From Hydrogenovibrio halophilus DSM 15072 (GTDB lineage Bacteria; Pseudomonadota; Gammaproteobacteria; Thiomicrospirales; Thiomicrospiraceae), in the NCBI RefSeq assembly GCF_000384235.1, contig NZ_KB913033.1, positions 1,247,164-1,311,163 of the forward strand: a stretch of 64,000 nucleotides of DNA, read 5' to 3'. The position numbers and the translations under genes were made by a program. The notes below the pieces were generated by a model, which saw only the letters and a list, made by a program, of their open reading frames with translations, did not search any database and was not told the origin of the DNA. Positions 1 through 64,000 of the stretch are shown piece by piece; position 1 is the first letter of the stretch; each line of letters begins with the position of its first letter.

Positions 1-1
1 G

Positions 2-295
2 ACCCAAACGTCTGAAACGCTTATGTATGGCCCTTACTACCCAATGGTCGCCGGGGATTATAAAATTGAATTGCTGGGACAGGCGTCGTCGGTGGAGGGT
101 GCTGTTTTAGAGTTGGTTAGTCAGGGAGGGCAGAAAGTTCATGCAACCACGTCACTTTACACTGCCTCGGATCAGACTCTTGCCAAAATGTACGTTTCTT
201 TGGAAGAAGATATTTCAGCCGCAGAATTGCGGGTGCAGGTGGATCGCTCATCTGAATTAAACATCCATTCAGTCATTTTGACACGATTAAAATAG
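2..295 (+). CDS. C-terminal part of an unidentified protein, upstream of GtrB/GtrA
   Basis: The open frame runs in from the window edge without a stop, so only the last 97 or so residues are present. The visible part contains a GPYYPMVAGDYKIEL stretch followed by a beta-rich tail with no membrane segment. Such tails occur at the end of some large membrane glycosyltransferases, and the position just before a GtrB-like and a GtrA-like gene (8 bp gap) would suit the GtrC-type glucosyltransferase of a three-gene sugar-modification operon. That identity is inference from context; the fragment alone does not show a family. Confidence 0.55.
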   Translation, partial: TQTSETLMYGPYYPMVAGDYKIELLGQASSVEGAVLELVSQGGQKVHATTSLYTASDQTLAKMYVSLEEDISAAELRVQVDRSSELNIHSVILTRLK

Positions 296-303
296 TTGGA
301 ATT

Positions 304-1278
304 ATGGAAAATCATGAACGCTTTCTTTTGATACAGCTGGTTGTGCCTTGCTTTAATGAGGAGGCGAATATCATTCCGTTTTTTGAGGAACTGGATAAGG
401 CCGACCTGGCACAAGCGGAATCCGATCTCAGGTTTGAGGTGATTGCGGTTAATGATGGATCTAAGGATCAAACATTAAAAACATTGCTTGAGATCCAGAA
501 AGAGCGGGATGATCTGACCGTCATAGACTTGTCTCGTAATTTTGGAAAAGAATCCGCTTTGACTGCGGGACTGTCTGAGGCTGGTGGCGATGCCGTGATT
601 CCTATTGATGCAGATGGTCAGCATCCTTTTGCAACCATATCCGAGATGGTTGCACTGTGGCGGCAAGGGTATGATGTGGTTTTGGCGAAACGCAATACCC
701 GTGATACGGATACCAGGCTGCAAAAATGGACGGCCAGGCTTTTTTACAAAGCTCATAATCAGTTGAGTGATATCAATATCCCGGCTGATGTGGGGGATTT
801 TCGTCTTATGGATAAAAAAGTGGTGCGTGTGCTCAACCAGTTGCCTGAGAATCGTCGCTTTATGAAGGGGTTGTTTGCCTGGGTCGGGTTTCGGACAGCG
901 ACGGTGATTTATGATGTCCAGCCAAGAAGCTACGGCCAGACACGTTTTAATACCTGGAAACTGTGGAATCTGGCATTGGAAGGTATCACAAGCTTTAGTA
1001 TTTCTCCCTTGAAAATATGGACTTATGTTGGTGTTGTTGTTGCGTTTCTGTCGTTTTTATATGCCAGTTATCTTGTTGCGACCACGTTGATTTATGGAAC
1101 CGATTTGCCTGGCTACCCTTCTATTATGGTCGCTGTCCTTTTTATGGGTGGCATTCAATTGATCAGTATTGGTATTATCGGTGAATATTTGGGCCGCGTC
1201 TATATAGAGTCTAAAAATCGGCCCTCTTACATTATTGCGGATATTTATAAACCTGAAAGTAAGACCGATTCATTTTGA
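304..1278 (+). CDS. GtrB-like polyprenyl-phosphate glycosyltransferase (GT2)
   Basis: A 324-residue family 2 glycosyltransferase of the GtrB/ArnC/DPM1 type, expected to move a sugar from a nucleotide donor to undecaprenyl phosphate on the cytoplasmic face. The N-terminus carries VVPCFNEEANI and VNDGSKD, and the metal-binding DxD is in PIDADGQHP near residue 100. Two membrane segments follow at roughly residues 235-260 and 268-290, as in GtrB. The family length fits (about 310-330). It is followed directly by a GtrA-like flippase with overlapping stop and start, so the two are very probably co-translated. The sugar and final acceptor cannot be read from sequence. Confidence 0.9.
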   Translation: MENHERFLLIQLVVPCFNEEANIIPFFEELDKADLAQAESDLRFEVIAVNDGSKDQTLKTLLEIQKERDDLTVIDLSRNFGKESALTAGLSEAGGDAVIPIDADGQHPFATISEMVALWRQGYDVVLAKRNTRDTDTRLQKWTARLFYKAHNQLSDINIPADVGDFRLMDKKVVRVLNQLPENRRFMKGLFAWVGFRTATVIYDVQPRSYGQTRFNTWKLWNLALEGITSFSISPLKIWTYVGVVVAFLSFLYASYLVATTLIYGTDLPGYPSIMVAVLFMGGIQLISIGIIGEYLGRVYIESKNRPSYIIADIYKPESKTDSF

Positions 1279-1646
1279 AAACCCATCAACAGGCAATGCG
1301 TTTTGGTGTAATCGGTGTTTTTAATACCGCTGTTCACTCTCTAGTCGTGGTCGGGGGTATTGAAACGTTCTATTTGAATCCTGTATTCGCAAATATATTA
1401 GGCTTTTTTGTTGCGAATACAGGCTCTTTCTTTCTGAATTGTCGCTACACGTTTGATCACACCCCGAGTGTTAAGAGTTATCAACGGTTTTTGAGCGCTT
1501 CAAGTTTGTCACTTGCTCTTACGATTGCGCTTTCCGGTTTGGCAGAGTGGATGGGATGGCATTATTTGGTTGGTTTGTTGTTGGTCATTATTTTTGGTCC
1601 TGTATTGAGCTTTTTCATTCATAAGGCATGGTCATTTCGATTGTGA
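1275..1646 (+). CDS. GtrA-like membrane protein (putative lipid-linked sugar flippase)
   Basis: A 123-residue protein with four predicted hydrophobic segments, starting MRFGVIGVFNTAVHS and carrying NTGSFFLNCRYTF, the hallmark of the GtrA family. GtrA proteins are thought to flip undecaprenyl-phosphate-linked sugar across the inner membrane. The start is a TTG that overlaps the TGA of the upstream glycosyltransferase (TTGA), so it likely depends on coupling; an internal ATG lies 7 codons downstream. Together with the two upstream genes this looks like the three-component Gtr system for modifying a surface polysaccharide. Confidence 0.85.
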   Translation: MKTHQQAMRFGVIGVFNTAVHSLVVVGGIETFYLNPVFANILGFFVANTGSFFLNCRYTFDHTPSVKSYQRFLSASSLSLALTIALSGLAEWMGWHYLVGLLLVIIFGPVLSFFIHKAWSFRL

Positions 1647-1794
1647 CCCTAAGCGTTTGGTGCGTTTGATTTTGCTTAGAAGCGCCTGTTGAGGTTTGAG
1701 GTGTGAAATTGGCTTCAGGGTGTTGAATATTAACAAAAGATCGTTATATAAAAATTGAGCTTGATTGGTATGAGAACTGTCAAAGAGGTGCAAG

Positions 1795-2232
1795 ATGGCT
1801 CGATTTTTAACCACTTTTGATCCATTCAGGGAAATTCGTGATATGCAGTCGCGTTTGCAGCAGGCGTTTCCGGCTCAGGCGGACGCTGGGGAGTCTAGTG
1901 TGGCCGGGTTTGTGCCCACGGTGAACACGCGCGAAGGCGATTACGCCTATCACATTGAGGCGGATTTGCCCGTTGTGAAAAAGGAAGACATACAGGTGGA
2001 AGTCAAGGACGGGCGCGTGGCCATTTCCGGTGAACGCAAGGTCAAGAATGAGGTCAACGAAGACGATTATTACCGCGTGGAAAGCCGTTATGGCAAATTT
2101 GAGCGCAGCTTCGCACTGCCGGACAACGTGGACGAAGAAAACGTGAATGCCCGCTGCGAAGACGGTGTGCTGGAAGTGGTGTTGCCGAAAAAGCAGGCCG
2201 ATGACACCAGCAAAAAAATCACGGTGGAGTGA
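1795..2232 (+). CDS. Hsp20 / alpha-crystallin small heat-shock protein
   Basis: A 145-residue small heat-shock chaperone that would bind unfolding proteins as an ATP-independent holdase in the cytoplasm. The alpha-crystallin domain starts around residue 40 (TVNTREGDYAYHIEADLPVVKKEDI) and ends with the conserved GVLEVVLPKK, followed by a short C-terminal tail. The N-terminus FDPFREIRDMQSRLQQAF is the usual oligomerisation arm. The start ATG follows GAGGTGCAAG. It stands alone between the Gtr operon and a repeat-rich intergenic region. Confidence 0.95.
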   Translation: MARFLTTFDPFREIRDMQSRLQQAFPAQADAGESSVAGFVPTVNTREGDYAYHIEADLPVVKKEDIQVEVKDGRVAISGERKVKNEVNEDDYYRVESRYGKFERSFALPDNVDEENVNARCEDGVLEVVLPKKQADDTSKKITVE

Positions 2233-2312
2233 TTCGGGTGTTGCATTGTCGATAAAAGATGCTTCGGCTTCGCTCAGCATGACAGTGCTTTTGTTACCCG
2301 ACCGTCCCCTTC

Positions 2313-2395
2313 TGTCATCCCGACCGAAGCGGAGGGATCTTTTAAGGTCCGCGTGGTAGGTCGGGAGATCCTTCGGCTACGCTCAGGATAACAGT
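2313..2395. repeat. REPIN-like inverted repeat pair in the 2233-2605 intergenic gap
   Basis: The gap between the heat-shock gene and the LOV gene has no credible ORF. It contains two inverted half-elements, TGTCATCCCGACCGAAGCGG and its partner GATCCTTCGGCTACGCTCAG, which can pair with each other. The same pair recurs at about 10.3, 42.1, 49.6, 50.0, 52.5, 52.9 and 53.3 kb. A weaker single half sits at 2262-2283. Confidence 0.8.
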
Positions 2396-2487
2396 GGGGC
2401 GGCAGGAGGTCTTCGGCTTTGCCTGGAATGATCGTTTCTCCTCTCGCCCTGTTCGAAGATTCGAGCGGGACGTTTTTGTGTCAATTG

Positions 2488-2499
2488 ACCAGGCCTGGC
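2488..2499. repeat. Iterated palindrome, 11/12 match (ACCAGGCCTGGC)
   Basis: One-base variant of the 12-bp palindrome ACCAGGCCTGGT that recurs through the window; here intergenic, upstream of the LOV gene. Confidence 0.75.
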
Positions 2500-2605
2500 A
2501 ATCTGTCGGACTTAAGCCAATCGGCTGCTAGTGATTTTTAAGTTTTTTTTTGGGATCGCAGTTGGGTAGAATGGATGCACTCATTCGTAAGCATTTAAGG
2601 CCGTC

Positions 2606-3061
2606 ATGAAAGATACAAAACTACGCTATGCCACATTATTGCAGTTGGTTGAAAAAGCCCAGGATGGGATTGTGGTGGCAGAAAAAGAAGACCACGATAC
2701 GATTCTGATTTATGTGAATCCGGCGTTTGAGAAGTTGACCGGGTATTCGTCGGATGAGATTTTGTATCAGGATTGCCGTTTCCTGCAGGGGGATGACACC
2801 GAAAAAGACGCGGTGCGGGTGTTGCGCTCGGCCATTGACAGCAGTGAACCGGTTCGCACGGTGCTGAAAAACTACCGCAAGGACGGCACGCCTTTCTGGA
2901 ACGAACTCAGTGTGACGCCGTTTCACGACGAAGTGGATCAATTGACCTATTACATCGGCATCCAAAAAGACGTGACCGATCTGGTGCGTCTGCAGGACGA
3001 ACTGACCGAGGCCAAAGCCCGGATTGCGGAATTGGAAGCGCAGTTGGATTCCAAAGGCTGA
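2606..3061 (+). CDS. Short LOV-domain blue-light photoreceptor
   Basis: A 151-residue single PAS/LOV protein. It has the photoactive-cysteine motif DCRFLQGDDT (family consensus GxNCRFLQ), the flavin-binding NYRKDGTPFWNEL with its asparagines, and the conserved glutamine in YYIGIQKDVT. The remaining C-terminus (about residues 125-150, RLQDELTEAKARIAELEAQ) is a heptad-patterned coiled coil, as in the short LOV proteins of pseudomonads. There is no output domain. It converges on a MerR-type regulator 45 bp away, and the rest of the cluster contains photolyase and lipid-modification genes, so it very likely senses blue light for that regulator. The signalling mechanism (protein contact) is inferred from P. 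putida class II LitR/LOV pairs. Confidence 0.9.
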   Translation: MKDTKLRYATLLQLVEKAQDGIVVAEKEDHDTILIYVNPAFEKLTGYSSDEILYQDCRFLQGDDTEKDAVRVLRSAIDSSEPVRTVLKNYRKDGTPFWNELSVTPFHDEVDQLTYYIGIQKDVTDLVRLQDELTEAKARIAELEAQLDSKG

Positions 3062-3106
3062 TCGGATATTCGTCTTCAGCTTGACCTGGTGACGCAGGCG
3101 TCGGTT

Positions 3107-3952
3107 TTAGGGGTTGAGCGGATAGTGGTGGGCGAGGAGGGCCTGGCTGGCGGAGCCTGGGCTTTGGTCCATAAAGAAATAGAGTTCGAAACTGCCGTGT
3201 TGTTGGTGCCAGTCGTGCCAGCGGTGAATGTCGCATTGGCCGCTGGCGTCAACCACGCTCACGCCCAGACATTGCAGTGATTGCAACAGACTCACCAGTT
3301 CGGTGTCGGGGGTGAGCGGGGCGTGTTGAATAATGGGGTAGTAGCCTTTCAGCACCAGTTTCAGCGCGCTGATCAGGGCGTAGACGGGCGAGGTGTCAGG
3401 CTGAATGCCCAGCAACACCGGACGAGAGGGTTGGGTCATTTCGCGCAAGGTCAGATACAGGCGACTGTATAGCCGTGGCAGTATGGCCGCTTCCCAGAAA
3501 ACGCGCTGGGCCTGATCGGCGGTGTTGTCGTGGCGCAGGGATAACTGGTGCGTGGTTTCGGCCAGGGTGTTCTGCCACACGGGTTCCGGATAATCGGCCA
3601 GCAACTGGTCGATTCGCTGCGACAGGCCGGTCAGGTCTTTGCCGGCACAGAGTTCCTGCAAGCGGTTTCCCATTTGCGACGGGGTTTTGGGGTCGGTGGT
3701 TTCCGGGCGGCGCGATTGCAGCAGGCCTTTGACCCGACCGATGGGAATGCCTTGGTGGGTCAGACGCACCACTTCCTGCAAGGTGTCGATGTTTTCTTGA
3801 GTGTAAAGCCGGTGGCCGGATTCGGTGCGGATGGGTTCAATCAGGCCGTAGCGCCTTTCCCAGGCACGCAGGGTGATGGCGTTGACCCCGGTTAGGCGGG
3901 AGACTTCGCGAATCGGGAAAAGGGCATTGTCATCAATCGGTTGGCTACTCAT
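3107..3952 (-). CDS. MerR-family regulator, LitR-like without a visible B12 motif
   Basis: A 281-residue regulator. Residues 10-80 form a MerR winged helix (FPIREVSRLTGVNAITLRAWERRYGLIEP). The remaining 200 residues resemble the C-terminal half of LitR/CarH light regulators, but I do not see the E/DxH...G cobalamin-binding signature. That fits the class II LitR group, described in P. putida, whose light input comes from a partner short LOV protein, and such a gene lies next to it. The gene sits at the end of the photolyase/lipid operon with a 100-bp gap that contains a dyad ACCC-N5-GGGT (3973-3985) and a TTGTACAGC element (4016-4024), so it may also have its own autoregulated promoter. Confidence 0.8.
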   Translation of the reverse strand: MSSQPIDDNALFPIREVSRLTGVNAITLRAWERRYGLIEPIRTESGHRLYTQENIDTLQEVVRLTHQGIPIGRVKGLLQSRRPETTDPKTPSQMGNRLQELCAGKDLTGLSQRIDQLLADYPEPVWQNTLAETTHQLSLRHDNTADQAQRVFWEAAILPRLYSRLYLTLREMTQPSRPVLLGIQPDTSPVYALISALKLVLKGYYPIIQHAPLTPDTELVSLLQSLQCLGVSVVDASGQCDIHRWHDWHQQHGSFELYFFMDQSPGSASQALLAHHYPLNP

Positions 3953-4015
3953 AGCGGTATCTTAGTCAATAACCCTGTTGGGGTCAATTCAATCTGTAGA
4001 AGGTTGGGGCAGCGT

Positions 4016-4024
4016 TTGTACAGC
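4016..4024 (-). promoter_or_regulatory. TTGTACAGC element upstream of the LitR-like gene
   Basis: The same 9-mer occurs upstream of the FAD oxidoreductase operon at 10228-10236, and its first seven bases recur upstream of the split photolyase at 18549. It is a candidate operator for the light regulator; the evidence is positional only. Confidence 0.35.
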
Positions 4025-4052
4025 CGAACCGGCGCGTTGCGAGACATGGACG

Positions 4053-5525
4053 TTATGCGATGGGTTTCTTTTGTTTCAGTTGTTCCACTCGATGCAAATG
4101 CTGTTGGCGTGACGCGACCAGATCCATGCGCGGCGGCGGATAATCCAGCGCTGTCTGCAACAGGTCTGGCTGGTCGGTGGGGGGTGCCAGCCGTTGTTTG
4201 GACGGCAGGCTGGCCAGTTCCGGCACCCAGCGGGCAATGTAGTCACCTTGAGGATCAAAGCGCTCGCTTTGGCGAATCGGGTTGAACAGCCGGTAATAGG
4301 GCGAGGCATCGACCCCGGAACCGGCCACCCATTGCCAACCCATGGTGTTGTTGGCCGGGTCGGCGTCCACCAGGGTGTCGGCAAACCAGGCGGCGCCGTC
4401 CAGCCAGTGAATGTGCGCGTTTTTGGTCAGCCAGGAGGCTGCCACCATGCGCACCCGGTTGTGCATCCAGCCGGTCTGCCAGAGCTGGCGCATCCCTGCA
4501 TCAATCAAGGGCACCCCGGTCTGGCCCTGGCACCAGGCCTGGTAGTTTTTGTGGTCTGCGTCCGACAAGGTTTCAAGCCGGGGGTAAAAGCCTTCGAATT
4601 TGGGCTGGAAGGCTTGGTGTTCGCTCTCGGGAAAATGCCAGAGAATGCTGCGCGCAAACTCGCGCCAGGCCAATTGGCTCATCCAGACCTGTTGAGAGGC
4701 ATTCTGTTGGGGTTTATTGGTTCCCTGTCTTTTTTGGCTTTCCAGCAAGGCAAACAACAGCGCACGCGAATGAAGATGGCCGAAGTGCAGGGCGGCGGAT
4801 AATCCGCTGGTACCGTGTATGGCAGGGAAATCGCGCTGGTCACTGTAATGGGGCAAGCCCTGTTCCTGAAACGCCTGCCATTGTCGCCAGGCGGCGGTTT
4901 CACCCACCTGCCAGTGACGCAGGATGTTTTGTGTCCAGGGTTGCGCCAGAATGGTCTCCAGCGACCCCGGTCGTTGATCCAGACCTTTGGGTGCGGGCAG
5001 ACAAAAAGCAAAATCCTCCGGTGCCGGCGAGTCCAGCGGTTCCAGCTCATCAAAACGGCTCTGCAGGGATTTGAAAAACGGGGTGTAGACTTTGTAGGGT
5101 TTGTGACTCTGGTTATGCAGCCGGGCGTAGGGCAGCCAGTTTTCGGTTTCAAACGGCGTCAGCGCAGTCCGGGTGCGCCGACAGACGCTTTCGGCCTGTC
5201 GTTGCATCGCATCAAAAGGCGAGCCGGGTTGATAGGTGTAGAACAGTTCCTGAATGGCGTGCTGTTCGATCAGATTTTGCAACTGGGTGGCAAAGTCGCC
5301 TTCGATCAGCCACAAATCGCCGCCGCGTTCGCGCAAATCCTGTTGCAGTTGCGGCAGGGCCTGGGCCAGCCAGGCGCTGTTGGCCGAACCGATGATCTGG
5401 GCCGGGTCGTGAAAGTAGGCCACAATGACCTTTGATCGGTTTCTGCGCGCACGCGCCAGCGCCGATGCCAGAGCCGGATGGTGTTGGGTGCGCAGTTCGC
5501 GTTGCAGCCAGACAAGCGTGGTCAT
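4053..5525 (-). CDS. phrB: Class I CPD deoxyribodipyrimidine photolyase
   Basis: A 490-residue photolyase that repairs cyclobutane pyrimidine dimers in DNA using blue light. The N-terminal antenna domain opens with LVWLQRELRTQHHPAL; the C-terminal FAD domain carries TGVPLIDAGMRQLWQTGWM and NNTMGWQWVAGSG.D..PYYRLFNP, the family signatures. The usual LVWFRNDLR is altered to LVWLQRELR. Length is normal for the class. It follows the chalcone-isomerase-like gene by 45 bp and precedes the LitR-like regulator on the same strand, consistent with one light-induced operon. Confidence 0.95.
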   Translation of the reverse strand: MTTLVWLQRELRTQHHPALASALARARRNRSKVIVAYFHDPAQIIGSANSAWLAQALPQLQQDLRERGGDLWLIEGDFATQLQNLIEQHAIQELFYTYQPGSPFDAMQRQAESVCRRTRTALTPFETENWLPYARLHNQSHKPYKVYTPFFKSLQSRFDELEPLDSPAPEDFAFCLPAPKGLDQRPGSLETILAQPWTQNILRHWQVGETAAWRQWQAFQEQGLPHYSDQRDFPAIHGTSGLSAALHFGHLHSRALLFALLESQKRQGTNKPQQNASQQVWMSQLAWREFARSILWHFPESEHQAFQPKFEGFYPRLETLSDADHKNYQAWCQGQTGVPLIDAGMRQLWQTGWMHNRVRMVAASWLTKNAHIHWLDGAAWFADTLVDADPANNTMGWQWVAGSGVDASPYYRLFNPIRQSERFDPQGDYIARWVPELASLPSKQRLAPPTDQPDLLQTALDYPPPRMDLVASRQQHLHRVEQLKQKKPIA

Positions 5526-5570
5526 GGGTTTGTTTTCCCTGTTTTTTATATGGCTTTTTTGTGTAAACCG

Positions 5571-6086
5571 TCATTTCAACGGGGCGAGCAATGCGTGTTT
5601 GACCTCGGTCGACAGCGCCGAATCGCCCAGCCACAGGCCCAAATACACGGCTTTGAAACCGGGGGTGTCGTTGACAAAGACTGTACGGTCGTTGAGGCGC
5701 AATTGCAAACCCTGCCCTGGTTGGTGCTCCAGTTGATAGCAATCACCGGCTTCGACCGCCTGGTAGCGGGCATGAAGCCGTTCCACCGCCAGACGCTGCG
5801 CCGTGGGCAGGGTTTTGGGCAGTCCGGATTCGGCTGCGGTCACAAAATCGTCCGGGCTCAGGGCGCGGTGATAGCACAGTTCCAGTTTGACCGGAGTGTC
5901 ATCGGCCAGCAGGTTGGCGCGGGTGACCTCCGGGCCGACCCAGAGTCGCGCGTCGTAAATGTCGATCCAACCCAGCCACTTGGCGGTGGCGCTACCCTGC
6001 GGCTGCCAGTCGGTGTCTGCCATCACCAGGCCTGGTAAAAACAGCACCGCCAACAGCGGGAAACATCGCCAGAAATGCATGCGCAT
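5571..6086 (-). CDS. Exported chalcone isomerase-like protein
   Basis: About 171 residues starting MRMHFWRCFPLLAVLFL, a clear signal peptide cleaved near VMADTDW. The body fits the bacterial chalcone isomerase-like family (IDIYDARLWVG, LELCYHRALSPDDFV, VYLGLWLGD), whose bacterial members are of unknown activity and are probably periplasmic fatty-acid-binding or isomerase-like folds. The start at 6086 was chosen because its ATG overlaps the TGA of the DUF3833 gene (ATGA); an open frame extends 23 codons further upstream but lies inside that gene. The gene is part of the light-associated lipid operon. It carries the 12-bp palindrome at 6025-6036. Confidence 0.85.
   Translation of the reverse strand: MRMHFWRCFPLLAVLFLPGLVMADTDWQPQGSATAKWLGWIDIYDARLWVGPEVTRANLLADDTPVKLELCYHRALSPDDFVTAAESGLPKTLPTAQRLAVERLHARYQAVEAGDCYQLEHQPGQGLQLRLNDRTVFVNDTPGFKAVYLGLWLGDSALSTEVKHALLAPLK
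6025..6036. repeat. Iterated palindrome ACCAGGCCTGGT (exact)
   Basis: Lies inside the signal-peptide region of the chalcone isomerase-like gene, where it encodes part of FLPGLVMA. Confidence 0.9.
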
Positions 6087-6649
6087 CAGGATGACGCCAC
6101 CTGGCTGGTCGGTTTGCGGAAAAACAGCGTGACTTCGCCCACTTTGAAGCCCCATTTGCTGACGGTGGCCCGGTTGACCAGTGTGCGGTCATTGTGCAGG
6201 AACATCCAGTCGTCAAACTGCACGTGAATACTGTCGTCTTTGTATGGCAGGTCCAGAGTGTAGCGCCAGTTGAGGGCCGGACCGGCGGCTTTGCCTTCGG
6301 CCTGGCCGATCACGTCGCCTGCCGTGCCGATGTAGGTGTCCGGCGCGGTTTCGGTGATTTCCCAGACGCGGGTCTGTTTTTCGCCATCGTCATAGACAAA
6401 ACGTTCGTCCAGGGTCAGTTGGCGTTGACCGTTGTGGCTGGAAACGGTGCCGGTGATGTCGACCTCAAAGCGTCGGATCACTTTGCCGCTGCGGTCCTGA
6501 AACTGACCCCAGGCGAAGGTGTGACCCTGGAAAAAGTGCATGATGTCGAGTTTGGGCGTTTGCCCGGCGTAGTCGTCCACCGGCACTGCCGAGCAACTGA
6601 GCAGCAGCCAGGGAAAGAATAACAGGGCGATCATTCGGGTTGGGCGCAT
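6086..6649 (-). CDS. DUF3833 lipoprotein
   Basis: A 187-residue protein with a lipoprotein signal (ALLFFPWLLLSCSAVP, lipobox LLSC near residue 19). The mature part is a lipocalin-like beta-rich domain: FFQGHTFAWGQFQDRSGKV, YDDGEKQTRVWEI, WMFLHNDRTLVNRATVSKWG. This matches the DUF3833 family, found almost always next to Cfa-like methyltransferase, DUF1365 and FAD oxidoreductase genes. A role in handling the modified lipid at the membrane is inference. It is co-directional with and 14 bp after the cfa-like gene, and overlaps the next gene by ATGA. Confidence 0.88.
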   Translation of the reverse strand: MRPTRMIALLFFPWLLLSCSAVPVDDYAGQTPKLDIMHFFQGHTFAWGQFQDRSGKVIRRFEVDITGTVSSHNGQRQLTLDERFVYDDGEKQTRVWEITETAPDTYIGTAGDVIGQAEGKAAGPALNWRYTLDLPYKDDSIHVQFDDWMFLHNDRTLVNRATVSKWGFKVGEVTLFFRKPTSQVASS

Positions 6650-6663
6650 GGGTGGGTTCTCCG

Positions 6664-7881
6664 TTACAGACGTTTCTCGAGGGTGATCTGGTAGACATTG
6701 ATGTGTTCGCTTTCAAAGCCGACCCGGCAGTAGTCGAGGTAATAGCGCCACAGGCGCTGAAAGGTCTGGTCGTAGCCCAGGGCTTCCAGATTGCGGCTTT
6801 GCTGGTTGAAGCGCATCAGCCATTTGTGCAGGGTGTGGGCATAGTCCTGACCGAACGAAAATTGATCGGTGATCTCAAACCCGTGATCCATCGCCAGATG
6901 GTGCAATTGACTGAGACTGGGCAAAAGGCCGCCCGGAAACACATAGGCCTGAATGAAATCCACCTGGCTCTGGTAGTTTTCGGCCTGATCGTCGTCAATG
7001 GTGATGATCTGCAAGGCGGCCTTGCCCTGAGGTTTGAGGTTTTTCTGCAGTTGGGCGAAGTAGGTTTGCCAGTATTCCTTGCCCACGGCTTCGAACATTT
7101 CGATGCTGACAATGTGGTCATACTGGCCGGTTTCGTGGCGGTAATCCTGCAGGGCGATGTCGGTGTTTTCTGCCAGGCCTGCCTGTTGCAGACGCTGGTC
7201 GGCCCAGCGTTTCTGCTGGTGCGACAGGGTCAGGCCCTTGACTTTGTGACCGCGGGAGGCGGCCAGTCTCGCAAATGCGCCCCAGCCGCATCCGATTTCC
7301 AGAATCGATTCGCCCGGTTGGACCTGCAGTTGATCCAGAAGACGTCCGTATTTGGCTTGCTGCGCTTCGCCCAGATCCTGCGTGTCGTCAAACAGGGCAC
7401 TGGAATAGCTCATGCTGTCGTCCAGCCACAACCGATAAAAGTCATTGCCCAGATCATAGTGGGCCGCGATATTGCGTCGCGCATTGCGCAGGCTGTTGTG
7501 ACGGCGCTGGTGACGCCATTTGTGCCAGCGCCCGACCGGTTTGTCGTTGTCGAGCAGGTGGCTTAATGCCTCGCGGTTCTGGTGGGCAAAGTGCATCAGG
7601 TGATAAAGCGAGGGGGTGTCGATGCTTTGTTCCAGATAGGCCTGGGCAAACCCGAGTTCGCCCTGGGTTTTGACCAGCCAGGCAAACCGGAGCATGCGGT
7701 GAATGGTCAGGTCGGCGCTGTGCCCGGCAAAGTCGCCTTCAAACCGGTGCGTCTGCCCCAGATAAGACACCGACAGGGTGCCGTGGGTGAGTTGGTGAAA
7801 AGGCAGTTTGGCCAGGGCATTCTCCATCAGGCGTGCTGGCAGCAGCCATTCAATGGGCGTGGTGAGGTGTTTGATCAACAT
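6664..7881 (-). CDS. cfa: Cfa-like S-adenosylmethionine fatty-acyl methyltransferase
   Basis: About 405 residues of the cyclopropane-fatty-acid synthase superfamily, which methylates or cyclopropanates unsaturated phospholipid acyl chains with SAM. Visible are the acyl-binding AHYDLGNDFYRLWLDDSMSYS, the SAM site ILEIGCGWGAFA, SIEMFEAVG and the conserved QVDFIQAYVFPGG. Start at 7881 has GGAGACGCTT before the ATG; it overlaps the DUF1365 gene by 32 bp. In Rhodobacter and Vibrio, members of this gene set are light or singlet-oxygen induced, and some make methylated or furan fatty acids rather than cyclopropanes, so the exact product is uncertain. Confidence 0.9.
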   Translation of the reverse strand: MLIKHLTTPIEWLLPARLMENALAKLPFHQLTHGTLSVSYLGQTHRFEGDFAGHSADLTIHRMLRFAWLVKTQGELGFAQAYLEQSIDTPSLYHLMHFAHQNREALSHLLDNDKPVGRWHKWRHQRRHNSLRNARRNIAAHYDLGNDFYRLWLDDSMSYSSALFDDTQDLGEAQQAKYGRLLDQLQVQPGESILEIGCGWGAFARLAASRGHKVKGLTLSHQQKRWADQRLQQAGLAENTDIALQDYRHETGQYDHIVSIEMFEAVGKEYWQTYFAQLQKNLKPQGKAALQIITIDDDQAENYQSQVDFIQAYVFPGGLLPSLSQLHHLAMDHGFEITDQFSFGQDYAHTLHKWLMRFNQQSRNLEALGYDQTFQRLWRYYLDYCRVGFESEHINVYQITLEKRL

Positions 7882-8716
7882 AAGCGTCTCCTTGCGGATG
7901 CGTTGGGGAATCGAAGTGAAATAAGGGGCGCATGGCCGAATGACTGTAGGCAATGTGGATCAGGGACTTGGGTGTTTTGTGAAAACGTCCGCCCTTGAGC
8001 CAGATTTTGAGCGCCCACCAATGGATGCGCCAGAGCGTGCGCAGTGAGTCCAGCGGAAAACGACGGCTGGCCTGTTGCAGCATTGCATCGGTCAGAGGCC
8101 GGGCTTTGCTGACCTGAGTGGCCACCAGTGTGGGCTGGCCGTTTTCGGATTGGTAGATGCCCAGTCTGTAGGTGTCGCCGGGCAGCGCAAACCGAAAACG
8201 GTAGCGACACTGCATGCCCAGAAACGGCGACACATGAAAGGCCTTGTCAGCCTCGGCCTGCAGGGTGTTTTGGTCTTTCCCCAGTAACGGCTGTCCCTGG
8301 TCACTGAGCACATAATGATGGAACTGGCCGTAAGTGTTGCTGACTTCGGCAATGATCGCAATCAGCTGGCCTTGGGCATCGTAGGCATACCACGCCGCCA
8401 GCGGGTTGAATACGATCCCGAACATGCGCGGGGCGCAGACGAGTGCCACTCTGGCTGGCGGTTCGCTGTGGCCGTAACGTTCCAGCATCCCATTGATCCA
8501 GTCACGCCAGCTGACTTCCGGGTTGCGTGCCCCGAAATCTTTGGTGTAGAGGCTGATCCGGCCAAAGCGGTTGAGCGACAGCGATTTGAGCGCGTCGGCT
8601 TCGTCATCAATGCGGTCGATGTCCACTTTCAAGTGCAACGCCGGATAGCGAAAGCGGTAGGTGAAGGGCCGCTTGCGCTGGTGCATGATCTCGCTGAAAT
8701 AGATCTGACTGCTCAT
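7850..8716 (-). CDS. DUF1365 family protein
   Basis: A 288-residue protein starting IYFSEIMHQRKRPFTYRFRY, with RFGRISLYTKDFG, PRMFGIVFNPLAAWYAYD and EVSNTYGQFHHYVL, the standard DUF1365 landmarks. No catalytic activity is established for the family. It is linked nearly everywhere to the FAD oxidoreductase and Cfa-like genes and is probably needed for the same acyl-chain modification. Its ATG overlaps the TGA of the FAD oxidoreductase (ATGA) and its end overlaps the cfa-like start, so the three form a tightly coupled unit. Confidence 0.9.
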   Translation of the reverse strand: MSSQIYFSEIMHQRKRPFTYRFRYPALHLKVDIDRIDDEADALKSLSLNRFGRISLYTKDFGARNPEVSWRDWINGMLERYGHSEPPARVALVCAPRMFGIVFNPLAAWYAYDAQGQLIAIIAEVSNTYGQFHHYVLSDQGQPLLGKDQNTLQAEADKAFHVSPFLGMQCRYRFRFALPGDTYRLGIYQSENGQPTLVATQVSKARPLTDAMLQQASRRFPLDSLRTLWRIHWWALKIWLKGGRFHKTPKSLIHIAYSHSAMRPLFHFDSPTHPQGDAYVDQTPHHAH

Positions 8717-10176
8717 GGTTTCAGTCCGTTTGCACCGACCATGGCGGCGCTGGGCGTCTGCCAGTCGGCGTGGCTTTCCGGGTCATTGGCCGAGGCGAAC
8801 GGCCCTGATTGCGATGTGGTCACCGAGCCGGTATCGGGCGCTTCCCACGGCAAATTCAAGTCAAACTGACGCGCAATGTGCACGGCGCTGCGCAGGCCAT
8901 CTTCGTGAAAACCATAGCCAGTCCAGGCTCCGGCAAACCAGAGACCGTGCAATCCCTGAATCTCTCCCAGACGTTTCTGCGCCGCCATGGCGACTTGATT
9001 GAACACCGGATGTTCGTATTCCATGGATTTAACCACTTTGGCCGGATCCGGCGCCTGGGTCGGGTTGAGGGTGACCAGCAATGGCTGGGCACTGTCAATC
9101 GACTGCAAGCGGTTCATCCAGTAGGTCACGGCCACCCGATCCTCGTTTGCGCCGTCCTGGCGCAGGTAATTCCACGCCGCCCAGGTGCGTCGCCGTTTGG
9201 GCATCAGGGCCAGATCTGTGTGCAGGTAAGCCAGGTTTGTCTGGTATTCGAACGCATTCAGCAAGCTGAAATCCGGCCGCCAGGCCGGTTCGATCATCTG
9301 CAGGGACTGATCGGCGTGGGAGGCAATGACCACCTGATCAAAGGTTTCGGTCTGGCCTGTCAACGTGGTCAGCTCCACGCGCTGGGTTTCGGGTTTGGGT
9401 TGAATGCGGGCAATGGGCGTGTTCAGTCGGTGTTTGAATGCCTGTTTGGCCAGGATTTTTTCCACGTAACGGCAACTGCCGCCGCAGACGGTCTGCCATT
9501 GCGGGCGGTCATGGATGTTCAGCAGCCCGTGATTGTCAAAAAACTGCAGAAAGCTGCTGGCCGGGAATTCGAGCATCGAGCCGGTCGGGCAGGACCAGAT
9601 GGCGGCGGCCATGGGCAACAGGTAATGATTGCGCATTTTGGGTGAAAACTTGTGTTGATCCAGATACTCGCCCAGGGTCCATTGCGCCAGTTGCGACCGA
9701 TTCAGGCTCAAATCGCGTTTGGCGATGCGGTTGAAGCGCACGATCTCGGTGAGCATGTTCCAGTGTGCGGGCGATAGCAGGTTGCGCCGCTGGGCAAACA
9801 GGGTGTTGAGGTTGTCGCCGGAATACTCGATCTGACCCTGATTGATCGAGACCCCGAAACTCATGGTGGTGGCCTGGGTGGCCACACCCAGGTGGCGCAA
9901 CATGGCTGTCAGGTGAGGGTAATTGGGTTCGTTGTACACAATGAACCCGGTGTCGACCGCGTGGCGACCGAATTGGGGATGGTCCATTTCCACTGTATGC
10001 GTGTGGCCGCCGGTGTAGTCGTTCTTTTCAAACAGGGTGACATCGTGCTTCTGGCTCAAAAACCAGGCGCTGGCCAGGCCGCTGATGCCGCTGCCGATGA
10101 CCGCGATTTTCTGAGGTGTGGAGGGGGGGCGGGCGCTGTTGGGAAACGTTTTTGGCTGTGTTGTGTCAGGGTTCAT
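8713..10176 (-). CDS. FAD-dependent amine oxidase-type oxidoreductase of the light/lipid operon
   Basis: About 487 residues. An N-terminal dinucleotide-binding fold (KIAVIGSGISGLASAWFLSQ...VTLFEKNDYTGGHTHT) is followed by FGRHAVDTGFIVYNEPNYP and a C-terminal GLWFAGAWTGYGFHEDGLRSA flavin motif. It belongs to the COG2907 group always paired with DUF1365 and Cfa-like proteins; the Rhodobacter relative acts in furan fatty acid synthesis, which suggests acyl-chain desaturation or oxidation here. The start at 10176 has an AAGGAGAATTTGC leader. The frame stays open another 126 codons upstream, but those codons run through REP-like repeats and are not protein-like. Confidence 0.88.
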   Translation of the reverse strand: MNPDTTQPKTFPNSARPPSTPQKIAVIGSGISGLASAWFLSQKHDVTLFEKNDYTGGHTHTVEMDHPQFGRHAVDTGFIVYNEPNYPHLTAMLRHLGVATQATTMSFGVSINQGQIEYSGDNLNTLFAQRRNLLSPAHWNMLTEIVRFNRIAKRDLSLNRSQLAQWTLGEYLDQHKFSPKMRNHYLLPMAAAIWSCPTGSMLEFPASSFLQFFDNHGLLNIHDRPQWQTVCGGSCRYVEKILAKQAFKHRLNTPIARIQPKPETQRVELTTLTGQTETFDQVVIASHADQSLQMIEPAWRPDFSLLNAFEYQTNLAYLHTDLALMPKRRRTWAAWNYLRQDGANEDRVAVTYWMNRLQSIDSAQPLLVTLNPTQAPDPAKVVKSMEYEHPVFNQVAMAAQKRLGEIQGLHGLWFAGAWTGYGFHEDGLRSAVHIARQFDLNLPWEAPDTGSVTTSQSGPFASANDPESHADWQTPSAAMVGANGLKP

Positions 10177-10215
10177 GCAAATTCTCCTTTGCCTGTGCGA
10201 CATTCTTTGATAACA

Positions 10216-10243
10216 TTTATACATAAGTTGTACAGCAATGCAA
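10216..10243 (-). promoter_or_regulatory. Probable MerR-type promoter of the FAD oxidoreductase operon
   Basis: On the minus strand a TTGCAT -35 (10243-10238) and TATAAA -10 (10221-10216) are separated by 16 bp, and the spacer contains GCTGTACAAC. An operator inside the spacer is the usual place for MerR-family control. It lies about 40 bp upstream of the ATG at 10176. Confidence 0.45.
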
Positions 10244-10307
10244 TATTTTTTAGCCAATTGCGATTCTGGTCGAAGCCAAAACCGCTTGTTCTGCGGTGCG
10301 ACGCCTT

Positions 10308-10500
10308 GGAGATCCCTCCGCTTCGGTCGGGATGACAGGGGGGTGCTCGGGATGGCAAAGAGGTGGTCGGGTGAGAAAAGGCTGTCATCCTGAGCGAAGC
10401 CGAAGGATCTTTGGACGGCGGTGCGGCTCTTTGAGGGCGTCCCGTATTTGCTGACGGTGCCAAACTTTGAAAGATCCCTCCGCTTCGGTCGGGATGACAA
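10308..10500. repeat. Cluster of REP-like half-elements in the divergent intergenic region
   Basis: The 455-bp gap between the divergent FAD oxidoreductase and SDR operons holds three REP-like halves: CTCCGCTTCGGTCGGGATGA near 10315 and 10477 (same sense), and CATCCTGAGCGAAGCCGAAG near 10385 (opposite sense). Between 10501 and 10605 there are further degenerate GTCGGGATGAC fragments about 20-25 bp apart. No gene is visible in the gap. Confidence 0.8.
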
Positions 10501-10631
10501 GGAGGGAGAGGTCGGGATGACGTGGGTGTGTCGGGATGGCATGGTGGTGGTCAAGAAGACATGAGGTTGGTCGGGATGACAGTGGGTAGCCGGGATGGCA
10601 GGGATAACAATTCAAATAAAGCGAGGGGCGT

Positions 10632-11462
10632 ATGACGGAATCGAATCGAATGGCTTCCGGGGCTGAGGCCAGCGCCGGGGGCAAACGAATCTGGGTGGTC
10701 GGGGCCAGCACCGGCATCGGGTTGGCTTTGGCGGCCCGACTGCTTTCGGCCGGGTACCGGGTGGTGGCCTCGGCCCGCCGGGCCACTGGCAGCAGTGCAT
10801 TGAGTGATCTGGGGGCGCAATACCCCAAGCATTTGCGTTGCGTGGACATGGATGTGACCCACACAGAGAATTCAGAGGAATTGGCCCAAGCGGTGGACCA
10901 GGCCTGGTCAAAATTCGAGGGGTTGGATCTGTGGTTTTACAACGTGGGCGTGTATGAGCTGGCCTCTTTCAAAGACAGCCGGTTTGAGGATTACGCGCGC
11001 ATGAATGCCAGCAATTATCTGGGGTGTGTGGCGCTGATGCACGCCTTGCGCCCGAAAGTATTGGCCGGAGAGGGCCCGGCGCGCTGGGTGTGGAACCTTA
11101 GCATTGCCAATCAGATTGGTTTGCCGTATGGCGGCGGTTACAGTGCGCCCAAAGCGGCGTTGCTGAATCTGGCCGAAGCTCTGCAGCCGGAGCTGCGAGG
11201 GTTAGGGGTGCGCCTGCAGGTGGTCAATCACGGTTTTGTCAAAACCCGCCTGACCGCCAAAAACCCCTTTACCATGCCCGCGCTGATGACGCCAGAAACG
11301 GCGGCAGAACGGATTTTCAAACTGATTGATCGACCCTTGACCAGGCCTGGTCCTTTTGAGACCCACTTTCCAAAACGTTTGACGTTGTTTTTGAAACTGA
11401 TGCGCCACCTGCCTTATGCCTGGCAGCTGGCACTAACAAAGAAGATGCTTCCCCATGACTGA
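10632..11462 (+). CDS. Short-chain dehydrogenase/reductase of the light-associated cluster
   Basis: A 276-residue SDR with cofactor motif VVGASTGIGLALAARL near residue 22, YNVGVYELA (NAG equivalent) and catalytic S...YxxxK in NLSIANQIGLPYGGGYSAPKAALLN. Substrate is unknown. It heads an operon divergent from the FAD oxidoreductase operon; its stop region overlaps the SnoaL-like gene by 8 bp. SDR-SnoaL-MFS trios of this kind accompany Cfa/photolyase clusters in other gammaproteobacteria. The gene carries two exact copies of the iterated 12-bp palindrome (10897 and 11340), encoding DQAW and TRPG. Confidence 0.88.
   Translation: MTESNRMASGAEASAGGKRIWVVGASTGIGLALAARLLSAGYRVVASARRATGSSALSDLGAQYPKHLRCVDMDVTHTENSEELAQAVDQAWSKFEGLDLWFYNVGVYELASFKDSRFEDYARMNASNYLGCVALMHALRPKVLAGEGPARWVWNLSIANQIGLPYGGGYSAPKAALLNLAEALQPELRGLGVRLQVVNHGFVKTRLTAKNPFTMPALMTPETAAERIFKLIDRPLTRPGPFETHFPKRLTLFLKLMRHLPYAWQLALTKKMLPHD
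10897..10908. repeat. Iterated palindrome ACCAGGCCTGGT (exact)
   Basis: Inside the SDR gene, encoding DQAW in AVDQAWSKF. Confidence 0.9.
11340..11351. repeat. Iterated palindrome ACCAGGCCTGGT (exact)
   Basis: Inside the SDR gene in a different frame, encoding TRPG; 443 bp after the previous copy. Confidence 0.9.
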
Positions 11463-12015
11463 TGCCACGCTTGACCGCCCGGACCTCGTTGATTCACTTG
11501 CCTTGCGGAAGGCCGCTGACAGACAGCCGCCTGACACTCGTACACCTTCTGTACAGCCATTGGACCCGGACAATCGGTATTGTCAGGCGTTGCTGATGTA
11601 TGTGCATGCCTTTGAAAACCTGACCCCGACCAGCCTGTTTGAACAGCTGCTGCCATTGTTTGCGACCAACGCTTACTTTGAAGACCCGTTCAATCAGGTG
11701 GTCGGACGTCAGGCGATCGGTGACATTTTCGAGCACATGTTCGAACACACCATCACGCCCCGGTTTGTGGTGATGAATTACGCCATCAATGGCCGGGTCG
11801 GTTTTTTACGTTGGGAAATGAGTTTTTACGATCAAAAGCTGAAATTGCACCGGATTGTGGGCACCTCTAAAGTCGGCTTTGACCGTCAGGGGCAGGTACT
11901 TTCGCACACCGATTACTGGGACACGGGGCGTTATCTCTATCAGAAAGTGCCATTGCTGGGGCGGGTGATTCGCTGGATCAATCGCAAACTGACACCGCAT
12001 GCCGGCAAACGCTGA
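11455..12015 (+). CDS. SnoaL / NTF2-like fold protein
   Basis: A 186-residue protein whose residues 35-165 fit the nuclear-transport-factor-2-like fold of SnoaL polyketide-cyclase relatives (FEQLLPLFATNAYFEDPFNQVVGRQAIGDIFEHMF, then FLRWEMSFYDQKLKL). These are small-molecule-binding or isomerase domains; activity here is unknown. It overlaps the SDR upstream (8 bp) and the MFS transporter downstream (17 bp), so the three proteins are likely made together. Confidence 0.82.
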   Translation: MTDATLDRPDLVDSLALRKAADRQPPDTRTPSVQPLDPDNRYCQALLMYVHAFENLTPTSLFEQLLPLFATNAYFEDPFNQVVGRQAIGDIFEHMFEHTITPRFVVMNYAINGRVGFLRWEMSFYDQKLKLHRIVGTSKVGFDRQGQVLSHTDYWDTGRYLYQKVPLLGRVIRWINRKLTPHAGKR

Positions 12016-13303
12016 GCCGCTGCGGCGTTCAGAAATGCTGCGCTATGGCCTGCCGGGGTTTGTGTTAACCCTGCTGGGGGTACCGCTATATGTGTATCTG
12101 CCCAATTATTTTCACGACAATTGGCAGGTCAGTCTGGGTGTGATTGGGGCCGCTCTGCTGGTGACGCGCTTGCTGGATATGGTGACCGATCCGCTGGTCG
12201 GTGTCTGGTCGGACCAATGGCAGGCCCGGATCGGGCGGCGCAGTCAGATGGCTCTGGGTGCGATGGTATTGCTGGTGGGGCTTTATGGGCTGTTTTTTCC
12301 GTTTGAGGTCTGGCTGCAAACCATGCCTTTTGTTTATCTGTTTGTGGTCAGCAGCGTGGCTTTTCTGGGCTGGACCCTGATGTCGGTGCCCTATCAGGCG
12401 CTGGTGGCGGATTTGACCACAGACCATCATGCCAAAACGCGGCTGACCCTTTCGCGGGAAGGGTTCGGCCTGCTCGGCGTGGTGGTCGTACTGGCCTTGC
12501 CCACCATTCTGTCCCTGGCCCCGACCGCGCCGAAATTGTTTGAATGGGTCTGGTGGCTGGTTCTGGGCGGGCTGGTGGTTTCCCTGTCGGGATTGCTCCG
12601 GCTTGATACGGTGCAACGCCTCGATCCTGCGCCTGCAACAACGACGTCTCTGTGGCAATCGCTTTACGGCTACCGGCGCTTGTGGCAGCAGCATCGTCAG
12701 GCCTATGCATTGATGGGGCCATATTTTGTCAATAATCTGGCCAATGCCTTTCCCGCCACCCTGTTTCTGTTGTTTGTCACCCATGCACTGGCACTGGAAT
12801 CTCAAGCGGGGCCGTTGCTGCTGGTGTATTTTGCCTGTGGCCTGCTGGCGTTGCCCTTCTGGTTGTGGCTGTCGAAACGACTGGGCAAATTGGCCGCCTG
12901 GCGATGGTCCATGATCACCGCGGTGATCGGGTTCAGTGGTCTTTACTGGGTGGAGGCGGGCGACTATGAGCGCTATCTGCTGGTGTGCGCGGTCACCGGC
13001 CTGAGTCTGGGGGCCGACATGGCGCTTCCGGCTTCTCTGCAAGCCGATGTGGTGCAACGCCTGCGCGAACAGGGCATGGATGCCGCCAGCCGTCTGTTCG
13101 GGCTCTGGGGGCTGCTGACCAAACTGGCGCTGGCAGTGGCCGTCGGGGTGGCCCTGCCCTGGCTGGATGCATTGGGATTGGACCAAGCCACGCCCGAGGC
13201 TGTTTCCGCGCTGTGGGTTTTCTATGCCCTGGTTCCGATTTTGCTCAAACTGATCACGCTATTCTGGTTGCACCTTGACCAGCCAGAAAGAGCGACTGGG
13301 TGA
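11999..13303 (+). CDS. GPH-type MFS transporter
   Basis: A 434-residue protein with about twelve hydrophobic segments. The segment RLLDMVTDPLVGVWSDQW followed by ARIGRR is the signature of the glycoside-pentoside-hexuronide (MelB-like) cation symporter family. Members linked to the Cfa/DUF1365/SDR cluster are not sugar transporters by demonstration, so the substrate should be left open. It is the last gene of the three-gene plus-strand operon. Confidence 0.85.
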   Translation: MPANAEPLRRSEMLRYGLPGFVLTLLGVPLYVYLPNYFHDNWQVSLGVIGAALLVTRLLDMVTDPLVGVWSDQWQARIGRRSQMALGAMVLLVGLYGLFFPFEVWLQTMPFVYLFVVSSVAFLGWTLMSVPYQALVADLTTDHHAKTRLTLSREGFGLLGVVVVLALPTILSLAPTAPKLFEWVWWLVLGGLVVSLSGLLRLDTVQRLDPAPATTTSLWQSLYGYRRLWQQHRQAYALMGPYFVNNLANAFPATLFLLFVTHALALESQAGPLLLVYFACGLLALPFWLWLSKRLGKLAAWRWSMITAVIGFSGLYWVEAGDYERYLLVCAVTGLSLGADMALPASLQADVVQRLREQGMDAASRLFGLWGLLTKLALAVAVGVALPWLDALGLDQATPEAVSALWVFYALVPILLKLITLFWLHLDQPERATG

Positions 13304-13368
13304 TGTCGGTTGGCCCGGCACTTGTAAGCTTGCGCGTTGTGTCGAATTAGTGAATTTTTTCGGGTGAA

Positions 13369-13620
13369 TTACGTTCTGTTGATTCGGTTGATCAGGAACA
13401 GCAAAATCACCGCGCCAATGGTGGCCATGATGATCGCGCCCAGCAATCCGCCGGTTGTGATGCCCAGCAAGCCGAACAGGAAACCACCCAAAACTGCACC
13501 GACAATCCCGACGACCATATTGCCGATGACACCAAAGCCACGACCTTTCATGATTTGGCCAGCAAGCCAGCCTGCCAGAGCACCAATCGCCAGAAATACG
13601 ATTAAGTTCATGATTTCCAT
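13369..13620 (-). CDS. GlsB/YeaQ/YmgE-family small membrane protein
   Basis: An 83-residue, very glycine-rich protein with three hydrophobic segments (AIGALAGWLAGQIMKGRGFG, VVGIVGAVLGGFLFGLLG, IIMATIGAVILLFLI). This is the transglycosylase-associated (GlsB/YeaQ/YmgE) family, often stress-induced and of unclear function. The start was chosen at 13620 because of the AACGGAGGCAATC leader; a second ATG lies three codons inside. Confidence 0.9.
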   Translation of the reverse strand: MEIMNLIVFLAIGALAGWLAGQIMKGRGFGVIGNMVVGIVGAVLGGFLFGLLGITTGGLLGAIIMATIGAVILLFLINRINRT

Positions 13621-13635
13621 GATTGCCTCCGTTTG

Positions 13636-13851
13636 TTATTTTTTAGCGAAAAAGAACAGACCGATGACGAAACTGACCGCCCCGCTAATGTAGTAAGCCA
13701 TGACCGTATCCGTCTCCGAACCGGTCACAGCTTGCGTCACTTCCGAACCGATGGATTGCGATAATTGAAAACCGTATACGACAATCCCGGCACCGACGAC
13801 CATTAATATGATGCCGATGATTTTCATGGCACTGTTTGTGTTTGTTTCCAT
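13636..13851 (-). CDS. DUF3185 small membrane protein
   Basis: About 71 residues with two membrane helices (KIIGIILMVVGAGIVVYGF and YYISGAVSFVIGLFFFA), as in the DUF3185 family; function unknown. ATG at 13851 has CAGGAAG seven bases upstream; a TTG two codons earlier is less likely. It precedes the GlsB-like gene by 15 bp in the same direction, so the two probably form a stress-linked membrane protein operon. Confidence 0.8.
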   Translation of the reverse strand: METNTNSAMKIIGIILMVVGAGIVVYGFQLSQSIGSEVTQAVTGSETDTVMAYYISGAVSFVIGLFFFAKK

Positions 13852-14087
13852 GGCCAACTTCCTGTTGTGATCCCTCAGTGGTGTGCCGCGTGTTTTTATG
13901 TTGACGACTTCACAATCAACCTTACACCTTCAAGTCTCCGTTTGCACGGGAATTAAAAAGGTCTGAATCAAAAAGAATTTGCGTGTGATCAGCGTCTGCT
14001 GGCAGCAGTGCTCACAAGGGTTTTATGTTTGTATAAACTGTGGATAATATGTGGATAATAATTTGAGTTTAAAAGGGTTACCAGGCT

Positions 14088-14531
14088 GTGAATAAGTTGA
14101 TCTTTCGTTTTTACTGGCTGCTCATTTTGGCGGCGCCAATGGTCGGCTTTGCCGAAACATACCAGTATCAGGATGATTATATTACCCGGGCAAAGGTCGG
14201 CGATCAGATCGACAGTGCCTGGCTATTGCCTGAAGGCGGTTTGAGCAAACGATACGGTTTCAGTTACCCCGTTGTCATTGAATCGGTCCAGACCAAGTCA
14301 TTGGAAGCAGTTTTTTCTGATCGAGTGCTCAGAAAGCTCGGCTCTTTTTCTGCTTTCCAGGCCATTTATTTCAAAGCGATTGAGGGGAACGGGCATCGTC
14401 GTCTATGCCTGTACAGGCAGGAAAAGCCACTGGCTTGCTCAGACAGTGATTTATCATCCGATAAATTGACGCCAGTCAGAATCGTGTTCAGAAGGGTCGA
14501 AAAAGGGACGTCAGCTTTTTTGATTCATTGA
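14088..14531 (+). CDS. Secreted hypothetical protein
   Basis: A 147-residue protein with a signal peptide (MNKLIFRFYWLLILAAPMVGFAE, cleavage near residue 22) and no recognised domain. The mature part is basic and ends with two cysteines (RRLCLYRQEKPLACSDSD) that could form a disulphide. It starts at a GTG. It lies 30 bp before an alpha/beta hydrolase in the same direction and may be co-transcribed. Confidence 0.65.
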   Translation: MNKLIFRFYWLLILAAPMVGFAETYQYQDDYITRAKVGDQIDSAWLLPEGGLSKRYGFSYPVVIESVQTKSLEAVFSDRVLRKLGSFSAFQAIYFKAIEGNGHRRLCLYRQEKPLACSDSDLSSDKLTPVRIVFRRVEKGTSAFLIH

Positions 14532-14561
14532 GCGGTAAACACCATTGGGTTTGGAATAGTC

Positions 14562-15425
14562 ATGCTCTTAACCATTATTGCGGTTGTTGTCTTGTTCACA
14601 CTGGCGTTTCTGCTGGCTGTGCATCTGGGCTTTCGGGCTCCCAGACTGGCCAACAGACAAACGCCACAGGACTTTGGTCTGTCTTATGAAAACATCGCCT
14701 TCGCAGGTCATCAGGGTTGCCAATTGTCCGCCTGGTGGTTGCCAGCCAAACATCCATCACAGACCACGGTGGTTTTATTGCACGGGTGGGGAGCAAACAA
14801 AAGTTTGATGCTGCCACTGGCCGAACCGTTTCATCGGCTGGGATGGCATGTGATGCTGGTGGATGCGCACAATCATGGCGACAGTGAGCATCGCGGGGTC
14901 TCCACCATGCCCAAATTTGCGGAAGACCTGGAATCGGCATTGGCATGGCTGAAACACGATAAACCGAAAGAGGCCGAAGATGTCATTGTTATGGGGCATT
15001 CTGTGGGCGCGGCGGCCACGCTATTGGCTGCATCAAGAGGTTTGGCAGTCCGGGGCGTCATCAGTCTGGCCAGTTTTGCCCACCCGAAAGCGGTGATGCA
15101 GCGGCAACTTCAAAAGGCAAGGTGGGTGCCGGGACTGGTCTGGCTGGTCATTCATTACGTTCAGTGGGTTATTGGTCATAAACTGGATGACATTGCACCG
15201 ATAAACGCTGTGAAAAAAATCTCAATCCCTTTTTTGCTGGTGCATGGCGATCAGGATCAAATCGTTCCTTTGTCGGATCATCGAGAGCTTTGCAAAGTCG
15301 CCAGCGACAATAAAAATGTCCGCTGTCTGGTTCTGCCCGAGACCGATCATGCGAGCATTGAAACCATTCAAATCCACTTTGCTGATCTTGAGCGATTCAT
15401 TGATTTCTTGAGATTAAGTCGGTAG
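14562..15425 (+). CDS. Membrane-anchored alpha/beta hydrolase
   Basis: A 287-residue hydrolase with an N-terminal membrane helix (residues 1-23). Core motifs are LLHGWGANKS (oxyanion region), nucleophile serine in VMGHSVGAAA, acid in LVHGDQDQIVP and catalytic histidine in ETDHASIE. It resembles the YfhR/BAAT-type hydrolases; substrate unknown. It converges on the DUF6279 lipoprotein gene with a 24-bp gap. Confidence 0.88.
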   Translation: MLLTIIAVVVLFTLAFLLAVHLGFRAPRLANRQTPQDFGLSYENIAFAGHQGCQLSAWWLPAKHPSQTTVVLLHGWGANKSLMLPLAEPFHRLGWHVMLVDAHNHGDSEHRGVSTMPKFAEDLESALAWLKHDKPKEAEDVIVMGHSVGAAATLLAASRGLAVRGVISLASFAHPKAVMQRQLQKARWVPGLVWLVIHYVQWVIGHKLDDIAPINAVKKISIPFLLVHGDQDQIVPLSDHRELCKVASDNKNVRCLVLPETDHASIETIQIHFADLERFIDFLRLSR

Positions 15426-15449
15426 AAACCCCAAGTGTCTTTACCTGGA

Positions 15450-16310
15450 TCACTGACGAGACAGTGCCACAAAATCCGTTTGATAGCCATCGAGCTTATC
15501 CAGTAAATGCTGCTTTTGTTCGGCGTCCATTGAGCCGATCATTTTATTCAGCAGCGTGGCAAGCAAAACACGGTTTTTCTCGAATTGTGCCTTGAGCCGT
15601 GGGCTCCAGAACATTTTCCGGTTTTCGAAGAGTTTCAGAACCCCTGAGCCAGGGTTGTTCGAATGTGGTGGTAAAAGCGATTGGTTCAATGCTTTAGTCC
15701 ATTGTTGTCTGGCGTGAAGAAGCCCGGGCGACATCCATTCAGTGGATTGGGCAAACCGTTCGATCATGAAAACCTGGTCATCGGTCAGGTTTCCCAGCCA
15801 GTCCGTGAAAATGTCCGTCATTTTCTGTGCACCTTTTTCACGTGCGGTGGCCTCGCCGATATTGACATACTCAGCAGCGTATTCGATGTTTTTTTCAGTC
15901 AGATTGTCAATGAACTCGGTTTTCTGTTCCCTGCTGAGGGTTTCTGCCAGTAGAACAAAGTGGTTGCCAACCCCCAGATAGATGGCATCGATGAAGGCAT
16001 CCAGATCATCTAGAGCGGTTTCTACTTTCTTGCTGGAGGGCGGAGTGTTCACTAGGGACTTCAAGTCCTCCACAAAAGTGGCATACTCCGGAAGCTGTTG
16101 GGTGCGATGCCATAACAGAAGCTGATCTATTTGTTTTTCTAGTTTTGGTTCCTGATGCGTTTTCACTGTGACATAGTCATCAATGTACCAGGGCAGCATC
16201 CAATCCAGTTGGTTGTATACAAACCGGGATGAACAACCGGTCAACAACAGCGCCATCCCCAAAAGCAGCAGGAATGGGAGGGAGGTGCCGGTCAAGCGGA
16301 TAAAGGTCAT
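15450..16310 (-). CDS. DUF6279 lipoprotein
   Basis: About 286 residues. A lipoprotein signal (LPFLLLLGMALLLTGCSSR) is followed by FVYNQLDWMLPWYIDDYVT, the mark of the DUF6279 family, then a helical body. Function is unknown. The start at 16310 overlaps the TGA of the Sel1 gene as ATGA; an open frame 21 codons longer lies inside that gene and was rejected. Confidence 0.85.
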   Translation of the reverse strand: MTFIRLTGTSLPFLLLLGMALLLTGCSSRFVYNQLDWMLPWYIDDYVTVKTHQEPKLEKQIDQLLLWHRTQQLPEYATFVEDLKSLVNTPPSSKKVETALDDLDAFIDAIYLGVGNHFVLLAETLSREQKTEFIDNLTEKNIEYAAEYVNIGEATAREKGAQKMTDIFTDWLGNLTDDQVFMIERFAQSTEWMSPGLLHARQQWTKALNQSLLPPHSNNPGSGVLKLFENRKMFWSPRLKAQFEKNRVLLATLLNKMIGSMDAEQKQHLLDKLDGYQTDFVALSRQ

Positions 16311-16729
16311 TTGGTAGCTACTTTGTCGAGTCGTTTCAGATGCAGGCATCCATCCGAGCACCGGTTGCTGCAAGCCATGCGATACCAGTTGCGAGCCGCG
16401 TCAGCATTGGCGTCTACGCCCAAACCCTGCTCGTACATTTCGCCCAAATGCGACATGGCCACAGCGTAATTCTGTTGCGCGGCTTGCAGATACCACTTTA
16501 ATGCTTTTGAGTAATTCGGGTCCATGCCTAAGCCATAGCGGTACATTTTGGCCAGACCAAACTGGGCAATTCGATCGCCCTTGTTTGATAACCGTTTAAA
16601 AATGACGGAAGCCTGAGCATAGTCCTTTTGGCCAAAAGCGTCTACACCTTTTTTGAGGGTCAGCGCATCGGCGTGAACCTGACTGGCCATCATGAGCAAA
16701 AGGCCAAGCATAAAAATCGTGTGTCGCAT
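16307..16729 (-). CDS. Sel1-repeat periplasmic protein
   Basis: About 140 residues: signal peptide (MRHTIFMLGLLLMMASQVHA) then two full Sel1 repeats (AQFGLAKMYRYGLGMDPNYSKALKWYLQAAQ and AMSHLGEMYEQGLGVDANADAARNWYRMAC) and a cysteine-rich end. Sel1 proteins are scaffolds or regulators of envelope processes. The start at 16729 has AAAGGAACGCAAC before the ATG. It overlaps and probably is co-translated with the DUF6279 lipoprotein, so they may work together at the envelope. Confidence 0.85.
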   Translation of the reverse strand: MRHTIFMLGLLLMMASQVHADALTLKKGVDAFGQKDYAQASVIFKRLSNKGDRIAQFGLAKMYRYGLGMDPNYSKALKWYLQAAQQNYAVAMSHLGEMYEQGLGVDANADAARNWYRMACSNRCSDGCLHLKRLDKVATK

Positions 16730-16859
16730 GTTGCGTTCCTTTGTTATCGCACCTGAAAACGGATAAACCGTCTCAGATTGATTGCAGAAAGTAGCCCTGC
16801 AAGCCCCGAAGTGTTCAGCAAAAGCCAGTACTTTTTTCATGCATGGTCATGGGGTATCT

Positions 16860-17237
16860 TCAGGTCTGGTTGTTTTGGCTGGCGATTTGACAGTGCCCCA
16901 GTCGCTGAAAGCGCCATTTGGCAAAGCCCCGGTAGGCGAATGCGGCCAGGGCGTAGAGTCCAGGAAGTGCGACCAGTCTCGCAAGCCAGCGCCAGCGTGC
17001 CAGCGATTGCCAAATCAGTAAAAATGCATCGACGCCAATGTGAATGTTTCCCTGAGAATCCTTTGCATGCAGATGCTTCAAGCTTTGAACAAGATCGAGA
17101 CCTTCGTCTTCTAATTGGCTTTGAGGTAGAGCCGTGACGTCTTGCCACTCAAAGACACCTTCCGGCGCTACGGCCTGGTAGTGGCGAATCTCTTTGGAGC
17201 AAAGCCCGCATTTTCCGTCGTAAAACACCTTGATCAC
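16860..17237 (-). CDS. DCC-family (DUF393) thiol-disulphide oxidoreductase-like protein
   Basis: About 125 residues starting VIKVFYDGKCGLCSKEIRHY; the CxxC of the DCC motif is intact and the C-terminal half has the family helix LARWRWLARLVALPGLYALA. Redox role is inferred from the family. Start at the GTG at 17237 is preferred because AAAGGAAAC lies upstream and homologues begin at this point; a TTG seven codons earlier is possible. DCC genes often accompany photolyase clusters, and this one follows a split photolyase pair on the same strand. Confidence 0.85.
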   Translation of the reverse strand: MIKVFYDGKCGLCSKEIRHYQAVAPEGVFEWQDVTALPQSQLEDEGLDLVQSLKHLHAKDSQGNIHIGVDAFLLIWQSLARWRWLARLVALPGLYALAAFAYRGFAKWRFQRLGHCQIASQNNQT

Positions 17238-17282
17238 GGCGCTGTTTCCTTTATTCAAAATATGTCGAATGGCTTATTATTG

Positions 17283-17723
17283 TCACTTGACACGATGACT
17301 TGTCTGTCGGTTTCTGCCGCCTGTCAGGGTCGCTTCCGTTCGCTTCCAGTAATGGAAAAAGCGTTTCACGGGTGGCCGAATGTTCATGTCCACCATGTTC
17401 GGTTGCGGACGTACCTGCAAGTTCGGGTGGCAACATTTGGCATTTTCGATCATCCGGTTCAGGCGGGGGTCCTGAGCTTCCCAGGTAACTATCTCTGAAA
17501 CCTCCGGCCGGGCGCTCAGGTGAGTGAGCACTTCGTTGATGTGGGCCTGATAAATATCACAACCCAGACTGCACAAACTTTCGTACAGAAAGACCAACCT
17601 CTTTAATGACCAGGCCTGGTCAAAAAGGTACTGGTGGTCCCAGACAGAGATCAGACGATCACTCTCAGTGATCGCATCCGGCCTCTTCAGGCATTCGTCG
17701 TGTAGCCAATAAACGGTGCTCAT
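17283..17723 (-). CDS. Stand-alone photolyase-like antenna (alpha/beta) domain
   Basis: About 146 residues. MSTVYWLHDECLKRPDAI, LISVWDHQYL, WSLKRLVFLYESL and ITWEAQDPRLNRMIE (approximate reading) follow the pattern of the N-terminal Rossmann-like domain of cryptochromes and photolyases, which normally holds the light-harvesting cofactor. No FAD domain follows. Instead, the FAD domain is encoded by the gene immediately upstream, and the two overlap as ATGA at 17723. The normal order of domains is thus split and reversed. An open frame 13 codons longer lies within the upstream gene. The gene carries one iterated palindrome (DQAW, 17609). Confidence 0.7.
   Translation of the reverse strand: MSTVYWLHDECLKRPDAITESDRLISVWDHQYLFDQAWSLKRLVFLYESLCSLGCDIYQAHINEVLTHLSARPEVSEIVTWEAQDPRLNRMIENAKCCHPNLQVRPQPNMVDMNIRPPVKRFFHYWKRTEATLTGGRNRQTSHRVK
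17609..17620. repeat. Iterated palindrome ACCAGGCCTGGT (exact)
   Basis: Inside the antenna-domain gene, encoding DQAW in LFDQAWSLKR. Confidence 0.9.
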
Positions 17724-18535
17724 CAAGTGCCCTCTGGTGTCAGGTTCGGAAACAACTTCCATTGCAGTTGTTCATACGAGGCGTCAAAGCACGCATTGGA
17801 TGGATGGTCGACATCAAGCTTGCTGTCGGCAAACTGGCGGACATTATCCAGATTGAAGATATAAGGTTTGTTGCTGAAGGTCGAAGCGACCCACTGCCAG
17901 GAATGGTTGTTGGAAGCGATGTCGCCATCCAGCAGGTGTTGCAAGAACCATTGTGCACCGGCTTGCCAGGCAACTTGTCGCCAGTGGACGACGTAAGAGG
18001 CCAGATACAAACGGGCTCGGTTATGGAGGTAACCTTCGGTTAAAAGCAAGTCAATCAGTTGATCAATGATGCGAATGCCGGTTTGGCCCCGGGCAATGTC
18101 ATCGGGTAACGCCTGGGCATAATCGTCGGTTTGCCAACCCGTTTTGTAGGGTTCGGCATCCTGCCAGATCCGGTGAGGCTGGGCCGAATGGATCTGATGA
18201 AAATAACTGCGCCAGCTCAGTTGTTGAATCAACCGGACTGCTTGGTCGGCGTCATTGTTCTCTTTTATCTGTGCCAAAAATGTTCGGTCGGTCAATAAGC
18301 CGTGTCGAAGATAAGGAGACAGCTTCGTGACTGCGCCACTCAAGGCATTGCGTGTTCGTGCATAACCCTTTATGTCCACTTGATGTAATCGGTTTGTCAT
18401 TGACGTTAAACCTCCTTCAATGGCACTCACCGGTTCATGGGCCCGTTCAGGATGCAGTTCCTGAACGAATGAGATTAAGGTGTCTCGGTGATCGAAGTGA
18501 TTGATTAAACGTCGCATGGTTGAGTCTGCTGCCAT
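17723..18535 (-). CDS. Stand-alone photolyase/cryptochrome FAD-binding domain
   Basis: About 270 residues that correspond only to the C-terminal FAD domain of photolyases: LSWRSYFHQIHSAQP, GQTGIRIIDQLIDLLLTEGYLHNRARLYLASYV, then WLQHLLDGDIASNNHSWQWVASTFSNKPYIFN-like motifs (DGDIASNNHSWQWVAST is exact). No antenna domain precedes it; the next gene supplies one. Repair versus signalling activity cannot be told. Start is placed at the ATG at 18535; a GTG seven codons upstream also opens the frame but would overlap a likely operator. First gene of a three-gene minus-strand operon with the antenna-domain and DCC genes. Confidence 0.8.
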   Translation of the reverse strand: MAADSTMRRLINHFDHRDTLISFVQELHPERAHEPVSAIEGGLTSMTNRLHQVDIKGYARTRNALSGAVTKLSPYLRHGLLTDRTFLAQIKENNDADQAVRLIQQLSWRSYFHQIHSAQPHRIWQDAEPYKTGWQTDDYAQALPDDIARGQTGIRIIDQLIDLLLTEGYLHNRARLYLASYVVHWRQVAWQAGAQWFLQHLLDGDIASNNHSWQWVASTFSNKPYIFNLDNVRQFADSKLDVDHPSNACFDASYEQLQWKLFPNLTPEGT

Positions 18536-18544
18536 AAGTTTCTT

Positions 18545-18572
18545 TTGATTGTACACAAATTGTTCAATTGTT
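18545..18572 (-). promoter_or_regulatory. TTGTACA-containing region upstream of the split photolyase
   Basis: Contains TTGTACACAA followed by an ATTGTTCAATTG near-palindrome, just before the FAD-domain gene. It shares TTGTACA with the elements near the LitR-like gene and the FAD oxidoreductase operon. Confidence 0.35.
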
Positions 18573-18677
18573 GTTCGTGTGAAAGGGCGGGTGCCGTTTT
18601 AGAGTGAAATGTTTGAACCCCTGGCGTTTGGTTTAAGACAGAACCTGTTGTTATTGACCTTATTCAAAAGGCGTGCA

Positions 18678-18914
18678 ATGGATCAGGCTCCATCGGAATC
18701 GCTGAACATGGAACTCTCACAAAAAGTCGTTGTCGAAACCGACCAAATGATGTGAGAAGGCAGCCGGGCCGATAACGTCCTTCGAAAATCGCTGGAAAGG
18801 GCGTTTCGCGAATCCGAGCGCGCGACCAGTTCAAGGGGGCTGGTTTGGATGTCGTACAGCTTTTTAGGACTAGAAGCGGATAGCTGGCGACTGGGTATTG
18901 CGTTTATTATTTAA
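18678..18914 (+). pseudogene. Remnant of a ChrR-type cupin (anti-sigma partner family)
   Basis: One reading frame gives MDQAPSESLNMELSQKVVV, ETDQMM, a stop, then EGSRADNVLRKSLERAFRES and ERATS before the similarity ends. ChrR-family cupins start with ...LSQRVVVDT...W..SP..GV.RK.LER...E..RATSIVRY, so the stop (TGA at 18753-18755) falls where tryptophan is expected, as a TGG to TGA change would give, and the cupin core is missing. ChrR proteins restrain an ECF sigma factor and respond to singlet oxygen; several photolyase and cfa-like genes in other bacteria are under that control. I therefore read this as a decayed second light-stress regulator. The match is from memory of the family pattern. 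Confidence 0.5.
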
Positions 18915-18922
18915 ATTCAGTT

Positions 18923-20656
18923 TTATTTAAGCGAATCCAATAGTAGATTGAAAGGCATGGGTCTGTCAATTCTGAAACCTTGGGCCAGATCACAACCTGC
19001 ATTTTTCAGAAGTTCTATTTGATGAGTCTGTTCAACCCCTTCTGCAACCACCTGCAATTCCATGGCCTTACCAAGCGAGATGACTGCGTGGACAATTTCC
19101 ATTTCTTTTTGGCCACACACCATGGCAGCAATGAATGAACGGTCAATTTTTAAGGTATTGACGGGAAAATCTTTCAGGTAAGACAGGGAAGAGTACCCTG
19201 TCCCAAAGTCATCAATTGCTAGCTTGACCCCCAGCTGCCTAATGTTTTTCATGGCGGTTTGAGCATCATCAATCTTGTCAATCAGCATGCTTTCAGTGAT
19301 CTCAAACTCGACCAATTCAGGATTTATGCCGGTTTTTTTGAGTGCGTCTTCGATCACACTTACCAATCCATGGTTCAAAAACTGGCGAGCGGAAAGGTTA
19401 ATCGCGATTTGGTAATTTTTGCCCGTTTGCTGGTTAAGTGTGCACGTGTCATGTAAAGCCTGATGAATAATCCAGCGACCAATTGGGTTAATCAAACCGG
19501 TGTCTTCCGACAAAGGGATGAAAGCATCAGGGGGCGTCATGCCGCCATCAGGGTTTGGCCAGCGAAGCAACGCTTCCATGCCGGTATAGTGTCCGGTTTC
19601 TAAATCCATTTTGGGTTGGTAGTAGAGCATGAGTTCACGGTTGGTAACTGCATGACGTAAGCGGGTTTCGAGTCTGACACGTTCTGCGCTTTTTCGGTTC
19701 ATATCATCGGAGAAAAAACGATACCCTCCTTTACCGTCAGCGCTGACCGCTTCCAGTGCGGTTTCAGCACACCCCATAAGTATTTCCTCATCCTTTGCAT
19801 TATCTGGGTATACAGCAATGCCGATGCTGCAAGACAGAAAAACTTCTTCTTCATTGATAATAAAAGGTTCTTCAAAAACACTGAGCAGCCGTCTGGCCAC
19901 CACATTGGCATCTTCAGGATAACGCAATTCACTCAGGATAAAGCTGAAGTCATCACCACCGATACGAGAGACCAAGTCTGCATCACGAGCATTGCGCTCT
20001 TCTTTTCTGGCTAGAAGGTCGGTTGAACGTACACGGGTCTTCAGTCGCTTGGCAATGTGGATCAATAGCTCATCACCAAAAGAGAAACCAAATGCATCGT
20101 TGATTAGCCGAAAACGGTCGATGTTTAACACCAACAGGCCGGTACGTGCATTGTGTCGATTGGAAATGTTGAACTCATGTCGCAAACGGTTGTGAAATAA
20201 AATACGGTTGGGTAAGTCAGTTAAGGGGTCGTAATGGGTGATTCTTTCCAACGCTTCGTGTGATTGATGCTGTTCATTAATGTCGCTGAAAAAAGCAAAG
20301 TAGTGGCTGATTTCGTTTTGGTCGTTTCGAATCGCTTCGATAGAAAGTTGTTTGAGGAAAAAACTGCCATCTGGTCGACGATCCCATACTTCTCCTCGCC
20401 AGTACCCGTGTTCTTTCAATATTTGCCACATTTTTTGGTAAAACGCATCGGTATGGCGGCCGGACTGATTGATTTTTGGTGTCTTTCCAAGAACTTCCGA
20501 TGCTGGAAGACCTGTTAAGCGCTCATAGGCCTGGTTGACGTAAATAATTTTTTGGCTGACATCTGTGATCAGGACAGCAAAGCTCGCTTTATCCAGACCT
20601 TTTTGAATAATGGCGCTTTCTGAATCTGTGGTGGAAGTTGTCAAGTTCGTTGTCAT
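18923..20656 (-). CDS. PAS-GGDEF-EAL c-di-GMP turnover protein
   Basis: About 577 residues, cytoplasmic, with no membrane segment. PAS at residues 20-125 (AVLITDVSQKIIYVNQAYERLTG...KINQSGRH), GGDEF at about 145-310 with active-site variant RIGGDDF, and EAL at about 325-575 with intact GMEALLRW, NLSARQF, EITESMLID, IDDFGTGYSSLSYLKDFP and VAEGVEQ. The EAL residues for c-di-GMP hydrolysis all seem present; GGDDF may still be active. Start moved to the ATG at 20656 (a TTG two codons earlier also opens the frame). Confidence 0.9.
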   Translation of the reverse strand: MTTNLTTSTTDSESAIIQKGLDKASFAVLITDVSQKIIYVNQAYERLTGLPASEVLGKTPKINQSGRHTDAFYQKMWQILKEHGYWRGEVWDRRPDGSFFLKQLSIEAIRNDQNEISHYFAFFSDINEQHQSHEALERITHYDPLTDLPNRILFHNRLRHEFNISNRHNARTGLLVLNIDRFRLINDAFGFSFGDELLIHIAKRLKTRVRSTDLLARKEERNARDADLVSRIGGDDFSFILSELRYPEDANVVARRLLSVFEEPFIINEEEVFLSCSIGIAVYPDNAKDEEILMGCAETALEAVSADGKGGYRFFSDDMNRKSAERVRLETRLRHAVTNRELMLYYQPKMDLETGHYTGMEALLRWPNPDGGMTPPDAFIPLSEDTGLINPIGRWIIHQALHDTCTLNQQTGKNYQIAINLSARQFLNHGLVSVIEDALKKTGINPELVEFEITESMLIDKIDDAQTAMKNIRQLGVKLAIDDFGTGYSSLSYLKDFPVNTLKIDRSFIAAMVCGQKEMEIVHAVISLGKAMELQVVAEGVEQTHQIELLKNAGCDLAQGFRIDRPMPFNLLLDSLK

Positions 20657-20737
20657 GATCAATGCTTGTTGCCCACTATTTTGTACGAATAAACAAGAAT
20701 CTTTATTTTACATAACCGAGCTCTTCGGTGCAGAGGT

Positions 20738-21442
20738 TTAAGGGGCTATAATCTGGCCTTGGAAATCGATGAGTTCGCCACTGACGTCTTTCAAATCGGA
20801 TGCCAGTAGCTTCCAAAGATATTCTGCTGTTTCTTGTGGGGTTTGTAATTGACCATCCGGCAAATGGGATTGAAACGGTTTGGACAAGGCGCTATCCGTT
20901 GTCCCAGGTTGAAGGGCTATGATATAGGTATTCGGGTACTTGTTTGTAAATTCCAAAGCAAAGTTTTTCACGAGCATGTTTAAAGCGGCTTTGCTGGCGC
21001 GGTAACTGTGCCAGCCACCCATGCGATTGTCGCTGATACTGCCAATTCGGGCCGAAAGAATGCCGATGTTCAGAGCATGTCTTTTCGGTAGGGATGCTAT
21101 ACAGTGTTTGACGATAAGGCTCGGTAAAACGGTGTTAACACGAAAAGAGGCCAGCAGTTGTGCCTCAGTCATCGTCTTAAATGTTTTTTCTGGTTGAAAT
21201 TCGTCATTGTGAAGCAGACCGGTTGCAATGAGAATCTGATCTGGAAGGCCATGATCCAATGCCTGTTCAATGGCGGATGACAGCTTTGATTCATCCAGAA
21301 GGTCGCCGACAACGATTGTGTAAGTCGCTGATGATTCTTGAACCGATTTTCTGAAAAAACCAACACTCTCCACACCCTCGGCATCCGCTTTTGCAAGCAT
21401 GGCTTGACCGATTGCACCGGATGCACCAAAGACCCAAATCAA
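20738..21442 (-). CDS. C-factor-like short-chain dehydrogenase
   Basis: A 234-residue SDR: IWVFGASGAIGQAML at the N-terminus, LIATGLLHN, then SARIGSISDNRMGGWHSYRASKAALNML with the catalytic Ser and YxxxK. This matches the CsgA/C-factor-like subgroup that commonly sits with photolyase and cryptochrome genes; substrate unknown. It appears to start at TTG with GAGGATTCAACA upstream. Immediately upstream lies the truncated homocysteine methyltransferase. Confidence 0.82.
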   Translation of the reverse strand: MIWVFGASGAIGQAMLAKADAEGVESVGFFRKSVQESSATYTIVVGDLLDESKLSSAIEQALDHGLPDQILIATGLLHNDEFQPEKTFKTMTEAQLLASFRVNTVLPSLIVKHCIASLPKRHALNIGILSARIGSISDNRMGGWHSYRASKAALNMLVKNFALEFTNKYPNTYIIALQPGTTDSALSKPFQSHLPDGQLQTPQETAEYLWKLLASDLKDVSGELIDFQGQIIAP

Positions 21443-21491
21443 TGTTGAATCCTCTCAAGAAACGTATTTCGAGTTAGCCAATTATCATGCT

Positions 21492-21621
21492 TCATTTAGA
21501 CAACTCCGAAAAACGAACCAAACGGTATCCATCCTGTCTGAGATCGTCTGACAATCGTTGAATGTGTTCCGGGGTGATTTCACAACAGCCACCCACAACC
21601 CGGGCACCGGCTTTCAGCCAG
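21492..21621 (-). pseudogene. C-terminal remnant of a homocysteine S-methyltransferase
   Basis: Reading minus strand into a TGA at 21494-21492 gives HWLKAGARVVGGCCEITPEH, then IQRLSDDL..., the zinc-binding GGCC..TPEHI end of homocysteine S-methyltransferases. The rest of the gene is cut off by the IS3-family element whose left end is at 21622, and I find no continuation beyond its right end. Confidence 0.7.
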
Positions 21622-21685
21622 TGTAATGGTCTAATAAAGTTGGAAGTTGTGATAGCCTTCCCAAACTGTTATTCAGGAGACCACA

Positions 21686-22012
21686 ATGTCAAAAACAGGA
21701 TCTAAACGCAAAGGACGACTCAACATCAGTCCAAAACAAAAACTGGAATATGCCAAGCTCATGATCGAGGATGGTTATACCAACAAACAGATCATGGAAT
21801 TGTCCGGTGCCTGTGCCTCGGCGGTGACTCGCTGGAAACGACAATACCGTCAGGAGCTTAACGGCGAGATCCCTGAAGGCAAAACCGCGCTGACCGAAGA
21901 GCATCGACGCATTCAGGAGTTGGAACAGCAACTGGCTGACGCCAAGCGGGACAATGCCCTGTTAAAAAAGGCCACCGCCTTTTTCATTCGCGACAATCCA
22001 GCATTACAGTGA
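21686..22012 (+). CDS. IS3-family transposase OrfA
   Basis: A 108-residue helix-turn-helix protein (ISPKQKLEYAKLMIEDGYTN, KQIMELSGACASAVTRWKRQ, then a C-terminal leucine zipper EHRRIQELEQQLADAKRDNA). OrfA binds the element's ends. Its last codons overlap OrfB (GTGA), where IS3 elements usually make the OrfAB transposase by frameshifting or coupling. Confidence 0.9.
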   Translation: MSKTGSKRKGRLNISPKQKLEYAKLMIEDGYTNKQIMELSGACASAVTRWKRQYRQELNGEIPEGKTALTEEHRRIQELEQQLADAKRDNALLKKATAFFIRDNPALQ

Positions 22013-22863
22013 TTGGGCAGATGAAAAAGGCAGACCCAAAACTGACCACTCACCAGCTGTGCAGGCTGTTTGACGTGGCGATCTCGACCTACTATTACCA
22101 GATGCAAACGAAACCCGCCAACCGATCAGATCAAGAGGTCATCCAAGCGATGCACAGGCTTCATGAACAGACCCATGGCACCTATGGTCGCCGACGCATG
22201 AAAATCGCTCTGGCGCTGGACGGGATGCAGGTGGGGCACTTTAAAATCAGTCGGTTGATGAAAGAACAGGGACTGGTTGCCAAGGCACCTAAAAAGCCCC
22301 ATTACTACCGCGGCGGCAATGCACACCCGACGACCGCCAACCTTTTAGACCGTCAATTTAATCCCGGCACCGTGAACACCCACTGGGTTGGTGACATCAC
22401 CTACATTCGAACGCATCAAGGCTGGAGTTACCTGGCTACTGTGATGGATCTGGGCAGCAGAGAAGTTGTCGGTCACGCTCTGTCGACAACGCCAGATGCT
22501 CATCTGGCCAAACAGGCATTGACGGATGCCATTACCCGAATACAGCCTAATACCAGAAACCTGATGTTTCACTCAGATCAGGGCGTGCAATACAGCGCCA
22601 CAATCTTTACCAATGCTTTGGCATGGCACGAAATTACCCCCAGCATGAGCCGACGGGGCAACTGTTGGGATAATGCCGTTCAGGAACGATTCTTTCGCAA
22701 CCTGAAAACCGAGCGTTTAAACGATCTGAGTTTTATCAACCACCAATCTGTCGTGACGGCTGTTGAGCAATACATTCGATTTTACAACTATCGCAGATTA
22801 AATTCCGCCATAGGTTACTTGACGCCAAACATGAAGCGGCAGGAAATGGCCAATGCGGCTTAG
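22009..22863 (+). CDS. IS3-family transposase OrfB (DDE integrase core)
   Basis: A 284-residue catalytic subunit. An N-terminal HTH_21 (GTYGRRRMKIAL) precedes the rve core with the DDE residues in HWVGDITYI, FHSDQGVQY and NAVQERFFRNLKTERL. No stop or frameshift, so the element could still be active. GTG start overlaps OrfA. Confidence 0.92.
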   Translation: MIGQMKKADPKLTTHQLCRLFDVAISTYYYQMQTKPANRSDQEVIQAMHRLHEQTHGTYGRRRMKIALALDGMQVGHFKISRLMKEQGLVAKAPKKPHYYRGGNAHPTTANLLDRQFNPGTVNTHWVGDITYIRTHQGWSYLATVMDLGSREVVGHALSTTPDAHLAKQALTDAITRIQPNTRNLMFHSDQGVQYSATIFTNALAWHEITPSMSRRGNCWDNAVQERFFRNLKTERLNDLSFINHQSVVTAVEQYIRFYNYRRLNSAIGYLTPNMKRQEMANAA

Positions 22864-23024
22864 AACGCTTCCAAAAAAACTTGACCATTACAGTTTTTTG
22901 GCAATCAAAGCTGAGTGTGAGCGGGATATTGTTGAATGGGTCCGACACAATAACCTATATTTCCTGACATGCTCGGTACAAGTGTAACCATCGCAGCAAT
23001 GCGATCAACCATTTCAAACAAATC

Positions 23025-23654
23025 TCATTCCTTACGGGCTGTTTTGGAAGTTCCTTTTTGCCCCAACGCCCATTGATATTGGGGCATGAACACATTGGCC
23101 GAATACCCTAAAAGCACCAGCCAGCTCAGCCAACCGATGACCAGAAAAAAACCAGACAGCAAAAGACGACCATAGGTCCCATCCATTCCCAGTTGCCGCT
23201 TTTTCTGTTCAAAGGCCACAGCATCACACTTGGGGTCGCCCGCATAAGGCAGCAAGCCTGAGTCATTCTTCTGCGGATAGTGCAAGACCCCAACATAGCA
23301 TTCAACTCGGTGGACTTGATCGGTGCGAGCAGAGACCTCATAGGTGGTTTCAATCCACTCGACAAACCGTCCGGTGTTGTACTCATATTGGCTCACGGCA
23401 TGGATCTGGTAGGCTGTAAACAACATCAAAACCACCAGGCCTGCCACCTGGGCAAACCGAAGCCAAAGGTTGGTGATTTGCATCTCACCCACTTCGCGTT
23501 TGCTGGGCCAGTCCTGTTTTTGTTCACGTTCCTCTCGTGCTGCTTTATCCTCCTCCATCTTGAGAGAAATCATCAAGGCTGAGAACAGCAAAATAATCGA
23601 ACCCAATACAAAAAACTCAACCGCCATCAGCGTCCAAATATCCATTGCCTCCAC
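23025..23654 (-). CDS. Hypothetical membrane protein
   Basis: A 209-residue protein with three hydrophobic segments: residues 8-30 (MAVEFFVLGSIILLFSALMISL), 68-88 (FAQVAGLVVLMLFTAYQIHAV) and 168-190 (GFFLVIGWLSWLVLLGYSANVF). A charged stretch (KMEEDKAAREEREQKQDWPS) follows the first helix, and the loop between helices 2 and 3 has two cysteines (VECYVGV, DPKCDAV). I recognise no family. It lies in the degraded island between the IS3 element and the UmuC fragment; a GTG start is used, with an ATG three codons inside. Confidence 0.6.
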   Translation of the reverse strand: MEAMDIWTLMAVEFFVLGSIILLFSALMISLKMEEDKAAREEREQKQDWPSKREVGEMQITNLWLRFAQVAGLVVLMLFTAYQIHAVSQYEYNTGRFVEWIETTYEVSARTDQVHRVECYVGVLHYPQKNDSGLLPYAGDPKCDAVAFEQKKRQLGMDGTYGRLLLSGFFLVIGWLSWLVLLGYSANVFMPQYQWALGQKGTSKTARKE

Positions 23655-23750
23655 AGGCCATCTCCATCAGTTTGTTCGCTTTCAATATAGTGAAAGCAGA
23701 GCGTGTTTGTAAAGCGAAAAATAAAAATAACTTCATGATTTATTTATATA

Positions 23751-23872
23751 TTCTCGTTGAGAATCAGAAATCAAATTCTGGCTCTCGATGAGAATCTGAG
23801 CGTGTTTTTATTTCTCAGTGAGATTTCTCAATTGAAACCTGTTACAGTTTTGCTTTTGATAACGGTAACAGG
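23751..23872 (+). promoter_or_regulatory. Three phased palindromes plus a dyad upstream of the UmuC fragment
   Basis: TTCTCGTTGAGAATC (23751), CTCTCGATGAGAATC (23782) and TTCTCAGTGAGATTT (23812) are variants of TCTC-N3-GAGA spaced 30-31 bp apart. After them, CCTGTTAC (23838) and GTAACAGG (23865) form an inverted repeat with a 19-bp spacer just before the start codon. This looks like layered operator control; no regulator is identified. Confidence 0.5.
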
Positions 23873-23880
23873 TGTTTGCG

Positions 23881-24117
23881 ATGACATGTTTTGCACTGAT
23901 CGATGGCAATTCGTTTTATGCGTCCTGCGAGACGGTGTTCCAGCCGCATCTGGCCAAAATCCCCGTGGTGGTGCTCTCCAACAATGACGGGTGCATTGTC
24001 GCCGCCAACCCCGTGGCCAAAGCCCTGCAAAAGGAACTGGCCGAGACCGCCCAACGCGTCAACCGATTCAACCCCGGTGCCCCATGCCGGAAAAAAACTT
24101 GCTTAACCGGGTTTTAA
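23881..24117 (+). pseudogene. umuC: UmuC-like Y-family polymerase, N-terminal fragment
   Basis: Begins MTCFALIDGNSFYASCETVF then LAKIPVVVLSNNDGCIVAAN, the N-terminal finger and first active-site region of UmuC, a lesion-bypass DNA polymerase subunit normally about 420 residues. Similarity fades after roughly residue 50, and the frame then runs into a truncated transposase gene lying on the opposite strand. No umuD is adjacent. Clearly non-functional as a polymerase. Confidence 0.75.
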
Positions 24118-24814
24118 GCGCACGAGAGAACTGAGTCAGCTCTCCTTCCCGGTCAGGGTGATTGACCCGGAAAATACTGTGTTTGTCCGAGTACAGGGCC
24201 ACTGGACGACCGTGCTCAGCCAAATATGCCTGCAACGTTTCCATGTAGACTCGAGTGGTCTCGGTTGGGGCAAAACGCAAGGCCATGAGTTTGGACGTCG
24301 CATCGTCGATAAAGACAATCAGTGTGCAGCGTGGACCGCGCCCTTCAAACCAATCGTGGGGCGAACCATCAATCTGCACCAGATCCCCCATGCAGGGGCG
24401 ACGAGCCCGGCGCTGATGAATCCGCGCCTGCTTGCGCCCTTTGGACTGCCACAGTCCTTCGGCGATCATCCACTGGCGTAACGTCTCTGGCGACAGAGCA
24501 TGACCATGATGTTCGACTAACTTCTCGCAGGCCAGGGTAGGGCCGAAATCATGGTAGTGTTCGCGAACCAATGCCATGACGGCTTCGCGAATCGTCTGCT
24601 TGATCGCATTGTTGGCAGGCCTGCCACGATGACGTGAAATCAGCCCGACTGCTCCGTCGGTACGGTAGCGGCGAACCAGACGTTTTATCTGGCGCACACT
24701 CAATTCCAGGCGGCGGGCTGCTTCTTTTTGAGTCAGGTGCTTGCGCGTGACCGCTTGAATGGTTTCAAGACGGTCTATCTCCTTGTGGCTCATCGTAATG
24801 TGATCCTTCGTCAT
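24068..24814 (-). pseudogene. ISNCY-type transposase, 3' truncated
   Basis: About 240 residues: HTH region (LTQKEAARRLELSVRQIKRLVRRY), then an integrase core beginning GDLVQIDGSPHDWFEGRGP and IVFIDDATSKLMALRFAP. The similarity breaks at SRALKT, near the third catalytic residue, and the frame ends at the junction with the UmuC fragment. The outer end of the element, with two GGGGACAT-containing repeats, is at about 24835-24870. A full-length family member would be some 400-450 residues. Confidence 0.8.
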
Positions 24815-24900
24815 GCGGCCCCCGGAAAGCAAAAGGGGACATTTTAGAATTGGACAAAGGGGACATTACAGCTTTGGGCTAACACATGTATATACAAATG

Positions 24901-24930
24901 TTGACATTCGGTGTGGTGATTAATTATGAT
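24901..24930 (+). promoter_or_regulatory. mazEF promoter with flanking operators
   Basis: TTGACA (24901-24906) and TATGAT (24925-24930) with an 18-bp spacer. It is flanked by related AT-rich boxes, GTATATACAAATG before the -35 and ATACATTTGTATCTACAAAA over and after the -10, likely for autorepression by the MazEF complex. Confidence 0.65.
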
Positions 24931-24963
24931 ACATTTGTATCTACAAAATCAACGGAGGCTGGT

Positions 24964-25224
24964 ATGCAAAATGAGATCAAACGCTGGGGTAACAGTGCTG
25001 CTGTGCGTCTTCCCAGTAAGATTCTGGCTCAGGCCAGACTTGATGTGTCCAGTCCGATAAGCATTAATGTAAAGGCCGGAAAAATTGTCATCGAAGCTGT
25101 TCAGAAGTCTCCACGTAAAGTGAACCTGCCTTTTTCTGAAGCGGATTTACTGGAAGGACTTGATTCTTATGGTGCTCATGCTGATGAGATTGCTCAACCT
25201 TCTGTCATTGAGATGGGGGATTGA
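24964..25224 (+). CDS. mazE: MazE antitoxin
   Basis: About 86 residues: an AbrB-type swapped-hairpin DNA-binding domain (MQNEIKRWGNSAAVRLPSKIL) and a flexible C-terminal tail that would bind the toxin. The ATG at 24964 has GGAGG upstream; an open frame 26 codons longer crosses the promoter and was rejected. It overlaps mazF by TGATG. Complete pair sitting between two IS remnants. Confidence 0.92.
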   Translation: MQNEIKRWGNSAAVRLPSKILAQARLDVSSPISINVKAGKIVIEAVQKSPRKVNLPFSEADLLEGLDSYGAHADEIAQPSVIEMGD

Positions 25225-25586
25225 TGGCTCAGTATGTCCCTGAACGAAATGACATTATCTGGCTTGATTTTGAACCCACCAAAGGCAAGGAAATAGGCAA
25301 GTACCGACCGGCACTGGTGCTGTCATCAAAGCAGTATAACAAGCAGACCGGTCTCCTGATTTGCTGTCCTGTCAGTACAAGCATCCGTGGCAACGCCACC
25401 GAGGTTGATGTGTTAAAGTTGGATCAGCCTTCTGTGGTGGCTTCGAGCCTTATTCAAACATTGTCATGGAAAGACCGGAAGGCCAAATTTATCACCAGTG
25501 CAGAAGATGGGGTGATGGATCAGGTTCTGGTTCGTATTCTCCCTATGATCGGGGCGGATCGCGTGATTGAAAAATTCATTGGATGA
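25224..25586 (+). CDS. mazF: MazF toxin, mRNA interferase
   Basis: About 120 residues of the PemK/MazF fold: ERNDIIWLDFEPTKGKEIGKYRPALVLSS, then LLICCPVSTSIRGNATEVDV and ILPMIGADRVIEKFIG. Catalytic-type residues of the family (the R in GKYRPALV and the T/S in VSTS) are present and length is normal, so the toxin looks intact. Translation is coupled to mazE. MazF cleaves mRNA at short sequence motifs; its specificity cannot be read here. Confidence 0.92.
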   Translation: MAQYVPERNDIIWLDFEPTKGKEIGKYRPALVLSSKQYNKQTGLLICCPVSTSIRGNATEVDVLKLDQPSVVASSLIQTLSWKDRKAKFITSAEDGVMDQVLVRILPMIGADRVIEKFIG

Positions 25587-25599
25587 ATGGGGGATGGAA

Positions 25600-26224
25600 A
25601 TTGACCTTAAAAAAATGCAGAAATCGCATTTAGCCCAAATTTTTCATAAACCCAATTTTAGCGCATTGCGCGGCGCATGATTTTCTTGGTTGTGAGGACA
25701 AAACATCAACAGCAAAGAAAAATGACCGCGTTTGCCTCAATCTGACTGATTTGGATGGGTGTCATCACGGGCATTTTCTGCTTTGAATCGGCTATTTCCA
25801 GATTCAGCGTACCCCCCGACCTCAGGTCATTGCCTGATTTTTATGGTTTGAATGAGTAGTGCGCTGGTCGGTGATCCGTCAGGCTGTGTTGGGCGGCCTG
25901 GCAAGGTACAACAGTTCCGAGACCCGGTGCAACAGTCCTTTGACCGGACAACTGGTCGGCAGATGCAACTTGATCCTGTCCTTGTATTGCACGACTTTCA
26001 CCGCCAGCTTGAACAGCTTTAAAATCAGCGTCATCGGTTGCGCCTTGCCCAGTGGCGTGTGACACAACGTCTGTTCACGCAAGCTGTGAATCAGGCTGTA
26101 GGCCGCGCAGGCATAAAACAGACGCAGGTGATTGGCAATAAAGCCGTGACAGGATGTGCGGTCACTGGCCAAATCGTTTTTTACCGCCTTGATGTAATTC
26201 TCATCCTGACCTCGAGCGCATTAT
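25600..26224 (-). pseudogene. IS1380-family transposase remnant (3' end of the element)
   Basis: Minus-strand translation gives ARGQDENYIKAVKNDLASDR, then TSCHGFIANHLRLFYACAAY, ending about residue 110 at 25879. This is the C-terminal part of IS1380-family transposases. The 280 bp after the stop, down to about 25600, is the non-coding end of the element (TTTTTCATAAACCCAATTTT on the plus strand). The N-terminal three quarters are missing; the break at about 26224 abuts an XRE gene fragment. Confidence 0.7.
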
Positions 26225-26410
26225 AATATCGATGTCGCTAGAGCGATCGATGTTCACAGAAATACGATTTCCTTACTTTACAAAGAAGAAGCAAAGCGAA
26301 TCGAGTTAGACACTATGAATAAGCTATGCGAGCTTTTTGAATGTACGCCAGGTGACCTGTTTGAGTATAAAGATGATTGTTTTCAGTCATTTGCTCAAAT
26401 CGCTAGGTAG
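26225..26410 (+). pseudogene. XRE-type regulator, C-terminal fragment
   Basis: Reading NIDVARAIDVHRNTISLLYK, EEAKRIELDTMNKLCELFEC, TPGDLFEYKDD to a TAG at 26410. This is the second half of a small Cro/C1-type helix-turn-helix protein (HTH_26 type); the first helix is lost at the junction with the IS1380-family remnant at about 26224. Confidence 0.7.
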
Positions 26411-26483
26411 AAGGAGTTTGTCTGGCACACAGTTGGCACATATTTGTCACAGCCAAAACTGAAGCTTGTTATCAGAAAAGTAT

Positions 26484-26512
26484 TTGACAGGCTCTAAGCC
26501 CCTCTCTATAAT
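26484..26512 (+). promoter_or_regulatory. Consensus sigma-70 promoter for the tRNA pair
   Basis: TTGACA (26484-26489) and TATAAT (26507-26512) with a 17-bp spacer, a perfect consensus, 18 bp before the tRNA-Phe. Confidence 0.9.
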
Positions 26513-26529
26513 ACGCGCATTCACATTTT

Positions 26530-26605
26530 GGCCTGATAGCTCAGTTGGTAGAGCAAGGGATTGAAAATCCCTGTGTCCGTGGTTCGATTCCGCGTCAGGC
26601 CACCA
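26530..26605 (+). tRNA. tRNA-Phe (GAA)
   Basis: 76-nt cloverleaf from GGCCTGATAGC to CAGGCCACCA with encoded CCA. The acceptor GGCCTGA pairs with TCAGGCC; anticodon loop TTGAAAA gives GAA. The T arm is GTGGTTCGATTCCGC. Confidence 0.95.
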
Positions 26606-26645
26606 TTTTCTATATCAGAAGCGCCTCGCTTCAACCTCCTGTCTT

Positions 26646-26730
<85 letters not shown>

Positions 26731-26842
26731 ATTGTTTTTTCTCTCTATTTTCATTCTGATTTTCCCGTTTTTGACTCGTGTATTTTTGTGCGCAAGCGCG
26801 TTATACTGATTTTTATTTATCAGAATGACCGTTTGAGTGCTC

Positions 26843-27035
26843 ATGGACGAAAGCGTAACGCGCGGGTTGATTGACCTCAAAAACGGCCTGAATCTGTCAG
26901 TCGTGTTGGTGGATGGCCAGAAACTCGCCGAACTGATGATCGAACCCAACCTGGGCGTCAACACCAAAGCTATGAAATCAGCGAAGCTAAACCTACCAAG
27001 TCAAAACCCTCAATTCCGATTACTTTGACGGGTTT
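26843..27035 (+). pseudogene. Mrr-like restriction endonuclease, C-terminal fragment
   Basis: Frame from 26843 includes LSVVLVDGQKLAELMIEPNL, which matches the VLIDG..LAELMI..NVGV end of Mrr-type restriction proteins. The expected SYEI and DYFD endings appear in other frames (GATTACTTTGACG near 27018), so there are frameshifts. The catalytic part is absent. It lies just downstream of the tRNA-Leu, a typical island boundary. Confidence 0.55.
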
Positions 27036-27049
27036 TCAGTCTAAAAATC

Positions 27050-27061
27050 ACCAGGCCTGGT
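27050..27061. repeat. Iterated palindrome ACCAGGCCTGGT (exact)
   Basis: Intergenic, between the Mrr fragment and hipBA; embedded in a longer dyad ATCACCAGGCCTGGTGGT followed by a T tract, so it could also end transcripts. Confidence 0.9.
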
Positions 27062-27127
27062 GGTTTTTGGGTCTGTGTTCGGCTTGTCTGTCATTTTTAA
27101 ACAGTGCTTTTATAAAGAAATGATGTC

Positions 27128-27201
27128 TATACGCTACAGCGTATATATTGATTATTATACGGTAAGGCGTATAATGGTGATTTAATACGGTATGGCGTAT
27201 A
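27128..27201 (+). promoter_or_regulatory. Three HipB-type operators with exact 28-bp spacing
   Basis: TATACGCTACAGCGTATA (27128-27145), TATACGGTAAGGCGTATA (27156-27173) and AATACGGTATGGCGTATA (27184-27201). Each is an 18-bp dyad with arms TATACG/CGTATA, and their starts are 28 bp apart. They lie directly before hipB, as expected for autoregulation. Confidence 0.85.
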
Positions 27202-27213
27202 AAGGGATTGCTG

Positions 27214-27456
27214 ATGAGAGTGAATTCGCCGACGGAGTTGGCCGTCTATTTTCAGGATCGACGTGGATTGAGCGGTATGTCGCAGGAAAAGGCGGCGGAT
27301 TTGGCCAGTGTCCGTCAGGCGACGGTGTCCGCTTTTGAATCCAGGCCCGAATCGGCCAAGTTGGAGACACTGTTTAAGTTGTTGTCTGCCTTGGATCTGG
27401 AGCTGGAAGTGCGCCCCAAAGGCGAGGCAGATGGGTCTGCTGAGTTGGATTGGTGA
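27214..27456 (+). CDS. hipB: HipB-like antitoxin / autorepressor
   Basis: About 80 residues with an XRE helix-turn-helix (GLSGMSQEKAADLASVRQATVSAFE) and a C-terminal HipB-like tail (LETLFKLLSALDLELEVRPKG). It should bind the three upstream dyads and neutralise HipA. ATG at 27214 preferred over TTG at 27208. Followed by hipA after 7 bp. Confidence 0.92.
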   Translation: MRVNSPTELAVYFQDRRGLSGMSQEKAADLASVRQATVSAFESRPESAKLETLFKLLSALDLELEVRPKGEADGSAELDW

Positions 27457-27463
27457 TTGAGCT

Positions 27464-28792
27464 GTGAAGTCCAAGCGCATGAATGAGCTATTTGTTTCAA
27501 TGAACGGCTTGCGGGTTGGCACCTTGTCAAAGTTGCAAAGTGGCGCTTTGCGTTTTGTCTATGCCGAGGAATGGTTGCGTTCTCGATCTGCCCGGTCATT
27601 ATCGCTTTCGCTGCCGTTGACGCATCGCCCTTATGAAGGGGATGTGGTTTATAACTTTCTGGATAACCTGCTTCCGGACAATGAAGCCATCCGTGCCAAA
27701 ATGCAGGCACGTTTTCATACCTCTACGACCCAGCCGTTTGATCTTTTGGCGGCTGTGGGCCGGGACTGTGTCGGGGCCATTCAACTGTCGTCCGAGTTTG
27801 AGCCGGGTCTGTCTGAACTTAAAGCAAAGCCTTTAAATGAAGGGCAAGTCGCGGAATTGTTAAAAGGCTATGCCAGCAGTCCTTTGGGAATGCAAGAGGC
27901 GGAAGAGGATTTTCGAATTTCCATTGCCGGGGCGCAGGAAAAAACGGCGCTGCTAAACATGGACGGCAACTGGTATTTGCCGCAAGGTTCAACGCCTACC
28001 ACGCACATTCTGAAATTGCCGATTGGGGTGCTGGCCCATCACAATTTGGATTTGTCACAAAGCTGTGAAAATGAATGGTTGTGTATGCACATCGCCGAGG
28101 CATTTGGACTGCCTGTGGCGAAAACGGAAGTGCTGACGTTTGAAGATCAAAAGGTGTTGTCGGTCGAGCGTTTTGATCGAAAGTGGCTGGATGGTCAGCG
28201 CTGCGTTCGCCTGCCTCAAGAAGATATGTGTCAGGCTTTAGGGGTTGCCCCTGCGTTGAAATATGAAAGTGATGGTGGCCCAGGGATTAAATCGATCATG
28301 CAGGTCTTGAGGGGCTCGAAAAATGCACAAGCCGACCGGGCAACCTTCTTTAAAGCGCAAATTCTGTTTTGGTTGTTGGCCGCACCCGACGGGCATGGCA
28401 AGAATTTCAGCCTGTTTATTGAACCCAATAACGGCTATCGCTTAGCGCCTTTGTATGACATTATTTCGGCTTACCCATTAATGGGGGGAACGGGGCTGCA
28501 AAAACAGAAAGTGAAAATGGCGATGTGGTTGCACGGTCAGAATCGCCACTTTAAATGGGATGAGATGATGCCGAGACATTTTATCTCCACGGCCAAAGCG
28601 GCAGGTTATTCCGAAACATTGGCTTTTGCCCATTTGGAAGAAATGTTGGGCAAAGCATATGAGGTGGTCGAATCCGTTCAACGGACGTTGCCGAAACGTT
28701 TTCCGGCAGACATTTCGCAGCCGATTTTTGACGGCTTAATCAATAAAACGGAAGCGGGTTTACGATACCTCGAATCCGCTTCAGGGAAATAA
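27464..28792 (+). CDS. hipA: HipA-family serine/threonine kinase toxin
   Basis: A 442-residue kinase; E. coli HipA phosphorylates glutamyl-tRNA synthetase and induces persistence. Visible are the N-terminal subdomain (MNELFVSMNGLRVGTLSK), the Gly/Ser loop SIAGAQEKTALL (site of autophosphorylation in the family), catalytic DGHGKNFS and metal-binding YDIISAYP. All look intact, so the system is probably functional. Start is given at a GTG; the ATG five codons later is equally possible. Confidence 0.92.
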   Translation: MKSKRMNELFVSMNGLRVGTLSKLQSGALRFVYAEEWLRSRSARSLSLSLPLTHRPYEGDVVYNFLDNLLPDNEAIRAKMQARFHTSTTQPFDLLAAVGRDCVGAIQLSSEFEPGLSELKAKPLNEGQVAELLKGYASSPLGMQEAEEDFRISIAGAQEKTALLNMDGNWYLPQGSTPTTHILKLPIGVLAHHNLDLSQSCENEWLCMHIAEAFGLPVAKTEVLTFEDQKVLSVERFDRKWLDGQRCVRLPQEDMCQALGVAPALKYESDGGPGIKSIMQVLRGSKNAQADRATFFKAQILFWLLAAPDGHGKNFSLFIEPNNGYRLAPLYDIISAYPLMGGTGLQKQKVKMAMWLHGQNRHFKWDEMMPRHFISTAKAAGYSETLAFAHLEEMLGKAYEVVESVQRTLPKRFPADISQPIFDGLINKTEAGLRYLESASGK

Positions 28793-28800
28793 GAATCATT

Positions 28801-29108
28801 ATGTCGAATGTCACCGCTTCGGACACGAAATACTTGGCGACAAGCCAAGAAACGAAGAACTTGGCGACCAGCCAAGAAATCGTCAGTAAGGTTTGGAACT
28901 ACGCGCACGTGTTGCGAGACGACGGCGTTCTTACCGCTATGAGGAACTGATTGCGCGCGACAAAACCAATCTGGACATCTTCTGGTTGCGCGATCAGACA
29001 TTGACGGATTCGGAAAACCTGCCACCGCCGGACGTGTTATCGGCCGAAATCGTCGAGCAGCTGGAAGCGGCACTGAAAGAATTCCGACAGGTGGAAGCGG
29101 CGTTATAA
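28801..29108 (+). pseudogene. hsdM: Type I restriction-modification HsdM with central deletion
   Basis: The first frame gives SQEIVSKVWNYAHVLRDDGV, the start of HsdM methyltransferase subunits. It then changes frame at a GACGACGGCGTTCT junction (about 28919) into RSYRYEELIARDKTNLDIFW and a normal HsdM C-terminus ending EFRQVEAAL. Some 350-400 residues including the methylase motifs are missing. A short duplication, LATSQE twice, lies near the N-terminus. No hsdS or hsdR follows. Confidence 0.75.
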
Positions 29109-29246
29109 AATGCACAGCTGATTCAGGCAGCCATCTCGACCGGAGGGTTCTTTGTTTGCGGGCTTGGTCTCTGGGTGGTGTTTGAAAGGTCCTTCGGCTT
29201 CGATCAGGACGACCTTGTGGTGGCAGTGGGGGAGATCCTGAAACTG

Positions 29247-29258
29247 ACCAGGCCTGGT
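29247..29258. repeat. Iterated palindrome ACCAGGCCTGGT (exact)
   Basis: Intergenic, between the HsdM remnant and the deaminase gene; a lone REP-like half lies near 29190-29212. Confidence 0.9.
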
Positions 29259-29285
29259 TAAAAAGGCAGGGACACGGCCTGTGCG

Positions 29286-29741
29286 TCAGCACTGGCCGAT
29301 GTCTTCGTTCCAGATTTCTGGGGATTGCTGGATGAATTGTTGCATCAGGGCTTTGCAACGGTCGTTGTCGAGCACCACCACTTTGACGCCCGCATCGCGC
29401 AGCCAGTCCAGATGCCCTTCAAAGGTGTCATTCTCGCCCACGACCAGGGTGCCGATATGGAATTGGCGGATCAGGCCGGAGCAATACCAGCAGGGCGCCA
29501 GCGTGGTGACCAGAATCTTGTCGCGGTAGCAGCGTTGGCGTCCGGCTTTGCGAAAGGCATCGGTCTCGCCATGCACGCTGGGATCGTCGTCCTGCACCCG
29601 TCGATTGCGCCCGCGACCCAGTACCGAGCCGTTGGCGTCAAACAGGGCCGCACCCACCGGCACCCCACCTTCGGCCAGGCCGATTTCGGCTTCTTCCAGT
29701 GCCGGTTGCAGCAGAGCCAGATAATCCATTACTTGTGACAC
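29286..29741 (-). CDS. Cytosine deaminase of the yeast FCY1 type
   Basis: A 151-residue zinc deaminase with HGETDA (catalytic His/Glu, HxE) and PCWYCSG (PCxxC). The C-terminal VVVLDNDRCKALMQQFIQQ and PEIWNEDIG closely follow the yeast cytosine deaminase end, so cytosine to uracil conversion is the best guess. The start is a GTG adjacent to the cytochrome b561 stop; an ATG four codons inside is possible. Co-transcription with a cytochrome is unexpected. Confidence 0.8.
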   Translation of the reverse strand: MSQVMDYLALLQPALEEAEIGLAEGGVPVGAALFDANGSVLGRGRNRRVQDDDPSVHGETDAFRKAGRQRCYRDKILVTTLAPCWYCSGLIRQFHIGTLVVGENDTFEGHLDWLRDAGVKVVVLDNDRCKALMQQFIQQSPEIWNEDIGQC

Positions 29742-29744
29742 GGA

Positions 29745-30290
29745 TCAGTCCCGGCCCAGCATGCGGTTCAGGGTGTTGTCCTTGTAAACGAAGTGGCGTT
29801 TCAGCGCTCCGGCGATGTGCAGAATGATTAGAGCCGGGAACAGGATTTTGCCGACAAACGCATGCACGGCTTTGGCGACGTCGCCGATGGCCTCGCTTTC
29901 CGGTGCCAGAGCGGGCAGGGTAAACAGTTCGAAAAAGGTGACCTCATGGCCGCCGGCGCTGGACATGACCCAACCGGCAATGGGCATGGCCAGCAGTGAC
30001 AGATACAGGAGCCCGCGCACACTGTGCGCCAGAATCTCTTCCCAGCGTTTGCCCGGCAGGATCGGAGGGTTGGGGGAGATTTTCAGCCAGATCAGTCGCA
30101 GAATGACCAGAGCCAGAATCCCGATGCCCACGCTTTTGTGGACGTCATAGAGGGCGAACTTGTCGGGAGAGTCGGGCAGGCCTGCCATGTAAATGCCCAA
30201 TGCAATCATGCCAATGACCAATATGGCGGTCAGCCAATGGTTGGCGCGGGTAACCAGTCCGAATTTGCTGTCGGTGTTGTAAAGAGCCAT
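29745..30290 (-). CDS. Cytochrome b561
   Basis: About 181 residues with four membrane helices and the heme histidines of bacterial b561 (TRANHWLTAILVIGMIALG, ALYDVHKSVGIG, VHAFVGKILFPALIILHIAGALKRH). It probably passes electrons from ubiquinol to a small acceptor such as superoxide. Start ATG at 30290 follows GAGGATGCAGAG; the open frame extends far upstream but runs antisense to the GGDEF-EAL gene and is not coding. Confidence 0.92.
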   Translation of the reverse strand: MALYNTDSKFGLVTRANHWLTAILVIGMIALGIYMAGLPDSPDKFALYDVHKSVGIGILALVILRLIWLKISPNPPILPGKRWEEILAHSVRGLLYLSLLAMPIAGWVMSSAGGHEVTFFELFTLPALAPESEAIGDVAKAVHAFVGKILFPALIILHIAGALKRHFVYKDNTLNRMLGRD

Positions 30291-30509
30291 CTCTGCATCC
30301 TCTTGTTTGTCTTTTCCACATTGTAGCGAAACCGTTCTTGAAAATGCATGAAAAATGCGTAAAAACTGTGTAACAATCCTGCAAGTTGTGTTGGAATGCT
30401 TGGCGAGGGCTTTGCCCATTAAATCTGTTATGGCAGGCCATAAGGGTTTTGATCTCGTTTGCACCGAGAAAATGCTGTGATGGAGACTGAGAGTCGATAA
30501 AATACCGCC

Positions 30510-32885
30510 ATGATTTTTAACCTGCAACCTCGCGTGTTCATTCGTTTTCTGATTGCCAGTTACCTGCTGATTATGTTGTTGGTGGCCGGGGCGTTCGGCC
30601 TGTTTTTCTATTTTGAGAAAAAAATCCAGACCGCCTTTGATGCCTACATTGTCAGCACCACCAACCAGAACCACATTGAAGACCTGATTTCCGGGGCCAC
30701 AAAGCGCAGTGTTCTGATGACAAAAATGGTGCATGCGAAGGACGTTTTCCGGGTGGACCAGCTGCACATGCGCATGCTGGAACAGGAACAGCGCATTATT
30801 CAGAGTCTGATGGCGATGCGCGGAGACACGCTCAGTCCGTCCGCCACCCAAAAGCTGGATGCCATTGCCGAGGTCATGACCCGTACCCGTTACATTCAGG
30901 AGTCGGTGTATCATCAGTTGATGGACGACCAGCCCATTCGGGCATTTGATACGCTGGTGGAAGACGCTTTGCCCTCGCAGGATAAAGTGTTTGCGCAGCT
31001 GGATGGGCTTAAGACGGTGTTTGAAAACGAGGCCGAGCAGGCACAGGACGATTTTTCCGACGAGGTGGCGGCGTTTCGTCAGATGTCGGTGATGACGGCT
31101 TTGCCCGCTCTGGCGGTGTTGGTGCTGGTGGGCGGTTTGAGTGTGCTGCGTATCCGCCACTATGCCCGGACGCGCGAGGAGTTGCTGGCCACGCTGGAAC
31201 AACGGGTGCAGACTCGAACCCACGAGCTGATGCTGGACCGCAATCTGATGCAGAATCTGAACGAGGCCATCGGCATTTTTGACGCAGAAGGGCGGTTGCA
31301 GATCAGCAACAAACCTTTGACCCAGATTCGCCAATCCCTGCCTCTGGAAGACCCGGATTCGGTCTGGGAAATGTTGCAGCAGGGGTTTGCCGAGCTGGAG
31401 CCGGATGAGGTGCGCCAGACACTTCAGCGTCATCACAAATGGCGGGGCGAGGCGGCATTGGTCACCGGCGCCCGGGGCTATTACATGATCGACATGGCGC
31501 GGCTGAATGACCCGAGCCTGCCGCAGGAATATTATTCTCTGATTCTGACCGAAATCACCGAACTCAAACAGATTCAGAATCAACTGACGCTCACGGCCAA
31601 GTACGATGCCATCACCCAGTTGCCCAATCGCCATCACTTCAATCACCAGATCGAACACCGTATTCACGAGCAACCGGATGTGCCGTTCCATCTGTTTTAT
31701 CTGGATCTGAACGATTTCAAATGGGTCAATGACCATTTGGGTCATGCGGCCGGGGACGCGTTTTTGCAAGCGGTGGGTCAGGCGTTTAAACAGCATTTGT
31801 CGGGCGAGGCCTTTATTGCGCGCATTGGCGGAGACGAGTTTGCGGTGATTGTGCCGGGCTCGCTCAATCGTGAGGCTTTGTACCGTCTGGCCGGACGGTT
31901 TCTGGAGACCATGACCGCCATCAACCAGAAACAGAACACCGGCCACGACGTCGGTTGCAGCATTGGGGTCAGCCATTACCCGGAACACGGGCAGACGGCC
32001 GAGGCCTTGCTGACCAAAGCCGATTATGCCATGTATCACGCCAAATCGTCCGATGACACCGGATATTGCGCCGTGTTTGACGAAGAGATGCAAGCGACCT
32101 TGCAGCGCCAGAGCGAGCTGGAGGTCAATTTGCATCAGGCGGTGAAGGATCAGGCGTTTGCCGTGCATTATCAGGCCCAGTTTCATTTGCACGATTTGTC
32201 TCTGTCGGGCGCAGAGGCGCTGATCCGCTGGTCCACGGACGAGGGCATGATTTCGCCTGCCGAGTTCATTCCCATGGCCGAAAAATTCGGTCTGATTGAC
32301 CGCATTGGTCAGTTTGTGCTGGAAACCGCCTCGGCTCAGCTCCAGGCCTGGCAAAAAACCGCCTGCGTTTTGCCCAAAGTGGCGATCAATGCTTCCTGCT
32401 CCCAGTTGCTGTCGTCCAACTTTTATGCGCAGGTGACGGCCGTTCTGGACAACCATGCCTTGCGGCCATCGCAACTGGACATCGAAGTGACCGAGTCGGT
32501 GATGATGCGCAACATCGAACACCACAGCTTTGATGAAGAAGCCACCAGTCTGCAGCTTCTGCAAGGCGCCGGGGTGGAAATTTCGATTGACGATTTTGGC
32601 ACCGGCTATTCTTCGCTGGCCTACATCAAGCATCTGAACATCGACCGGATCAAGATTGACAAACGCTTTGTGGAGGACATCGATCAGAACCCGGAGTCGC
32701 GCTCCATTGTCGCCGCGATTATTACCATGGGGCACAGTCTGGGCCTGCGGGTGCTGGCCGAGGGCATTGAAACCCAGACCCAGCTGGATTGGCTGCGTGA
32801 TCTGGGCTGCGACGAAGGTCAGGGCTTTTTCCTGAGTCGCCCGGTGGCAGCGGAAACCTTTGCCCAACAACATCTGACTGTTTAA
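30510..32885 (+). CDS. Membrane GGDEF-EAL c-di-GMP protein
   Basis: A 791-residue protein: membrane helix at residues 10-32, helical periplasmic sensor (to about 190), second helix (VMTALPALAVLVLVGGLSVL), coiled coil, PAS-like region (about 245-355), GGDEF at about 365-520 with RIGGDEF, and EAL at about 535-790 with GAEALIRW, EVTESVMM, IDDFGTGYSSLAY and LAEGIET. Both active sites seem complete. It is followed after 35 bp by a response-regulator gene and the three genes are likely one signalling operon. Confidence 0.92.
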   Translation: MIFNLQPRVFIRFLIASYLLIMLLVAGAFGLFFYFEKKIQTAFDAYIVSTTNQNHIEDLISGATKRSVLMTKMVHAKDVFRVDQLHMRMLEQEQRIIQSLMAMRGDTLSPSATQKLDAIAEVMTRTRYIQESVYHQLMDDQPIRAFDTLVEDALPSQDKVFAQLDGLKTVFENEAEQAQDDFSDEVAAFRQMSVMTALPALAVLVLVGGLSVLRIRHYARTREELLATLEQRVQTRTHELMLDRNLMQNLNEAIGIFDAEGRLQISNKPLTQIRQSLPLEDPDSVWEMLQQGFAELEPDEVRQTLQRHHKWRGEAALVTGARGYYMIDMARLNDPSLPQEYYSLILTEITELKQIQNQLTLTAKYDAITQLPNRHHFNHQIEHRIHEQPDVPFHLFYLDLNDFKWVNDHLGHAAGDAFLQAVGQAFKQHLSGEAFIARIGGDEFAVIVPGSLNREALYRLAGRFLETMTAINQKQNTGHDVGCSIGVSHYPEHGQTAEALLTKADYAMYHAKSSDDTGYCAVFDEEMQATLQRQSELEVNLHQAVKDQAFAVHYQAQFHLHDLSLSGAEALIRWSTDEGMISPAEFIPMAEKFGLIDRIGQFVLETASAQLQAWQKTACVLPKVAINASCSQLLSSNFYAQVTAVLDNHALRPSQLDIEVTESVMMRNIEHHSFDEEATSLQLLQGAGVEISIDDFGTGYSSLAYIKHLNIDRIKIDKRFVEDIDQNPESRSIVAAIITMGHSLGLRVLAEGIETQTQLDWLRDLGCDEGQGFFLSRPVAAETFAQQHLTV

Positions 32886-32920
32886 ACTCTCTTTGTTAAT
32901 GTTTAAGGATCGCATGCATT

Positions 32921-33853
32921 ATGTCTGACAAGGCGTTTCATCGATTATTATTGGTCGACGACCACCCTCAGGCCCTGAAACTGCTCAGCCGCCTGGCTGA
33001 GAAACTGGGCTACCCCTATGAAACCGCCACCGACGGGCGCGAAGCCTTGCAGAAAGTCTCGGATCAGTCGCCGGGGCATTTCAGTGTGGTGGTCACCGAC
33101 CGAATGATGCCGAAGATGGATGGCATGGCGCTGCTCAAGGCGGTGCATCAGCTGCCGGGGCGCGAGCACTTGCCCGTGGTGTTGCAGACGGCGCTGAGCG
33201 CCGAAGAATCGGTGCGGGAAGGCATCGAAGCCGGGGCCTTTTATTACCTGAGCAAACCGCTGAACCTGAAAGTGGTGGAACAGGTCATTGCGGCCGCGGT
33301 GGCCGATTTCAAGACCCATCAGGCCCTGATCGAACGGCTTGCCCGGCTGGAAGACACCCTGTCGCTGCTCAGCGAAGCCCGCTTTCAGTATCGCACCCTG
33401 GAAGAAGCCGGTCAGTTGGCCGCCGTGATCTCGCGCTTTACCCGTCAACCCAAATCCAGTGTGATCGCCCTGTACGAACTGATGGTCAATGCGGTCGAAC
33501 ACGGCAATCTGGGCATCCGTTATCAGGAAAAAACCGACCTGATTCGGGCCGGCGCTTTGACAGACGAAATTCGCAAACGGCTGACGGACCCGGTTTATGC
33601 ACAACGTTGTGTCACGGTGGTGGTGACGCGCGAGGCCACCAAGGTCAAGGTCGAAATCACCGACATGGGCGAAGGGTTTGATTATGAACCGTTTATGAGC
33701 TTTCAGCCCGAGCGGATGATGGACACGCACGGACGCGGCATTATGATGGCCAATGCACTGGGCGGCACCGAACTGGCTTACAATCAGGGCGGACGCAGGG
33801 TGACCTGTTGTTTTGAGCAAAGCGAAGAAGCGCGGTTGGCCGATGATTCGTAA
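32921..33853 (+). CDS. Response regulator with anti-sigma-type ATPase output
   Basis: A 310-residue protein: receiver domain at residues 8-125 (LLLVDDHP, phospho-acceptor Asp in VVTDRMMPKMDG, conserved Thr/Lys in QTALSAEE and YLSKPLN), then a HATPase_c/RsbW-like domain at about 165-295 (ALYELMVNAVEHGNLG, DMGEGFDYE, HGRGIMMANALGG). Such proteins often control partner-switching through an anti-sigma antagonist; no partner STAS gene is in the window. It overlaps the sensor kinase gene by 11 bp. Confidence 0.9.
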   Translation: MSDKAFHRLLLVDDHPQALKLLSRLAEKLGYPYETATDGREALQKVSDQSPGHFSVVVTDRMMPKMDGMALLKAVHQLPGREHLPVVLQTALSAEESVREGIEAGAFYYLSKPLNLKVVEQVIAAAVADFKTHQALIERLARLEDTLSLLSEARFQYRTLEEAGQLAAVISRFTRQPKSSVIALYELMVNAVEHGNLGIRYQEKTDLIRAGALTDEIRKRLTDPVYAQRCVTVVVTREATKVKVEITDMGEGFDYEPFMSFQPERMMDTHGRGIMMANALGGTELAYNQGGRRVTCCFEQSEEARLADDS

Positions 33854-36266
33854 GCTGTACCAGAAAGGCTGGCACGAATGGCTGTTGGCCATCGGGTTTG
33901 CGCTGATTCTGGGGTCGGTGTTTGCGTTGTACCAGGTGCACCGCGAATACGCGGATCAGGAGAGTCAGCGAATCAATACGTTTGCGATTGAGCAGGGCAA
34001 GCTGGAAATCGTCTCGCAGATGTACGGGTTGCGCAATCAGCTCAAGGTCCAGCTTGAAGGGCTGGTGCAGCAAAAGGCCAGGGACAGACGCCGGGCATTG
34101 CAACAGCAACTGAACATCACCCGCAAGGCCATTGTGGAAAAAGGCCAGCAACTGCGGGCGCTGGAAGACGATCCGGAGCGTACGGCCATATTGCAGAATC
34201 AGTTGCAGCTTCTGAATGCCGGTCTGGACGAACAGCTGTATTTTCAGTCGCTGGTGAATGACTTTGGCGAGATTGACGCGGCCAAAAATGTGCTCTATAC
34301 CCGCATTCTGCCGATTCAGAATCAGGCCGACATGCTGTTGACCGATTACAACGATCAGGTGTTGGCGACGTTCAACCGGATCAAAAGCAATTTGATCGGT
34401 TATCAGCAGACCAAAAACCGTGACATGACCCAGTGGATCTTCTGGGTGGTGGTCTGGGTGTTGACCGTCAGCGGGCTGGTGTTCTGGCTGGTGGTTCAGG
34501 CCCGATGTCGCGAGCGGCGCCATGCCGAAGAACTGGAATCGCAAGTGGCCGCACGCACCCGGGAGCTGGAGTCGGCCCGCCATGAGTTGCAACGGGCGCT
34601 GGCCGAACAGGAGGCGATTTTTCATTCTGCGCCGGACGCGATCATCAAAACCGACCGGTCTGCCAGGATCGTCGGGGCCAATCCGGCGGTGCAGACGCTG
34701 TTCGGTTACGCGCCCGATGAACTGATTGGGCAGAATGTGAAGGTTTTGATGCCTGATGAGGCGCGCCATCTGCACGACGAGCGGGTGCGTCAGTTTGATT
34801 CGGCGCGTTTGCAGCACAGCAATATGATGGGCCGGGACGGCCGTGTCGAAGGGCGACACAAAAGCGGCCGGGTGTTTCCAGTGGAAGCGGCCATTGGTGA
34901 AATCAAGCAGTGTGATCAGCAGGGCTTTACCGTTCTGATTCGAGACGTCAGCCGTACGGTCGAAATCGAACGCACATTGGTCCGTCAGAAAGACATTCTG
35001 GAAGCCTTGTGGCAGGCGACCAACGAGTTCATGGTTACCCGCAACATCAAAAAAGTGGCCGATTTTTTATTGGCAAAAGCCATTGATGTGACCCAGAGCG
35101 AATACGGGTTCATCGGCGAAGTGCGTCATGACCGCGAAGGCGCGCCTTACCTGAAAACATTGGCGTTGACCAACATCGCCTGGAACGATGAAACCCGCGA
35201 ACTGTACGAACGTCACGAGGCCGAAGACCAGGCGCTGGAATTCAGCAATCTGGACACCTTGTTCGGCGAGGTGTTGACGCACGAATACGTGGTCATCAGC
35301 AATGACCCCGAAAACGATCCCCGCGCCAGAGGCTTGCCGGAAGGGCATCCACCCCTGACCGCGTTTCTGGGGATTCCGGTCTTTTACGCCAACCAGCTTG
35401 TGGGTATGATCGGTCTGGCTAATCGGCCCGAGGGCTATGACGACTCGCTGGTGGAACTGCTGCAGCCATTCAATCAGAATTACGGGGCCCTGATTTATGT
35501 GCGCCGGATGCTGACCATTCAGGAGGAGATGCATCAGGAAATCGTGCGCGAACGCAATCAGGCCGAAAAAGCCAGTCGCGCCAAATCCGAATTTCTATCC
35601 AGCATGAGCCATGAGCTGCGCACCCCGCTCAACTCCATTCTAGGGTATGCTCAGTTGCTCGACATGGACACCCTGAGCGATGACCAGCAGGAAAACGTGC
35701 AGGAGATCGTGCAGGCCGGGGAACATCTGCTGGAGCTGATCAATGTGGTGTTGGACCTGTCCAAAATCGAGGCCGGAAAGGTGCAGCTCAAGCGCGAACC
35801 CGTGGCTCTGACCGGGGTCGTGGATGACTGCCTGTCGCTGGTTCGATCGCTGGCCAACTCGGCCGAGGTGACGCTGGAAATGACCGGGATGCAAGACATG
35901 ACTCTGATGGCCGATCGGGTGCGCCTCAAACAGGCGTTGCTGAACCTGCTGTCCAACGCGATCAAGTACAATCATCCCGGTGGACGGGTCAGCCTGACTC
36001 TGGACACGGAAGCCCCCGATTCGGCCACTTCCGGTTCTGTCACTTTATGGGTCACCGACACCGGCGAGGGCATCGACCCCGACAAAGTGCCCGAATTGTT
36101 CGAACCCTTTAACCGTCTGGGGCGCGACAGCGGGGTCATTGAAGGCACAGGTGTCGGCCTGGCCATTTCCAAGGAACTGATCACCCTGCAGGGCGGTGAT
36201 TTGATTTATCGTCCCAATTCCCCTCAGGGAAGCTGTTTCGGCATTCGCCTGCCCCTGGACGAATAA
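33843..36266 (+). CDS. PAS-GAF sensor histidine kinase
   Basis: About 807 residues: membrane helix near residues 15-32, long helical periplasmic region, second helix (WIFWVVVWVLTVSGLVFWLVV, about 200-220), PAS at about 255-370, GAF at about 385-560, HisKA (SEFLSSMSHELRTPLNSILG) and HATPase (LLNLLSNAIKYNHPGG, DTGEGIDPDK, GTGVGLAIS). The PAS region has MPDEARHLHDERVRQFD, which lines up with the heme-histidine region of FixL, so oxygen or NO sensing is possible. The ATG at 33843 overlaps the response regulator, its likely partner. Confidence 0.9.
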   Translation: MIRKLYQKGWHEWLLAIGFALILGSVFALYQVHREYADQESQRINTFAIEQGKLEIVSQMYGLRNQLKVQLEGLVQQKARDRRRALQQQLNITRKAIVEKGQQLRALEDDPERTAILQNQLQLLNAGLDEQLYFQSLVNDFGEIDAAKNVLYTRILPIQNQADMLLTDYNDQVLATFNRIKSNLIGYQQTKNRDMTQWIFWVVVWVLTVSGLVFWLVVQARCRERRHAEELESQVAARTRELESARHELQRALAEQEAIFHSAPDAIIKTDRSARIVGANPAVQTLFGYAPDELIGQNVKVLMPDEARHLHDERVRQFDSARLQHSNMMGRDGRVEGRHKSGRVFPVEAAIGEIKQCDQQGFTVLIRDVSRTVEIERTLVRQKDILEALWQATNEFMVTRNIKKVADFLLAKAIDVTQSEYGFIGEVRHDREGAPYLKTLALTNIAWNDETRELYERHEAEDQALEFSNLDTLFGEVLTHEYVVISNDPENDPRARGLPEGHPPLTAFLGIPVFYANQLVGMIGLANRPEGYDDSLVELLQPFNQNYGALIYVRRMLTIQEEMHQEIVRERNQAEKASRAKSEFLSSMSHELRTPLNSILGYAQLLDMDTLSDDQQENVQEIVQAGEHLLELINVVLDLSKIEAGKVQLKREPVALTGVVDDCLSLVRSLANSAEVTLEMTGMQDMTLMADRVRLKQALLNLLSNAIKYNHPGGRVSLTLDTEAPDSATSGSVTLWVTDTGEGIDPDKVPELFEPFNRLGRDSGVIEGTGVGLAISKELITLQGGDLIYRPNSPQGSCFGIRLPLDE

Positions 36267-36356
36267 CATCCGCCGCCTGTCGGTGTCAGTCTGACGGATG
36301 GGTTCCAAAATATCGCAGCCGTGCGCACTTTTGGTGCCATGCGTGCCTTTCTTTTT

Positions 36357-36368
36357 ACCAGGCCTGGT
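36357..36368. repeat. Iterated palindrome ACCAGGCCTGGT (exact)
   Basis: Intergenic, within the larger perfect palindrome TTTACCAGGCCTGGTAAA. The surrounding 36267-36606 gap holds no gene; it also contains the operator-like dyad at 36557. Confidence 0.9.
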
Positions 36369-36556
36369 AAACTTTGCCTTTAACCTTTTGTTTTTCTATT
36401 CGTTTTCGGATTGGGAACGGCCTTCGCAAGGGACGGGTGTTCTGTCTGAAAGTTCCGGCTCCTTCCCGGTTTGTTCCAGGGGGCTGCTCAGGTTCTGGAC
36501 ATGGTTTTGAACCCGATAAAAAAAATCAATGCCGGATTTTTAGCGGGCGTGTTTTT

Positions 36557-36577
36557 TTTGCGCACGATCTGTGCAAA
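36557..36577 (+). promoter_or_regulatory. Operator-like dyad before the ectoine catabolism operon
   Basis: Arms TTTGCGCA and TGTGCAAA separated by CGATC, ending 30 bp before the first start codon. Placement suits a repressor or activator of the operon, but no regulator gene is present here. Confidence 0.45.
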
Positions 36578-36606
36578 GATGAAGAAAGGCTCCCAACGGA
36601 GGGCGT

Positions 36607-37782
36607 ATGACGCTGGACTGGCAAACGCACCTGAACGATACGCGGGCAACGCGGCACTGGTTGCATCAGCATCCGGAATTGACCTGGCAGGAAGCCGGAA
36701 CCGCTCGGTTTGTGCGGGCACAGCTGGATGCGTTGGGCATTGCCTGGCGGCCCTGCGCCGAGCATGGCTGCGTGGCCACGCTTGCGCCCCATGCGGCAGG
36801 ACGGCATATCGCCTTGCGTTCGGACATGGATGCCCTGCCCATTGTGGAAGCGACGGGGTTGGATTTCGCCTCGAAACAAGCGGGGGTGATGCACGCCTGT
36901 GGCCACGATGGGCACATGGCGGCCTTGCTGGGCGCGGCCAAGTGGCTCAAAGCGCATGAATCCGCCTTGCCGGGGCCGGTGTCATTGCTGTTTCAACCCG
37001 CCGAAGAAGGCGGACACGGTGCCAGAGCCATGATCGAAGACGGCGCGTTGGAAGGCATCGATGAAATTTATGGCTGGCACAACTGGCCGGCCCTGCCACT
37101 CGGCACGGCCGTCTGTCCCACTGGGGCGGTGATGTCGGGCAACGGCACCTTTCACATTACCCTCAAAGGCCATGGCGGCCATGCTTCGCAGCCCGAGTCC
37201 ACCTCGGACGCGTTGCTGGCGGCCAGCGCCCTGATCCTGAATTTGCAGCAGATTGTCAGCCGCCGTTTGCCGCCGCAGGTGGCGGCGGTGGTCAGTGTCA
37301 CCTCCATGGACGCGCGCAATGCCCTGACGGTGATCGGCGACAAGGTGCTGTTGGAAGGCAGCATCCGCTTTGCCGATCCGGCGTTTCAGCGCCCGATCAA
37401 CGATGCGATTGACACCATCGCGCACGGCACCGCCCAAAGTTATGGCGTGACCGCCGAGGTGGAGATCCGTCCACGTTACAACCCCACACTCAACCATGCG
37501 CAACCGGCGGCGATTTATCGTGATGCCCTGCGCGCCGAATTGGGCGCGGATTCGGATCAGGTGGACCTGCGTTTGCCGCTGATGGCGTCCGAAGATTTCA
37601 GTTATTACCTCAATCAGATTCCGGGAGCGTTTGCCTTGGTGGGCATGGCGCAGACGAATGCCAAAAATGACCAGGCCTGGTACAGCGCGCCCTGTCACAG
37701 TCCGCAGTATCAGTTCAATGACCGGGTTCTGGATTCGGTGATGCGTGTTTTTTGTCGTTTGGCCGGGGTGCCGGTGGTGTGA
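36607..37782 (+). CDS. doeB2: M20 amidohydrolase, probable DoeB2-type N-acetyl-diaminobutyrate deacetylase
   Basis: A 391-residue M20D peptidase: LRSDMDALPI, VMHACGHDGHMAALLGAA and FQPAEEGGHGARAMIEDG supply the metal ligands and catalytic Glu, and the dimerisation domain has GHGGHASQPE. In ectoine degradation, DoeA opens the ring to N-alpha-acetyl-2,4-diaminobutyrate, which is then deacetylated; in some bacteria this step is done by an M20 enzyme (DoeB2) instead of an M14-type DoeB. Being first in an operon with the other three steps supports this. The iterated palindrome at 37670 encodes NDQAWYSAP. Confidence 0.8.
   Translation: MTLDWQTHLNDTRATRHWLHQHPELTWQEAGTARFVRAQLDALGIAWRPCAEHGCVATLAPHAAGRHIALRSDMDALPIVEATGLDFASKQAGVMHACGHDGHMAALLGAAKWLKAHESALPGPVSLLFQPAEEGGHGARAMIEDGALEGIDEIYGWHNWPALPLGTAVCPTGAVMSGNGTFHITLKGHGGHASQPESTSDALLAASALILNLQQIVSRRLPPQVAAVVSVTSMDARNALTVIGDKVLLEGSIRFADPAFQRPINDAIDTIAHGTAQSYGVTAEVEIRPRYNPTLNHAQPAAIYRDALRAELGADSDQVDLRLPLMASEDFSYYLNQIPGAFALVGMAQTNAKNDQAWYSAPCHSPQYQFNDRVLDSVMRVFCRLAGVPVV
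37670..37681. repeat. Iterated palindrome ACCAGGCCTGGT (exact)
   Basis: Inside the M20 amidohydrolase gene, encoding DQAW. Confidence 0.9.
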
Positions 37783-37806
37783 GAATTTGTGTAAAAGGAG
37801 AGAACA

Positions 37807-39060
37807 ATGGATTGGTTTGAACAGTATGAATCCGAAATCCGCGCCTACAGCCGCGCGTACCCTGCGGTGTTTGTCAAAGGTCAGAACGCCAAACAGTGGG
37901 ACGAAACCGGAAAGGAATACATCGACTTTTACGCCGGGGCTGGGGTGCTGAATTTCGGCCACAACAACCCCAAGCTCAAAGCCGCGATGATGGACTACCT
38001 GGCCGAAGACGGTGTGCTGCACAGTCTGGACATGATGACCGCGGCCAAGCGGGATTTCATTCAGGGCTTTGTGGAAACCATTCTTCAGCCACGCAAAATG
38101 GATTACAAGTTGCAGTTTATGGGCCCGACCGGCACCAATGCGGTGGAAGCGGCGCTCAAACTGGCGCGCAAGGTGACGGGGCGTCAGAATGTGATTGCGT
38201 TTGCCCAGGGCTTTCATGGCATGACGTTGGGGGCGCTGGCCTGCACCGCCAATGGCTATTTTCGTCAGGCGGCCGGGGTGCCGCTGAACCACGTGTCGCA
38301 CTGCCCGTTTGAAACCAATGTCGGCGGCGGACTGGCGATGCTGGACACCTTGCGCGCGCTTTATGACAACACTTCCGGCGGCGCGGAAAAACCGGCGGCG
38401 ATTCTGGTCGAGCCGATTCAGGCCGAAGGCGGGGTCAATGTGGCTTCCGCTGAGTGGTTGCAGGGATTGGACAAACTGGCCAAGGATCTGGGAGCACTGC
38501 TGATTGTGGACGACATTCAGGCCGGTTGCGGGCGCACCGGGCAGTATTTCAGTTTTGACGAGGCGGGCATTGATCCGGACATTATCACTTTGGCCAAGGG
38601 CCTGGGTGGTCTGGGCACACCCATCGCCATGAACCTGGTCAAGCCTGAGCACGACCAGCACTGGCAGCCGGGTGAGCACACTGGCACTTTCCGCGGCCAG
38701 AACCTGTCGTTTGTGGCCGGGCGCGAGGCTTTGCGCTATTTTGAAGACGACCAGCTGATGAACGCGGTGCACGACAAGGGCGAAATCATGGTCGGGGCGC
38801 TGGAGCAGATGGCGCAAACCTACCCGGATGCGGGTTTCAGTGTGCGCGGCAAAGGCATGATGCAGGCGCTGGACGTGGGCGATGGCGCTCTGGCCAAAGC
38901 CGTGGCGCGTGAATGTTTTGAGCGGGGCATGTTGTTTGGCCCCTGTGGGGTCGGCGGTTCGGTGATCAAGCTGATTCCGCCTTTGACCATTCCCGAAGAC
39001 GAACTGGTCGCGGGGTTGGAAATATTGTCTGAGGCCTTGGCCGCTTGCATGAAGGGGTAA
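37807..39060 (+). CDS. doeD: Diaminobutyrate aminotransferase of ectoine catabolism (DoeD)
   Basis: A 417-residue class III PLP aminotransferase: MGPTGTNAVEAALKLAR, FAQGFHGMTLGALA, ILVEPIQAEGGVNVAS, LIVDDIQAGCGRTG and the PLP lysine in ITLAKGLGG. It resembles EctB, which runs the same transamination in the biosynthetic direction, but no ectA or ectC is present and the neighbours are catabolic, so it most likely converts 2,4-diaminobutyrate to aspartate semialdehyde. Preceded by AAAGGAGAGAACA. Confidence 0.85.
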   Translation: MDWFEQYESEIRAYSRAYPAVFVKGQNAKQWDETGKEYIDFYAGAGVLNFGHNNPKLKAAMMDYLAEDGVLHSLDMMTAAKRDFIQGFVETILQPRKMDYKLQFMGPTGTNAVEAALKLARKVTGRQNVIAFAQGFHGMTLGALACTANGYFRQAAGVPLNHVSHCPFETNVGGGLAMLDTLRALYDNTSGGAEKPAAILVEPIQAEGGVNVASAEWLQGLDKLAKDLGALLIVDDIQAGCGRTGQYFSFDEAGIDPDIITLAKGLGGLGTPIAMNLVKPEHDQHWQPGEHTGTFRGQNLSFVAGREALRYFEDDQLMNAVHDKGEIMVGALEQMAQTYPDAGFSVRGKGMMQALDVGDGALAKAVARECFERGMLFGPCGVGGSVIKLIPPLTIPEDELVAGLEILSEALAACMKG

Positions 39061-39066
39061 GAAACG

Positions 39067-40362
39067 ATGAGAAAGCGCGATGACATGACCTTTCCGTATG
39101 AGGAATACGAACGCCGCATTGACGGCCTGCGCCAGCGCATGGCCAAGCGATTGCTGGATGCGGTGATCATTTCCGACCCGGAAAACCTGATGTATCTGAC
39201 CGATTATCAGACCACCGGCTATTCCTTTTTTCAGGCGCTGGTGGTGCCGCTCGAAGACGAGCCGTTTATGATCACGCGCAAACTGGAAGAGTCCAATGTG
39301 CACGCCCGAACCTGGGTGGAAATCACCCGCCCCTATCCGGACACGGGCGATGCGATTCAGATGCTGATTTCGTCCTTGCTGGAATTCAATTTGGTGGGCA
39401 AATCCATCGGTTACGAACGCAATTCCTACTTTTTTCCGGCGTATCACCAGGACACCTTTCATACCAGCTTTACCAAAAGCCGTTTGATGGATTGTTTCGG
39501 AATCGTGGAAGAAGGGCGTGTGTGTAAATCGGCCTGCGAACTGGAGGTGATGCAGAAAGCGGCGATTGCGACCAAAGCCGGGATGCAGGCAGGCATTGAC
39601 GCCTGTCAGCCCGGGGTGACCGAAAACGAAATCGGTGCCGAAATCAGTCGCGCCATGTTTGCCGCGGGCGGCGAAATTCCGGCGGTGATGCCCTATGTCA
39701 CCTCCGGACCGCGAACCATGATCGGGCACGCGTCCTGGGAAGGGCGCGAAGTTCAGCCCAACGAACACGTGTTTCTGGAAATCGCCGGGTCCTATCGGCG
39801 TTATCACACCGCGATGATGCGCACCGTGGTCTGTGGTGAGCTCACCGACAGCTTTTGCAAAGCCCAGGAAACCATGAAAACGGCGTTGGCCCATGCGCGC
39901 AAGGAATTGCGTCCGGGCATGACCGTGTCCGATGCCGACAACATGCTGCGCAACATCATTGCCGACAACGAACTGGGGGCCAAACTGATTACCCGTTCCG
40001 GCTATTCGATCGGGATTGCCTTTCCCCCCAGTTGGGATGAGGGCTACATTCTGAGTCTGTATCAGGGCCACAGTGCGGTGCTGGAACCGGGCATGACCTT
40101 TCACGTGATTCCCTGGATGTGGGGGGTGGACGGTGACAAGTCCTGCGGCATCAGTGACACTTTTTACATTACCGAAGACGGCTGCGGATCGTTTTTTGAA
40201 GACGTGCCACAGGATTTCAGCATCAAAACAAACAGCATGCTCGACCGCGAAAAGCTCAATCAACCGCGACCGGTTTTGCCGCCGACGGCGTTGAAGTTGG
40301 ACGTAGAAGGGGTCAGTCAACCCGCAAAAAGCGCGAAAAAGAAGCACAAAAAAGGAAAATAA
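39067..40362 (+). CDS. doeA: Ectoine hydrolase (M24 family, DoeA)
   Basis: A 431-residue M24 (aminopeptidase P-like) protein. DPENLMYLTDYQTTGYSFFQ, FPAYHQDTFHTSFTKSRLMD, GRVCKSACELEVMQKAA and MIGHASWEGREVQPNEHVFL are typical of DoeA/EutD, which opens ectoine to N-acetyl-diaminobutyrate. Some canonical M24 metal ligands are replaced, as usual for this subgroup. The C-terminus has an unusual basic tail (AKSAKKKHKKGK) beyond the family's usual end of about 400 residues. An ATG six codons inside could also serve as start. Confidence 0.88.
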   Translation: MRKRDDMTFPYEEYERRIDGLRQRMAKRLLDAVIISDPENLMYLTDYQTTGYSFFQALVVPLEDEPFMITRKLEESNVHARTWVEITRPYPDTGDAIQMLISSLLEFNLVGKSIGYERNSYFFPAYHQDTFHTSFTKSRLMDCFGIVEEGRVCKSACELEVMQKAAIATKAGMQAGIDACQPGVTENEIGAEISRAMFAAGGEIPAVMPYVTSGPRTMIGHASWEGREVQPNEHVFLEIAGSYRRYHTAMMRTVVCGELTDSFCKAQETMKTALAHARKELRPGMTVSDADNMLRNIIADNELGAKLITRSGYSIGIAFPPSWDEGYILSLYQGHSAVLEPGMTFHVIPWMWGVDGDKSCGISDTFYITEDGCGSFFEDVPQDFSIKTNSMLDREKLNQPRPVLPPTALKLDVEGVSQPAKSAKKKHKKGK

Positions 40363-40372
40363 GGAGTCGTCT

Positions 40373-41746
40373 ATGTTTGTCGCCACCAACCCCACGACCG
40401 GGCAGGCCATGGAAGGGTACCCAGCCATGAGTGGTTCTGAGATCGATGCCGCTGTGGAACTGAGTCAGCAGGCGTTCCAGGGCTGGCGCAAAACCGGTTT
40501 TGCCGAACGGGCCACATTGCTCCATCAGGTCGCCGATTTAATGAACGAAGACGAAGAGCGTCTGGCCCGCCTGATGACGGTGGAAATGGGCAAACCGATC
40601 AAAGAAGCCCGCGGCGAGGTGCAAAAAGCCATTTGGTGCGCACGCCATTACGCCGACCACGCCGAGGGCTATCTGGCACCGGTCACGCTGGCGTCCGATG
40701 CCAGTCACAGTTATGTGCAGCATCTGCCGCTTGGTCCGCTGTTGGGGATTCTGCCCTGGAACGCGCCTTTCTGGCTGGCCTTCCGTTTTGGCGCTCCGGC
40801 CCTGATGGCGGGCAATACCTGTCTGATGAAACACGATTCGCATGTACCTGCCTGCGCGGAAGCCATCGCCGAACTGTTTGAAAAGGTGGGGGCGCCAGAA
40901 GGCCTGTTTCAAAACATGCGGGTACACAACGAACAGGTAGCGCGCATCATTGAGCACCCGGCTGTGCAGGCGGTTTCTTTGACCGGGTCCAGTTCGGCCG
41001 GTTCGCAAGTGGCGTCACTGGCCGCCCGACACATCAAACCCGCGGTGCTGGAACTTGGCGGCTCCGACCCGAGTCTGGTGCTGGCCGACGCGGATGTCAA
41101 CAAGGCCGCCGAGGTGCTGGCGCTGTCGCGCATCATCAATGCCGGTCAGTCCTGCATCGCAGCCAAGCGTTTGATTGTGGAAGCGCCGGTGTACGATCAA
41201 TTTGTCGAACATTTGACCAACCAGCTGGCGGCATTGAAACTGGGCGATCCCTGTGAGGAAAGCACTCAGGTCGGCCCCATTGCGCGGGAAGATTTGCGCG
41301 AAGGGTTGCATCGTCAGGTGACCGAGACCGTCAATCAGGGCGCGCGCTGTCTGCTGGGCGGTGAAATGCCGCCCGGCCCCGGTTTTTTCTATCCGGTGAC
41401 GGTGCTGGCGGATGTGACGCCGGGCATGCAGGCCTCCTGCGAAGAAACCTTTGGGCCGATTGCGGTGGTGATGAAAGCCGACAACGCCGAGCAGGCGCTG
41501 GCCATGGCCAATGACAGCGACTATGGGCTGGCGGCCTCCATCTGGACCGCCGATACCGCCAAAGCCGAAGCCATGAGCCGTGAGATCGAAGCGGGGCAGG
41601 TGGCCATCAACGGCATTGTCAAAACCGATCCGCGTCTGCCCAGTGGCGGGATCAAGCGTTCCGGGTACGGGCGCGAACTGGGGCCACATGGCATTCGCGA
41701 ATTTGTGAATGTGCAACAGGTTTGGGTCGGACCGGCGCAGAGCTGA
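40373..41746 (+). CDS. doeC: Aldehyde dehydrogenase of ectoine catabolism (DoeC)
   Basis: A 457-residue ALDH: LGILPWNAPFWLAFRFGAPA, SLTGSSSAGS, VLELGGSDP with the catalytic Glu and NAGQSCIAAKR with the catalytic Cys. It is of the succinate-semialdehyde type and, by position, would oxidise aspartate semialdehyde to aspartate, the last step from ectoine. GGAGTCGTCT precedes the ATG. The operon ends here; the iterated palindrome follows 15 bp later. No ectoine transporter or DoeX/EnuR regulator is in the window. Confidence 0.87.
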   Translation: MFVATNPTTGQAMEGYPAMSGSEIDAAVELSQQAFQGWRKTGFAERATLLHQVADLMNEDEERLARLMTVEMGKPIKEARGEVQKAIWCARHYADHAEGYLAPVTLASDASHSYVQHLPLGPLLGILPWNAPFWLAFRFGAPALMAGNTCLMKHDSHVPACAEAIAELFEKVGAPEGLFQNMRVHNEQVARIIEHPAVQAVSLTGSSSAGSQVASLAARHIKPAVLELGGSDPSLVLADADVNKAAEVLALSRIINAGQSCIAAKRLIVEAPVYDQFVEHLTNQLAALKLGDPCEESTQVGPIAREDLREGLHRQVTETVNQGARCLLGGEMPPGPGFFYPVTVLADVTPGMQASCEETFGPIAVVMKADNAEQALAMANDSDYGLAASIWTADTAKAEAMSREIEAGQVAINGIVKTDPRLPSGGIKRSGYGRELGPHGIREFVNVQQVWVGPAQS

Positions 41747-41760
41747 GGGCTGTATTTTTA

Positions 41761-42219
41761 ACCAGGCCTGGTGGTTTTGTTGATGATTCATCCAAGTTAA
41801 TGGTTGTGCTCGCTCTTTTTTACAGCGCAAGAGCAGATGTGTTCATTTTTTCTCGGCTTACCCCTGCGGGCGCCGAGTTCTTCGTTTGCTTGTGCAAAAA
41901 ACGAACCAAAAAAGCACACCCAGCACACGCTTTCTGTGCATTCTAAGCCCTGCCACAGGGCCCTTGCGAACTCGCTTCGCTCGGACAGCGCAAGGGACAT
42001 TTCCTGTGGCAAGACCAAGAAGCACAACGAAATCTTTGTGATGGGACCCTGACAACCCCAGCGGTTGATCACCGGTTTTTTCGGTTGTTATTGGGTTTTG
42101 GTATCGCGATCATAAATTTTGTCATCCCGACCTCAGCGGAGGGATCTTTGGAGTCCGGCTCCGTCTTTAAAGACCCTTCGGCTTCGCTCAGGGGGACAGT
42201 CTTTTTGACCAGGCCTGGT
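41761..42219 (+). repeat. Intergenic hairpin repeat, copy 1 (bounded by the iterated palindrome)
   Basis: A 459-bp unit that begins and ends with exact ACCAGGCCTGGT copies (41761 and 42208). It contains a small CTCGGC/GCCGAG hairpin near 41852-41877, a large hairpin at 41941-42021 (CCTGCCACAGG and CCCTTGCG pair with CGCAAGGG and CCTGTGGCAAG, apex ACTCGCTTCGCTC), and a REPIN-like pair at 42120-42200. Small open frames inside it (for example one containing CKKRTKKAHPAH) recur in other copies but look incidental. Confidence 0.85.
42208..42219. repeat. Iterated palindrome ACCAGGCCTGGT (exact)
   Basis: Right boundary of hairpin repeat copy 1, followed by GGTTTTGG; 44 bp before the tRNA-Leu promoter. 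Confidence 0.9.
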
Positions 42220-42262
42220 GGTTTTGGATGTGTTTTTGGCAGGAGATCGTTGGAATTTTTGC

Positions 42263-42291
42263 TTGACAAGGCAAGGCGGTTCACGGATAAT
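42263..42291 (+). promoter_or_regulatory. Sigma-70 promoter of tRNA-Leu (CAG)
   Basis: TTGACA (42263-42268) and GATAAT (42286-42291), 17-bp spacer. Confidence 0.85.
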
Positions 42292-42309
42292 TCGCGGCAT
42301 CCAATTCAA

Positions 42310-42396
42310 GCGGATGTGGCGGAATTGGTAGACGCGCAGGGTTCAGGTCTCTGTGGGGTAAAACCCGTGGGAGTTCAAGTCTCCCCATCCGCACCA
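42310..42396 (+). tRNA. tRNA-Leu (CAG)
   Basis: 87-nt class II tRNA with encoded CCA. GCGGATG acceptor pairs with CATCCGC; anticodon stem CAGGG/CTCTG and loop TTCAGGT give CAG. The variable arm is long, as expected for Leu. Confidence 0.95.
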
Positions 42397-42404
42397 ACAG
42401 CAAA

Positions 42405-42434
42405 CCCCAGTGATGGATGTCACTGGGGTTTTTT
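42405..42434 (+). terminator. Intrinsic terminator of tRNA-Leu
   Basis: CCCCAGTGA and TCACTGGGG form a perfect 9-bp stem with a six-base loop, followed by TTTTTT. Confidence 0.92.
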
Positions 42435-42446
42435 ACTTTCTGGCTT

Positions 42447-42776
42447 TCATGCTTCGGTGGAAACAGTCGCTCCAGCTTGGTTTGCGGCTTTGTTGACGCG
42501 CTCAACAAGCCGGTCTGTTGGTTTGTAGCTTGCGCGTTCAATTTTGCCTATATAGGCCTGGGACACACCCAAACGTTCTGCCAGTTGCACCTGAGTCAGA
42601 TTGGCCTTGATTCGCGCGCTCTTGATGGGATTATCAATATAGTCGGCCACATCAAAGGCAATCAGTTCATCTTCAGGGGTGGCATCCTGCGTGACCAGTC
42701 GTTGGTATTCTTCCCACGGAATAACCGCATACTCAGGTTTTTTGCCTTCCGGGTCAAAAATGATTTGTGCATTCAT
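42447..42776 (-). CDS. XRE-family antitoxin
   Basis: A 109-residue protein: N-terminal half (IIFDPEGKKPEYAVIPWEEYQRL) resembling type II antitoxins, C-terminal helix-turn-helix (LTQVQLAERLGVSQAYIGKIER). It follows a RelE-like toxin gene, and its ATG would overlap the stop of the unshifted toxin (TGAATG). It is intact although the toxin is frameshifted. Confidence 0.85.
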   Translation of the reverse strand: MNAQIIFDPEGKKPEYAVIPWEEYQRLVTQDATPEDELIAFDVADYIDNPIKSARIKANLTQVQLAERLGVSQAYIGKIERASYKPTDRLVERVNKAANQAGATVSTEA

Positions 42777-43035
42777 TGGTAACTGTCCTTTCTGTGTCCC
42801 ATTTTCTCAATCGCGATCACCCTCAGCTGATCTTCCGGTCAAATAAAATTCGATATTGCTCTACTCGCAACCTGTACTGTGCTGCCGGGTGATTCTTTAG
42901 CGGTTTGACGTCCAGCGCTTTATTGTTCGGGTTGTTCCCCAATTGCTGAATCGACTCTGCAATGCGCTCTCGCTGCCTGGCCTGCAATGCTTTCAGTGCC
43001 TTGGCCGCTTTGCGTCGGATCTTGATTTGGTACAT
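42773..43035 (-). pseudogene. RelE/ParE-type toxin with a single-base frameshift
   Basis: The first 70 residues (MYQIKIRRKAAKALKALQ...QYRLRVEQYRILFDRK) are a normal RelE-family start, then a premature TGA. The missing end is intact in the next frame: EDQLRVIAIEKMGHRKDSYQ, ending where the antitoxin begins. One inserted base at the CGGAAG near 42837 would restore a full-length toxin of about 87 residues. This is either a real inactivating deletion or a sequencing error. Confidence 0.8.
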
Positions 43036-43131
43036 AGGTTATATTGTAAAGGTTATAAAACCGTTCTGAAACGTTGTTTTCAGTTTTGTGTTTGAAAGAG
43101 CGTGTGCTTGGACTTTGAATCGGATGGGTTT

Positions 43132-44730
43132 TTATGTCTGCTCGTCGGGCTCAGACGGGCCGAAACTGATTTGGTCTCGGCCCTGGTCTTTGGCCTGGTA
43201 GAGGGCGAGGTCGGCGCGTTTTAGGACGTTGTTGAGGGATTCTTCCGGTTGACGTTCGATGCAACCGATGCTGGTGGTGATTTGGATGTTCTGATCGGAA
43301 ATGCGCTTGTGACGCAAGGTCTCGAGTAAACGTTCTGCCAGGATGGCGGCCTGGTCGCGAGGGGTGTTGGGCAGAAACATAATGAATTCTTCGCCGCCCA
43401 TGCGCCCGGCCAGATCGGATTTGCGTGCGTGTTCGGTCAGGTGGTGGCCGAACTCCGCGATCACTTTGTCGCCATAACTGTGACCATAGGTGTCGTTGAC
43501 CTGTTTGAAGCGATCCAGATCCAGTGACAGCACGCTGACGGGTTGTTGCTCACGATCCGCCAGGTCAAACAGCCATTCGGCTTTCTGTTCCACCCCGCGC
43601 CGGTTCAGAATGTGGGTCAGTTCATCGTGGATGGCAATGCGATTGATTTTCAGGAAGATTTCAAACAGCCAGATCAACAGCATCAATACCAGAATCAGGG
43701 AGGTGAAAAAGAGTCCCTGAAGCTGCATGGTTTGCAGAACGGTTTTGACGTGCCCGTTCGGATAGAGGTAATGCACCAGATACATTTGGTCATCGATCAC
43801 CGGCATCACGATTTTGTCGGGGTTGAATCCATGGTCGTGCTGTCTGGCCAGCTCATGTAACGGTTTTTTCAGCGCGATTTTGTCGCCTGGGGTGAAATCG
43901 TAGGGCGCAGAAACGATCTGACGTTCATTATTGACCAGTAGCGTGGCACCATCCAACCGGTTTTCCAGTGTTCTTCGGATGGAGGTGAGCGTGTGATCCA
44001 GCGAGACCACGCCGTAGAAGACATCGTTCACATACACCGGCAGCGAAAGCGAAATCATATAGCCCTTGCCCGCCGCATCAAGATAAATGGGCGAAATGCG
44101 GAACTGGCGCTGTGGGTTGTTCTGGGGCGTGGCAATGGTCCAGAAAGGCTTTTCGTACAGGGATTCGGAAAACTGGAACGCTTTGGGATCAATGGCCGGT
44201 GCGTAGAGTATGAAGTGGTTTTTGGAGGTGTAATAGGACCAGGCAAATTCAATGTGGTTGATGGGATCGGTGTCCAGATCGATGTCCAGAGCCAGTGCCG
44301 CATCAATCTCTTGCCAGATTTCGGGTGTGAGCGCATCGAAATGGCCTGATCCGGAGATGTTGGCTTCCAGGCAGTGATCCAGATCGGTCAGGTCATAGGG
44401 CGACAAACCCCAGGTCTGGTTGTATTGCACAAACCGGTCTGAGCAGTAGGTTTGCAAATACCCTTTTTGGGCCAGTTCGATGTTTTTCTGCATCTGCTCG
44501 GTCATGCTGTAAGCCAGCATGTAACTCAAGCCGATTTGACGTTGGGCAGAGGCACTTTTTTCACTGAGTTCGGCACGAATTTGCTGGTAGGCGTCGTGCT
44601 TGGCCGCGTTAAACAACCAGAACATGCCCATGACCCAGCAGAGGATCAACGCCCATTGCATGTAGGGTTTGATTTTGGGGAAATTACGGGAAAAGGTACA
44701 GTTTCGGTTGAAAAAGCGATGTAGAGTCAT
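43132..44730 (-). CDS. Membrane diguanylate cyclase with Cache-type sensor
   Basis: About 532 residues: membrane helix near residues 24-42 (YMQWALILCWVMGMFWLF), large periplasmic dCache-like sensor domain (about 43-330; YYTSKNHFILYAPAIDP, GYMISLSLPVYVNDVFYGVVSLD), second helix (LFFTSLILVLMLLIWLFEIFL) and a GGDEF domain with RMGGEEF and HDELTHILNRRGVE. A functional cyclase is expected. Start at the ATG at 44730; an open frame 15 codons longer is not needed. Confidence 0.9.
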   Translation of the reverse strand: MTLHRFFNRNCTFSRNFPKIKPYMQWALILCWVMGMFWLFNAAKHDAYQQIRAELSEKSASAQRQIGLSYMLAYSMTEQMQKNIELAQKGYLQTYCSDRFVQYNQTWGLSPYDLTDLDHCLEANISGSGHFDALTPEIWQEIDAALALDIDLDTDPINHIEFAWSYYTSKNHFILYAPAIDPKAFQFSESLYEKPFWTIATPQNNPQRQFRISPIYLDAAGKGYMISLSLPVYVNDVFYGVVSLDHTLTSIRRTLENRLDGATLLVNNERQIVSAPYDFTPGDKIALKKPLHELARQHDHGFNPDKIVMPVIDDQMYLVHYLYPNGHVKTVLQTMQLQGLFFTSLILVLMLLIWLFEIFLKINRIAIHDELTHILNRRGVEQKAEWLFDLADREQQPVSVLSLDLDRFKQVNDTYGHSYGDKVIAEFGHHLTEHARKSDLAGRMGGEEFIMFLPNTPRDQAAILAERLLETLRHKRISDQNIQITTSIGCIERQPEESLNNVLKRADLALYQAKDQGRDQISFGPSEPDEQT

Positions 44731-44844
44731 AGTTGGCCTGTGTAACGGGCGCTTATGGGCAACCCATGATGTCACTTTACTGATTTGTTGGCGGCTTTAG
44801 AAATAAAAGTTTCTAATCCCAAGCGCGAATTTTGCTTGGGGTGC

Positions 44845-47800
44845 TCAGCGCCGCAGCAAATCGGCAAAGGCCTCGGCCGACAGAGGCCGGGCGAAATAAT
44901 AACCCTGATAAAAGTCGGCGCCGTGTTCGGCCAGGAAATCTCTCTGCTCCAGGGTTTCAACCCCTTCGGCCAACACTTTCATGTCCAACGAATGGCCCAT
45001 GGCGATGATGGCATCAATGATCTGTTCGGTTTGCAGGTTTTGGCCAATGCCATCAATAAAGGTTTTGTCGATTTTCAGAATGTCCAATGGCAAGTTACGC
45101 AAGTAGGCCAACGAGCTGTAACCGGTGCCGAAATCGTCCATGGCGATGGAAATGCCCATGGCCTGAAGTTGCGCCAGACGTCTGGAAGCGCGTTCCTGCG
45201 AGCGCATGAGCGAGCTTTCGGTGATTTCAATTTCGAGCACGTGAGGCGGCAACAAGGTTTGCGCCAGAGTGACTTCAATGGTTTTGACCACATTGGCATC
45301 CTGAAACTGACGGCTGGAGAGGTTGATGGCCAGACGTCCAATGTCCAGGCCCTGGTCCAGCCATTGCCGTCCTTGCCGGCAAACGTTTTTCAAAACCCAG
45401 TCGCCGATGTCAATGATCAGGCCGGTTTCTTCCGCCAGACCAATAAACTGGTCGGGGGCGATGGTGCCACGTTCCGGGTCCTGCCATCGAAGCAGGGCTT
45501 CGGCACCGATGATTTTGCCCGTGTCGAGCGCAATCTGTGGTTGGTACATCATTTCCAGTTCGTCGTTTTTCAGCGCCTGCTTCAGGCGGGTTTCCAGCCC
45601 GATCCGATGCTGCGCCAGGTCGGTCAGTTCGCGGGTGTAATAGGTGTAGCGTTCATTGTGTTGGTCGCCCTTGATTTTGTGCATGGCCGCATCGGCATTC
45701 TGAAGCAGTGCCTGCGCCGTCTTTCCGTGAAACGGGTAAAGACTGATGCCAATGCTGGCGCTGGTGGTGATTTCGGTGTGGTCGGCGAGCTGGAAGCTTT
45801 CCGAGATGCTCTGGATTAACGCTTCGGCCAGACGGGCGGCGTCTTCCTGGTGTTTGAGGTCCGGCATGACCACAACGAATTCGTCGGCACCAAACCGTGC
45901 CAGCAACTGTTCTTTGTGCAACTCACGTTTCAAGCGCTTGGTCACGGTTTGCAGCAGTTCGTCGCCAATGTCGTGGCCGAAGCTTTCGTTGACGTACTTG
46001 AAGCGGTCCAGATCCAGCAGCAAAACGGCCAGGTGTTTGTGTTCGGTCTTGTGCCGGGCCAGCAAGCCGTCAAGTTGATCGGTCAATAACGTTCGGTTGG
46101 CCAGACCGGTCAGGGCATCGTGGTGCGACAGATAATCCAACGCGGCTTCGGAATTCTTCATGCTAGAAATGTCGCTGAACACCCCAACGTAATAGCGCAC
46201 GTCATCCTGTTTGTTGCGAACCTGGGTGATGCCCAGAAGTTCGGGATAACGTTCGCCGTTCTTGCGTCGATCCCAGATTTCCCCTTGCCAGTAACCTTTG
46301 GTGGTAAGTTGATGCCACAACCGGTCATAAAAAGCCTTGGCGTGTTCACCCGATTTCAAAAAGGCCGGGGTCTGGCCTTTGATTTCTTCAAGGGTATAGC
46401 CGGTAATGCGTTCAAACGCCGCGTTCACATTAATGATGCGCTGTTTGTCATCGGTGATGACAATGCCTTCCTGAGTGGCATCGTAAACAATCTGAGCCTG
46501 TTCCAATCGGTTTTTTTGTTCCACCTCAAGGGTCATGTCCTGAAGACTGCCGACGATTTCGATTTGTCCATTGGGCAGATGGAAAACCCGAAATTGATCT
46601 CGAATGTTCATATAGGAATGATCAGGGTGCCAGAAACGGTATTCCTGAACATGGTCCTTGTGGTCGTCCGTGCGGGTAAGTACGTCCAGAAAGCATTGCG
46701 TTACTTCTATGCGGTCTTCCGGGTGCAGGCGGTTTTTCCACCATTCGATCAGGTTGTCCGGGTCCGGGGCTTCGCCCAGCAGGCTTTCCGCATTGGGGCT
46801 GATGTATTCGGCCTGCAGATTGTCCGGCGCGCCGGTAAACACATAGAGCACAGTGGGACTGATGCTCAAAAAGTGGTTGAGGCGGTTGCTGGATACCGCC
46901 AGTTGCAATTGGTAGACCCGTTCCTGCTGGCGCCACAACAGCCAGATGGCATAACCCAGCGCACTCATAATAATCAGGCTGATCAGAGCCACCCAAATTA
47001 CAATCTCGTACAGTTTCTGCACCAGAAATTCGCGTTTCACCCCGGCGACCAGAATCCAGTCGGCGCTGTCAAACGGTTGCAGTGCAACAAGACCTCTTTC
47101 GCCGTCGCAGAAAGAGGGTTGCAAGGTGGTTGCTGACATGGCTTGCAGAGCTGGCTGCAGTGCCTTTACCAGGCAGGGATGGTGCAAAAAGTTGCGGGCG
47201 TCGTTGCGCTCAGGGAACAGGGGCGAATAGTCTTTGTCATCGGAACGGTGCATCAATGCCAACTGCATTGGGTGTGGGCGGTGCTCTTTTTGTGCGAACA
47301 ATGGGTAAATGAATTGTTTGGGTCCGGCGTGAATCAGAATAAAGCCCTGATTGTGGGATGCGCCATTGGCCAGGGATTGAATCGGGATGACCCAGTCAAG
47401 ATGGGTGTGGTTCGTTTTGGGTTCAAAATAAAATGGGGTGGTCTGTATCTGGCCGGAAGCGGCCGCTTTGTTCAGAACCCGTTTGAGTTCCGGCAGATCG
47501 TCGATGCTTGACTGGTTTGTGCGACCGAATGCCATCTGTGTCTGAAAATTCCGGTCGAGTAGTACCACCCCTTCGTAGTGGTAAAAACGGTACAAATCCT
47601 GCAAGCGCTGGCGAATCAGAGCGCTTGACTGTTCGGAGGGGTTGGTTTGAGAGAGGAAGCGATTCAGGTGAGCGTCAAACCGTTTGTCATTCTGAAGTAC
47701 CTGGGCATCGGCCTGGCGTTCCTGATACCAGCGGTTGAGCTGGTGAGCCTTGTTTTGCACCAATATCTGCAAATGGTCATGCGCCTTGTTCTCCAATACC

Positions 47801-48156
47801 GGAGTTTGCATAAACACAATCAACCCGGCGATCAGCGGAATAAACCCGACAATGCCCGCCAGTGTTAGAATCAGGCCCCGGTTCAGAGGCTTGTGATCCT
47901 GTTTGATCGGTTGAGTGGGTGGCAGCCAGTAGGTCAGCAGGAGAAAAAGCAGGCCAGCTGTGACCAGCACAAACGCCAGGCCCTTCACGGTCTGGCTCCA
48001 TTCGCCGAAAGCGGTGTCAAGGATTTGGTTTGACACCAGCCGGTCCGACACCAGAATCCAGATGCTGGCGATCAGCGCATAAATGCCAGCGAGTCTCAGG
48101 GCTTTCCATTTGTGCGGTTTTTCAGCTGCAGCAGAGGCGTGGTTGGGTCGTTTCAT
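44845..48156 (-). CDS. Large membrane PAS-PAS-GGDEF-EAL protein
   Basis: A 1103-residue protein. Three membrane segments lie near residues 20-120, a periplasmic sensor domain of about 280 residues follows, then a further helix (IVIWVALISLIIMSALGYAIWLLW, near 405). Two PAS domains come next (about 445-560 and 570-690, the second with ITGYTLEEIKGQTPAFLKSGEH), then GGDEF and EAL. The GGDEF site is RFGADEF, so cyclase activity may be lost; the EAL site (GAEALLRW, EITESSLMR, MDDFGTGYSSLAY, LAEGVET) looks complete, suggesting a phosphodiesterase. It lies downstream of no obvious partner. Confidence 0.9.
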   Translation of the reverse strand: MKRPNHASAAAEKPHKWKALRLAGIYALIASIWILVSDRLVSNQILDTAFGEWSQTVKGLAFVLVTAGLLFLLLTYWLPPTQPIKQDHKPLNRGLILTLAGIVGFIPLIAGLIVFMQTPVLENKAHDHLQILVQNKAHQLNRWYQERQADAQVLQNDKRFDAHLNRFLSQTNPSEQSSALIRQRLQDLYRFYHYEGVVLLDRNFQTQMAFGRTNQSSIDDLPELKRVLNKAAASGQIQTTPFYFEPKTNHTHLDWVIPIQSLANGASHNQGFILIHAGPKQFIYPLFAQKEHRPHPMQLALMHRSDDKDYSPLFPERNDARNFLHHPCLVKALQPALQAMSATTLQPSFCDGERGLVALQPFDSADWILVAGVKREFLVQKLYEIVIWVALISLIIMSALGYAIWLLWRQQERVYQLQLAVSSNRLNHFLSISPTVLYVFTGAPDNLQAEYISPNAESLLGEAPDPDNLIEWWKNRLHPEDRIEVTQCFLDVLTRTDDHKDHVQEYRFWHPDHSYMNIRDQFRVFHLPNGQIEIVGSLQDMTLEVEQKNRLEQAQIVYDATQEGIVITDDKQRIINVNAAFERITGYTLEEIKGQTPAFLKSGEHAKAFYDRLWHQLTTKGYWQGEIWDRRKNGERYPELLGITQVRNKQDDVRYYVGVFSDISSMKNSEAALDYLSHHDALTGLANRTLLTDQLDGLLARHKTEHKHLAVLLLDLDRFKYVNESFGHDIGDELLQTVTKRLKRELHKEQLLARFGADEFVVVMPDLKHQEDAARLAEALIQSISESFQLADHTEITTSASIGISLYPFHGKTAQALLQNADAAMHKIKGDQHNERYTYYTRELTDLAQHRIGLETRLKQALKNDELEMMYQPQIALDTGKIIGAEALLRWQDPERGTIAPDQFIGLAEETGLIIDIGDWVLKNVCRQGRQWLDQGLDIGRLAINLSSRQFQDANVVKTIEVTLAQTLLPPHVLEIEITESSLMRSQERASRRLAQLQAMGISIAMDDFGTGYSSLAYLRNLPLDILKIDKTFIDGIGQNLQTEQIIDAIIAMGHSLDMKVLAEGVETLEQRDFLAEHGADFYQGYYFARPLSAEAFADLLRR

Positions 48157-48337
48157 TCAGTGAACTCGGTAACCTTTTATATCTTTCTCGTCCCTGACTC
48201 GGCAAAGGAGTCATATCCATTTATCTTACCCATTTTTTGCGCATTTTGAGGAGGGATTGCGCCAATCTTTGAAATGGATCATCGTATAATCATAAAATCA
48301 TGATGAAATAAGGTGGACATCTCAACAGGAGACGAGG

Positions 48338-49219
48338 ATGAAACAGTTAAAAATCTGGATGACCGGGGCGCTGATGGCCCTGAGTGCGGGGGCCTTTGCC
48401 GCAGAAGGTGAGGCCATTCACGTCAAAAACGCCGGGTTTGCCACGCCGGAATCGATGGAGTATGTCGCCGGTCAGGACGTGTATCTGGTGGCCAATATCA
48501 ACGGCAGTCCGTTTGCCAAAGACGACAATGGTTTTATTTCCAAAGTCAGCCCAGAGGGCAAAGTGCTGGATTTGAAATGGATCGATGGGGCCAGCAACCA
48601 GATTCATTTGAATGCGCCCAAAGGCATGGTGGCGACGGAGAAATTCCTGTTTGTGGCCGACATTGACCGTGTGCATCAGTTCGACATCGAAACCGGTCAG
48701 CAGATTGCGAGCATGATCTTTTCCGGAGTGAATTTCCTCAATGGTCTGGCGCTGGCGGAGGAAGGCGGTTTGTATGTGACCGACAGTGGCGTGGCCCCCG
48801 GGTTCAAACCGGCTGGCACCGACGCGGTGTATCACCTGACCTTTGACGGCAAAATCACGCCGATCTATCAGGACAGTGAGATGGGTGTGCCCAATGGCGT
48901 GGTCTCCGATGGCGGTGGTCTGGTGGTGGTCACCATCTTTTCCGGCGAAGCCTTTCGTCTGGATGCCAATGGCACGCGCACAGAGCTGCCCAAGCCGCCG
49001 CACAACCGTCTTGATGGCTTGTTGAATATGGGCGAGGGGCGCTTTATTGTCTCGAGCTGGACCGGCGAAGCCATTTATGAAATCGATGCCGGAGAAGGCA
49101 CCGTGACCGAGTTGTTCGGTGGCTTGACCTCACCGGCCGACTTGGGGCTGGACACCAAACGCCAACGTTTGCTGATTCCCCTGTTCCAAAAAGACGCGCT
49201 GGTGATTCAGCCGCTCTGA
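48338..49219 (+). CDS. Secreted SMP-30/gluconolactonase-like beta-propeller protein
   Basis: A 293-residue protein with a signal peptide (MKQLKIWMTGALMALSAGAFAA) and repeated propeller blades (MEYVAGQDVYLVANINGSPF, KGMVATEKFLFVADIDRVHQFD, NGLALAEEGGLYVTDS, NGVVSDGGGLVVVTIF). It matches SMP-30/LRE or NHL-type periplasmic proteins; the substrate is unknown. A TATAAT at about 48285 may be its -10. Confidence 0.8.
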   Translation: MKQLKIWMTGALMALSAGAFAAEGEAIHVKNAGFATPESMEYVAGQDVYLVANINGSPFAKDDNGFISKVSPEGKVLDLKWIDGASNQIHLNAPKGMVATEKFLFVADIDRVHQFDIETGQQIASMIFSGVNFLNGLALAEEGGLYVTDSGVAPGFKPAGTDAVYHLTFDGKITPIYQDSEMGVPNGVVSDGGGLVVVTIFSGEAFRLDANGTRTELPKPPHNRLDGLLNMGEGRFIVSSWTGEAIYEIDAGEGTVTELFGGLTSPADLGLDTKRQRLLIPLFQKDALVIQPL

Positions 49220-49239
49220 ATCCAGTTTGAGCTGGTTGG

Positions 49240-49676
49240 ACGGGCTTAAAAATTATCAAGCCTGGTGATCTTTGATGATTGCTTTGATTAGGTTTTACGC
49301 TGTGCTTGAACGTTGATGGCTGTGCGATCCCGGAGATGTTCATTTTTTACTTGTGTAAAAAACGAACCAAAAAGCACACCCAGCAGAAAATTTCTGTGCC
49401 ACTAGGGCTTGTCGCTGGCCGCTTGCGAACTCGCTTCGCTCAGACAGGCGCAAGCGGTGATCCAGCGCCTTCACCCAGTGTCACGACGAAATTTTCTGAT
49501 GGGACCCTGACAACCTCAGCGGTTGATCTCAGATTTTCTGGTTGGTATTGGGTCTTGTCGTCGCGATCAAAAGCCTGTCATCCCGACCGAAGCGGAGGGA
49601 TCTTTGGAGTCCGGCTCCGTCTTTAAAGACCCTTCCGCTTCGCTCAGGGTGACAGTGTATTTTGACCAGGCCTGGT
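49240..49676 (+). repeat. Intergenic hairpin repeat, copy 3 (variant stem)
   Basis: Starts near a degenerate palindrome (ATCAAGCCTGGT, 49256) and ends at the exact palindrome at 49665. Its central hairpin (49400-49490) uses CGCTGG and CCGCTTGCG pairing with CGCAAGCGG and CCAGCG, in place of the CCACAGG/CCCTTGCG stem of copies 1 and 2, with the same ACTCGCTTCGCTC apex. A REPIN-like pair is at 49576-49655. Confidence 0.85.
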
Positions 49677-50118
49677 GGTTTTGTTGATGATTCTGCCAAG
49701 TTAATGGTTGTGCTCGCTCTTTTTTGCAGCGCAAGAGCAGATGTGTTCATTTTTTCTCGGCTTACCCCTGCGGGCGCCGAGTTCTTCGTTTACTTGTGTA
49801 AAAAACGAACCAAAAAAGCACACCCAGCACACGTTTCCTGTGCGTTCTAGGCCTTGCCACAGGGCCCTTGCGAACTCGCTTCGCTCGGACAGCGCAAGGG
49901 GCATTTCCTGTGGCAAGGCCAAGAAGCACGACGAAATCTTTGTGATGGGACCCTGACAACCCCAGCGGTTGATCACCGGTTTTTTCGGTTGGTATTGGGT
50001 TTTGGTATCGCAATCAGAAATTTTGTCATCCCGACCGAAGCGGAGGGATCTTTGGCATTCGGCGCCATGTTCAAAGACCCTTCGGCTTCGCTCAGGGGGA
50101 CAATCGATTTTATTCACG
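49665..50118 (+). repeat. Intergenic hairpin repeat, copy 2
   Basis: Begins with the exact palindrome at 49665 and is nearly identical to copy 1 (41761). Hairpin at 49845-49925 with GGCCTTGCCACAGG pairing with CCTGTGGCAAGGCC; REPIN-like pair at 50024-50103. The usual right-hand palindrome is missing and the CopD-like gene starts 20 bp later. Confidence 0.85.
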
Positions 50119-50137
50119 TTAAAAAAAGGACAATACA

Positions 50138-50599
50138 ATGATCAGCGCGTTTTGGTTGAGTTTGCATGTGATTGCGGCCGTGATCTGGGTTGGCGGCATG
50201 TTTTTTGCCTATCGGGTGTTTCGTCCGGCTGCGGCGGCCACTCTGGAACCGCCTGAGCGGTTGCGTTTGTGGCGGCAGATTTTCCGGCGATTTTTCTTTT
50301 TTGTCTGGTTGAGCATTCTGTTTCTGTTTGTCAGTGGCTACGCCGATTTTTTCTGGCGCTTTGGCGGCCATGGCCCGCATTACCTTTTGACCATGATCGG
50401 CATTGGCTGGGTGATGCTGGCCCTGTTTGCCACCCTGTACTTTGTGCTTTACAAGCGTTTTGCCCGCCAGGTGGATGCCGAAGAGTTTGCCGAGGCCGGA
50501 AAGACCCTGAACACCCGGATTCGTCCGGTGATTGCGGTGAATCTGACCTTGGGGATGATTGCTTTTGTACTGGGCGCGGCCGGACCGTTTATTCAGTGA
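50138..50599 (+). CDS. CopD-like small membrane protein
   Basis: A 153-residue protein with four membrane helices (FWLSLHVIAAVIWVGGMFFAY, FFFFVWLSILFLFVSGYADFFW, YLLTMIGIGWVMLALFATLYF, IAVNLTLGMIAFVLGAAGPF) and the histidine-bearing LHVIAAVIWVGG of the CopD family. A link to copper or heme handling is possible but unproven. It lies 12 bp before the APH-fold gene. Confidence 0.8.
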   Translation: MISAFWLSLHVIAAVIWVGGMFFAYRVFRPAAAATLEPPERLRLWRQIFRRFFFFVWLSILFLFVSGYADFFWRFGGHGPHYLLTMIGIGWVMLALFATLYFVLYKRFARQVDAEEFAEAGKTLNTRIRPVIAVNLTLGMIAFVLGAAGPFIQ

Positions 50600-50611
50600 C
50601 GTTGACGCGTT

Positions 50612-51595
50612 TTGCAGACCGATAAACACCATCAGGCCTGGTTAAAACGGTTGGGCGATCATTTCGCTCAGCCGGTTCGGCTGGCTCCTTTGCCACAGGC
50701 GTTTGCAGACAGTTCGCACAGCCTTTACCGCGTCTGGCTGGGCAAGGGCGTGTCTTCGATGCAGTCTCCCGATTTTGTGCTCAAGAGGCCCAATCCGGCC
50801 GCGATTGATCAGGCCGATTTCTGGCAGGGCTTTGCGGCGGTTTTTGGCAGCGGTTTTGCCCAGCAAACGCGGAATTTGCCAGCGCTGTATCAGCGGGCAC
50901 AGGCCCTGACGCCTCTGGCGGTGCCCAAGCTGGAAGCGGTGTTTGCCACGGCGCAAGGGGAAAGCGTCTCGCTGACCCGTTTTGTGCCCGGGCAGCAGCC
51001 GGATGTGGTCTCCATCAGTGCTTTGTTGCCGGAGCTGGCACGGCATTTTGCGGCCATGCATCAGACCAGTGTGGCAGCGATGCCTGACTGGCCGCAGTGT
51101 GTCTGTGATTGGTTACGCCGCTTTTTTCAGCAACCGGCTCAGGCCGAAAACCTGATGGCGTTGCGGGCCTTTGGTGCACAACACGGGCTGGGGCAGGAGC
51201 TGTCGGCCATTCTGACGCAGGCTCACCGCGTCTTGCAGAACACGTCTTCGGATTGGGGCTGGTCGCTGCCCGATTTGCGCTGGGATCAGTTTCTGTTGGG
51301 CCCGAGCCAGAGCGCCGACGAGGCCATGGTGCTGACGCTGGTGGATTGGGATGCGTTGACGGCCGCGCCGATCGTGCTGGACTGGGTCCTCTTGGAATAC
51401 CTGTTTCGTTCTGATCAGGCACGCGCATTCGTCGCAGAATATCGGCTGACAGGGGCTGACCTACCAGCGGATTTGCACTCGGTCCGCTGGGTGTATCGTT
51501 TGCTGCTGTTCAGCTTGAATGTGCTGGGTGAGGGTTCGCTGCATGACTGGCTTCAGCGTCCCGCGCACTTTGACGCCATTGATAAAAGCCAATGA
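50612..51595 (+). CDS. APH-fold phosphotransferase, possible thiamine kinase
   Basis: A 327-residue protein of the aminoglycoside phosphotransferase/choline kinase superfamily. LTRFVPGQQPD, LARHFAAMHQTS and the metal-site VDWDALTAAPIVLDW fit the fold, but the usual HGDLHxxN catalytic loop reads PDLRWDQFLLG, with no clear Asn. Because it abuts a thiamine transport set it could be a thiamine kinase, though this is context only. TTG start; its 3' end overlaps the convergent PnuC-like gene by 86 bp. A near-copy of the palindrome (50631) encodes HQAW. Confidence 0.65.
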   Translation: MQTDKHHQAWLKRLGDHFAQPVRLAPLPQAFADSSHSLYRVWLGKGVSSMQSPDFVLKRPNPAAIDQADFWQGFAAVFGSGFAQQTRNLPALYQRAQALTPLAVPKLEAVFATAQGESVSLTRFVPGQQPDVVSISALLPELARHFAAMHQTSVAAMPDWPQCVCDWLRRFFQQPAQAENLMALRAFGAQHGLGQELSAILTQAHRVLQNTSSDWGWSLPDLRWDQFLLGPSQSADEAMVLTLVDWDALTAAPIVLDWVLLEYLFRSDQARAFVAEYRLTGADLPADLHSVRWVYRLLLFSLNVLGEGSLHDWLQRPAHFDAIDKSQ

Positions 51596-52196
51596 TGGCC
51601 ATCCCGAAATAGACCGCAAACATGGCGACGGTAAAGTAAAAGCCGTTGTCCCAATACAGCCACATCGCCGCCGAGTTGATCACCAGCCAATAAAGCCAGT
51701 TTTCCAGCACCTTGCGCGCCATCAGATAGGTGTTGAGCATGGAAAACACCGTGACTCCCGCATCCAGCCAGGGCGCACGCGACCATTCATAGTATTGCAT
51801 CAGGCTGGCCATCAACGCGGTCAAAACCACGCCTGCGCCTAAAAACAAGGCATGTTGCCCGCCTGTCAGTCGATGCACTCTGAGCGGGGGGTTGTCGGTT
51901 GGCCAACCCTGTTCCGTCGTTGTTGCCGTCGTTTTTTCCGGCGTTCTGGTCGACCAGAGCCAGAAACCGTACACAGCCATCACCAGATAATAAGCGTTGA
52001 GCAGGGCCTGCATCGGCAGCTGCCCGTCCCAAAACAGCCAGGAGTAAATCAGGGTGCTGAAAAAAGCACAAGGCCAGGCCCAGAGGGATTCCCGGATCGC
52101 CAACACGATATAGGCCAGCCCCAGCAGGGTCGCCAGCGCTTCCCAGCCGGAAAGCGTCTGCACTTGTTGCCAGACCTGTGTCAGCGTGTCGATCAT
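51510..52196 (-). CDS. pnuT: PnuC-family vitamin transporter, probably thiamine (PnuT)
   Basis: A 228-residue membrane protein with about seven helices; GLAYIVLAIRESLWAWPCAF, LLNAYYLVMAVYGFWLW and WLYWLVINSAAMWLYWDNGF are PnuC-family landmarks. PnuC carries nicotinamide riboside, while the PnuT branch carries thiamine. The adjacent thiamine-binding YkoF-like gene, TPP riboswitch and TonB receptor favour thiamine. Start overlaps the YkoF-like stop (ATGA). Confidence 0.82.
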   Translation of the reverse strand: MIDTLTQVWQQVQTLSGWEALATLLGLAYIVLAIRESLWAWPCAFFSTLIYSWLFWDGQLPMQALLNAYYLVMAVYGFWLWSTRTPEKTTATTTEQGWPTDNPPLRVHRLTGGQHALFLGAGVVLTALMASLMQYYEWSRAPWLDAGVTVFSMLNTYLMARKVLENWLYWLVINSAAMWLYWDNGFYFTVAMFAVYFGMAIIGFYQWRQSARDAEASHAANPHPAHSS

Positions 52197-52468
52197 TCGG
52201 CCGGGTCCGAATCAAAGCCACAACGGTTGGTGCCCACCAGTTTCATCACAAAAACGGTGTGCGGGTTTTCCGTGAACACGGCTTCCAGCTCCGCGGTCAT
52301 GGCGCTCATCACCGTATGGTAATCGCCAAAGACCTGGGTGCTGAGGGTATTGCAGGCCACCTGCACCCCGTCGAGGGTTTTCAGACGGTCGATGAAGGTT
52401 TGGATCGGGCGCAGGTAATCGTCGCTGAGCGGGTACATGCTGATGTCGATTGAGACTTGGAGTGCCAT
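52193..52468 (-). CDS. YkoF-like thiamine-binding protein
   Basis: About 91 residues of the YkoF/MTH1187 fold: VSIDISMYPLSDDYLRPIQTFIDRL, VQVACNTLSTQVFGDYHTVMSAM, HTVFVMKLVGTNRCGF. B. subtilis YkoF binds hydroxymethylpyrimidine or thiamine. ATG at 52468 follows AAGGAAAAACAA. It is translationally coupled to the PnuT-like gene. Some 950 bp of repeats separate it from the riboswitch-controlled genes upstream. Confidence 0.8.
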   Translation of the reverse strand: MALQVSIDISMYPLSDDYLRPIQTFIDRLKTLDGVQVACNTLSTQVFGDYHTVMSAMTAELEAVFTENPHTVFVMKLVGTNRCGFDSDPAE

Positions 52469-52515
52469 TTGTTTTTCCTTTTTTTGGTTGGGTCTTGTCG
52501 TCGCGATCAAAAGCC

Positions 52516-52616
52516 TGTCATCCCGGGCCGAAGCGGAGGGATCTTTGGAGTTCGGCTCCGTCTTTTAAGACCCTTCGGCTTCGCTCAGGGTGACAGTCTT
52601 TTTGACCAGGCCTAGT
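52516..52616. repeat. REPIN-like pair plus palindrome variant (ACCAGGCCTAGT)
   Basis: A REPIN-like pair at 52516-52596 followed by an 11/12 palindrome at 52605-52616. It probably represents the right end of another, truncated hairpin repeat. Confidence 0.8.
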
Positions 52617-53021
52617 TGTTTTGTTGCTTCGATCAAGTTTGCTATTGTGCTTTTGATTTATGTTAGTGCGATCCTAGGGATATTCATTTTTTACTTGTGT
52701 AAAAAACGAACCAAAAAAGCACACCCAGCAGAAAATTTCTGTGCCACTAGGGCTTGTCGCTGGCCGCTTGCGAACTCGCTTCGCTCAGACAGGCGCAAGC
52801 GGTAATCCAGCGCCTTCACCCAGTGTCACGACGAAATTTTCTGATGGGACCCTGACAACCCCAGCGGTTAATCGCCGATTTGTCCGCTGGTATTGGGTCT
52901 TGTGATCACGACCAGAAGTCTGTCATCCTGACCGAAGCGGAGGGATCTTTTAATCCCTGCGCCATCTCCAAAGACCCTTCGGCTTCGCTCAGGGTGACAG
53001 TGTATTTTTACCAGGCCTGGT
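52605..53021 (+). repeat. Intergenic hairpin repeat, copy 4 (variant stem)
   Basis: Same stem type as copy 3 (CGCTGG/CCAGCG with CCGCTTGCG/CGCAAGCGG; hairpin at 52744-52830), with a REPIN-like pair at 52921-53000 and the exact palindrome at 53010-53021. Confidence 0.85.
53010..53021. repeat. Iterated palindrome ACCAGGCCTGGT (exact)
   Basis: Right boundary of hairpin repeat copy 4; also the junction with the inverted copy 5. Confidence 0.9.
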
Positions 53022-53029
53022 TGTTTTCA

Positions 53030-53270
53030 AACAGAACAAGCAAAACGGTTCATCGCCAATCGTGCCAAAAGCAATGCATGGCCCAATCCCCATCACAAAG
53101 ATTTCGTTGTGCTTCTTAGTCCTGCCACAGGAAATGTCCCTTGCGCCTGTTTGAGCGAAGCGAGTTCGCAAGGGCCCTGTGGCAGGGCTTAGAATGCACA
53201 GAAAGCGTGTGCTGGGTGTGCTTTTTTGGTTCGTTTTTTGCACAAGCAAAAAATGAACACATCTGGGCTT
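53030..53270 (-). repeat. Intergenic hairpin repeat, copy 5 (inverted, partial)
   Basis: The core of copies 1 and 2 in opposite orientation, with the longest stem seen: CTAAG-(C)-CCTGCCACAGG pairing with CCTGTGGCAGG-(A)-CTAAG (hairpin about 53113-53195). It lacks the REPIN portion on its own side. Confidence 0.82.
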
Positions 53271-53324
53271 GCTGAAGCAGTAAGTTGAAGCCAGTCATGA
53301 ACCTTGGCGACAACATGAAACGCT

Positions 53325-53404
53325 TGTCATCCCGACCGAAGCGGAGGGATCTTTGGAGTCCGGCTCCGTCTTTCAAGACCCTTCGGCTGCGCTCAGGGTG
53401 ACAG
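53325..53404. repeat. REPIN-like pair before the methyltransferase gene end
   Basis: Same paired halves as elsewhere, followed by the exact palindrome at 53413. Confidence 0.82.
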
Positions 53405-53412
53405 TCTTTTTG

Positions 53413-53424
53413 ACCAGGCCTGGT
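53413..53424. repeat. Iterated palindrome ACCAGGCCTGGT (exact)
   Basis: Its last base is the final base of the methyltransferase stop codon, placing it exactly at the end of the gene. Confidence 0.9.
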
Positions 53425-54071
53425 TATTTCTGCGCTTTGATCACCACAAACGCGCCTTCGTCATGCCCATTCATCACACTGGGCGTGATCGCCTCATCTT
53501 TGAGTGCCTTGAGCTGGTCGGCGGTCAGGGTTTGCACTGAGTCAAAGTGGTGGAAACCGATTTGTCCCAGCAGCCCCAGCACGTCGTCGGCGCACATAAA
53601 GGTCGCGTCTTTGTAGAACGGGCTTTGGTCCTTGTGGGCTTCGTACTGGCGACCCAGTTCGCTGTTTTTTTCCAGAAACGCGATCACAATCTGACCGTCT
53701 TCGCCGAGTACACGGTGGGCTTCGGTCAGTGCTTTCATCGGGTCGTCAACGAAGCAAAGCGAGGTGACGAACAGCGCCCAGTCGTAGCTGGCGTCTTCCA
53801 ACGGCAGTGCTTCGGCGCTACCGGCTTTGACGGTGAGTCCGCGTTGCTCGGCGCGCTGGCGCATGGCTTTGGACGGTTCCACGCCCAGGTCAATCTTCAG
53901 CGGACCCATGAACTGCCCGCTGCCGCAGCCGATTTCCAGACGCCGACCGGCATCGTCGGTGGGCATCAGGGTTTCAATCGCGGCGATTTCCGCTTTGTGC
54001 AAATGCGGGTTGTCGGTAAACCACTGGTCGTACATCTCGGTGTACTGGTCAAATCCCTGGGTCTTGGCCAT
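53424..54071 (-). CDS. SAM-dependent class I methyltransferase
   Basis: About 215 residues: LEIGCGSGQFMGPL (SAM-binding), LGVEPSKAMRQRAEQ and ALPLEDASYDWALFVTSLCFVDDP are the motifs of Methyltransf_11 enzymes. Substrate unknown. It follows the TonB receptor by 11 bp and is therefore under the same TPP riboswitch, suggesting a role in thiamine or precursor metabolism. The start at 54071 follows GGAGAATTTAT; a longer open frame overlaps the receptor. Confidence 0.85.
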   Translation of the reverse strand: MAKTQGFDQYTEMYDQWFTDNPHLHKAEIAAIETLMPTDDAGRRLEIGCGSGQFMGPLKIDLGVEPSKAMRQRAEQRGLTVKAGSAEALPLEDASYDWALFVTSLCFVDDPMKALTEAHRVLGEDGQIVIAFLEKNSELGRQYEAHKDQSPFYKDATFMCADDVLGLLGQIGFHHFDSVQTLTADQLKALKDEAITPSVMNGHDEGAFVVIKAQK

Positions 54072-54082
54072 ATAAATTCTCC

Positions 54083-56164
54083 TTAAAAATACACACGGGC
54101 GGTCAAGCCGAATTGTCTTGGGTCGCCCAGGCGAATATAGGTCTGATTCTGTGAAAAGGCGTTGTAAAAGCCGCGGGTGGCGTAACGCTCGTCGGTCAGG
54201 TTTTTGCCCCAGGCATAGACTTCCCAATCTTTGGCCTCAAAGCCGATGCGGGCATTGTACAACTGATAAGCCTCGGAACGGGCATTGTGGACATTGTCAA
54301 AGTAAAAGCTGTCCAGGCCACGCATGTCGGCACGGGCAAAAAAGCCACTGCCATGACGGTACTGTGCCCCGATCTGAAACTGGTAGTTGGGCGCGTGCGA
54401 CTGATCGCGACCGGAGACTTCCAGCGAACTGTTCAGCGGCGTGCCTTCGACGTCGGTGTAGAGCAGCCCCAGCGAGCCGAAGGTTTGCCATTGCGGCGTC
54501 ATTTGCCAATCAAAGCGGGCTTCCAGACCGTAGTTTTTGGCCGAATCCAGATTTTCCTTGTAGAAGACGTATTCTGCGCCCAGGTAAGTGTAGCCGTCCA
54601 TTTGCGGGTTGTCGCGATCCATATAGAAGGCGGTCACGTCAGTGTGAAGGGCCTTGTCCAGCCAGTCGGCTTTGATCCCGGTTTCATAGTTCCACAGGGT
54701 TTCGGCGTCGTACCATAGTTGATCGGGGTCAGTGACATTGCTGCCGGTGTTAAAGCCACCGGCCTTGAAACCGCGGGTGACGGAGGCGTAACCGGTCAGG
54801 CTTTGGGTCAGGTTGCGGGCATAGGCCAAAGAGCCGCCCCAGAGCGTTTCATCTGTGTCAAAGTCGTTGCTGACGGGGGTGCCGTAAGACACCTTGTCGA
54901 GCGTAAAATCCTGACGACTGGTTTCCACCCGCAGCGCATAGGAAAGCGTGTCGCGCGAAGTCAACGCCTGATCGATCTGAGTGTAGGCCGCCAGTTTCTG
55001 GTGGTCGTAATCTGACTGGCCGCGTTCTTCGCCGTAATACACACTCAGGGTGTCATTGCTTTCCGCCATGCCCGAGGCATACACCCCCGCCAACCAGTCA
55101 AACGATTGCTCCCCAAGTGTGACTGGCTTGGAAGAAACCAGTCGCAAGTCCTGGGTCCACTGACGATGGTGTTTCTGGTTGTCGAAGAAAAAGTCGTCCG
55201 TGTCCCAGTCGTAGTCGTAGCCATAGTCGATGTCGGAATTGGTCAGGCTGGTGGTGGAGATCAGGTCAAATGCTTCGGCCCCGGTGTGCGTCACTTTGAC
55301 CGATCCGGCGTTGGATCTTTGATTGTCTTCGCCCGGCTGATTGGACAGGGTGGTGAAGGTGTTGTCCTTGGCCCAGGCGTCATAGCCGTTATCGAAATTG
55401 GCGTGCAGCAGGCTGAGGTCAATGGTGGTGTCCTCACTGGCAAACACGCGCAATTTGCCGCGCAGGGTCAGTTCGTCTTTCTGGTTGGTGTCGTTGCGAT
55501 TGAGGGTGTCGTTTTCATAAAACCCGTCGCTTTTGTGCTTGAACACGGCAATGCGGTATTGGCTGGCGTCCGGGGCGTCGCTGACCGGGCCGGAGGTCAT
55601 CAGACCCACTTCGGTATGACCGTATTCGCCCAGGCTGGTTTCCACCATGCTTTCCCGATAGGGCGTGGGTTCGTTGGTCTGGATGTTGACCAGGCCAGCG
55701 ATGGCCGCTTGTCCGTAGCGGGTGTTTTGCGGGCCGCGCAGGACTTCGACCTGCTTGACGTCAAACAGATTGCCGATCCCGCCCAGACCGCTGAAGTCCA
55801 TGCCGTCAATGGCCAGGCCTACGCTGCTGTTGGGGGCGCCGGTATAGTCGTCGCGTGCGCCGATGCCGCGAATCTGGATGTGGCGAACGCGTGCGTTCTG
55901 GTTGGAGACATTGACATTGGGCGTGGTCAGCAGAATGTCATCGGTGTGGCTTGCGCCCTGATCCTGCAGATCCACGCTGTCATAAACGTGGAGGCTGGTG
56001 GCCATGTCGTCCGCTTCGCTTTGGCGCAGATCGGCTTGCACGGTCACTGGCGTTAGCTGGGTTTGGCTGGAATCCGGGTCCGTTTGCGCAAAGGCCATGC
56101 TGGCCGGCATCAGAGCAATCAGGGCGGCGGTCAGCGGTTTGAGTAAAAAATGCGTTGAGGTCAT
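54083..56164 (-). CDS. TonB-dependent outer-membrane receptor, probably for thiamine compounds
   Basis: About 693 residues. Signal peptide (MTSTHFLLKPLTAALIALMP ending near AFAQ), a TonB-box-like LTPVTVQA, plug domain (IRGIGARDD, VEVLRGPQNTRYGQAAIAGLVNI) and a beta-barrel ending in RVYF with terminal phenylalanine. It lies directly under a TPP riboswitch, so its ligand is most likely thiamine or a thiamine derivative. ATG at 56164 follows AAAGGAATACACA. Confidence 0.9.
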   Translation of the reverse strand: MTSTHFLLKPLTAALIALMPASMAFAQTDPDSSQTQLTPVTVQADLRQSEADDMATSLHVYDSVDLQDQGASHTDDILLTTPNVNVSNQNARVRHIQIRGIGARDDYTGAPNSSVGLAIDGMDFSGLGGIGNLFDVKQVEVLRGPQNTRYGQAAIAGLVNIQTNEPTPYRESMVETSLGEYGHTEVGLMTSGPVSDAPDASQYRIAVFKHKSDGFYENDTLNRNDTNQKDELTLRGKLRVFASEDTTIDLSLLHANFDNGYDAWAKDNTFTTLSNQPGEDNQRSNAGSVKVTHTGAEAFDLISTTSLTNSDIDYGYDYDWDTDDFFFDNQKHHRQWTQDLRLVSSKPVTLGEQSFDWLAGVYASGMAESNDTLSVYYGEERGQSDYDHQKLAAYTQIDQALTSRDTLSYALRVETSRQDFTLDKVSYGTPVSNDFDTDETLWGGSLAYARNLTQSLTGYASVTRGFKAGGFNTGSNVTDPDQLWYDAETLWNYETGIKADWLDKALHTDVTAFYMDRDNPQMDGYTYLGAEYVFYKENLDSAKNYGLEARFDWQMTPQWQTFGSLGLLYTDVEGTPLNSSLEVSGRDQSHAPNYQFQIGAQYRHGSGFFARADMRGLDSFYFDNVHNARSEAYQLYNARIGFEAKDWEVYAWGKNLTDERYATRGFYNAFSQNQTYIRLGDPRQFGLTARVYF

Positions 56165-56269
56165 TGTGTATTCCTTTTTTCGATGGATCACGAAAAAGGA
56201 ACAGGGAAATGCAGAGTCTGCGTCTGTGTAAGCTGGAAATCCACTGAGACAGAGATGGGCTGCAGCCTG

Positions 56270-56356
56270 TTCCTACGCCAGTATTAACTGGATCAGGTTT
56301 AAAGGGTTCCCACTCAATGATGGATCTCAGGCCGTTACGGCCACCCCTCGGCTTGT
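56270..56356 (-). ncRNA. TPP (thi-box) riboswitch
   Basis: Reading the minus strand: GAGGGGTGGCC (P2/J2-3 start), GGCCTGAGATC, GGGAACCCTTTAAACCTGATC, CAGTTAATACTGGCGTAGGAA, which match the thi-box consensus GGGGTGC..CTGAGA..ACCC-(T)TT-AACCTGATC-(T)GG-TAATACC-(A)GCGTAGGGAA closely. It ends about 106 nt before the TonB receptor ATG, so thiamine pyrophosphate should reduce receptor expression. Attenuation versus translational control cannot be decided. Confidence 0.93.
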
Positions 56357-56376
56357 GCGTTGTGAAACGCATTTGA

Positions 56377-56406
56377 ATTATAGCCTCACCAGGCCAGGAT
56401 TGGCAA
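56377..56406 (-). promoter_or_regulatory. Promoter upstream of the TPP riboswitch
   Basis: TTGCCA (56406-56401) and TATAAT (56382-56377) with an 18-bp spacer on the minus strand; transcription would start about 12-15 nt before the riboswitch. Confidence 0.75.
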
Positions 56407-56435
56407 TGGGTGCTAACCCGTAGTCAGCGCGTGAA

Positions 56436-57503
56436 TTACGGGAAATCGGGGATGTCGTCGGTGTCGTAAGGCAGTTGTTCGTCGGTTTGAATGTCATCGG
56501 CAAAACGCTCGACATGGGCTTCGGCCAGGTCGCTGCGCGCAAACCGGGCAATGTGAAACAGTGCCTCGCCTTCATTGACCAGCGGACTCATCATCTGGCC
56601 GATCACAATGCCGGTGTAGGGCGAGACAATTTCGGCCTGATCTTCGCCGAAGGGGTCGGACACCACGCCAATCAGGGTGACGCCTTTCTGCACCCGTTCG
56701 CCGTCTTTGACCAGTGCGCGAAAAATACCGCTTTGCGGGGCACGGACCCAGCTGCTGCTGCGGGCCACCACCGGTTGGTGACTGGGTTTTTTGCGCCGTT
56801 GCGGCGTGATCATGCCCAGCGATTTCATCACGTTCAGAATGCCGCGCACACCGGCCCGGATCGACATTTCATCAAAACGCAGGGCTTCGCCGGCTTCGTA
56901 CAATAAAATGGGGATGCCGTTTTTCACCGCGGCGGAACGCAGCGAACCATCGCGCTGCGGCATGTTCATCATCAGCGGCGCGCCAAAGGCCTCGGCCAAT
57001 GCCAGCGTTTCCGGGTCGTCCAGATCGGCACGGATTTGTGGCAGGTTGGTGCGGTTGATCGCGCCGGTATGCAGGTCAATGCCGTGGGTGCACTGACAGA
57101 CCACTTCCTGCAGGAAAAAATGCGCCATGCGACCGGCCAGTGAGCCTTTGGGCGAACCGGGAAAACTGCGATTAAGGTCGCGCCGGTCGGGCAGATAACG
57201 GCTTTGGTTGATAAAACCGTACAGATTCACGATCGGCACCGCCACCAACGTGCCTTTGAGGCGTTTGAGCGATTTGACCTGTAACAGGCGGCGGATGATT
57301 TCCACGCCATTGAGCTCATCGCCGTGAATGGCCGCACTCACCAGCAGTACCGGGCCTTTCTGGCGGCCATTGATGACTTGCACCGGCATGTTGAGCTCGG
57401 TGTGGGTATAGAGCTTGCCCATTTGCAAATCGACGGTTTGGCGCTCACCGGGGGCGACGCTGACCCCGCCGATCTGAAACGGCGTGTTTTTGCTCACCGG
57501 CAT
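56436..57503 (-). CDS. M14-family succinylglutamate desuccinylase/aspartoacylase-like protein
   Basis: A 355-residue zinc enzyme. SAAIHGDELNGVEIIRRLL (HxxE), IDLHTGAINRTN (His ligand) and the C-terminal biotinyl-like domain (RVQKGVTLIGVVSDPFGEDQ) are the AstE/aspartoacylase features. It starts directly after the RimK stop (TGA-ATG). RimK-type ligases paired with an M14 protein of this kind (RimB-like) are known in pseudomonads, where the pair acts on ribosomal protein modification; the same role is suggested here. Confidence 0.85.
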   Translation of the reverse strand: MPVSKNTPFQIGGVSVAPGERQTVDLQMGKLYTHTELNMPVQVINGRQKGPVLLVSAAIHGDELNGVEIIRRLLQVKSLKRLKGTLVAVPIVNLYGFINQSRYLPDRRDLNRSFPGSPKGSLAGRMAHFFLQEVVCQCTHGIDLHTGAINRTNLPQIRADLDDPETLALAEAFGAPLMMNMPQRDGSLRSAAVKNGIPILLYEAGEALRFDEMSIRAGVRGILNVMKSLGMITPQRRKKPSHQPVVARSSSWVRAPQSGIFRALVKDGERVQKGVTLIGVVSDPFGEDQAEIVSPYTGIVIGQMMSPLVNEGEALFHIARFARSDLAEAHVERFADDIQTDEQLPYDTDDIPDFP

Positions 57504-58409
57504 TCAGCCTTTCCCCTTGGTGCGGGTGTTATTGGGGCGGGCGTTTTTTTCGATGAAGGTGATGATCTGGCCAGCAATGTCTTTGCCGGTCGCAGTTTCA
57601 ATGCCCTCGATGCCCGGTGAGGAATTGACTTCCATCACCACCGGGCCGTGGTTGGAGCGCAACAGATCCACGCCGCAGACATTGAGGCCCATGATTTTGG
57701 CGGCGCGCACTGCAGTGGCCCGTTCTTCCGGGGTGATGCGGATCAGGGTGGCCGAACCGCCCTGATGCAGATTGGAGCGAAATTCGCCTTCCTTAGCCTG
57801 ACGTTTCATGCTCGCCACCACCTTGCCGCCGATGACAAAGCAGCGCAGATCCGCGCCCTTGGCTTCTTTGATGAATTCCTGCACCAGAATGTTGGCTTTC
57901 AACCCCTGAAAGGCTTCGATCACCGATTCGGCGGCAGAATGGGTTTCGGCCAATACCACGCCTTTGCCCTGGGTGCCTTCCAGCAGCTTGATCACGACCG
58001 GTGCGCCACCGACGGTTTGCAGCAGATCGTCGACGTCGTCGGGCGAGTGAGCAAAGCCGGTCACGGGCAAGCCCACGCCGCGTCGTGAAAGCAGCTGCAG
58101 ACTGCGCAGTTTGTCGCGCGAGCGTGAGATGGCGACCGACTCGTTCAGCGGGTAGACGCCCATCATTTCAAACTGACGCAACACGGCGGTGCCGTAAAAA
58201 GTGACGGAAGCGCCGATGCGGGGGATGATTGCATCAAACCCGTCCAGCACTTCGCCCTTGTAATGCACTTTGGGGCTGTTGGCGGTGATGTTCATGTAGC
58301 AGCGCAAGGCGTCGACGACTTTGACCTCGTGACCGCGTTCTTTGGCGGCTTCGATCAAACGGCGGGTTGAGTAGAGTTCGGCGTTGCGCGATAAAATGGC
58401 GATGTTCAT
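57504..58409 (-). CDS. rimK: RimK-family ATP-grasp ligase
   Basis: About 301 residues. [57 protein letters not shown] and the ATP/Mg-binding [15 protein letters not shown] fit RimK, which adds glutamate residues to ribosomal protein S6 C-terminus. Start at 58409; a longer open frame upstream has no ribosome site. A TGTGTGT-TG-ACACACA dyad lies upstream. Confidence 0.92.
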
Positions 58410-58459
58410 AAAATTCCAGCAATGACAGATCCATGAGGGTGCAATAAAGCACGTCTGAT

Positions 58460-58475
58460 TGTGTGTCAACACACA
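58460..58475 (-). promoter_or_regulatory. Palindromic operator-like site upstream of rimK
   Basis: TGTGTGTCAACACACA, a near-perfect 16-bp dyad, 51 bp upstream of the rimK start and just downstream of a TATAAA. Regulator unknown. Confidence 0.4.
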
Positions 58476-58642
58476 GGTTTATAGTAGCGCCAAACCCAGG
58501 CAAGAACATGGAAAAAATCGTTGGCGCAGCAAATTTTTCAGCGTTTTCTGTCATTGTCCGTTAAAACGATAAAACATCATGTCTGATTCAATGGAACCCA
58601 GTAAAATGGCGTTCACTTGTGTCCGTATTTCTGGAGAAGCTC

Positions 58643-60088
58643 ATGACAGCCGATCACCACTCGCCAACCGACCCAAACCCTGATCCAACCTCTGATCAGA
58701 ATGCGGAGACGCCGTCGGTCGATTACGCCACCGCCGAGGCGTCGGCTGACAGCCAATCGTTGCTGCTGTCGTTGCAGCAGATACTGGCCGATCCGGAAAA
58801 TCAGAAAGACGTTTGCGCGTTTCTGGACGGCCTCAGTGACACCGAAATTGCGTTGTTGCTGGAGTCGTTTCCGGCGGCGGACCGGGATCGGATCTGGGTG
58901 TGTGTGCCCCAGAGTTTGCGCGGCGAAGTGCTGGCCGAAGTCGGGGGCGATGCCCGCGCCAATCTGATGGCGGAAATGCCGGCCGAGGATGTGACCCTGC
59001 TGGCTCAGGATCTGCCTCCGGAGGACGTCACCGAACTGTTGGAAACCGTGACCCCCGAGGTCAAAGAGGCGGTGATCGAAAGCCTGGACGAGCAGGTGCG
59101 CGATCACGTTGAAACCCTGCAGGGCTATGCGGACAATCAGGTCGGGCGCTATATGGACCCGGGTACCACCAATGTCAAACAGGACGTGACTCTGGAAACG
59201 GTTCAGCGCTTTGTGCGCATCAACCATTTGCTGGATGAGCAATCGCAGGAACTGATGGTCACGGACGCGGACAATCATCTGGTGGGATCGTTGAGTCTGG
59301 TGGATCTGGTCAAGCAGCCGCAAGAGGCCAGCGTGGATCAGTTTATGTACATGCCCACTTATGTGACCGACAGCATGGACACGCACGAAGCGGCCACTCT
59401 GTTGCGTTCCAAGGAACTGAACTTTGTGCCCGTGATCAACGAAGCCGGGGTGCTGGTCGGCCAGCTCAACAGTCAGCAGATTATGGAACTGACCCGGGAC
59501 GACTCCGACGCCACCTTGCTGGGCATGTCTGGGGTCAAGGAAGAAGACGAGCTGTTCGCGCCGATTCGATCCAGCGCCAAAAGCCGTGGCGTGTGGCTGG
59601 GCATCAATCTGGCCACCGCGTTTCTGGCCGCTTGGGTGATCGGGCAATTCGAAGCCGTGTTGTCACAGGTGGTGGCGCTGGCGGTGCTGATGCCCGTGGT
59701 CGCTAGCATGGGCGGCATTGCCGGCAGTCAGACACTGACCGTGGTGATTCGGGGCATGGCCATGGGCCAGATCGGCGGCAACAACCGCTGGTGGTTGATG
59801 CAGAAAGAACTCTGGGTCGGCATGATCGGCGGCTTCATCTGGGGTTCCGTGGTCGCCATTGTCGCCCAGCTCTGGTTTGAAGACGTGATGATCACGCTGG
59901 TGATCGGACTGGCGATATTGATCAATATGACCGTGGCCAATGTGGCGGGGATTTCGGTGCCGCTCATGCTCAAGCGCATGGGCATTGACCCCGCGCTGTC
60001 GGGCGCGGTGATCCTGACCACCGTTACCGACGTGGTAGGGTTTATGTCCTTCCTCGGCCTCGCAACCCTGCTGATCCTGACCGTTTAA
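58643..60088 (+). CDS. mgtE: MgtE magnesium transporter
   Basis: About 481 residues: N-terminal MgtE domain (SLLLSLQQILADPENQKDV to about 145), two CBS domains (about 150-275; GRYMDPGTTNVKQDVTL, VGSLSLVDLVKQPQE) and five membrane helices in the C-terminal part, including LMPVVASMGGIAGSQTLTVVIRG with the selectivity-filter GIAGSQ. ATG at 58643 after GGAGAAGCTC is preferred over a GTG eight codons earlier. Mg2+ enters through this channel and is sensed by the CBS domains. The iterated palindrome follows the stop. Confidence 0.95.
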   Translation: MTADHHSPTDPNPDPTSDQNAETPSVDYATAEASADSQSLLLSLQQILADPENQKDVCAFLDGLSDTEIALLLESFPAADRDRIWVCVPQSLRGEVLAEVGGDARANLMAEMPAEDVTLLAQDLPPEDVTELLETVTPEVKEAVIESLDEQVRDHVETLQGYADNQVGRYMDPGTTNVKQDVTLETVQRFVRINHLLDEQSQELMVTDADNHLVGSLSLVDLVKQPQEASVDQFMYMPTYVTDSMDTHEAATLLRSKELNFVPVINEAGVLVGQLNSQQIMELTRDDSDATLLGMSGVKEEDELFAPIRSSAKSRGVWLGINLATAFLAAWVIGQFEAVLSQVVALAVLMPVVASMGGIAGSQTLTVVIRGMAMGQIGGNNRWWLMQKELWVGMIGGFIWGSVVAIVAQLWFEDVMITLVIGLAILINMTVANVAGISVPLMLKRMGIDPALSGAVILTTVTDVVGFMSFLGLATLLILTV

Positions 60089-60123
60089 CGGTCTGAATTC
60101 AGGCCGCTGGAACCCTGTTTTTG

Positions 60124-60135
60124 ACCAGGCCTGGT
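60124..60135. repeat. Iterated palindrome ACCAGGCCTGGT (exact)
   Basis: Intergenic, 35 bp after the mgtE stop, in the common context TTTTTG-palindrome-GAGTTTTG. Confidence 0.9.
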
Positions 60136-60207
60136 GAGTTTTGCCTTTTATGGGATTGGCTTGTATAGTTGATTGGACAAAACAGTTTGTCAAAATGGAG
60201 TGTGGCA

Positions 60208-60465
60208 ATGATTGAAGCGACTCTGGCAGATTTACGTCAAGCAAATCGCTTAACGGAATGGGACGATGTGGTGCATCTTGTGGACGCACGCAAAAAAAAC
60301 GAGGTGGGTTTTTTTGTTCCGGCGCATTTGGCGGAAAGTTTTCTTCCCTTCTTGCAGTCCTATGAAAACCGGAAAAAATCTCAACTGCTGCAGCGCGTTG
60401 CCAAGGCTCAAGCGGATGACCCGATAGAAGAAGGAGGGATGGCGGATGGTATTGACCAGAGGTGA
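60208..60465 (+). CDS. Putative antitoxin of a MazF-type pair
   Basis: About 85 residues with no strong family match: MIEATLADLRQANRLTEWDD, VVHLVDARKKNEVGFFVPAH, then a charged tail. Its short length, acidic C-terminus and 20-bp overlap with a PemK/MazF toxin make it the likely antitoxin. The FVPAHL region resembles the N-terminal part of other antitoxins rather than MazE AbrB type. Confidence 0.65.
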   Translation: MIEATLADLRQANRLTEWDDVVHLVDARKKNEVGFFVPAHLAESFLPFLQSYENRKKSQLLQRVAKAQADDPIEEGGMADGIDQR

Positions 60466-60781
60466 GATTGTTTTGGTCAACTTTAACCCGGCAAAAGGGG
60501 CAGAAATGGGCAAGTATCGTCCGGCGGTCGTGATCAGCGATGAGCTGGATAATGAGATTTTGCCGACCATTATGGTCATGCCGCTTTCCACCTGCCTGGA
60601 AGACAACGCTTTGCCTTATCGATTCCGCATTCCCGCAAGGCAGGATCTGCTACAGGATTCGGATGCGTGCATCAATGAGATCCGATCACTCTCAAAAGAC
60701 CGGGTCAAAACTTCTCTGGCAAAAGTGTCAAAGGAAGAGTACCAGATACTGACCCAAAGCTTGTGCCAGCTGGTGTTGTGA
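60446..60781 (+). CDS. PemK/MazF-type endoribonuclease toxin
   Basis: A 111-residue toxin: TRGEIVLVNFNPAKGAEMGKYRPAVVIS, IMVMPLSTCLED and ACINEIRSLSKDRV are PemK/MazF landmarks. Intact. It differs from the MazF at 25224 and pairs with an unrelated-looking antitoxin. It begins inside the antitoxin gene in another frame. Confidence 0.88.
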   Translation: MVLTRGEIVLVNFNPAKGAEMGKYRPAVVISDELDNEILPTIMVMPLSTCLEDNALPYRFRIPARQDLLQDSDACINEIRSLSKDRVKTSLAKVSKEEYQILTQSLCQLVL

Positions 60782-60838
60782 TCGCTGGCGCTTGAGTACA
60801 AGCCGGGTGAATCTTTTTTAAAGGACTCTTAAAGACGG

Positions 60839-61453
60839 CTAGCCAAAATTGGCCAGCCATTCGTCCACTTGTTTTCTGGCTTTTTCTTCGCCTGCGTTTT
60901 GGGTGGCTTCGTCTGCGGCCATGCTGGGCAGCTGGATCACGGTGACGTCTTCGATGCCGATGAATGCGAGGGCGGTTTTGAGGTAAGTGCCATTAAAATC
61001 CATCGCATCCATGGGCGGCTGGGTGTAGTCACCGCCGGAGGCGGTGATGACCACCGCGCGCTTGTTTTCCAGCAGACCCTGAGGACCGTTTTCGGTGTAG
61101 ACAAAGGCTTCGCCCACGCGCATGATGTGATCCAGCCAGGCTTTGAGCGTGGAGGCAATCGTGAAATTGTACATGGGAGAACCGATCAGCAGTACGTCGG
61201 CGGCTTTGAGTTGGTTCAGGTAGTGATCGGACAGCGCCAGCGTTTGTTTTTGTTCGTCACTGCGTTTTTCCGGGCGGGTGAAATAGGCACCGATCATGGG
61301 TTCGGTCATGTGTGGCGGCGGGTTTTGGGCGAAATCGACCTGTTCAATGGTGTCAAAACCGGCTTTTGACCAGGCCTGGTGAAAATAATGGGTCAGGGTT
61401 TTGGTGTGCGAGCCTTGGCTTAAAGCGCTGGCATCCAGTTGGAGTAATTTCAT
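60839..61453 (-). CDS. azoR: FMN-dependent NADH-azoreductase
   Basis: About 204 residues of the flavodoxin-like AzoR family: MKLLQLDASALSQGSHT, GSPMYNFTIASTLKAWLDHIMR and VITASGGDYTQPPMDAMDFN. It reduces quinones and azo compounds with NADH. The start at 61453 was chosen to fit the family N-terminus; the iterated palindrome at 61369 encodes HQAW in YFHQAWSKAGF. Confidence 0.93.
   Translation of the reverse strand: MKLLQLDASALSQGSHTKTLTHYFHQAWSKAGFDTIEQVDFAQNPPPHMTEPMIGAYFTRPEKRSDEQKQTLALSDHYLNQLKAADVLLIGSPMYNFTIASTLKAWLDHIMRVGEAFVYTENGPQGLLENKRAVVITASGGDYTQPPMDAMDFNGTYLKTALAFIGIEDVTVIQLPSMAADEATQNAGEEKARKQVDEWLANFG
61369..61380. repeat. Iterated palindrome ACCAGGCCTGGT (exact)
   Basis: Inside the azoreductase gene, encoding HQAW. 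Confidence 0.9.
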
Positions 61454-61571
61454 TTGATACACCTTCGGTTATTGAAAGACTCTTTCAGTGTAGCGAAACG
61501 AAGGGGAAAATCCGAGGGGGGTATGTGGAAAAGACCGTTGCCGCACGGGCAACAGTCTGGCGCGGGACGGC

Positions 61572-63160
<1,589 letters not shown>

Positions 63161-63221
63161 AAAGCTCCTTTTCTCATTCCAGCGATCGGTTGTTTCCGTT
63201 AGGGCGTGTTTCGCCTATGGG

Positions 63222-64000
63222 TTATTGAAACAGTTCCTGGGTGATCTTTTCCATCTCTGTGGCTTCCACGCTGGGGATTTCGGGCGCGTTGTCTTCGCGG
63301 AAAATTTCAAACACGGCCCCTGGCGTGTCGGCGGGCACGGCCTGTCCGGTATTGGGATCAATCGGAATATTGACCAGGCCTGGTGGCGTGGGGATCGGCG
63401 TATTGGCATAAGGTTCGAGCGCTGCCTTCATGTAGTCGATCCAGATCGGCAGCGCCGCGCGCCCGCCGACTTCCGAGCGACCCAAACTGGTCGGGCTGTC
63501 AAATCCGACCCACACGGTGGTGGCAATGTGCGGGTTGAAGCCTGAGAACCAGGCGTCCACCTGATTGTTGGTGGTGCCGGTTTTGCCGGCAATGTCGTCG
63601 CGTCCCAGCTGCTTGGCCTTGCGCCCGGAGCCATAGGCAATCACGTCCTGCATCATCGAGGTGACCAGATAGGCATTCTGCGGGGTGATGGTGCGCGGTG
63701 CATAGGCGGGGTCGTTGTCTTCGCACTGGTATTGGCAAGCGGTTTTGGGATTGGCCTGATAGATCAGATCGCCATTGAAGTCGCGTACCCGGTCGATCAG
63801 ATAAGGCTCGATCCGGTAACCGCCGTTGGCAAAGGTGGCATAGCCGCGCACGACTTCCTGCGGGGTGAGTTGAACGGTGCCCAGCGCCAGCGACAAATTG
63901 CGGCTGGCGTCCAGTGCCGGTTCCGGAAAGCCGAAACGGCGGAAGTAATCGGCTGCGGCGTTGACGCCAATGCGCTGCAACAGCCGGATTGAGACCAGAT
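63222..64000 (-). CDS. mrcA: Penicillin-binding protein 1A, C-terminal part (partial)
   Basis: The transpeptidase end of a class A PBP: SIRLLQRIGV just inside the window edge, LALGTVQLTPQEVVRGYATFANGG, DDIAGKTGTTNNQVDAWFSG with the KTG motif, and ATTVWVGFDSPTSLG. The frame continues past the window end without a stop, so the glycosyltransferase domain and SxxK lie outside. It cross-links peptidoglycan. The iterated palindrome at 63373 encodes PGLV. Confidence 0.93.
   Translation of the reverse strand, partial: LVSIRLLQRIGVNAAADYFRRFGFPEPALDASRNLSLALGTVQLTPQEVVRGYATFANGGYRIEPYLIDRVRDFNGDLIYQANPKTACQYQCEDNDPAYAPRTITPQNAYLVTSMMQDVIAYGSGRKAKQLGRDDIAGKTGTTNNQVDAWFSGFNPHIATTVWVGFDSPTSLGRSEVGGRAALPIWIDYMKAALEPYANTPIPTPPGLVNIPIDPNTGQAVPADTPGAVFEIFREDNAPEIPSVEATEMEKITQELFQ
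63373..63384. repeat. Iterated palindrome ACCAGGCCTGGT (exact)
   Basis: Inside the PBP1A gene, encoding PGLV; 480 bp from the copy at 62893. Confidence 0.9.

Follow-up and report, generated by a model that had tools for sequence, protein, structure and literature searches.

Five copies of a repeat with a long hairpin lie between positions 41,761 and 53,270 of the window, a stretch of 64,000 nucleotides from Hydrogenovibrio halophilus DSM 15072 (contig NZ_KB913033.1, positions 1,247,164 to 1,311,163), and the changes between their stems raise the question of whether it is the letters or the shape of the repeat that is kept and, if the shape, in which molecule it acts. The evidence below suggests that the hairpin is a structured element that has not been described before and that acts as one single strand.

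Structure of the window copies

The five copies had been reported in an earlier note on this DNA, and all are present near the places it gave, but their edges had been drawn too wide and only one corner of the repeat had been seen. After trimming, the repeat is a 5' arm followed by an imperfect hairpin of about 140 nt with a constant tip; in the window the hairpin cores measure 140–142 nt, with long interrupted stems and a foot that reads CACACCC...GATGGG. Copy 1, on the plus strand, has by sequence a 5' arm at 41841–41906 that forms a GTTC...GAAC hairpin and encloses a further one, CTCGGC..GCCGAG, and, by cmsearch (147.9 bits) and folding, a core at 41904–42044 with its tip at 41969–41987. 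The arms and cores of the other plus-strand copies, identified in the same ways, are at 49338–49367 and 49364–49503 for copy 2 (129.7 bits; fold), at 49745–49810, again with CTCGGC..GCCGAG inside the arm, and 49808–49948 for copy 3 (150.8 bits; DNA fold z -6.2), and at 52682–52711 and 52709–52848 for copy 4 (134 bits; DNA fold z -6.3). Copy 5 is inverted, tail to tail with copy 4, with its core at 53090–53231 (151 bits; DNA fold z -6.0) and its arm hairpin, seen in the sequence, at 53229–53258 of the minus strand. Both of the stem types described earlier exist, but two of the copy labels had been swapped: the CCACAGG/CCTGTGG stem (type I, copies 1, 3 and 5) belongs to the copies reported from 41761, 49665 and 53030, and the CGCTGG/CCAGCG stem (type II, copies 2 and 4) to those from 49240 and 52605. 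The compensating change of CCTTGCC/GGCAAGG to CCTGCC/GGCAGG is likewise real, but the copies that it separates are those from 49665 and 53030.

Folding as DNA on both strands gave z scores of -5.6 to -6.4 for the three of five window copies that were folded (200 dinucleotide shuffles each), and none of the 200 shuffles folded as well as any of these copies. The long hairpin covaries strongly, and its stem letters are free provided that they pair. A structure-blind alignment of 19 copies, from which the 24-pair structure itself was derived, has both-sided changes at 17 of the 24 pairs, a number reached by 0 of 500 shuffles, while slid structures give 2–8 pairs; in 114 model-found copies, the alignment of which had been fitted to the structure, such changes occur at 24 of 24 pairs. 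The earlier note had also called for a statistical test, and under a tree-based null in the style of R-scape (our own implementation) covariation is significant at nine pairs (E ≤ 0.05), and eight of these nine lie on helix diagonals. The covariation passed the shuffling, sliding and tree-based controls, and these support the view that structure is kept, not sequence.

Distribution, tip and mobility

The repeat is not confined to this genome, as had been supposed: of 62 genomes from the bacterial family that were searched with a covariance model, 26 carry the hairpin, and copies were located in Thiomicrospira sp. WB1. In addition, records from many bacterial phyla contain hairpins that have this tip on unrelated stems. 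This pan-bacterial set comprises 79 distinct loci. Of 45 arm positions, a median of 25 pair with the other side of the tip, versus 6.5 when shuffled, and the median arm identity between loci is 27%. At the level of the class the count is taken from the tip-pattern search (9 of 369 genomes, the window's own included) and not from the covariance model, whose 4 of 369 is an underestimate because eight candidates were scored per genome. Searches of Rfam 15 with the window, with 961 bases under an E-value threshold and with 19 of 80 named loci gave no match at the hairpin above the gathering score; the sole match among the 19 loci lies away from the tip, and weak miRNA matches in the 961-base search were rejected as far below their gathering scores. 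Viral contigs gave 0 matches with the long and general tip patterns, plasmids gave no BLAST match for one 188-base copy, and in the open-access papers searched we found no description of such a tip or such repeats, which is no proof of absence.

Read on the bottom strand, that is, the complement of the strand written in the earlier note, the tip has the motif TGTYYGA-GC(GNA)GC-GAGTT. Among 103 distinct copies found with the covariance model, which was trained on TTCG and TTTG tips, and with loci fetched by tip pattern excluded, the loop is C(GNA)G in 77, C(GNNA)G in 6 and another loop in 14, with the anchor words absent in 6; the N of the GNA loops is A in 38, T in 20, C in 18 and G in 1. Among the 33 listed matches of a search with the 22-nt tip pattern that tolerated one mismatch at any position, 22 have one mismatch, and it falls only at positions 1–3 (stem) or at N. 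GNA and GNNA loops with two or more G-C pairs form extraordinarily stable DNA mini-hairpins, according to PMC4686876, and the bottom-strand tip follows the loop rule of these d(GCGNAGC) and GNNA mini-hairpins in 83 of the 103 copies, with 20 off the rule as scored. The mini-hairpins described there are short synthetic DNAs, whereas here the loop caps a natural long hairpin, and the isolated 19-nt tip is not predicted to be stable with the DNA parameters used. Beneath the tip come a top stem of about 8–10 bp and, about 9 bp down where it can be measured, an asymmetric bulge of 4–5 nt. Its 3' side is the longer one in all 26 family copies that could be measured, of 64 tried, and in 23 of the 27 pan-bacterial loci that could be measured, of 76 tried.

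In one relative, G053, the hairpin sits within a unit of about 390 bp (median 393, 17 copies) with inverted ends. Terminal inverted repeats (TIRs), which were seen in G053 only, were recognized at both ends in 14 of 21 copies, with the left end misplaced in one of them, and, with looser patterns, in 17 of 21. The unit has AT-rich target duplications of about 7 bp, and a direct repeat of at least 5 nt is found in 10 of 17 copies as against 1.9 for re-paired flanks, with 0 of 2000 re-pairings as high. In size, ends and duplications the G053 unit is MITE-like; it differs in that no autonomous partner with its TIRs was found (61 TIR places at up to 2 mismatches in G053 include no opposed pair 1–3 kb apart), and the hairpin reaches far beyond any one TIR family. 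The mapping of insertion polymorphism proposed in the earlier note yielded one polymorphic site in the window's genus, where the hairpin is missing in G005 and G006. As six sites are common to two species, movement in the genus is shown at that one site only.

Acting form of the hairpin

We tentatively favor the explanation that the window repeat belongs to a very widespread class, long and imperfect hairpins that are kept for their shape, act as single-stranded DNA and spread in MITE-like units. The parts kept are the capped tip, the top stem and the asymmetric bulge, with stem letters left free, and the acting strand would be the bottom strand, single, exposed in replication, repair or DNA uptake, where a DNA-processing protein may bind the hairpin. 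Copies would spread as non-autonomous units with the help of an enzyme. Integron attC sites likewise form hairpins of single-stranded DNA in which the stem letters are free and unpaired bases are conserved; their conserved boxes are at the foot, whereas here it is the tip that is constant. It is conceivable, if rather doubtful, that single-stranded DNA hairpins with this one cap (possible tandem G-A pairs and a GNA or GNNA loop) and one bulge are pan-bacterial, read by a machine common to all of these phyla, such as one for replication restart, priming or single-stranded DNA repair, and picked up repeatedly by small mobile units. Descriptions of palindromic repeats in bacteria mostly deal with one genome at a time. 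If many phyla have the tip and bulge in common while the stems are free, these repeats would follow a single structural grammar and offer a concrete target for pull-down. It could then be tested which of the two, single-stranded DNA or RNA, is their acting form, and what accounts for their position downstream of genes and their rarity between divergent genes.

For the acting strand, single-stranded DNA is more likely than RNA, and the nearest rival, which we consider somewhat unlikely, is a structured RNA of the bottom strand with a protein-binding hairpin, in which, in the window's genus, a U-run after the base would end the transcript. With the tip masked, RNA energies favor the bottom strand in 85 of 88 family copies and in 64 of 77 pan-bacterial loci, and DNA energies do so in 79 of 88 and 68 of 77; the larger mean margin with RNA energies (-6.5 versus -1.9 kcal/mol) speaks for RNA. 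With DNA parameters one of three tested window copies folds better on top (-38.3 versus -37.5 kcal/mol) and the other two on the bottom. Outside the tip, G-U pairs make up 8.5% of RNA-folded pairs on the bottom strand versus 3.1% on top in the family, so that an absence of G-U pairs is rejected for the bottom strand, and 7.2% versus 4.0% in the pan-bacterial set. This, too, would favor RNA, but the share is 8.5% and 10.1% in shuffled hairpins, and 12.2% in sense and 11.3% in antisense 6S RNA candidates (matches at E ≤ 0.001 in 33 of 58 genomes, of which just 2 exceed the cut-off; 30 used). With similar 6S shares on both strands, G-U content is no clean mark of RNA and was not used to tell DNA from RNA; the 6S antisense figure and the top-folding window copy raised our estimate for RNA and lowered that for single-stranded DNA slightly. 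Against RNA, bottom-strand wobble (A.C on top) fills 46 of 2154 cells versus 263 expected with the sides independent, a depletion about equal to that of other mismatches (96 versus 634; 20 best aligned pairs, four poorly aligned pairs having been dropped). Four of the six GNNA loops (GTAA 3, GAAA 1) match GNRA, but the GTTA and GCCA variants do not, and the loop seen most often is the triloop GNA rather than a GNRA tetraloop. On the bottom strand of the window copies the hairpin is followed by GTGTGCTTTTTTGG, in keeping with a transcript end, yet a simple scan limited to loops of 3–8 nt found no terminator-like site in the window at 49200–50160. Relative to its neighboring genes the hairpin has no preferred orientation (among copies free of ORF overlap, 21 versus 23 are co-directional), which counts against an RNA read through from its neighbors.

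A still less probable view is that mutation, through template switching that corrects the quasi-palindrome, is the main reason why the arms stay complementary, with the tip persisting because it aids fold-back; covariation would then arise without functional selection. Aligned positions are indeed nearly strict Watson-Crick, and at several loci from Bacteroidetes and Firmicutes the arms seem, on visual inspection, to remain complementary into locus-unique flanks; template switching should, however, erase the bulge and mismatches, yet a fixed-place asymmetric bulge is kept where measurable, and it does not predict the strand asymmetry.

Since one strand is more stable in most copies, the extruded DNA of the earlier note, taken as a two-strand cruciform, is disfavored, and we regard it as quite improbable that the hairpin serves in that form as a chromosome landmark or bidirectional terminator. 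Such a role would suit the gene context (56 copies between convergent genes and only 3 between divergent genes, of 106 with both neighbors called), but the polymorphic site L031 already has, by eye, its own separate terminator-like hairpin with a T-run, which is also present in G005, where the element is absent.

The least probable explanation, which was rejected, is that of a REP- or REPIN-like element mobilized through its single-stranded DNA hairpin by a RAYT (Y1/HUH) transposase: dispersed intergenic palindromes in inverted pairs, with a strand-specific, imperfect, bulged single-stranded hairpin, do resemble REPs (PMC8266576), but Y1_Tnp (PF01797) has 0 matches in the window's genome (G000) and in G005, carriers with nine matches each, RAYT presence is not associated with the hairpin over 62 genomes (16 of the 26 that carry the hairpin and 19 of the 36 that lack it; p 0.61 by Fisher's test), and the G053 unit has TIRs and target duplications. 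REPs are, according to PMC3733652, 20–40 bp long with 5–13-bp stems and a GTAG or CGTC tag; here the core is about 140 nt, the tip is constant and neither tag stands at the hairpin foot in the window copies. A replication-strand preference, suspected from the copy positions, was not established.

Neighboring repeats

The palindrome ACCAGGCCTGGT, earlier regarded as the border of the element, is not a part of it. It has 515 exact occurrences in the genome (reversed control 0) and 21 places in the window at up to one mismatch, versus 0.18 expected, of which 10 fall within ORFs of at least 150 aa; it was rejected as a border because it is frequent genome-wide and in ORFs. As an iterated palindrome it is comparable to HIP1, but it is separate from the hairpin, and HIP1 is the GCGATCGC of cyanobacteria (PMC4390886, in the text of which the term AGGCCT was not found). 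The GATGGGACCCTGACAAC tail, with 5 places in the genome, follows some copies only, and other copies have a different sequence 3' of GATGGG.

The REPIN-like pair (TGTCATCCCGAC...GGGGGACAG), which had been counted as integral, is a separate repeat with many matching places that lack the hairpin. By sequence matches, with no strand assigned, pairs lie at 42120–42199, 49576–49655, 50024–50102, 52516–52596 (upstream of copy 4), 52921–53000 and 53325–53405. Most halves of this REPIN-like repeat in the window's genome follow the hairpin's tip rule, and the cap may therefore apply generally to the palindromic repeats of bacteria.

A covarying hairpin and its neighbours

In the window, which covers positions 1247164-1311163 of a genome assembled as one contig of 2,356,686 bases, each copy of the element opens at its 5' part with a short A/T-rich hairpin (GTTC or ATTC...TTT...AAAAAAC-GAAC), followed on the 3' side by the linker CCAAAAA(A)GCACACCC and then by a long imperfect hairpin with the tip GCGAACTCGCTTCGCTC(A/G)(A/G)ACA and the 3' end GATGGG. 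A 187-base piece of the repeat gives nine BLAST matches in the window's genome (G000) and nine in G005, the family genome that is its nearest carrier, some of them partial. The sequence 3' of GATGGG varies from copy to copy, and the REPIN-like pair, which the earlier note had counted as integral, also matches alone at many places in a genome search; both are therefore neighbours of the element and not parts of it.

The element is real, and it covaries. A structure-blind alignment of 19 copies from six genomes, picked by DNA similarity, has changes on both sides at 17 of the 24 predicted pairs, compared with a mean of 9.0 pairs after shuffling (0/500 shuffles as high) and 2-8 pairs when partners were slid. 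The covariance model built from this alignment and run on 79 sources returned 114 matches at E<=0.01; in their alignment, which is fitted to the structure, both sides vary at all 24 pairs, and paired cells make up 87.2%, versus 33-47% when slid. For a tree-aware test, our own rather than R-scape, the 105 matches that reached 130 nt were thinned to 51 and aligned with MAFFT, and G-test scores were compared with those of 60 null alignments simulated along the tree. In this set, which was found with the covariance model and so leans towards structure, nine pairs reached E<=0.05: one helix diagonal holds five, two others three between them, and the ninth (columns 24-127) is near the foot and poorly paired (18/45). 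An absence of significant covariation, which by the earlier note would have refuted its claim, was thus not observed.

The REPIN-like repeat (TGTCATCCCGACCGAAGCGG...CGGCTTCGCTCAGGGTGACA) occupies window positions 42120-42199, 49576-49655 and 53325-53405, as well as 1985503-1985966 of G000, and is in places tandem with a spacing of 86-88 bp; a search for a Y1/RAYT transposase found no match in this genome, which carries the repeat. A small hairpin, CTCGGCTTACCCCTGCGGGCGCCGAG, sits in the 5' arm of some copies only (41852-41877 and 49756-49781 in the window), with six other places in the genome, and matches elsewhere without the giant hairpin.

Distribution across bacteria

The element is much wider than the earlier note reported. 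The covariance model matches 26 of the 62 family genomes at E<=1e-4, with the highest copy number, up to 42, in the family member G053. Across the class, the tip pattern with at most one mismatch occurs in 9 of 369 genomes, one of which is the window's own, and the pattern read backward gave 0 in all rows. An exact tip scan with one genome per species yielded 92 stretches; among the 80 listed, record titles include Bacteroidetes, Lachnospiraceae, other Clostridia, Gastranaerophilales, Acidobacteria, Patescibacteria, Coriobacteriaceae, Variovorax, Comamonas and others, many being metagenome bins for which single taxon labels may be wrong.

Among the 79 distinct loci of this pan-bacterial set, a median of 25 of 45 5'-arm positions pair across the tip, versus 6.5 with the arms shuffled. 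At least 20 positions pair in 57 loci and fewer than 15 in 15; the observed pairing was unmatched by any of 60 shuffles in 43/79, and the energy z-score was below -2 in 52/79. The 5' arms of different loci have a median identity of 27%, like unrelated sequences. One locus, L193, lies inside an ORF, forms few pairs and looks like a chance match. Nineteen of the 80 loci were compared with Rfam, which had nothing matching at their tips, and the element is without description in the sources searched.

Probable acting strand and constant tip

In a perfect hairpin both strands are equal; loops and imperfect pairs must be the source of any difference between them. When the tip is masked by As, RNA energies make the bottom strand (the complement of the strand first written) the stabler in 85/88 family copies and 64/77 pan-bacterial loci; DNA energies do so in 79/88 and 68/77. 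In these counts the copies are related and the trials thus not independent. Of three window copies folded with a DNA tool, one was stabler as the top strand, by a margin of 0.8 kcal/mol. The acting strand is probably the bottom one. Selection of the structure as RNA or as extruded DNA, proposed in the earlier note, gives way in its cruciform part: a two-strand cruciform is disfavoured, since the bottom strand is stabler in most copies.

The share of G-U among pairs outside the tip is 8.5% on the bottom and 3.1% on the top strand in the family, and 7.2% versus 4.0% in the pan-bacterial set. In shuffled hairpins it was 8.5% and 10.1%; 6S candidates from the same family had 12.2% on the sense and 11.3% on the antisense strand. 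The G-U shares therefore mark a wobble-poor top strand rather than an RNA bottom strand. After four badly aligned pairs had been dropped, the cells of the other 20 comprised 1996 Watson-Crick, 16 G.T, 46 A.C and 96 other combinations, where 1030, 227, 263 and 634 are expected if the sides are independent. Two observations make us lean towards single-stranded DNA over RNA as the acting form: the tip is of the GNA/GNNA kind, and neither direction relative to genes is preferred (21 copies with, 23 against). What the element does we can only infer.

The bottom-strand tip reads TGTYYGA-GC(GNA)GC-GAGTT. Among 103 distinct model-found copies, with loci fetched by tip pattern left out, the loop is C(GNA)G in 77, C(GNNA)G in 6 and another loop in 14; 6 are without the anchor words, three of them still GNA by eye. 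The N of GNA is A in 38, T in 20, C in 18 and G in 1, and the model, trained on TTCG or TTTG tips, favours the rest of the tip and not a free N. A looser census of 150 hairpins across all the collections analysed, many chosen by a TTCG pattern, gave 124 GNA, 6 GNNA and 20 others. According to PMC4686876, a GNA or GNNA loop with two or more G-C pairs forms an extraordinarily stable DNA mini-hairpin; GCGAAGC has a Tm of 78 C. The C(GNA)G rule is also obeyed in the window's genome by 32 of 36 REPIN-like right halves (CTTCGC 29, CTGCGC 2, CTACGC 1) and by 55 of 62 left-type halves, a count overlapping the former. The top stem is mostly 8-10 bp, and the internal loop beneath it is longer on its 3' side, most often by 4 nt, in 26/26 measurable family copies (64 tried) and 23/27 measurable pan-bacterial loci (76 tried), the measure requiring clean stems and hence dropping most loci.

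Genomic setting, mobility and class

Gene context was convergent in 56 of 113 rows, co-directional in 47, divergent in 3 and undecided in 7, in a count that defined ORFs by length alone and may include a few copies twice. The pan-bacterial set gave 18 convergent, 24 co-directional and 3 divergent gaps (background 35, 76 and 28), with 21 loci inside long ORFs and 18 at edges. Many of the listed family copies form inverted pairs with their 3' sides facing (genomes G042, G050, G068, G048, G046, G013 and G001; window 52709-53231), the cores being about 55-180 bp apart, or 241 bp in the window. By eye, flanks beyond the shared hairpin resemble inverted repeats with letters unique to each locus (L197, L225, L231, L241, L243, L246, L187, L188, L236, L176), as if pairing extended into host sequence.

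A set of 21 G053 copies, taken from 20 stretches, can be aligned over about 390 bp, with a median unit of 393 bp (17 copies). Terminal inverted repeats, TGTAAAA...TTAATCnGACAG, were both recognised in 14/21, one left end being misplaced; no opposed pair 1-3 kb apart was found. Direct repeats of at least 5 nt border 10 of 17 copies whose ends were both located by looser patterns, six of them 7 nt long; re-paired flanks averaged 1.9, and 0/2000 tries were as high as 10. Most sites in the window's genus are shared: at six places, copies in both G000 and G005 have homologous sequence on either side. The check for insertion polymorphism proposed earlier yielded one site, L031, where the copy has 628 bp between aligned blocks versus 108 bp in G005 and 111 bp in G006, neither of which has the hairpin; in the two further genomes compared, G009 and G002, the place holds different sequence, and the junction is only approximate. 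Window copy 1 and the type I hairpins of G005 share 88-92% identity, neighbouring blocks 67-85%, a difference that could also come from copying between repeats. The element lacks the REP features tested and shows MITE features in one relative only (G053); we place it, as a variant, among the intergenic palindromic repeats.

A highly iterated 12-bp palindrome, ACCAGGCCTGGT, has 515 exact copies in the window's genome and occurs in 41/62 family genomes, with at most 718 copies (reversed control 0); its letters had no match in the literature searched. Candidate roles would be in uptake, methylation or the nucleoid. A sequence search places it at 21 window sites (e.g. 4532, 6025, 10897, 17609, 27050 and 60124), 10 of them inside ORFs of at least 150 aa. 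The window also holds a TPP riboswitch at 56252-56358 on the minus strand (72.5 bits).
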